Assembly: GCA_030614505.1 (NCBI GenBank)
Contig: JAUWTX010000002.1
Span: forward strand, 1 to 33,902
Direction of reading: 5' to 3'
Length of the DNA: 33,902 nucleotides
Source of the DNA: Desulfuromonadales bacterium
Lineage (GTDB): Bacteria > Desulfobacterota > Desulfuromonadia > Desulfuromonadales > BM103
Below are positions 1 to 33,902 of the stretch, in pieces. Below the pieces are notes generated by a model. That model was given only the letters and a program-made list of their open reading frames with translations. It was not told the origin of the DNA and did no database searches. Within the stretch, counting starts at the first letter, position 1, and the number at the start of each line of letters is the position of its first letter. The translations under genes and the position numbers were made by a program.

Positions 1-243
1 CATGGTGACTACTTAAAGATTAGCGTGAGTGATACCGGTATTGGAATCTCCAAGGATAAGTTGGAAGAGATTTTCGAGTCTTTTAGGCAGGTGGATAGTT
101 CGTCGACTCGCAGACATGGAGGCGTAGGCTTGGGATTGGCTATTTCAAAAGGATTGACTGAGCTGATGGGCAGGAGTATCAGTGTCCACAGTGAGCTTGG
201 TCAAGGTAGCGTATTTAGTTTTACTCTGCCAATAAAAACGTGA
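1..243 (+). CDS. Sensor histidine kinase, C-terminal ATPase domain (5'-truncated by window edge)
   Basis: Frame 1 is open from base 1 ([17 protein letters not shown]...), with G1 (DTGIGI), F (FESFRQVD) and G2 ([13 protein letters not shown]) motifs of HATPase_c. Confidence 0.9.
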
Positions 244-398
244 AGAATCAAGAGGGGTAATGTTGCTACTTACATTTCACCATTTAATAAACACAGAAAA
301 GACCAACCCCAAAAAGGATGTTTGCCTTTCTTATTGATCACTACTTCTGAGACGAAAACGGGTGTGTTATTGATAGAGACATTTAAGACGACAAAATG

Positions 399-439
399 AT
401 GGCCACCGGGATCAATTCCGAGTGGCCATTTATCTTTTT
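399..439 (+). terminator. Putative rho-independent terminator
   Basis: ATGGCCACCGGGA-tcaa-TTCCGaGTGGCCAT stem with one bulged A, followed by ttatcttttt. Confidence 0.6.
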
Positions 440-521
440 CAGTGATTTTTGAAAATTGGTAAGTGGGTGGTATAATAATCTCAGCAATTTAGCCGCATAT
501 AGATGGAGGGGTATGTGAGGA

Positions 522-905
522 TTGTTTATGTTTAACGTAGTACCAAAAGGCATAAATCGCTTGGATATTGAGTTGAGTGGAAAGCTGAATACTGAAGAAA
601 TGAAAATTGCATTAGACGAACTTGTCAGTAAGTCGAAGGACATTAAAAACGGCAAAATGTTGTATGACGTTATCGACTTTCACCTTCCGTCACTTGGGGC
701 AATTGCAGTTGAATTTTCTCGACTTCCTGCGATGTTTGGTCTTATGAAAAAATTTGACCGCGCAGCGGTATTGACTGATAAAATTTGGTTGAAGAAGGTT
801 AGTGAATTTGAGGGGGTTTTGTACCCAGGTCTAGAGATCAAGGCTTTTGATAGAGACCAAAAAGAGGAAGCTGAAGGTTGGCTATCGGGCCATGATGTCT
901 CATAA
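522..905 (+). CDS. STAS/SpoIIAA-like (DUF3478-type) protein
   Basis: 127 aa ORF; pattern of SpoIIAA-like proteins (RLDIELSGKLNTEEMKIALDEL...LYDVIDF...RAAVLTDK). Confidence 0.65.
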   Translation: MFMFNVVPKGINRLDIELSGKLNTEEMKIALDELVSKSKDIKNGKMLYDVIDFHLPSLGAIAVEFSRLPAMFGLMKKFDRAAVLTDKIWLKKVSEFEGVLYPGLEIKAFDRDQKEEAEGWLSGHDVS

Positions 906-1153
906 ACCACGAAAAATAATAAAATCCAAGTCCACCTGGGAACAATTACTATTAATCCCCTCGCAACTAATTCTTACATCATCTAGAGATATTTTGGACA
1001 AACATATCAGAACTTGTCATGGTTGTTGTTGGAGTCAAACTTTCAATCAGAAGTTTCCCTCAACAGTTAGATGAAGCTTGGTATGCTACGATTCATACTA
1101 AATGACTGGCGGCAAAATGCCGCTTCGTACGTCACCCAATCCACCCGCATATT

Positions 1154-1378
1154 CTAACGCAACGGATCAAACAGCGATTCGAGGCCATTGAGCTTGAATT
1201 CGTAGACAGCCTGCAGCATCCTGCCCAACTTACCCTCAGGGAACCCTTTACCAGCAAACCAAACCAGATAGTTTTCCGGTAGATCAATGATCAGCCTGCC
1301 TTCGTACTTACCGAACGGCATACGTGCTTTTACCAGCTCAAGGAGTTGGGTGTGATCAAAAACGGGAGTCTCGCTCAT
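1154..1378 (-). CDS. DUF3820 family protein
   Basis: 74 aa with MPFGKYEGRLIIDLPENYLVWFAGKGFPEGKLGRMLQAVYEFKLNGL, typical of DUF3820. Confidence 0.8.
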   Translation of the reverse strand: MSETPVFDHTQLLELVKARMPFGKYEGRLIIDLPENYLVWFAGKGFPEGKLGRMLQAVYEFKLNGLESLFDPLR

Positions 1379-1379
1379 A

Positions 1380-1417
1380 GATTTACTTGGTGCCCTCGGA
1401 TTTACTTGGTGCCCTCG
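1380..1417. repeat. Perfect 19-bp tandem duplication
   Basis: gatttacttggtgccctcg occurs at 1380-1398 and again at 1399-1417. Confidence 0.95.
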
Positions 1418-1554
1418 ATGGTTTATTTGAAGGCCTCGATCAGGTCAGTCATTGCAGTGATACTATTAACTCGTTTCATCCTGTTGATCTGCGTGGAAAA
1501 GGTTGGATCCTCAATAAAGTACAGGACATTTTTAACTTTGTAGATAATCTGCTT

Positions 1555-2421
1555 TTAGCCGCAAAAGAGCTCGCGGTAACGAGTTAATAAATCCCTTAAG
1601 TAACGATGTAACATGGCTGACGTCTCCGCTTCTGTTGGCTCCTTTGCGCGATGGGTCCTCAGCCGTTCAAAGAGCAGCGGATCAGCTATTGCACCGCGCC
1701 CGAGCATCAGCCCGGCGGCGCCAGTTTCTCTGAGGATACGCCGCCCCTCGGCGGCAGTGCGGATATCGCCATTGGTGATTACCGGCAGGTGTGTTTCACG
1801 AACGACACGCTCGGTGATATTGTGGTCGGCGGTTCCGGAGTATTTTTGCGTAACTGTGCGTGGATGCAGGACCAGGAAGTCGACTTCGGCATTCTCAAAG
1901 AGCGGCAGGAGAGAAAAAATTTGCTCAGGATCATCGTAGCCTGCTCGCAACTTGATGGAGAAGGTTCCGGTGGTGGCAGCACGCAGGGCAGGAATGAGCT
2001 CTGTCAGCAGCTCAGGGTGTCGCAGCATGGCACCGCCGGTTGCAGCGGTGGTCATGCGCCCGTAAGGACAGCCCATGTTGAGGTTAATATGGCTGGCACC
2101 GACAGCTTCAGCATTGCGAACAGCTGCCACCAGGGCTTTGCCGTTGTTGCCGACCAACTGTACTACCATTGGAACATTACCGCGCGTGCTGGAGATCTCT
2201 TTCAAATCACTGCGCTTCAAGCATTTGCGACTAACATTACTGACCCGCATGAACTCGGTGAATACAACATCTGGGTGTACCCAGTCGATAAAGAGGGCGC
2301 GCATGGCGCGATTGGTAAGCCCCTGCATCGGAGCCAGCATTAGTGGTTTCTCTCCCTCTTTCCATGGTAGTGAGTACAGATTGTTATCTGTAGTAGCAAT
2401 TACGGGTCGATCAGAATGCAT
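1555..2421 (-). CDS. tRNA-dihydrouridine synthase family protein (possibly truncated by an in-frame TAA; coherent frame continues to 1423)
   Basis: LMLAPMQGLTNRAMR, NLNMGCPYGRMTTAATGGAML, IKLRAGYDD, LHPRTVTQKYSG, ITNGDI, GLMLGRGAIADP motifs of the Dus family. Confidence 0.85.
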   Translation of the reverse strand: MHSDRPVIATTDNNLYSLPWKEGEKPLMLAPMQGLTNRAMRALFIDWVHPDVVFTEFMRVSNVSRKCLKRSDLKEISSTRGNVPMVVQLVGNNGKALVAAVRNAEAVGASHINLNMGCPYGRMTTAATGGAMLRHPELLTELIPALRAATTGTFSIKLRAGYDDPEQIFSLLPLFENAEVDFLVLHPRTVTQKYSGTADHNITERVVRETHLPVITNGDIRTAAEGRRILRETGAAGLMLGRGAIADPLLFERLRTHRAKEPTEAETSAMLHRYLRDLLTRYRELFCG

Positions 2422-2436
2422 GGGGTCGTGTCTGCC

Positions 2437-3447
2437 TTAACTCGGAGCTTGATCACTGTCTGTAGAAGTTGCGGCTATCATACTCTGATTACGGCCAGCT
2501 TGTTTAGCCCGATAAAGAGCCTCATCAGCCATGGCAACTACTTGTGAAGGAGAGAGACTTTGGTTTGGAATAACGCTGGCGATGCCAACGCTGATAGTGA
2601 CTATTGATGACACCGGTGAATCCCTGTGCGGTAATGCCAACTCTTGAATGCGGGCATGAAATGCTGCAGCCAGTTCAGTGGCCCCCTGCACATCCGTATG
2701 GGGTAGAATAGCGACAAATTCTTCGCCGCCATAGCGGGCAAGCAGGTCTCCGGCCCGGCAGAGCGCACTCTGCAATGCCCACGAAACTTTTTGTAAACAG
2801 ACATCGCCATCGAGATGGCCGTAGCGATCGTTGTACTTCTTGAAATGATCGATATCGATCATGATCACAGAAAATGGTTGTTTCCCACGCTGTTCACGCT
2901 GCCATTCACGAGATAAAAATTTATTGAAGGAGCGTCGATTGGCCAGGCCGGTGAGACTGTCTGTTACCGAAAGTCTTTCCAACTCCCGGTTCATTTCGGC
3001 AAGACGCTCGTTGAGAACCAGAAGATCCTCTTCACGAGCTTTACGGCGATTCATCTCGGTTTTCAGGCGCAGGGCAGAACGTACTCTGGCCAGCAATTCA
3101 GTGTGGCTCGGCGGCTTGGTAATGTAGTCGGTGGCTCCTGCAGAGAAAGCAGACTCTAATCCATCGAGGTGATCAACACCGCTGATAATGATAATAGGGA
3201 CATCACAGAAGACGACATGTTCGGAAAACTCCCGGCAGGCATCAATACCGTTTATCCCCGGAAGATTGATGTCCAGCAGGATCAGGTCCAGGTCGGTTTC
3301 CGTTCTGTCTGGCTCATTGAACCCGATCTCCTGATAGGCCTCTTCAACTGAATTGCAGAGAGTCAAATCAGTGTAGCCGACCTCGTTGAGAAGGTCGGAA
3401 ATGAAGGTTCTGGAAACCAGCGAGTCATCGATAATCAGTATGCTCAT
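2437..3447 (-). CDS. Response regulator with GGDEF domain (diguanylate cyclase)
   Basis: N-terminal REC (LIIDDS...LILLDINLPGINGI...ATDYITKP) and C-terminal GGDEF domain with RYGGEEF. Confidence 0.92.
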   Translation of the reverse strand: MSILIIDDSLVSRTFISDLLNEVGYTDLTLCNSVEEAYQEIGFNEPDRTETDLDLILLDINLPGINGIDACREFSEHVVFCDVPIIIISGVDHLDGLESAFSAGATDYITKPPSHTELLARVRSALRLKTEMNRRKAREEDLLVLNERLAEMNRELERLSVTDSLTGLANRRSFNKFLSREWQREQRGKQPFSVIMIDIDHFKKYNDRYGHLDGDVCLQKVSWALQSALCRAGDLLARYGGEEFVAILPHTDVQGATELAAAFHARIQELALPHRDSPVSSIVTISVGIASVIPNQSLSPSQVVAMADEALYRAKQAGRNQSMIAATSTDSDQAPS

Positions 3448-3555
3448 TGTTACACCGTAAACATAACTAACATTGTATTGCTACTGAGATAAGGATAACG
3501 CAATCTTTAAAAAGTGAAAGGCCAGATCTGTTTGGGGATGAATATGCAGTTGCCA

Positions 3556-5433
3556 TCAATCACTCAAGGCATCCAGTTCTTCCCAGCGGACATAGCTTCC
3601 AGCAAGCTCGGCTTCGATCGTTTCCAGTCGTGTCGTGGTCGCAGCGACCTGTTCTCCGGCTGTTCGGTAGAAATCCGGATTTGCCATCTTTGCATGTAAT
3701 TCTGCGGCCTCTGTTTCAAGTGCATCGATTTGCTGTGGCAGTTCTTCCAGTTCACGCTTTTCCTTGAAAGTCAGTTTGCGAGCGCGCTCTTTTTTTGCTT
3801 TCTCTTTCAATGGCTTTTTTGCTTTAAAAACACTCTCTGGCTGTGGCTTCTGGCGAAGCCAGTCGTCATAGCCACCGACGTATTCGCAGATCTGGCCATC
3901 GCCCTCAAAGACAATGGTGCTGGTGACAACCCGGTTAAGAAATGCTCGGTCGTGACTGACCAGGAATAGCGTACCTTTGAACTCAGCCAGTAATTCTTCA
4001 AGTAGGTCAAGAGTTTCCAGGTCGAGGTCGTTGGTTGGTTCGTCGAGCACCAGGACATTGGCCTCGCGAGTGAACAGACGGGCCAGCAGCAGTCGGTTAC
4101 GTTCGCCGCCGGAGAGGATACGAACCGGACTGCGGGCCCGGTCGGGTGTAAAAAGAAAATCTTGCAGATAACCGATCACATGACGGGATTTGCCACCGAT
4201 CACCACCGTATCCTGATCTCCGGCCAGATTCTGTTGAACAGTCAACTCGGGATCGAGTTGATCGCGCAATTGGGCGAAGTAAATTATCTGCAGATTAGTA
4301 CCGAGTCTGACCGTGCCCTGTTGGGGGGACAGTTCGCCGAGCAGCAGCTTGAGCAGAGTGGTTTTGCCAATGCCGTTGGGACCGAGGATGCCGATCCGGT
4401 CACCACGCATCACCGTGGTGGAGAAGTTTTTGACCACGCTTGCATCACCGTAGGCAAAAGATAATCCTTCCACTTTGGCAACCAGTTTGCCGCTACGTTC
4501 AGCCTCCTGCAGGTTGAAGCGGGCTGTACCAATACGTTCCCGTCGCTGACGATGTTCTTCACGCATCTTCTGCAACGCACGCACGCGTCCTTCGTTGCGG
4601 GTGCGACGAGCCTTGATCCCTTTGCGGATCCAGATTTCCTCTTCGGCCATTCTTTTGTCGAATCTGGCGTTTTCCTGGCTTTCTGCGTGTAGTAGCTCTT
4701 CCTTACGTTGCAGAAAGGTGTCGTAGTCGCAGGCGAAATCAAACAGACGACCGCGATCAATCTCAACGATGCGGGTTGCCAGGTTACGTAAAAAAGCCCG
4801 GTCGTGGGTAACAAAGACCAAGGTCAGGTTCTCGCGCTTCAGGAACTCCTCCAGCCAGGTAATCGACTCTATATCAAGATGGTTGGTCGGTTCGTCGAGT
4901 AAAAGGATCTCGGGATCGACGGCAAGTGCCCTGGCCAGCAAGACTCTGCGCATCAGGCCCCCGGAGAGGGTTGCAACCAGGTGATCAGCAGGCAGCTTGA
5001 GGCGGGAGAGAACTTGCTCAATGCGTTGTTGATGCGCCCAACCATCACAACTTTCGAGTTCATGCTGCACATCGGAGAGCTCGTTGTGTAAATCAATTTC
5101 GCCCTGTTCCATGCGCTGGCTCAGCTTGCGATAGCAGCTGAGGTGCACACCGATAGGGCCTAGCCCCTGTGCGATGGCTTCGTAGATTGTTCCTTGCAGG
5201 TTGCGGGGAATGTCCTGCTCCAGGCGTGCAACACGCAACCCCTGCTGGCGATCGATGACTCCATCATCCGGGGGCAATTCTCCGGCAATCACTTTAAGCA
5301 GTGTTGATTTGCCGGTACCGTTGCGGCCGAGCAAGCAGATGCGCTCGCCTTTGGCAATGCGCAGGGAGATGTCCTCGAACACAGGGGGCCCGCCGAAAGC
5401 CAGGCTGATATTGCGGAGATTGATAAATGCCAT
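3556..5433 (-). CDS. ABC-F family ATP-binding protein (Uup-like)
   Basis: Two Walker A (GRNGTGKST, GPNGIGKTT), two signature motifs (LSGGLMRR, LSGGERNR), LLLDEPTNHLD / LVLDEPTNDLD; C-terminal coiled-coil. Start chosen at MAFINLRNISLAFGG. Confidence 0.92.
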   Translation of the reverse strand: MAFINLRNISLAFGGPPVFEDISLRIAKGERICLLGRNGTGKSTLLKVIAGELPPDDGVIDRQQGLRVARLEQDIPRNLQGTIYEAIAQGLGPIGVHLSCYRKLSQRMEQGEIDLHNELSDVQHELESCDGWAHQQRIEQVLSRLKLPADHLVATLSGGLMRRVLLARALAVDPEILLLDEPTNHLDIESITWLEEFLKRENLTLVFVTHDRAFLRNLATRIVEIDRGRLFDFACDYDTFLQRKEELLHAESQENARFDKRMAEEEIWIRKGIKARRTRNEGRVRALQKMREEHRQRRERIGTARFNLQEAERSGKLVAKVEGLSFAYGDASVVKNFSTTVMRGDRIGILGPNGIGKTTLLKLLLGELSPQQGTVRLGTNLQIIYFAQLRDQLDPELTVQQNLAGDQDTVVIGGKSRHVIGYLQDFLFTPDRARSPVRILSGGERNRLLLARLFTREANVLVLDEPTNDLDLETLDLLEELLAEFKGTLFLVSHDRAFLNRVVTSTIVFEGDGQICEYVGGYDDWLRQKPQPESVFKAKKPLKEKAKKERARKLTFKEKRELEELPQQIDALETEAAELHAKMANPDFYRTAGEQVAATTTRLETIEAELAGSYVRWEELDALSD

Positions 5434-5612
5434 GAATACTCTCTTTTGAAAATACAGGGGATTATGGCAGAAGGTTGCTGTGATGCAAAGTAAAACGGTC
5501 ACAGCGTTATTATGACCCTGCTGAAAAAGCCAGTAGTAGATTTTCTTCTTCGGGGCAGAGGCTTGGTGTTAAACTGCGCAATTATAGTGATTTATCTCAA
5601 TGGAGAATTAAG

Positions 5613-6440
5613 ATGCTTGAAGTTGGCCACATGAACCTGCTCAAAGTGCATGAGATTGACGAAGATGGTGCCTGGCTGCGAGAAGGCCGGGAAGAGGCCC
5701 TGTTGCCGAAGAGTGAAATTGATGAAGCGATCAAACCAGGTGATATGCTTAGGGTTTTTGTCTATATCGATATGTCCGGGCAGCCGGTAGCGACCCTTAG
5801 GCAGCCAAATGCCGAAGTCGGCGAGTTTGCTCTGATGCGTGCCAGTCAGGTCAACGTCCATGGTGCCTTCATGGATTGGGGTTTGGCCAAGGATCTTCTG
5901 GTCCCGCTTAAAGAACAGTCGGAGACGATGAAGCCCGGTCGTCATTACCTGGTCAAAGTTCGACTCGATCGTGAGGGTCGGCCAATCGGTACGGCGCGTA
6001 TCGATAAATGTCTCTCCCGTATCGACAATACCATTGGTGACGGTCAGGAGGTGGATCTGATTGTCTGGCAGTTCACCGAACTCGGTGCCAAGGTAATTGT
6101 CAACCATCGCTTCGGCGGTTTGCTCTACCGTGACGAGATCGGTGATCGCCTCAATTACGGTGATCAACTGAAAGGCTATATACGCCAGATTCGCCCCGAT
6201 GGAAAGATTGACTGTACCCTGAGTATGGGTACCAAGGGCGACAGGGATGATGCCAGGGAGAAAATCATAAAAGCTTTGTTGGACCACCAGGGTTTTCTGC
6301 CGCTGCATGACAAGAGTCCATCAGAGCAGATTCAGAAGATGCTCGGTATGAGCAAAAAACTTTTCAAAAAAGGTATTGGAGGTCTGTACAAGTCTGATCT
6401 GATCGAGTTGACAGACGACGGAATTCGGTTAAAAGATTAA
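5613..6440 (+). CDS. CvfB-like S1 RNA-binding domain protein
   Basis: 275 aa; LLKVHEIDEDGAWLREGREEALLPKSEI..., VNVHGAFMDWGLAKDLLVPLKEQ, C-terminal winged-helix-like KKLFKKGIGGLYK. Confidence 0.85.
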   Translation: MLEVGHMNLLKVHEIDEDGAWLREGREEALLPKSEIDEAIKPGDMLRVFVYIDMSGQPVATLRQPNAEVGEFALMRASQVNVHGAFMDWGLAKDLLVPLKEQSETMKPGRHYLVKVRLDREGRPIGTARIDKCLSRIDNTIGDGQEVDLIVWQFTELGAKVIVNHRFGGLLYRDEIGDRLNYGDQLKGYIRQIRPDGKIDCTLSMGTKGDRDDAREKIIKALLDHQGFLPLHDKSPSEQIQKMLGMSKKLFKKGIGGLYKSDLIELTDDGIRLKD

Positions 6441-6538
6441 TCGTGAGTGAGAGTCTGTCGGTTGTTTTGGAAGCAAACAAATAACCGGTCAGATAAAGTA
6501 GTTTACTTCCCTGACATTCAAGAAAAAGGAGAGACAAG

Positions 6539-6730
6539 ATGGCAACTTATACCTGTGCAAAATGTGGAATGGGCGTCAATGCAACCTGTGCCAAGTGTGA
6601 TAGCCCACTTGAAAATGACACCTTGGATCTGGGTGATGGTAACAGCGTACAGGTTTCAAAATGCCCGAACGGGCATGGCAAGATCAAGTCGCCAATGTGC
6701 TGTGGCGAGGATATGAGCTGTTCTCTTTAG
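6539..6730 (+). CDS. Small cysteine-rich zinc-ribbon-like protein
   Basis: 63 aa with CAKCGMGVNATCAKCDSP and CPNGHGKIKSPMCCGEDMSC; AAGGAGAGACAAG ribosome-binding site just upstream. Confidence 0.75.
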   Translation: MATYTCAKCGMGVNATCAKCDSPLENDTLDLGDGNSVQVSKCPNGHGKIKSPMCCGEDMSCSL

Positions 6731-6761
6731 AGTGAGCAGACGTGCTTGAGTGAACAGACAG

Positions 6762-6801
6762 GAACGACAAAGGGCAGCCCATTGGCTGCCCTTTGTCGTT
6801 C
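6762..6801. terminator. Perfect 18-bp palindromic stem, 4-nt loop; probable bidirectional terminator
   Basis: GAACGACAAAGGGCAGCC-catt-GGCTGCCCTTTGTCGTTC between convergent genes. Confidence 0.8.
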
Positions 6802-6802
6802 T

Positions 6803-6837
6803 CAAAAGAAAGAGGATCATCCTTCCTCTTTCTTTTG
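6803..6837. terminator. Second perfect 14-bp palindrome, overlapping the response-regulator stop codon
   Basis: CAAAAGAAAGAGGA-tcatcct-TCCTCTTTCTTTTG. Confidence 0.75.
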
Positions 6838-7197
6838 TAGAGAATCAAAAACCATATCCAGCACCACCTTTTGTCGTGCTTCATTTTTGTTCAATACTGC
6901 CAGGCATTGTCCCATGGGGAAGCGTTTGTGCAGGTAGTCTGCATCCCGACCGGAAAGAATGATGATGCGCCTTTTGTCTACGCCCTTATCAATGGCGTAG
7001 GAGAGCAGTTTGCTGCCGTCGAGATCAGGCATTTCCAGATCGAGCAATAGCAGATCGAGATCAGCATTAATCTGGGCTAGTGCCTGTAGCGAGTTGTCAT
7101 ATGCAAGGATTTCCAGCTTGGGATAACGTTCGCGTACATAGCTGGTGAGAAATTCAAGAAAGAGACGATCATCATCGATGAGCAGGATCTTTTTCAT
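6817..7197 (-). CDS. Single-domain response regulator
   Basis: MKKILLIDDDRLFLEFL...DLLLLDLEMPDLDG...IIILSGRD...VLNKNEA; no output domain. Start chosen at MKKILLIDDD rather than the ORF-track start. Confidence 0.88.
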   Translation of the reverse strand: MKKILLIDDDRLFLEFLTSYVRERYPKLEILAYDNSLQALAQINADLDLLLLDLEMPDLDGSKLLSYAIDKGVDKRRIIILSGRDADYLHKRFPMGQCLAVLNKNEARQKVVLDMVFDSLQKKEEG

Positions 7198-7324
7198 GGT
7201 GTTTTGCCTGATTGTGAACATCATCACTACAACCAGTATATCAAGTAAACACAAAAAGGGGAGACCTGATGACTTCGTAGCAGGTTTTTGTTAAGTCCGG
7301 CAGCTTCCTGGGTTAAACTATCAT

Positions 7325-7342
7325 AAGCTTACAAGCTTACAG
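7325..7342. repeat. Short tandem repeat (aagcttac)x2 + ag
   Basis: Exact 8-nt duplication in the intergenic spacer; contains the cttacag unit also seen at 20861. Confidence 0.6.
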
Positions 7343-7382
7343 CGGTTTCCCCCTCACTTGTTTATTATGATTGGATAGCAAG

Positions 7383-8153
7383 ATGCATCTTGTCGTAGTA
7401 CATGGCTGGCAGAAAGAAGAGGCAGTGGTTGCCAAAATTATCGCCGACACGCTGGGCACCGTAGTTTACGAAGCTCGGCAAAAGATCTCCGGCGGCGGGC
7501 CAGCGGTACTCACGAGTTTTGCCGATCCGCACCAGGCCGAGGTGTTGGCAGCCAGGTTGTCCCGGGACGGAGTCCCCGCATTGGTGATTGATACCGTGGC
7601 TGTGCGCAACAGGAAGCCGCCGCTTCATGTTCGCCGCTTTGTACTGGGGGCGCAGGCGTTGCAGCTTGAGTTGTTCGGTGGAGATACCTGCGACATTGCC
7701 TACGGCAAGATTGATCTGCTGCTTGTCGCCATCTGCAGTGCCGGACAGTCGCAAACCACGGATACAGAGACGAAGCGTAAATTCAGCCTCGGTAAAACCC
7801 TGCTTGCTGGTGGTATACCGATGACCAGGAAAGTGAAGAGCGCGACGGTCATTACTGTCGAAGAACGAGACGAAACCCTTTTGTTGTATACGCAAGAACG
7901 CGTAACGGTAATCTTCGATCGGGCTGCGATGAACTACGACGGTCTCGGTGATGCGATGCAGTTTACGCGCGATCTCAATTTTACCCACCTGAAGAACGAA
8001 TTGCGACGTTTGGCTCCCCAGGCCAGCTATGATGACCGTCTGCTCAAGCGGGCCGCGCTGGTTCGTCTGCTCGGACCTGCGCTCAACCCGGAAACCGACC
8101 ACGATCTGGCTTTCGAAATCCTGGCCAGGAGTCTGAGAGAGAAGTCCTTATAG
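7383..8153 (+). CDS. Uncharacterised protein
   Basis: ~256 aa ORF with ATG at 7383 (MHLVVVHGWQKEEAVVAKIIADTLG...); no family recognised by eye. Confidence 0.75.
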   Translation: MHLVVVHGWQKEEAVVAKIIADTLGTVVYEARQKISGGGPAVLTSFADPHQAEVLAARLSRDGVPALVIDTVAVRNRKPPLHVRRFVLGAQALQLELFGGDTCDIAYGKIDLLLVAICSAGQSQTTDTETKRKFSLGKTLLAGGIPMTRKVKSATVITVEERDETLLLYTQERVTVIFDRAAMNYDGLGDAMQFTRDLNFTHLKNELRRLAPQASYDDRLLKRAALVRLLGPALNPETDHDLAFEILARSLREKSL

Positions 8154-8183
8154 TCCGACACCCTCCCGGGGTTCAGCCTGTCC

Positions 8184-9497
8184 TCAGGAGGATTCGTCCT
8201 CCTTCGGGAAGTACGTGCTGACGATGGTCGAGACTTCATTACGTACATGATCGGATTCATCGCCGGCGAAGTTGTTGTACAGTTCCGGTGCCAGGGCGAC
8301 AAACTGGTCAAGCAGGTCCGGGTCAAAATGAGAGCCGTGACCTTCCAGAAGAATGTCCAGGGATCGTTCCATAGAAAATGCTTTTTTGTACGGCCGTACG
8401 GATGTGAGAGCATCAAAGACATCAGCAATAGCAAAAATCCTGGCTCCAACCGGGATATCCTCACCTTGCAAGGTGTTCGGGTAACCGGACCCATCATATT
8501 TTTCATGATGACAGCCGACAATCGGGACGGCATCCCCGAGCCAGGAGGAACGGTTCACGATGTCGATGCCGTGTTTCACATGCTGGCGCATGATGGCAAA
8601 CTCGTCATCATCCAGCTTGCCGGGCTTGAGCAGAATCCTGTCTTCGGTGCCGATCTTGCCTACATCGTGCAGAAAGGCCCCCTTGACTAAACCCTGCATT
8701 GTCTGTTCATCGACGCCGACAGCCTCGGCAAGGCGCACTGAATAGAGTGTAACCCGATAGTTGTGAGCATCTGTATCGCTATCACGCTTGGCAATAGCGC
8801 CGCCAAGGGTTTTGATGATCTCCAGGTTGGCATCGAGCAGGCGCAACGAGAGCCCTTCGACACGGCGGATCAGTCCAAGAACCACCGGGTAAAGAACAAG
8901 GGCGCTGGTTGCCACAATCAGCATGACAAACAGGAGAGCTCGCTGCATTCGCTGGTTGAATTCAGCCAGGGCGACATCCGAGAGGGCATAGATACCAACA
9001 ACTCTCAGAACAGGGGCCCCATGACGATTGTTCAGGGGCAGCCCGACCCGAACAACCGGTTTGTCGGCAATCCGGATCGGTTCTGCTACCACGCCATCGG
9101 CAGCCTTTTGTAGGAGAGTTTTTGTATCAAGGAGCTCACGCAGAGTCTGTCCGTCAGGGTACCCCGGGTCAATGTTTTCAACTATTTTCTGTCCCTGTAG
9201 ATCGTAGAAGGCTGCTACCGGGAAATAACCGGTCCGTTGACGAACAGGGCCATGATTCCCCTTGATACGGCTTAGCAACTGATCAGCGTCTAGATTCTCG
9301 GGATCATCGAGCAGGTCATAAATGTTCTGGTTGATTTGCAAAGCACGTTGACTGGCAAAAAAAGTGATTTCGTTGATGATACGGCTACGTTCAAGGAAGT
9401 ATGCAATCGCAACGATTATGATTGAAATTGCCATGGTGGCAATGATCAAACGCTTGATCAGGTCACGATGGATAGTCGAATTCAACTTTCTTCCCAT
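8184..9497 (-). CDS. Membrane-anchored HD-GYP domain protein (probable c-di-GMP phosphodiesterase)
   Basis: N-terminal TM, periplasmic-type sensor region, second TM, then GAFLHDVGKIG, HVKHG, HHEKYDGSGYP and IFAIADVFDALTS HD-GYP motifs. Confidence 0.92.
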   Translation of the reverse strand: MGRKLNSTIHRDLIKRLIIATMAISIIIVAIAYFLERSRIINEITFFASQRALQINQNIYDLLDDPENLDADQLLSRIKGNHGPVRQRTGYFPVAAFYDLQGQKIVENIDPGYPDGQTLRELLDTKTLLQKAADGVVAEPIRIADKPVVRVGLPLNNRHGAPVLRVVGIYALSDVALAEFNQRMQRALLFVMLIVATSALVLYPVVLGLIRRVEGLSLRLLDANLEIIKTLGGAIAKRDSDTDAHNYRVTLYSVRLAEAVGVDEQTMQGLVKGAFLHDVGKIGTEDRILLKPGKLDDDEFAIMRQHVKHGIDIVNRSSWLGDAVPIVGCHHEKYDGSGYPNTLQGEDIPVGARIFAIADVFDALTSVRPYKKAFSMERSLDILLEGHGSHFDPDLLDQFVALAPELYNNFAGDESDHVRNEVSTIVSTYFPKEDESS

Positions 9498-9726
9498 AGC
9501 GTTTCTCCACGTTCCCCTGCGCCTTCTGCCTACAATGAGTTCACTGATTCAGGTATAATCAAGGCCTATAAATATTTAACACAAAGCCGCAAAGATTAAA
9601 GGGAGGCGTGCAAAGAAAACCATCGTTCCTCCGGGAACTCTGGTTTGTTGTCGCCAGTTATTATAGAATCAGGAGTCTAGCAGCCTGTTGGACTATCAAT
9701 AAACTGGTTGCCAGGGGCGATTTTCT

Positions 9727-10350
9727 ATGCAAGAAATTTTATCTTACATCGCACTCTCTATGGGAGTTGCCTGGGCGAGCGGGGTCAACCTGTATGCAGC
9801 AATACTGGTCCTTGGTCTGCTCGGAACTTCGGGTAACATAACCCTGCCGGAAACCCTGCAGGTTCTGCAGAATCCCATAGTTATCGGCGCTGCCGGACTC
9901 ATGTATTGCATCGAGTTCTTTGCCGACAAGATACCCGGCGTCGATAGCGCCTGGGACACTTTGCACACCTTTATCCGTATCCCCGCCGGTGCGGTCTTGG
10001 CCGCATCTGCCGTTGCCGAAGTCGACCCATCGTTTACTCTTTCGGCCGCCCTGGTCGGCGGTGGTTTGACCGCAGCGACCCATCTGACCAAGGCGAGCAC
10101 CCGTCTTCTGGTGAATACTTCACCGGAGCCATTCAGCAATATCGGCGTTTCTCTTGCAGAAGACACCTTGGTTTTCGGCGGTCTATGGGCGGCACTGCAT
10201 TATCCCCTGGTATTTCTCATTTTCCTGGTGATCTTTGTGGTGCTGATGATCTGGCTGCTGCCGATCCTCTGGCGAGGGATAAAGGGGATGTATGAGATGT
10301 TACGAAAGTTTTTTAAGATCGAAAAGCCTAAGTATTTGACGAAACAGTAA
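9727..10350 (+). CDS. DUF4126 family membrane protein
   Basis: 207 aa; ALSMGVAWASGVNLYAAILVLGLLG...EFFADKIPGVDSAWDTLHTFIRIPAGA... typical of DUF4126. Confidence 0.85.
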   Translation: MQEILSYIALSMGVAWASGVNLYAAILVLGLLGTSGNITLPETLQVLQNPIVIGAAGLMYCIEFFADKIPGVDSAWDTLHTFIRIPAGAVLAASAVAEVDPSFTLSAALVGGGLTAATHLTKASTRLLVNTSPEPFSNIGVSLAEDTLVFGGLWAALHYPLVFLIFLVIFVVLMIWLLPILWRGIKGMYEMLRKFFKIEKPKYLTKQ

Positions 10351-10375
10351 ATCTCCTGCTGTATTATTTACAATG

Positions 10376-10405
10376 AAGGGCGACCAATTTGGCCGCCCTT
10401 TTGTT
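10376..10405. terminator. Probable bidirectional terminator between convergent genes
   Basis: AAGGGCGACC-aattt-GGCCGCCCTT followed by ttgttctctt; one mismatch in the stem on the + strand. Confidence 0.75.
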
Positions 10406-10408
10406 CTC

Positions 10409-11644
10409 TTATTTACCCCACTTTTCCTTGATCCGCTGCACCGCAGTCTCAACATTACCGCGATCACCAAAAGCTGAAAGGCGGAAGTAGCCTTCGCCAG
10501 AGGGGCCGAAGCCGCTGCCGGGGGTGCCGACCACATGGCATTCGTTCAAAAGCTTGTCGAAGAAATCCCAACTGCTCATCCCTTCGGGAGTTTCCAGCCA
10601 GATGTAGGGAGCATTGACGCCGCCGAAGCAGGTGATGCCGGCTGAGGTCAGGCTCTCGCGGATAATGCGGGCGTTCTCCATGTAGTAGTCGATGTTCTCC
10701 TTGATTTGAGACCAACCCTCATCGGAGTAGACTGCAGCAGCGGCCTTCTGCACCGGGTAGGAGACGCCGTTAAATTTAGTAGTCTGACGGCGGTTCCAGA
10801 GTTTGTTGAAGCTGTACTTTTCGCCGCTGGCGGTGGTGCCCATCAGTTCCTCCGGGACGACCACCAGTCCGCAGCGCACACCGGTGAAGCCGGCTGTCTT
10901 GGAGAAGGAACGGAACTCGATGGCACATTGCTTAGCGCCTTCAATCTCGTAGATCGAGTGGGGGATATCCGCTTCGGTGATGAACGCCTCGTAGGCGGCA
11001 TCGAAGAGAATCACAGCATTGTTGGCCAAGGCATAGTCAACCCATTTTTTCAGGTCGTCCCTGGTGGCCACAACCCCGGTTGGATTGTTCGGGTAGCAGA
11101 GATAGATTACATCGATCTTCTCGTTCGGGATTGACGGAGAGAAATTATTGGCTCCGGTGCAGGGCATGTAGTGGATGCCAGCGTAGTAGCCCTTGTCATC
11201 TGCTTCTCCGGTGCGGCCCACCATAACGTTGGTGTCGTTGTAAACCGGATAGACTGGGTCGCAGATGGCAACCTTGTTGCCGAGGTCGAAGATATCGAGG
11301 ATGTTGGCGCAGTCGCACTTGGAACCGTCGGAGATAAACACTTCCGAGGTTTTCAGGGCGACGCCAAGAGGCTTGTATGCCTTGTCGATAATTATCTGGG
11401 AGAGCCAGTCGTAGCCCTGTTCGGGACCATAACCATGGAAGCTCTCGCCCCTGGCCATGTCGTCTACGCCTTCATGGAAGGCCTTAAGTACTGCCGGAGC
11501 CAATGGCAAGGTGACATCGCCGATGCCGAGGCGGATTACCGAGGCCTCGGGGTTGGCGTCGGTAAACTCTTTCACCCGGCGACCGATTTCGGGGAATAAA
11601 TATCCTGCTTGGAGTTTTAAATATGAATCATTGATGCGTGCCAT
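10409..11644 (-). CDS. dapL: LL-diaminopimelate aminotransferase
   Basis: [24 protein letters not shown]...[13 protein letters not shown]...CYPNNPTG...[17 protein letters not shown]. Confidence 0.95.
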
Positions 11645-11675
11645 TTAAGTTACATCCTCCGCTTGGAAGTCAAAA

Positions 11676-11705
11676 GTGGCGCGTGGCGCGTGGCGCGTGG
11701 CGCGG
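11676..11705. repeat. Heptamer tandem array (GTGGCGC)x4 + GG
   Basis: Units at 11676-11682, 11683-11689, 11690-11696, 11697-11703. Confidence 0.95.
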
Positions 11706-11745
11706 AAATCTATAGGTCTGTAGTTTATAAGGTTTGGAGGTTTAT

Positions 11746-11775
11746 CACGCCACGCGCTACTCGCCACGCGCCACG
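11746..11775. repeat. Inverted, partly degenerate copy of the GTGGCGC array
   Basis: cacgccacgcgctactcgccacgcgccacg; reverse complement cgtggcgcgtggcgagtagcgcgtggcgtg. Confidence 0.85.
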
Positions 11776-11783
11776 ATTAGGCC

Positions 11784-12587
11784 TCATTTAAGGCCCAGAA
11801 CATCCTGCATATCATAAAGCCCGGCATCCTTACCGCCCAGCCACCCAGCAGCGCGTACTGCTCCACGGGCAAACATGTCACGGCTCATGGCGCGATGGGT
11901 CAGCTCGATCCGTTCACCCATGCCGATGAAGTAGACGGTGTGCTCGCCAACGATGTCTCCGCCGCGTACGGTCTGCATTCCGATCTCCTCAGCAGTCCGC
12001 TCGCCACACATCCCTTCACGGTGATAGTTGGCGACCTGGTTGTAATCGCGATCGAGGGCATCGGCAACGATTTCACCCATGCGTACGGCAGTGCCGGAAG
12101 GTGAATCTTTTTTCTTGTTGTGATGCAGCTCGACGATCTCGACATCAAAACCGTCACCTAGGGTTTTGGCCATATCTTTGAGCAGCTTGAAACAGACGTT
12201 GACACCGACACTCATGTTCGGTGCAAAGACCACGGGGGTTGATTCAGAGACCCTTGTGATGACGTCACGCTGCTCCGGGTTCAAACCAGTTGTGCCGACC
12301 ACCATGGCTTTGCCGAGCTTAGCGCAGACTTCGGCGTTGACTATGGTAACTTCCGGCCAGGTGAAGTCGATCAACAGATCGGCGTTGGCCAGTGCCTGCT
12401 CCAGGGAATCAGTAATGGCAACCCCGAGGTCGCCACAGCCGGCGATGTAGCCGGCATCGTCGCCAAGTCTGGCGTGCCCGGCCATTTCGATCGCTCCCGC
12501 CACTTCAAGTCCTTCGGCTTCGGTAACCAGGGTAATGATACGGCCGCCCATTCTGCCGGCGGCCCCAGTAACTGCAACTCTAATCAT
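11784..12587 (-). CDS. dapB: 4-hydroxy-tetrahydrodipicolinate reductase
   Basis: MIRVAVTGAAGRMGGRII..., DFTWPE, GTTGLN, APNMSVGVNV, ELHHNKKKDSPSGTA. Confidence 0.96.
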   Translation of the reverse strand: MIRVAVTGAAGRMGGRIITLVTEAEGLEVAGAIEMAGHARLGDDAGYIAGCGDLGVAITDSLEQALANADLLIDFTWPEVTIVNAEVCAKLGKAMVVGTTGLNPEQRDVITRVSESTPVVFAPNMSVGVNVCFKLLKDMAKTLGDGFDVEIVELHHNKKKDSPSGTAVRMGEIVADALDRDYNQVANYHREGMCGERTAEEIGMQTVRGGDIVGEHTVYFIGMGERIELTHRAMSRDMFARGAVRAAGWLGGKDAGLYDMQDVLGLK

Positions 12588-12626
12588 TTGAATGCCTTTG
12601 TTTAACGCCCGTTCGCGGGGCTATTC

Positions 12627-12684
12627 AAGACGCAAAAGAACAAAGAACAACAAAAACCTTGGCGCTCTGTGCGTCTTTGCGTTA
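12627..12684. repeat. A-rich/CGCAAAG-type repeat with internal inverted repeat
   Basis: aagacgcaaaagaacaaagaacaacaaaaaccttggcgctctgtgcgtctttgcgttaac; aagacgca (12627-12634) pairs with tgcgtctt (12670-12677). Confidence 0.6.
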
Positions 12685-12700
12685 ACTCATAATATTTCGT

Positions 12701-13576
12701 TCAGATTAATTCATACTTTTTCAAAACTAATTTCAGCTTCTCAAGTGTTGCATCGCCCATATCGACCAATGGCAGACGGACATTCGCTTCAATCTTGCCC
12801 ATCAACTCCAGCGTCTTTTTGACTGGAACCGGGTTGGACTCGATAAACATGGCAGTGTGGAACTCGAGCAGTTCGAGGTGCAGCTTACGAGCAGTAACGT
12901 AATCGCCGTTCGCAGTGGCTTTGACCATTGCCTTGACTCGTGCCGGAACGGCATTGGCTGACACGGATATGACCCCCTTGGCGCCACAGGCCATCATCGG
13001 AAAGGTCAGAAAGTCGTCTCCGGAAATAACGTCGATCTTGTCGCCGGCCCTGGCAAGAATTTCCGAGACCTGGGTCAGGCTGCCGGAGGCTTCCTTGATC
13101 GCCACGATGTTGGCAAATTCAGCCAGACGGACAGTGGTGTCGGCAGTCATGTTGACGCCGGTACGGCCAGGCACATTGTAGAGGACCTGGGGCAGGGCAA
13201 CCTCTTCAGCCAGAAGTTTGTAATGCTGGTAGATCCCTTCCTGGGAGGGTTTGTTGTAGTAAGGGCAGACCAGCAGCAGACCGTCGGCACCCATGGCCTT
13301 GGCATTTTTCGACAGGTGGATCGCTTCAGCGGTGTTGTTGGCCCCGGTGCCGGCGATAACCGGAACACGTTTGTTGACCTGATCGAGGCAGACCTTGATG
13401 ACGTACTCGTGCTCATCAACGTCGAGGGTTGCCGATTCGCCGGTCGTGCCACAAGGGACGATGACATCTGTGCCGTTTTCGATCTGGAAATCGATCAATT
13501 GGCGATAGGTCTCCTCGGCGAACTGCCCCTGACTGTCGAAAGGGGTGACGATAGCTACCATGGATCCACTGAACAT
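12701..13576 (-). CDS. dapA: 4-hydroxy-tetrahydrodipicolinate synthase
   Basis: MFSGSMVAIVTPF, PCGTTGESATLD, VPVIAGTGAN, PYYNKPSQEGIYQHY, YNVPGRTGVN, IKEASGS, ISGDD. Confidence 0.96.
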   Translation of the reverse strand: MFSGSMVAIVTPFDSQGQFAEETYRQLIDFQIENGTDVIVPCGTTGESATLDVDEHEYVIKVCLDQVNKRVPVIAGTGANNTAEAIHLSKNAKAMGADGLLLVCPYYNKPSQEGIYQHYKLLAEEVALPQVLYNVPGRTGVNMTADTTVRLAEFANIVAIKEASGSLTQVSEILARAGDKIDVISGDDFLTFPMMACGAKGVISVSANAVPARVKAMVKATANGDYVTARKLHLELLEFHTAMFIESNPVPVKKTLELMGKIEANVRLPLVDMGDATLEKLKLVLKKYELI

Positions 13577-13662
13577 GATTTTCTCCTTAACTGCGGATAT
13601 ATAAAAAATATTCCTTAACTACGGCAGTAAACCACCTACCTAACATAGCGTCAGGTTCTTGT

Positions 13663-13684
13663 AAAGGGCGTATCAGCGCCCTTT
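13663..13684 (-). terminator. Hairpin with the lipoprotein stop codon in its loop
   Basis: Minus strand AAAGGGCG-ctgata-CGCCCTTT; TGA stop (13673-13675) lies in the loop; no strong U-tract follows. Confidence 0.45.
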
Positions 13685-14485
13685 CTGCGGGGTGATCAAG
13701 GCCCCGGGGGTTGCCATACTTTCCAGTAGTAGATCGCCGATACGAACCAGTGCACTGACGCGGTATTCGTATGCTCGTCCGTTATCGAGGCCGCGATCAA
13801 GTAGACGTGTTGCCGTCAGCGGCTTGACGTTGACCGGAATAATTGGAAACGGTCTTTTTGCTTGTCGGCGATAGAGATTATAACCGACCAGTTCCATGTC
13901 CGCAGATAGAGCGGGAGCGGCCCATTGTACCGAAACCTGGGCATCTCCGGCTTCAACCTGCAAGGCGGTCGGCGATGGTGGGGGTTGTTGCATGGCCAGG
14001 TGAATTTTGGCGGCCGGCGCTTCCAGACCACCGAGAGTCACAGGTATGATGGCGTAGCGGTAACCGTTGCCGAGCTGAATATTCAGATCGCGCCAGTAAA
14101 GTCGCTTGCCGATACGTTGTCCCGGAGCGGGATATTTGATGTCGAATTCTGCTACTTCAACCTGTGGGTCCCGGCAGGTAGGACAGCCTTCCACAGCATC
14201 ATAGGTCAGACGTTTGATGCGGAATCCGGTCAGATCTTCAGCGTCGCTGCCGTCTTGGTTTGCCGTTGGAATTGTCCAGCCAAGCACGAAGAGGTTCCCC
14301 TGCTGATGCAAGGTTACTTCTTTCGGGGCTTCGGGAAGCGTGGCAAGCTTTGGTCGTACAGGGCCCTTTTTGCCGCAACCGACGGTCATCACAATCAAAA
14401 AGAGACTGATTGTGATGAGGAGCGCGTAGCGCGTGGCGCGTGGCGCGGAAAACCTTAAATATTGCAAACCACTGAAAATTTTCAT
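13673..14485 (-). CDS. Lipoprotein with fibronectin type III-like domains
   Basis: Hydrophobic LLITISLFLIVMTVGCGKKGPVRPK lipobox region; repeated Fn3-like segments (VSVQWAAPALSADMELVGYNLYRR, AYEYRVSALV). Confidence 0.8.
   Translation of the reverse strand: MKIFSGLQYLRFSAPRATRYALLITISLFLIVMTVGCGKKGPVRPKLATLPEAPKEVTLHQQGNLFVLGWTIPTANQDGSDAEDLTGFRIKRLTYDAVEGCPTCRDPQVEVAEFDIKYPAPGQRIGKRLYWRDLNIQLGNGYRYAIIPVTLGGLEAPAAKIHLAMQQPPPSPTALQVEAGDAQVSVQWAAPALSADMELVGYNLYRRQAKRPFPIIPVNVKPLTATRLLDRGLDNGRAYEYRVSALVRIGDLLLESMATPGALITPQKGR
14426..14448. repeat. Heptamer array GTAGCGC-(GTGGCGC)x2-GG inside the lipoprotein ORF 5' end
   Basis: Same unit as 11676-11705; followed by ggaaaacctta. Confidence 0.9.
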
Positions 14486-14487
14486 TC

Positions 14488-15870
14488 TTAGCTTTCCTTC
14501 AGAGCCTGGCGGGCCAGGATGATTTCTTTTTCGACGGACGAGCGGGCGGTGCCGCCGGTTGCCTTGCGAGCATTCACCGAGGATTCAAGGGTGATGTAAT
14601 CGAAGATGTCGACATCTATGTCGGCAGAGAATTGTTTGAACTCCTCCAGGGTCAACCCCGGGATGTCTTTGCTGTTCTCTATGCAATAGCGCACGGTTTT
14701 GCCGACCACTTCGTGAGCGTTGCGGAAGGGCAGTCCCTTGCGGACCAGGTAATCGGCGATATCGGTGGCGGTGGAGAAGCCGCGTCCGGCGGCAATCCGC
14801 ATCTGTTCCGGTTTGACAGCCATCTCGGCGATCATCTCGGCAAAAACCTTGAGCGAACCGCGCACTGTGTCAATGGTGTCAAAGAGCGGTTCCTTGTCTT
14901 CCTGCATGTCCTTGTTGTAGGCCAGTGGCAGAGACTTCATCAGGGTCAACAGGCTAACCTGGTTGCCATAGACTCGACCGGTTTTACCCCGCACCAGTTC
15001 GGGAACGTCGGGGTTCTTCTTCTGCGGCATGATGGAACTGCCGGTGCAGAAACCATCAGAGAGGTCGATGAAGGCAAAATCGGCGCTCGACCAGAGGATC
15101 AATTCTTCGGAGAGGCGCGACAGGTGCATCATCATGATCGAGGCAAAACTGCAGAATTCGAGGGCAAAGTCGCGATCGGAGACTGAGTCCAGGCTGTTGC
15201 GCGTCACACCGGCAAAGTCGAGTTGTTCGGCAACCCACTCGCGGTCAATGGGGAAGGTCGTGCCCGCCAGGGCCCCCGCACCGAGCGGAAGCAGGTTGAG
15301 CCGACTGCGCAGGTCATGCAGACGGCCGGTATCCCGAGCCAGCATCTCCACATAAGCCAGCATGTGATGGGCAAAGAGCACCGGTTGGGCGGTCTGCAGA
15401 TGAGTGTACCCAGGCATAATGACATCGAGATTGGCCTCGGCCTGATCGAGCAGGGCCGACTGCAGTTGCTTGAGAGCTTTTGCAATGGCATCGACTTCAT
15501 CACGCAGATAGAGTCGCACGTCAAGGGCGACCTGGTCGTTGCGGGAGCGGGCGGTATGTAGCTTGCCGCCGACTGCACCGATCTTTTCTATCAAGCGGGC
15601 TTCGATATTCATATGAATATCTTCGCGGGCTACCGAAAAGACAAACTTGCCCGCTTCGATTTCCGCAAGGATCTCGTTGAGACCCTGGATAATCGTTTCG
15701 GCTTCGTTGTCAGCAATGATCTCCTGACGGGCGAGCATCCTGGCATGGGTGACGGAGCCGAGGATGTCGTAGCGGTACAGGCGCTGGTCAAAGTTGATCG
15801 AAGCGGTGAATTCTTCGACAAAGGCATCGGTCGGTTGTGTGAAACGTCCGGCCCAGAGTTTGTCGTTCAT
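14488..15870 (-). CDS. argH: Argininosuccinate lyase
   Basis: [22 protein letters not shown]..., [39 protein letters not shown]. Confidence 0.97.
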
Positions 15871-15921
15871 GGTTCTCTTATCCCTTCAAATGTGCGGCCC
15901 TGAACTTGCGGCAGGTTGGGT

Positions 15922-16407
15922 TTACAGGCCAATAGTTTCGGCTTCATTCCGGTTAGCCAGTTCATCAGCTGGTTCACCCGGGTCTTTCAACGTATCAGGA
16001 TAGACCTGAGCAAGGATGTGCCGGGTGCCGGGTGTCATGTTGTATGTTGCCAGCTGCTCTGCCGGAACCCAGCAGGCTTCTGTTACTTCCTGGTTGTTCG
16101 GCTGTAGTTCGACAGTCAAAGGATGTGCCCGGTAATAAAGGATCACGTAGTGATCGTTATTGTCGCCCAGGGCAACATGCTCATAGACATCAAGCAAACC
16201 ATCAATGTGAACTTCGATACCGACCTCTTCACGAACTTCGCGGTGCAATGCCTCCAGTAGTGGCTCGCCATGGTCGACCTTGCCTCCGGGCATGACACAC
16301 TGGCCACAAAACGGTTCAATGCAGCGCCGGGTGAGGAGAACACGCTCCTGTTCGTCGATGATGCACGCAACGACGGAGGTTTTGATCGATTGTTTTTTAA
16401 ATTCCAT
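15922..16407 (-). CDS. NUDIX hydrolase
   Basis: Nudix box GKVDHGEPLLEALHREVREEVGI. Confidence 0.9.
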   Translation of the reverse strand: MEFKKQSIKTSVVACIIDEQERVLLTRRCIEPFCGQCVMPGGKVDHGEPLLEALHREVREEVGIEVHIDGLLDVYEHVALGDNNDHYVILYYRAHPLTVELQPNNQEVTEACWVPAEQLATYNMTPGTRHILAQVYPDTLKDPGEPADELANRNEAETIGL

Positions 16408-16418
16408 AAATCAGAAAC

Positions 16419-16485
16419 CGGTACGTGGAACGTGGTTCGTGGTGTGTGGAAAGACAAAAAGATTTTTACCACGAACCACGAACCG
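16419..16485. repeat. Heptamer-type (xCGTGGx) array with facing inverted copy
   Basis: gtacgtggaacgtggttcgtggtgtgtgg; cgtggttcgtggt (16431-16443) is perfectly complementary to accacgaaccacg (16468-16480). Confidence 0.85.
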
Positions 16486-17703
16486 CTACTTGTTTGCTTC
16501 CCTCTGCATCGATGCAATGCGCAAACGCAAGGCATTAAGCTTGATGAACCCTTCGGCATCGGCCTGGTTGTAGACCTCGTCCGCCTCGAAAGTGGCGAAA
16601 TCGACATTGAACAGGCTGTCTGTATCCGAGTCGCGGCCAACTACGCGGCAATGCCCTTTGTAGAGCTTGATGCGCGCCTTGCCGTTGACGGTTTGCTGGG
16701 TCTGGTCAATCAGGGCTTGCAGGGCCAGACGTTCGGGAGCGAACCAGAAGCCGTTATAGACCATAGTAGCGTAGCGGGAGATCAGAGAATCGCGCAGGTG
16801 CATGACCTCGCGGTCCATGGTGATCGATTCCACGGCGCGATGAGCTTCTTCGAGAATGGTGCCGCCGGGGGTCTCGTAAACACCGCGGCTCTTCATGCCG
16901 ACGAATCGGTTTTCCATCAGGTCGACGCGGCCGATACCATGCTTGCCGCCCAGTTCATTCAGTTTTGCCAGCAGGTTGGCCGGTGAAAGGCGCTCGCCGT
17001 TGACAGCCACAGCATCGCCTTTCTCAAAATCGATCGCGACAAATTCCGGCTGGTCCGGGGCATCTTCCGGGCGTACGGTCAGTACGTACATTTCTTCTGG
17101 AGCTTCGGCCCATGGGTTTTCGAGCACGTCGCCTTCAAAGGAAATATGTAGCAGGTTGCGATCGGAGCTCCATGGAAATTTCTTGCTGGTCGGCACCGGA
17201 ATGCTGTGCTTGCGAGCATATTCTTCCAGAGCGGTCCGACTGTTTAAATCCCACTCACGCCAGGGCGCGATTACGGTCACAGAAGGATCGAAGTGATAGT
17301 AGGCCAGTTCAAAACGAACCTGGTCGTTGCCTTTGCCGGTGGCACCGTGGGAAACGGCGTCGGCACCTTCGTTGGCTGCGATTTCCATCTGTGCCTTGGA
17401 AATCAGCGGCCGGGCAATCGAGGTGCCGAGGAAGTAGCGCCCTTCGTAGATGGCGTTGGCGCGAAACATCGGGAAGACGAAGTCTCGGGTAAACTCTTCA
17501 CGCAGATCGAGAATGTGACAGGCGCTAGCGCCGGTGTTTTTGGCCTTCTCCGGGATGCCGTCGAGTTCTTCGCCCTGACCGAGGTCAGCCGAGAAGGCGA
17601 CGACTTCACAATCGTATTCCTCGATCAGCCATTTGAGAATGATCGAGGTATCAAGTCCCCCGGAATAGGCGAGGATAACTTTTTTGACTTGTGGTTTTGA
17701 CAT
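16486..17703 (-). CDS. argG: Argininosuccinate synthase
   Basis: [26 protein letters not shown]..., start chosen at [35 protein letters not shown]. Confidence 0.97.
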
Positions 17704-17761
17704 TGAAAAATGCTCCTTAATGATTGACGAATTATGGTCCACCGGTCGCTGGTAAGGTTTT

Positions 17762-17784
17762 CGCGTTCCTCGTCCCGCGTCCCT
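17762..17784. repeat. Degenerate heptamer array (cgcgttc/ctcgtcc/cgcgtcc)
   Basis: 7-nt periodicity; reverse complement ends gcgaaaacctta, matching the 14426 array flank gcggaaaacctta. Confidence 0.65.
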
Positions 17785-18562
17785 AGAGTTTTATTACATA
17801 AGTATCGGCAATTTTGTCATGCAGTCCCTGCTTCTGACTGTCGAAAGCGACCATAATGTAGCCGATGCCGAGCAGGATACCGGAAATAAATTTACCGAGG
17901 ACTTCGCGCAAAGCAGCGCGGCCATAGGTGAGCGGACTGCCATCGGTGCGAATGACCTTGATGCGCACAGCCATCTTGCCTGGAGTCTGTCCGCAGTAAC
18001 CGGTAAAGAAAACAGCATAACCGATGCTGAGTGATACACCGAACAGCCAGATAACCGTATTGATGGCTGGATCTCCCTCGATGGCAATCCCCATCATACC
18101 TATAACCAGGCCGATCAGCAGGCTGAGTATGAACTGCACCATCCCCAGCAGGAAGGAGTCGAGCAGAGAGGCGACAACGCGAATCCAGAAGCCTGCTTTC
18201 GGTCGATACAGAGGTGTCTGATCCGTAGCCTTGCGGCGCAGTTCGGCAAGATTACCGTTCAACACATCAACGCTTTGAGTCGTCTGGCTATTTTCTTTTT
18301 GCCGGGCCTGGAATTTTGTGTAAACGACGCCACAACCGCTACAGTGGTCACTTTTATTCTGTACAAGACCACAAGCAGGGCAAGTGGTTTGCTCTGGCTG
18401 CGTGGTCTCATTTTTTGTGCCTGCCGTGCTCACAGGGAGTTCCGATTTGTCAAAGGTAAAACCTTTGCTACATTTTGGGCAGTTCACCTTGACCGGGCGA
18501 TCAGGGAGCTTGGCCGGGTCGACAGTTTTAGAAAAATTACAATGGGGACAAATGATTTTCAT
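17783..18562 (-). CDS. Zinc-ribbon / RDD family membrane protein
   Basis: Start at [16 protein letters not shown] and CPAC..CSGC zinc ribbons followed by RDD domain ([23 protein letters not shown]...[34 protein letters not shown]). Confidence 0.85.
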
Positions 18563-18597
18563 CTGTATAGATATCTCAATTGTTTGAGAGTCTTTTC

Positions 18598-18618
18598 GCG
18601 CCACGCGCCACGCGCCTC
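18598..18618. repeat. Heptamer array (GCGCCAC)x2-GCGCCTC, inverse orientation
   Basis: Units at 18598-18604, 18605-18611, 18612-18618; same unit as the 11676 and 14426 arrays. Confidence 0.92.
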
Positions 18619-18624
18619 TCGGGG

Positions 18625-19533
18625 TCAACCCATCAAAGTTGCCAGAATGGCCTTTTGCACATGCAGGCGATTTTCGGCTTCATCGTAAATGATCGCATGA
18701 CGGCTCTCCATGACCTCTTCGGTGATCTCTTCATCGCGATGGGCTGGGAGACAGTGCATAACTACGCAATCAGGGTCTGCCAGGGCAAGCAGGTCCATGT
18801 TAATCTGGTAACCTGAAAAAGCCTTTTCGCGCTCCTGTTGTTCATCTTCCTGTCCCATGCTTGCCCAGACATCGGTATTCAGGACCTGTGCACCACGTGC
18901 GGCTTCGCTCGGATCGTTGGTGTAAAGAATTCTGGCCCCGGCATCAGCCGCACGCTGGCAGACCTCAGCATCCGGTTCATAACCTGCCGGCGTTGCCACG
19001 CGTAGTTCAAAACCAAAAGCTGCCGCAGCGTTAATCCAGCTGTTAGCCATGTTGTTGCCGTCACCGATCCAGCAGTAGGAAAGCTCACGGTAGTCTCCCC
19101 TGTGTTCGATAACAGTGAAGAGATCAGCCATCACCTGACAAGGATGATAAAGGTCGGTTAGACCGTTAATTATCGGTACGGAACTGTATTGAGCAAACTC
19201 TTCAACTCCCTGCTGTGAGTAGGTACGGATCATGACGCCGTCGACATAACGGGCCATACAGCGGGCGGTGTCCTTGATCGGCTCTCCGCGGCCCATCTGG
19301 GTGTTTCCGGAAGCCAGAAAAAGCGCGTGCCCACCCAATTGGAACATGCCGGCCTCGAAGGAGACACGGGTGCGTGTCGAGCTCTTTTCGAAGAGCATGC
19401 CAAGGGTCTTGCCTGCCAGCAGGTGATGTTGTATCCCGGCCTTTTGCTTGGATTTCAGGTCGCTGGTCAGCGCAAAGATTTTTTCCAGATCTTCGAGGCT
19501 CCAGTCACTGAGACAGAGAAAGTCTTTATTCAC
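18625..19533 (-). CDS. argF: Ornithine carbamoyltransferase
   Basis: FEKSSTRTRVSFEAGMFQLGGHALFL, HPCQVMADLFT, DVWASMGQE, VMHCLPAHRDEEIT. Confidence 0.96.
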   Translation of the reverse strand: MNKDFLCLSDWSLEDLEKIFALTSDLKSKQKAGIQHHLLAGKTLGMLFEKSSTRTRVSFEAGMFQLGGHALFLASGNTQMGRGEPIKDTARCMARYVDGVMIRTYSQQGVEEFAQYSSVPIINGLTDLYHPCQVMADLFTVIEHRGDYRELSYCWIGDGNNMANSWINAAAAFGFELRVATPAGYEPDAEVCQRAADAGARILYTNDPSEAARGAQVLNTDVWASMGQEDEQQEREKAFSGYQINMDLLALADPDCVVMHCLPAHRDEEITEEVMESRHAIIYDEAENRLHVQKAILATLMG

Positions 19534-19604
19534 AGTAGTGACTCCTTAAAGGGTTACAGCTATTCAACAGAATGGCAGCTGTTCAACCGGCATGATCCAT
19601 TGTG

Positions 19605-20816
19605 TCAGCATGGTCCAGAGGCTTCAACGGTAGCCAGTACTTCATCAAGGATTGTAATGGCTTCATCAATTTCTGCCCGGCTGACGATCAGCGGCGGCAG
19701 AAAGCGCAAAACGTTGCCGACGGTACAATTAATCAACAGGCCACGTTCCATGGCAGCATGGACCAGCGCTCCACCTTCAATGGTCATTTCCATGCCTATG
19801 ATCAGACCTCGACCACGAACTTCCTTGATAAAGGTATATTTGTTTTTTAATTGCTCAAGCTGCCCGGTCAGGGAGTTACCCATGGTCCGACAGTTATCCA
19901 GAACGCCATCATCGACCATCGTTTGCATTGCAGCCAGAGCTGCTGAGCAAATCAACGGGTTACCGCCGAAGGTCGAACCATGAGATCCGGGGCCAAGCCT
20001 TTTGGCCAGTTCCTCAGTAGTCAGCATGGCGCCGATCGGTGGGCCGCCAGCCAGAGCTTTGGCAAGGGTCAGAATATCCGGGGCAACCCCTTCCTGCTCA
20101 TACGCCCAGAGAGTACCGGTTCTGCCGCAGCCGACCTGGACCTCATCGTAGATCAACACCAGGTCAAATTCGTCGCAGATGTCACGAACGGCCTTGAGAT
20201 AACCGGGCGGTGGTACGTTGACACCGCCTTCGCCCTGCACTGGCTCCAGCATGATTGCGCAGATGCTCGGCGTGATGGCCTGACGCATCGCATCCGGGTC
20301 ACCGAAAGGCACGTACCTGAAGCCGGGAACCAGTGGTGTGAAGCCGGCCTTGACCTTCTCCTGGCCAGTGGCACTGATGGTGCCGATAGTACGGCCGTGG
20401 AAGGAGGCCAGTGCGGTAATCACTTCGAAACGGTCTTCACCATATTTTTCCCGACTGTGTTTGCGCACCAGTTTCATTGCTGCTTCGTTGGCTTCGGCGC
20501 CCGAGTTACAGAAGAAGGCACGGTCGGCAAAGGATTGTTCACAGAGCCATTCCGCCAGTTCTATCTGCAAGGGGATATGGTAGAAGTTAGAGCAATGCAG
20601 CAATTTGCCCGCTTGTTCCCGCAGTGCGGCAACTACTTTTGGATGACAGTGGCCGAGATTGTTGACTGCCACTCCGGCGAGGAAATCGAGATAGGATTTG
20701 CCGTCGACATCCCATAGGCGGCAACCTTCACCACGCTGTGCGACGATCGGGTAGCGCCCGTAGGTCTTCATGACATGCTTGTCGGCTCTGTTGATCCAGT
20801 CTGTAGAAGTGCTCAT
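19605..20816 (-). CDS. argD: Acetylornithine aminotransferase
   Basis: Class III aminotransferase; YLDFLAGVAVNNLGHCHP, FCNSGAEANEAAMKLVRKH, LIYDEVQVGCGRTG, LAKALAGGPPIGAML, GSHGSTFGGNPL. Confidence 0.93.
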   Translation of the reverse strand: MSTSTDWINRADKHVMKTYGRYPIVAQRGEGCRLWDVDGKSYLDFLAGVAVNNLGHCHPKVVAALREQAGKLLHCSNFYHIPLQIELAEWLCEQSFADRAFFCNSGAEANEAAMKLVRKHSREKYGEDRFEVITALASFHGRTIGTISATGQEKVKAGFTPLVPGFRYVPFGDPDAMRQAITPSICAIMLEPVQGEGGVNVPPPGYLKAVRDICDEFDLVLIYDEVQVGCGRTGTLWAYEQEGVAPDILTLAKALAGGPPIGAMLTTEELAKRLGPGSHGSTFGGNPLICSAALAAMQTMVDDGVLDNCRTMGNSLTGQLEQLKNKYTFIKEVRGRGLIIGMEMTIEGGALVHAAMERGLLINCTVGNVLRFLPPLIVSRAEIDEAITILDEVLATVEASGPC

Positions 20817-20860
20817 GGCGTTATCCGTGAAACGTAGAAGATCCGGGTTAAAGGTTCTGA

Positions 20861-20876
20861 CTTACAGCTTACAGCT

Positions 20877-20879
<3 letters not shown>
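20861..20879. repeat. Heptamer array (CTTACAG)x2 + CTTTA, touching the argB stop codon
   Basis: cttacagcttacagcttta; 20877-20879 is the argB stop. Confidence 0.7.
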
Positions 20880-21779
<900 letters not shown>

Positions 21780-21804
21780 TTATCCTGTCAAGGTCGACAG
21801 ACTC

Positions 21805-23136
21805 CTAAAGAATATAACGCGACAGATCCTCGTCATCAGCAATTTTAGCAAGACGCTCACGTACAAAGGCGTCATCGATCGGGAACCTTTTATCCGGTCG
21901 TTCCGGAGCGTTGAAAGATAGCTCTTCAAGCAGGGTCTCCATAATCGTATGCAAGCGTCGCGCTCCGATATTCTCTGTGCGCTCGTTAACGCTGGCTGCC
22001 GTTCTGGCAATTTCACGGATCGCATCTTCGCTGAACTCAAGGTTGATGCCTTCTGTTGCCATGAGTGCCTGGTATTGGCGAATCAAGGCGTTGTTCGGTT
22101 CAGTCAGTATCCTGACAAAGTCGGCTTCCTCAAGGCTTTCAAGTTCAACCCGGATAGGAAAACGGCCCTGCAGTTCCGGAATCAGGTCTGAGGGCTTGGC
22201 GACGTGAAATGCGCCGGCCGCAATAAAGAGGACATGGTCGGTTTTAACCGGGCCATACTTGGTGTTGACCGTACTCCCCTCGACAATCGGCAGAATGTCG
22301 CGTTGCACTCCTTCGCGGGAAACTTCCGGGCCGTGGCCACCCTCGCGGCTGGCAATCTTGTCGATTTCATCAATAAAAATGATGCCATTCTGCTCGGTAC
22401 GCTCTATGGCGAGAGTTTGGACCTTGTCCATATCCACCAGTTTTTCCGCCTCGATTTCAATCAGCAGTTGCTGGGCCTCAGAGACCTTCATGCGGCGATT
22501 CTTGGTCTTCTTCGGAAAGATGTTGCCGAACATTTCCTTGATGTTGAAGCCCATTTCTTCGGGACCCTGTGGACCGAAAATCTGCATGCTCGGCATCTGG
22601 TTGTCCTGCATTTCGATCTCAACCATACGCTCGTTGAGCTCACCCATACGTAGCAGTTGGCGAAGCTTGTCCCTGGTTCTGCCCCCACTGGAGGCTTCGT
22701 CAGATTCTGTCGGCTGCTGCTCTCCCGGGAGAAGCAGGTCGAGCAGTCGTTCCTCGGCCAGGTCCTCAGCCTTAATCTGTTGTTTTTTTGCTTCCTCGTT
22801 TTTAACCATCACGATGGCCAGCTCGATCAGGTCACGCACCATACTTTCAACATCGCGACCGACATAACCAACCTCGGTGAATTTGCTGGCTTCGACCTTG
22901 ACAAACGGAGCCTGAGCCAGGCGTGCCAGGCGCCGGGCGATTTCAGTTTTACCGACTCCGGTCGGCCCGATCATGATGATATTCTTCGGTGCAATTTCTT
23001 CCCGAAGCTCCGGATCAACCTGTTGGCGACGCCAGCGGTTGCGCAAGGCGACAGCTACTGCTCGCTTGGCGTTGTTCTGACCGACGATATAACGATCAAG
23101 CTCGGAGACAATTTCCCGGGGAGTGAAGTTGTTCAC
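21805..23136 (-). CDS. hslU: ATP-dependent protease ATPase subunit HslU
   Basis: [53 protein letters not shown]-terminal DLSRYIL; GTG start overlapping the hslV stop (GTGA). Confidence 0.97.
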
Positions 23137-23663
23137 GACAGGGTCTCCACAATGATTTGGTCGTTGGTGTAAACGCAGATGTCTGCCGCAATCTTCAAAG
23201 ACTCCTCGGCAACCTGGGCCATGGAAAGTTCCGTGTGGTCGACCAAGGCTCGCGCCGCTGCCTGTGCAAAGGTACCGCCGGAACCAATTGCAGCAATGCC
23301 GTGTTCCGGTTCGATTACATCGCCGACTCCGGATAACACCAGGGTCGCTTGACGATCGGCAACGATGAGAAGCGCTTCCAGATGCCGCAAAACGCGGTCC
23401 GTCCTCCAGTCCTTGGCGAGTTCAACGGCTGCTCGTTGCAGGTTGCCACGATACTCCTGTAATTTGGCCTCAAACTTTTCAAAGAGGGTGAAAGCGTCGG
23501 CTGTACTGCCAGCAAAACCGGCGATCACCTGATCGTCATACATGTACCGAAGTTTTCTGGCGGTATGCTTCATGATGGTATTACCGAGGCTGACCTGACC
23601 ATCGCCGGCCATAGCGACTTCAGTCCCACGGCGCACACAAAGAATAGTTGTCCCTTTGAACAT
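23133..23663 (-). CDS. hslV: ATP-dependent protease subunit HslV
   Basis: Start at [16 protein letters not shown] catalytic N-terminus after processing, [36 protein letters not shown]. Confidence 0.96.
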
Positions 23664-23900
23664 CTCGAGCCTCTCGTTAAAGCTTATTTTAACTCTGCAA
23701 AAAATATCAGAATATAACATAACCACGCGGGGAGACAAAGTAAAATGCCTGTAACGGTCAAGATGTGAAAGCCGCAAATTCATTGTGAAACAGGAGTGTA
23801 CGTTCTGGATGAAAGAAAGAAGGGTCTATGGAAATTCTACTGTGTCAAATTAATACTGAATGGTGATCTGTGACAAAGGGAAGAGTGGCCTTACATCTAC

Positions 23901-25043
23901 TCAGTCGGAGGGTGTAATCGGCAGGAGAGGCAGTCGGATGGTGACTTCGGTCCCCTTGCCTGGAGTGCTGTTGAGATTGATAACACCGCCATGATCACGA
24001 ATAAACTGGCGAGCATAAAAGAGACCCAGACCGAAGCCTCGGACCTGGCCAGTATGTTGTGGGTCAATCTGGTAAAATTTTTCGAAGATCTTGGCAGCCT
24101 CTTCGGGAGGAATCCCGGGCCCGTTGTCGGTAATGGTGAAGGTGATTTCGGTTTCGCTAACTTCACCCGAAAGAGTGATCTCGCCGCCCCGGGGGGTAAA
24201 TTTTATGGCATTGTCTAGAAGCGCATTCAGGGCAAAGGTTATGCGGCGACGGTCGACAATTACAATCGGCCAATGTTCCGCCAGGAAAGAGTGCAGAGCC
24301 AGCCCTTTCTGTTCAATCACTTGACGCTTTTCAGCCAGAATGGCGCTGGTAATTTCCTTCAGATCTTCCCTGGCGGTATTACCCGCACTGCTCTTAAGGA
24401 TAATGTCACTGTAGTAGAGCAGATCCTGGATCAGGTAGGCGAGGTACTCGGATTCTTCGCGAATGGCATCCAGGGCAGAGGCAAACCCAGGATCCTCCAT
24501 GTCTATGGCGCCGCTGGCAAGATTCTGGATAAAGAGCGAGATGGATGTTGTCGGAGTTCGCAGTTTGTGAGAGATAAGTCCAAGAAAATCAGATTTGATG
24601 CGGTCGAGCTGCTTCAACTGCATCAGCTCCTGATGCAAGGTTTTTTTCTCAAGAGCGTTCTTTATTGATATTTTGAGCTGTAACAGGTTGATCGGCTTGT
24701 GGATGAAATCATCGGCATGAGCCTTGAGGGCTCGAAGGATGATATCCTTGTCAGCATAACCGGTCATAACAATGACCAGTTGTTCGGGGTCCTGCTCCTT
24801 GATTTTCTGAAGCAGTTCAAGTCCATTCATGACCGGCATCATGACATCGACCAGAATAAGATCCACTGTCTCGTGGTCCAGTACTCGCAAAGCCTCCTGG
24901 CCATTCTCTGCCTGGAGAATGCGATAGTCCTTCAAGGTTCGGGCGCAGAGGTCGCGGATAATCGGCTCATCGTCAACGACGAGGATGGCCGGTGCTTCAG
25001 CCTGTTGCAATAACCGGGGCTCTCCCCGCATTTCAAGTCGCAT
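23901..25043 (-). CDS. Response regulator receiver / histidine kinase (REC-HisKA-HATPase)
   Basis: N-terminal REC (ILVVDDEPIIRDL...LILVDVMMPVMNGLELL...HKPIN), H-box SHKLRTPTTS, ATPase DNGPGIPP and GFGLGLFYARQ. Confidence 0.92.
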   Translation of the reverse strand: MRLEMRGEPRLLQQAEAPAILVVDDEPIIRDLCARTLKDYRILQAENGQEALRVLDHETVDLILVDVMMPVMNGLELLQKIKEQDPEQLVIVMTGYADKDIILRALKAHADDFIHKPINLLQLKISIKNALEKKTLHQELMQLKQLDRIKSDFLGLISHKLRTPTTSISLFIQNLASGAIDMEDPGFASALDAIREESEYLAYLIQDLLYYSDIILKSSAGNTAREDLKEITSAILAEKRQVIEQKGLALHSFLAEHWPIVIVDRRRITFALNALLDNAIKFTPRGGEITLSGEVSETEITFTITDNGPGIPPEEAAKIFEKFYQIDPQHTGQVRGFGLGLFYARQFIRDHGGVINLNSTPGKGTEVTIRLPLLPITPSD

Positions 25044-25082
25044 ACTGACTCCGCAGTAATACTCAGCAGTCAGGGTTTTCTG

Positions 25083-27728
25083 TTAATTATCCAGAGCGCT
25101 ACGGATCATTTCGGACACTTTACATAAGGCTCCGTCCAGTTTCTCCGGCTGGCTCCCACCCGCCTGGGCAAGGTCCGGTCGGCCACCACCACGTCCGCCA
25201 ACTTCAGCGGCCAGGGCTGCCACCAGTTTGCCGGCGTGCAACTGTTCGGTCAGATCAGCAGTTACCGCAACCAGCAGGTTGACCTTGCCTTCATAGGGGC
25301 AGCCTATGGCGACCACACCGGAACCGAGCTTGTCACGCAGCTTGTCGGCCATCTCTCGCAAGCCCTTACCGTCTGCCGAATCTACCTCGGCGGCCAACAG
25401 CTTGATGCCGTTGATTTCCTGAACCTGGTTCATGATGTCATCGGCCTGGCCAGCTTTCAGCCGGCTCTCAAGGGTGGCCAGTACACGCTCCAACTCTTTC
25501 TGGCGTTCCACCATCTTTACCAGACGGGTCTCCAGTTGAGGGCGGTCGCTTTTTACTAGGCCGGCCATGCGGCCGATGGCGTCTTCCTGTTGCTGCACCA
25601 AGTCCAGGGCACGGGTTCCGGTAGCGGCCTCAATCCGTCGGACACCAGCGGCAATCCCTGTTTCCTGGATGATTTTGAAAAGACCGATGTCACCTGCAGC
25701 GGTAGTGTGAGTGCCCCCGCAGAGTTCCATGCTGAAGTCGCCAAGATTGACGACCCGGACACGTTCACCGTATTTCTCGCCGAAGAGAGCCGTCGCACCG
25801 GCAGCGACCGCCTCATCAGCGGCCATTTCCCGAGTTTCCACGGCACGATTCTCACGGATGCGTTCGTTGACCTCGGTTTCGATGCGACGCAGTTCTTCGG
25901 CGGTCACCGCCGAGAAATGACTGAAGTCGAAGCGCAGGCGCTCCGGAGCAACCAGGGAGCCTGCCTGCTTGACGTGGTCGCCGAGTACCTCGACCAGGAC
26001 AGCCTGCAGGATATGGGTTGAGGTGTGGTTCAGGGCGGTTGCCTGACGAGCTGCAGCATCAACTGCGAGTTCAACCTTCTGGCCGATCACCAGGGTCCCT
26101 TCGACAACTTTGCCAATGTGAACAATCAGTTCCGGTAACGGTTTTATCGTGCCGGTGATTTCTATCCTGAGTCCCGGTGCGCTGATCGTGCCGATATCAC
26201 CGGCCTGACCGCCCGATTCGCCATAGAAAGGTGTTGATTCAGTGATGATCTCGACCCGTTCACTGGCACCGGCCTGACTGACCTGCTCACCATCGTGCAG
26301 GATTGCTGCAATGCGGCTGCTCGCCTGCAACTCATTATAACCACAGAAGTCCACCGTATTGCCCTGCTCGACCAGCTCACGATAAACAGGACCGATCGCC
26401 TCTTCGCCAGATCCTTTCCAGTGCGCGCGAGCCTTCTGACGTTGCTCTTCCATGCAGGTTTCGAATCCGGCATCATCGATGGTAAGGCCTTTTGCTTCAA
26501 CGATGTCAGCCGTCAGGTCGGTCGGGAACCCGTAGGTATCGTAGAGTTTGAAAAGCACGTTGCCGGGAATCACTGTTGATTTCTCACGGAGCAGGCGGTC
26601 GACCTCTTCGTTGAGGATACGCAGGCCGTTGTCGAGAGTCTGGATAAAACGTTCTTCTTCCTTCTCAACGATTTTGGCGACAAAGCTTTTGCGTTCGGCT
26701 TCCTGTGGATAGGCTTCGGTCATAAATTCGAGGACGAAAACTGCCGTCTTGTAGAGTACGGGATCAGCAAAGCCGAGCATCTTGGCATGACGCATGGCAC
26801 GACGCATGATGCGGCGCAGCACATAACCGCGTCCTTCGTTACTCGGCATGACGCCGTCAGCGATCAGGTAAGCTGTGGCCCTGCTGTGATCGGTCATGAC
26901 CCGCATCGAGACATCATCCTCAGGGTTATCACCGTAGGTTTTTCCGGAAAGCTTTTCAATATAGCCGATGATATCGCGCATAAGGTTGGTGTCGTAGTTT
27001 GATAGAACACCTTGCATTACAGTGGTAAGTCGTTCTAGACCCATGCCGGTGTCGACAGCCGGTTTCGGTAGCGGCACCAACTCGCCATCTGTCTGGCGGT
27101 TGAACTGCATGAAGACATTGTTCCAGATCTCCATGTAGCGGTCGCAGTCACAGCCGACGGTGCAATTCGGAGAGTCGCAACCGATTTCTGGTCCGTTGTC
27201 ATAGAAGATTTCCGAGCAGGGGCCGCAGGGGCCGGTGTCGCCCATCGACCAGAAATTATCCTCCTCAAAACGGAAAATCCGCTCGCGAGGGACCCCCTCC
27301 TGTTCATGCCAGATGTCGGCTGCTTCGTCGTCGTCGGTATAGACTGAGACGTAGAGGCGGTCCTTGTCGATACCCATGTCGACAGTGAGAAATTCCCAGG
27401 CATAGGCAATCGCTTCTTTTTTGAAATAATCGCCGAAAGAAAAATTGCCGAGCATCTCGAAAAAAGTGTGGTGGCGGGCGGTGCGGCCGACATTTTCAAG
27501 GTCATTATGCTTACCGCCGGCACGGACACACTTCTGCGAGGTGGTGGCGCGGACGTAGGCCCGTTTTTCCTGGCCCAGGAAGCAGTCCTTGAACTGGTTC
27601 ATGCCGGCGTTGGTAAAGAGAAGGGTCGGATCGTTGTGTGGGACCAAAGAGGATGAAGCAACGATCGTATGGCCGCGATCTTCAAAAAACTTAAGAAAAA
27701 GTTGACGTATTTCGCTACCGGTTTTCAT
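25083..27728 (-). CDS. alaS: Alanyl-tRNA synthetase
   Basis: [48 protein letters not shown]..., [37 protein letters not shown] at 27728 preferred over TTG at 27740. Confidence 0.97.
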
Positions 27729-28221
27729 CGTGGGATTCAAAGCCTTTCCGTGTCAATTGATCCATGATGCAGCCGATTGTAAAGCCGCGTCGTTGGAGAA
27801 AATGTACAACCCGGCGTCGCTCCTTGACTGGTGCCAGACTGTAGTTGAAATCGGGAAATCGTCGTTTCAGCAGTGATGCCAGCAACAGCTCCTCATCACA
27901 GTCCTCGCGAGCCTTGTCCAGCGTCTGACAGGCGAGCTCTTTACTGATGCCATGTTGTTGCAGGTCAAGCAGAATGCGCAGACCGACCGCACGGCCCTGG
28001 GTCATCAGGCTGGTTGCCCGGTTCAGAGCATAGCGGGCATCATTGAGGTAGCCAAGGTCGAGGCAACGCTGCAAAGCCTCATCGATGCGTGTTTGGTCAA
28101 ACCCCTTGTCAACCAGGCGCTGGCGCAACTCCGCCCGACTGTAGTCGCGGCGTGTCAATATCCGCAAAGCTGTCGGCCAGGGGTCAGTCCGGTCTGCTGT
28201 CTGTTCAGCTTTTTTTGTCAC
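27715..28221 (-). CDS. recX: Regulatory protein RecX
   Basis: [48 protein letters not shown]...; GTG at 28221 (VTKKAEQ) is the likely start, the longer ORF-track extension overlaps pilT. Confidence 0.9.
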
Positions 28222-29338
28222 CTGTCTCGCCGGTGCCCTCGAAGGCATCCCAGGAAAGGTCTGAAGTCGACGAGACCCCGGAGACCTTGAGTTTGAAGTC
28301 GTCTGGGTTGGAACATTGCCGCAGAGCCTCTTCAAAGCTGATCATCTTCGATTTCATCAGGGCCATCAGTGACTGGTCGAAGGTCTGCATGCCGTAAGAT
28401 TCGTGACCCTGCTGGATTGCTTCCGGCAGTAATTTGGTTTGCTCCTTGTCGTCAATCATCTGGCGGACCCTTGCCGAAGCCACCATGATCTCGACAGCCG
28501 GGACACGGCCCTTGCCGTCGAGTTTTGGCACCAAGCGCATGGAAATGACACCGCGCAAGACCGCTGCCAACTGGATGCGCATCTGGCGCTGCTGGAAAGG
28601 CGGGAAGACCGAGATAATTCTATTGACCGTTTCCGTGGCGTCGATCGTATGTAAAGTTGAGAGCACCAGGTGTCCGGTTTCAGCTGCTGTCAGTGCGGTC
28701 TCGATCGTTTCGTGGTCACGCATCTCGCCGACCAGAATGACGTCGGGATCCTGGCGCAGGGCTGATTTCAGGGCGGGCTGAAAGCCCAGGGTGTCGGAGC
28801 CGACTTCACGCTGGTTAATGATGCTTTTTTTGTCGCGATGGAGGAACTCGATTGGATCCTCGATCGTAACAATATGTGATTTGCGGTTGGTATTGATGTA
28901 GTCGATCAGTGCGGCAAGGGTGGTTGACTTTCCTGAACCGGTGGCACCGGTAACCAGAATCAGACCACGATTGGCCATGGCCATTTTTTTGATAACCGGT
29001 GGCAGCAACAGGTCGTCCAGGTTTTTGATGTCAAAAGGAATAGCACGGAACACCAGTGAAATCGAGCCGCGCTGGGTAAAAGCATTAACACGGAAGCGCC
29101 CTAATCCGGGGACCCCATATGCCAGGTCTACCTCGCAGGCTGTCTCAAAACGCTCCCTCTGCAGATCATTCATGATCTCTTCGGTAATCTGTTCGGTCTG
29201 CTCCGGGCTGATCCGCGGTGCTTTCGGCAGAGGACGTAGAGTGCCGTCTATGCGGTAGATCGGCGGTAGGCCCGCTTTGAGGTGAATGTCGGAAGCTCCG
29301 GATTTCAGACCAACTGACAGGATTTCATTGAGGTCCAT
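28205..29338 (-). CDS. pilT: Type IV pilus retraction ATPase PilT
   Basis: GASDIHLKAGLPPIYRIDG, TGATGSGKSTTLAALIDYIN, HIVTIEDPIEFLH, LVGEMRDHETIETALTAAETGHLVLSTLHT. Confidence 0.96.
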   Translation of the reverse strand: MDLNEILSVGLKSGASDIHLKAGLPPIYRIDGTLRPLPKAPRISPEQTEQITEEIMNDLQRERFETACEVDLAYGVPGLGRFRVNAFTQRGSISLVFRAIPFDIKNLDDLLLPPVIKKMAMANRGLILVTGATGSGKSTTLAALIDYINTNRKSHIVTIEDPIEFLHRDKKSIINQREVGSDTLGFQPALKSALRQDPDVILVGEMRDHETIETALTAAETGHLVLSTLHTIDATETVNRIISVFPPFQQRQMRIQLAAVLRGVISMRLVPKLDGKGRVPAVEIMVASARVRQMIDDKEQTKLLPEAIQQGHESYGMQTFDQSLMALMKSKMISFEEALRQCSNPDDFKLKVSGVSSTSDLSWDAFEGTGETGDKKS

Positions 29339-29341
29339 GAA

Positions 29342-30364
29342 TTATTCTCCTTCAGACGAAGTTCCTGCAGGGTTAAGGCCGTAATTATCGAGAACTTTCG
29401 CTTCGATCTCCGCTGCCGCTTCAGGGTGTTCGGCCAGGTATTTCTTGGCGTTCTCACGACCCTGACCGATGCGATCTTCACCATAAGAAAACCAAGAACC
29501 ACTTTTCTCGACAATGTTGCATTCAACACCGAGATCGAGCAAATCCCCCTCACGTGAAATGCCGGTGCCGTACATGATGTCGAATTCTGCTTCCTTGAAA
29601 GGCGGAGCAATTTTGTTCTTGACAATTTTTACCCGAGTGCGGTTGCCGATCGCATCCTGTCCCTGTTTGAGAGAGGCAATCCGACGGATGTCCATGCGCA
29701 CGGTAGAGTAGAATTTCAAGGCGTTGCCGCCAGTTGTGGTTTCAGGGTTGCCGAACATGACGCCGATCTTCATGCGGATCTGGTTGATGAAAATTACGCA
29801 GCAGTTTGATTTACTGATGGTCCCTGTCAGTTTACGTAGAGCCTGAGACATCAGCCGTGCCTGAAGACCCATGTGCGAGTCGCCCATTTCGCCTTCGATT
29901 TCTGCGCGCGGGACGAGGGCGGCAACCGAGTCGATGATCAAGACATCAATGGCGCCGCTGCGCACGAGAACTTCGACAATTTCAAGGGCCTGTTCACCAG
30001 TGTCTGGTTGTGATATCAGCAGCTCATCAATGTTGACACCGAGTTTCCTGGCGTAATGGATATCAAGGGCATGCTCGGCATCAACAAAAGCAGCAACACC
30101 GCCTGTTTTTTGAGCCTCTGCGGCAATGTGCAATGCCAGGGTCGTTTTGCCTGAAGACTCAGGTCCATAGATCTCAATGACTCGTCCGCGTGGGACACCG
30201 CCTATGCCGAGAGCAATATCCAGACTTAAGGCTCCGGTTGGAATCGACCCGATGTCCGGCAGGACAGCTCCTTCGCCGAGACGCATGATGCTGCCTTTGC
30301 CGAACTGTTTTTCAATCTGGCCCATGGCCAGTTCAATAGCTCTGTTGCGATCACTCTCTGCCAT
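29342..30364 (-). CDS. recA: Recombinase RecA
   Basis: [55 protein letters not shown]. Confidence 0.98.
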
Positions 30365-30417
30365 CAGTTTCCCTCCTTACGGGGTCAATGCACGTAATAT
30401 GAATTTTAGGTTGTCTA

Positions 30418-30993
30418 CTACACTTTGTTGGCTTCATCATCAAAATTTACCGTTAGTAGCGGAATATGTTCTGCCCCGTCAGGGTGCAGACGGCTTTCAA
30501 AAAGAACTAACCTGTCAACGGGTAGCTGGCCAATCGGTGTTTGGCCGACAGAGTTGAATAAATTAGTCAAGTCAGCTTTTCGCTGTCGCAGTCGTCCGAT
30601 GGTCAAGTGCGGGGAATAAGGCCGTGACTCAGTAGCAATTCCCTCTCGACGCAGGCATTTGCGGCAATCTCTGTGAAGTCTCTTGAGCTGGTCTTTGGGC
30701 TCCAGATCAAGCCAGAGGATACGAGGTCGGTGCAGATTGGGGAATGCTCCAAGTCCTTTGACCTCGACCATGAAAGGCCGTTGATGTCGCTTAACGGATA
30801 GCACAGAAACCCTGATCTTTTCAAGGTCTTCCTGTTTGGTCTCACCGAAGAAATGCAAGGTCAGATGCAGGTTTTCAGAACGGATCCAGCGAACGCCCGT
30901 TATCTGTGCCTGAATGTGACTCTGGATTGCACTGATGGCCTCCTTCAGTTGCTGAGGTAATGGGATGGCTAAAAAAGTCCTAATCGAGGACAT
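30418..30993 (-). CDS. thpR: RNA 2',3'-cyclic phosphodiesterase (2H family)
   Basis: Two HxTx motifs (LHLTLHFFGE, HLTIGRLR); start chosen at MSSIRTFLAIPLP. Confidence 0.9.
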   Translation of the reverse strand: MSSIRTFLAIPLPQQLKEAISAIQSHIQAQITGVRWIRSENLHLTLHFFGETKQEDLEKIRVSVLSVKRHQRPFMVEVKGLGAFPNLHRPRILWLDLEPKDQLKRLHRDCRKCLRREGIATESRPYSPHLTIGRLRQRKADLTNLFNSVGQTPIGQLPVDRLVLFESRLHPDGAEHIPLLTVNFDDEANKV

Positions 30994-32938
30994 ATCGACC
31001 CTCATCAGGATCGACCAGAGGCAGAAGCGCTGAGAAACAGCTTCCTTGATCGGGGCCGGCACTTTCGACCCAGATCAGGCCTGCATGGGTCTCAATAATG
31101 CCCTTGGCCAAGGTCAAACCGAGCCCGATTCCTTTGCCTCCAAATCGGGCTTGAGATGTTGAATGCCCGGAAATGTCTCCCACTTCCTGGAATTTGTCGA
31201 AAATTCGAATCTGGTCTTCCTGCTCGAGCCCTATACCGCTGTCGCTGATTGATATTTCCAGATAACTTTCTACCAAAACGCTATCAAAAAAACTTTCAGA
31301 AAACGCCTTTAGATTTTTAGCAAGCCCCGAGACTTCTTTCTGTTGGAGAACTCTCCCGGTGATACGAACCCAGCCACCTTCAGGAGTGAACTTTATGGCG
31401 TTTTCCAGCAGTCGGCCGAAGGCCCGTTGTAAATGATGGACATCGCCCCGTATTATGGTGTCGTCGGGAAATCCCTGCAATTAAATGCGCAGCTTGCGTG
31501 TTTCACAGTTCGGCCTGAATTCAGCAAGCAGTTCATTGATCATTGGCCAGGGGTTGAAAGCTTCATGAGCCATGTAGAGAGCTTTTGCTTCAAGCTTGGC
31601 TGCTTCCAAAAGGTCGTCAACGATGTGATTGAGTCGCCTACTGCCACGTATGATGACATCCAGGGCCCGTTTTTCGTTTTCACCAAGAATCTGTCCTGCT
31701 TCACTCTGGAGAAACTCCGCTCCGGAAAGGATGGTTGTCAGAGGTGTGCGCAGTTCATGCGAGGCCAATGACAGAAAGGCACTTTTCATCTGGTTGAGAC
31801 TCTGCAGGGTGCGATGATGATGTTCGAGTTGTTCCAGATTGTCACGCAGGGTCGACCGGGAGCGCTCAAGTTCGCGCAGGCTGGCAAAATTGAGCCGGTG
31901 TTGCCATTGCAACTCATCAAAGAGCTCGGCGTTTTTCAGCAAAGGGCCGAGCTGTCTGCCAATTGCCTGTATGAGTCGCACATCCTCGCGGTTGAAGATC
32001 CGCTTGCCACGGTCGAAAATGAAGAGGACGCCCAGAGTTTCTTCCTCGGCGATAAATGGAACGGCCAAAAAAGCGTGCCAGTTGTCCGCAGCAACCGCAC
32101 TGGAAATTCGACGATGATCTTTCTGTAGATTGGTGGAAAGACGCGGTCGACCGGTCTCCGCTACTTTGCCGGCTAACCCCATTCCAGGCTGTATCCGACC
32201 TAGTTCTTCAACCACATTGTCGGGAATGTTGCGATGGAGAGCCAGTGTCATCTCTGTTCCTCGCTGTTCCAGCAGGAATATTCCTCCTCCCGATATGGCA
32301 AGGCTCCTGATGACTTCATCCAGGATAATCTCAAGCGTGTGCGGCAGGTCATGCCCTTCGGCAACACGATGGGAGATTTCGTTGAGTAGTGTGAGGTGCC
32401 GGTTATGGCGCTGCAGTTCGAGTTGCAGGTTGGTCGTCTGTGTAACATCACGAAAACTGCCGTAGATAATCTGGCGATTTTTCATGTGCCCGGTTCGGAC
32501 CTTGATTTTGCCAAGGAACTGGCTGCCGTCTTTGCGCCGAAACTTGATTCCGCTGATTTCGGCCTCGCCCTGCTTGACGACTGTGCTGATCATGCGTAAC
32601 AGGAGTTGACGATGCTCACGGGAGAAGAGCACCTTGAAGGTCAGATGGACACCTTCCCCCAGGGTATAGCCCAGCAGGTCCTCCGCCTGACGGTTGATTT
32701 CCAGCAGTGAGCCGTCTTCCTGGTCAAAGACAAACAAGGCCTCACCGGCGTTCTGGATAAGTTGTCGGTCGCGACTGCGGTAATTTTCGAGTAACTCTGC
32801 CTGTTGCCGACTGGTCTCTTTGCTGGTCAGCAGTTTGTCCCTCAACTCCCTTGCCTGGCTCTGGTTTCGTCTGGCCCAGATGATGGCCAGGATTACACTG
32901 ATAAATGCTATGGCTAGGACAGCTGTGGTCATGATCAA
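30980..32938 (-). pseudogene. PAS-GAF sensor histidine kinase interrupted by one in-frame TAA (31481-31483)
   Basis: Upstream part: TM, PAS, GAF, H-box SLASHELRTPLTT, ending ETRKLRI*. Downstream part in the same frame: LQGFPDDTIIRGDVHHLQRAFGRLLENAIKFTPEGG...DSGIGL...GKGIGLGL. Could also be two separate proteins. Confidence 0.75.
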
Positions 32939-33902
32939 CTCTCCCGCCCATCGTCTGAAAGTCGGGATGTGCCGGACAGCCTGGATATAACCAGGCGGCG
33001 AAGCCAGTCGATGGCTGTGCAGGCAGTGCGCAACCTGACCTGGTCGCGGTTGCCGGAGAAGTTGAATCGCTCAACGCGCTCTCCCCAGGGGCTGCTCATG
33101 GCCAGATAGACAGTGCCGACCGGCTTGTCGTCTGTACCGCCGTCGGGGCCGGCGATGCCGGTAACAGCAAGGCTGATGTCGGTGCGAGCTGTTGCGCGTA
33201 CGCCTTTGGCCATTGCCTCAGCACACTCAGCGCTGACGGCGCCATGGTGATCAATAACCTTTTGGGGGACTTTCAGGCAATTCAGCTTGGCGGAGTTGGC
33301 ATATGAGACGACACTGCGTTCCAGGAAAGCCGATGACCCCGGTTGGTCGGTGAGCAGTTTGGCGATCAGGCCGCCGGTGCATGATTCGGCAAGAGACAAG
33401 GTGTTCCCGGAAATTGACAGAAAACGTGCTGTGTTGCCGGCCAGAGTGTCACTGTCGATACCGACAACATAGTCGCCCAGAGTCTTACGTACGGCCAATT
33501 CGGCCTGATCGACCAGCTTTTGGGCTTTTTCTCCCTTGGCATGTAGTTTGACCTGCACCATTGGGAACTCAATATTGAATGCCAATTCAACTGCTTCCGG
33601 CAAGCCGTTGCGGTTGATGCGTGTCTCAACTTCTGGTTCCGGCAGGCCGAAGATGGTCACGACCCGTCGGCATTGCACGGGAAGGTTTGGGAAACGGTTC
33701 AACAGCGAGGGGACGACATACTCCTCAAGCATGGCCAGCATTTCGTGGGGGACGCCGGGCAGAAAGAAAAGATCGCTCTGCTTGCTCTGCAGATGAAAGC
33801 CTGGCGCTGTGCCGTTCTTGTTGGTAATGACGTTGCTGCGGCTTGGAATGAGTGCCTGTTTCTCGTTGCGCGGGTGCATTTCCCTTCTCCATGCGCGAAA
33901 AC
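32935..33902 (-). CDS. cinA: CinA family competence/damage-inducible protein (truncated at window edge)
   Basis: Frame open to the edge (FRAWRREMHPRNEKQALIPSRSNVITNKNGTAPGF), FFLPGVPHEM, C-terminal SLAESCTGGLIAKLLTDQPGSS...AVTGIAGPDGGT...GTVYLA. Confidence 0.95.
   Translation of the reverse strand, partial: FRAWRREMHPRNEKQALIPSRSNVITNKNGTAPGFHLQSKQSDLFFLPGVPHEMLAMLEEYVVPSLLNRFPNLPVQCRRVVTIFGLPEPEVETRINRNGLPEAVELAFNIEFPMVQVKLHAKGEKAQKLVDQAELAVRKTLGDYVVGIDSDTLAGNTARFLSISGNTLSLAESCTGGLIAKLLTDQPGSSAFLERSVVSYANSAKLNCLKVPQKVIDHHGAVSAECAEAMAKGVRATARTDISLAVTGIAGPDGGTDDKPVGTVYLAMSSPWGERVERFNFSGNRDQVRLRTACTAIDWLRRLVISRLSGTSRLSDDGRES

Follow-up and report, generated by a model that had tools for sequence, protein, structure and literature searches.

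In Rhodobacter sphaeroides, CheA3 and CheA4 constitute a split histidine kinase, in which CheA4 phosphorylates CheA3 in trans; the two are distinct, characterised proteins, and each carries its own targeting domains (PMC3591291). The locus described here holds a single histidine kinase frame that is interrupted by one stop codon. The stretch of 33,902 nt in which it lies (the window) makes up the whole of contig C240, from a MAG of 2.15 Mb, in 292 contigs and 88% complete, whose nearest named relatives are Desulfuromonadales/Geobacteraceae MAGs. The features of the locus are listed below, with Pfam domains as they were found in the read-through frame.

32935..33900, minus strand: cinA, cut by the contig end, upstream of the kinase
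31484..32938, minus strand: kinase frame before the stop, 485 codons (N-terminal helix, PAS, GAF and HisKA/DHp)
about 32504-32770, minus strand: PAS domain, codons 57-145 (Pfam)
about 31943-32353, minus strand: GAF domain, codons 196-332 (Pfam)
about 31586-31789, minus strand: HisKA/DHp domain, codons 384-451 (Pfam)
31481-31483, minus strand: in-frame TAA that interrupts the kinase frame prematurely, at codon 486, in the context CGC ATT TAA TTG CAG
30980..31480, minus strand: kinase frame after the stop (HATPase_c and the natural stop)
about 31016-31447, minus strand: HATPase_c domain, codons 498-641 (Pfam)
30980-30982, minus strand: natural TAG stop of the kinase frame
30418..30993, minus strand: thpR (RNA 2',3'-cyclic phosphodiesterase), with an ATG that overlaps the kinase frame at its end
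29342..30364, minus strand: recA, downstream of thpR

An earlier note on this DNA had described a single in-frame TAA in an otherwise intact PAS-GAF histidine kinase, and this description was borne out: one 652-codon frame (minus strand, 32938..30983; first ATG at codon 3, 32930-32932) encodes four Pfam domains and is interrupted once, at codon 486. HisKA with its phospho-acceptor histidine (HELRTP) and HATPase_c, both above the Pfam cut-off, are present in the one read-through frame, and it is this frame, not the annotated open reading frames, that qualifies as a HisKA-type sensor histidine kinase. The 166-aa downstream piece alone scored 70.4 bits for HATPase_c, compared to 65.5 bits in the whole protein. 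The proposed placement of the stop between the DHp and ATPase domains holds by the Pfam borders (HisKA to codon 451, HATPase_c from 498), but not by alignment with T. maritima HK853 (2c2a/5uht), in which the stop falls inside the segment VNVLFES. We take this segment to be the first strand of the ATPase (CA) fold, and the stop therefore lies just inside the CA domain, rather than in a neutral linker. An AlphaFold model of the intact kinase of a relative (11-row alignment) was too poor to use, with a mean pLDDT of 54 and values below 50 around the site.

The position of the stop bears on whether the kinase is genuinely split, the ATPase half starting at the TTG directly after the stop (31478..31480, minus strand) and phosphorylating the DHp half in trans. 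In favour of such an arrangement, the break is near a domain border, and CheA3/CheA4 provide a precedent (PMC3591291). However, the fragment would lack the start of the CA fold in the HK853 alignment; judged from sequence, a protein restarted at this TTG would be without the first helix and part of the first CA strand. No Shine-Dalgarno sequence was found before the TTG. It is a normal leucine codon, and the nearest relative, whose gene is intact, has TTG here as well. Among 40 relatives searched, 25 carry the kinase at E <= 1e-60, and 24 of these orthologues are readable at the stop column; none of the 24 is split there. Neither a pair of proteins conserved in relatives nor start signals of its own for a second protein were found. 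With no orthologue encoding two proteins at this point, the split gene entertained in the earlier note is extremely improbable.

In all 24 readable orthologues, which range from congeners to members of other families in the order, the stop column holds a sense codon, and the stop is unique to the window genome among the orthologues compared. The residue is Glu in most of the genus, and differs in more distant relatives. Orthologues of 74-84% identity align across the stop position without gaps, which puts the continuity of the frame far beyond chance and agrees with the claim that both flanks share a frame. The codon of the nearest relative, at 84% identity, is GAA, and a GAA to TAA change, given earlier as an example, matches it. 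The intact kinase of a Desulfuromonadales MAG (L029, JAMONP010000052.1) shares the cinA/thpR locus, the domains and 84% identity over 651 residues with the window kinase; it is a continuous open frame with GAA, whereas the window kinase has TAA at that codon. Elsewhere in the family, an A-run that is one base shorter frameshifts the kinase of one relative (G010, L038) at codons about 331-337, and the kinase of another (G018) has a stop at its extreme C-terminus.

We read the gene as a sensor kinase of the ordinary PAS-GAF-HisKA-HATPase type, made as a single protein and inserted between cinA and thpR in one Desulfuromonadales clade. In seven relatives (L052, L053, L054, L056, L057, L060 and L061) the kinase is absent, and cinA, thpR and recA are directly adjacent; the kinase is therefore dispensable, and its distribution is one of clade-specific presence or loss within a conserved cassette. 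In the nearest relative (G007, L062 4300-4569), only a remnant of thpR lies between the intact kinase and recA. Dispensability speaks for a genuine nonsense mutation that arose very recently in the sampled strain. The product would then be a PAS-GAF-DHp protein of 485 residues that lacks the ATPase domain. A single nucleotide change would turn the nearest relative's GAA into TAA, and a MAG can derive from a population that truly carries nonsense alleles. A kinase truncated in this way could not autophosphorylate; it might serve as a constitutive phosphatase, keeping its response regulator off, and the untranslated last 500 nt could also lower the overlapping thpR.

Selection was found to be the same on the two sides of the stop. 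The dN/dS ratio against the nearest relative is 0.128 before the stop and 0.129 after it, and the amino-acid branch of the window genome on a fixed tree is 0.074 before and 0.072 after, with longer values for the sister genome (0.118 and 0.128, respectively). Eleven relatives share 84 invariant columns after the stop, and the window kinase keeps all of them. Thus, relaxed selection after the stop was not seen in dN/dS, branch length or invariant columns. The equal ratios and the retained columns speak against an established pseudogene, although a very young one is possible. Given the absence of decay, the stop must be extremely young, false, or bypassed; by a rough calculation, the neutral time allowed since its appearance is at most about 2-6% of the branch, within which a real nonsense mutation would have to fall.

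Other genes of the MAG were found to be interrupted in the same manner. The window genes at 10.4-33.9 kb, and parts below, showed no other lesion at first comparison, and it was a later homology scan that brought up another premature TAA, in the gene of a tRNA-dihydrouridine synthase (Dus). In total 652 kb, or 30% of the MAG with the window counted in, was surveyed by a combination of coding potential and judgement that may have missed stops. Besides the kinase, this yielded seven genes with one isolated premature stop and intact orthologues, with genes as well conserved as clpB, prmA and dus among them. A hexamer score alone ranked the kinase stop low; thresholds were therefore loosened and orthologues added. 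The seven genes are as follows.

Window, 1555-1557, minus strand: premature TAA in the Dus gene; nearest relative GAA
C80 (L079 943): SH3 protein; relatives TAT/TAC
C22 (L090 11246): REC-GAF kinase; relatives mostly AAA
C122 (L088 10493): carboxypeptidase-regulatory-domain lipoprotein; relatives TAC/TAT
C3 (L125 4786): clpB; relatives TAT
C217 (L160 4206): second histidine kinase; relatives GAG/GAA
C213 (L159 6861): prmA; relatives mostly GAA/GAG, nearest relative GAC

The Dus frame (1423-2421, minus strand) ends naturally at a TAA (1423-1425), and the premature TAA lies 44 codons earlier, inside the Pfam domain match. Together with the kinase stop, the eight premature stops comprise six TAA and two TAG codons, and replace residues inferred to have been Glu, Tyr or Lys. 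Several candidates were left out of this count. A TAG in an HATPase_c match on contig C8 proved to be the natural end of that gene. An in-frame TGA in msrA (contig C172, L152 3373; L173) was set aside, as relative G009 has a TGA in the same place; this codon occupies the catalytic-cysteine position (GCFWG), and the gene probably encodes, to judge from its sequence, a selenocysteine MsrA. On contig C17 (L131, sites 5839 and 418), a TAA in a radical-SAM protein was uncounted owing to the clustering of changes, with three adjacent changed codons, the TAA among them, at a cysteine motif (TYCYYL in a relative, TSG*YL here), as was a possible premature TAA in a lipoprotein, where the relative differs at the site.

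The presence of other isolated stops of the same type shifts the balance toward sequence error. When each change is taken as a single step from the commonest codon of the relatives, all eight changes that produced premature stops are transversions. From codon usage and the fourfold-site transition/transversion ratio of this lineage (about 4.3), 53% of nonsense mutations are expected to be transitions. The probability of observing no transition among eight is 0.002 under the lineage spectrum, and 0.16 if errors fall evenly over the bases, an argument that concerns eight events and was framed after seeing them. In 429 kb of the nearest relative, the same scan, read by eye, gave no recognised premature stop, compared to 5.3 expected at the same rate; in-frame stops reported there were dismissed by eye, their frames appearing antisense or non-coding. 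Against error, substitutions elsewhere in the window show no clear excess of amino-acid-changing transversions, though errors at the rate implied, about 1 per 2.4 kb, would be too few to be noticed there. A G:C to T:A mutator was rejected, given the TAT codons in the clpB relatives and in the two nearest SH3 relatives, the AAA in most relatives of the REC-GAF kinase, and a synonymous spectrum of the window without a clear shift in that direction.

These isolated stops, the restriction to transversions, and the excess over the nearest relative are explained better by errors scattered through the consensus than by pseudogenisation, by recoding, or by a split kinase. We consider it likely, though well short of certain, that the TAA at 31481-31483 is a one-base consensus error of the fragmented MAG, one of several scattered substitution errors, in which the wrong base is inferred. 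A very recent nonsense mutation is a lesser but serious possibility: it would require the same recency of the seven additional isolated stops, every one of them a transversion and some located in strongly conserved genes. Error and very recent nonsense are thus what remains of the four options raised in the earlier note, the split kinase and readthrough having gained no support. If the consensus is in error, the organism would encode one intact kinase, which would autophosphorylate the HisKA histidine through its own ATPase domain.

A further reading holds that readthrough or ochre suppression bypasses the stop, here and in other genes of the genome, so that the kinase is produced at full length. 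The continuation of conservation past the stop and the predominance of TAA (six of eight) speak for this reading. Nevertheless, TAA terminates 10 of the 28 window gene models, and since two of these ends are the premature kinase and Dus codons, at least eight models, including recA, end ordinarily at TAA. The remaining two premature stops are TAG, and no single reassignment fits the replaced residues, which include Glu, Lys and Tyr; one consistent meaning was found neither in the genome nor among the orthologues. No TAA-reading tRNA was found among the tRNAs examined in the incomplete MAG. In addition, the kinase stop is followed directly by a T, which makes for a strong termination context. 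Readthrough, another proposal of the earlier note, is accordingly without positive support, and we regard such a bypass as highly unlikely. The broader case, that the TAA is real and tolerated, by readthrough or by halves that reconstitute in trans, with several such bypassed stops in the genome, is only slightly less improbable.

The stop itself carries little biological weight; were it real, we would regard it as a young loss-of-function allele of the usual kind, in a kinase that is dispensable. As this MAG holds scattered isolated nonsense codons, calls of a 'pseudogene' or 'split gene' from the MAG alone are untrustworthy. Three signs taken together provide a simple draft-genome check for such calls: selection that stays the same past the stop, changes confined to transversions, and more such stops than the nearest relative has.

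With a real stop and translation of the second half, the locus would resemble CheA3/CheA4, in that the phospho-acceptor and ATPase parts would reside on separate polypeptides. Unlike that system, the window offers one nonsense codon in one MAG, with no split orthologue and no second start signal. In its single nonsense codon, in a frame that is otherwise intact and uninterrupted at this point in every relative readable there, the locus is like bacterial pseudogenes and the spurious gene breaks of draft genomes.
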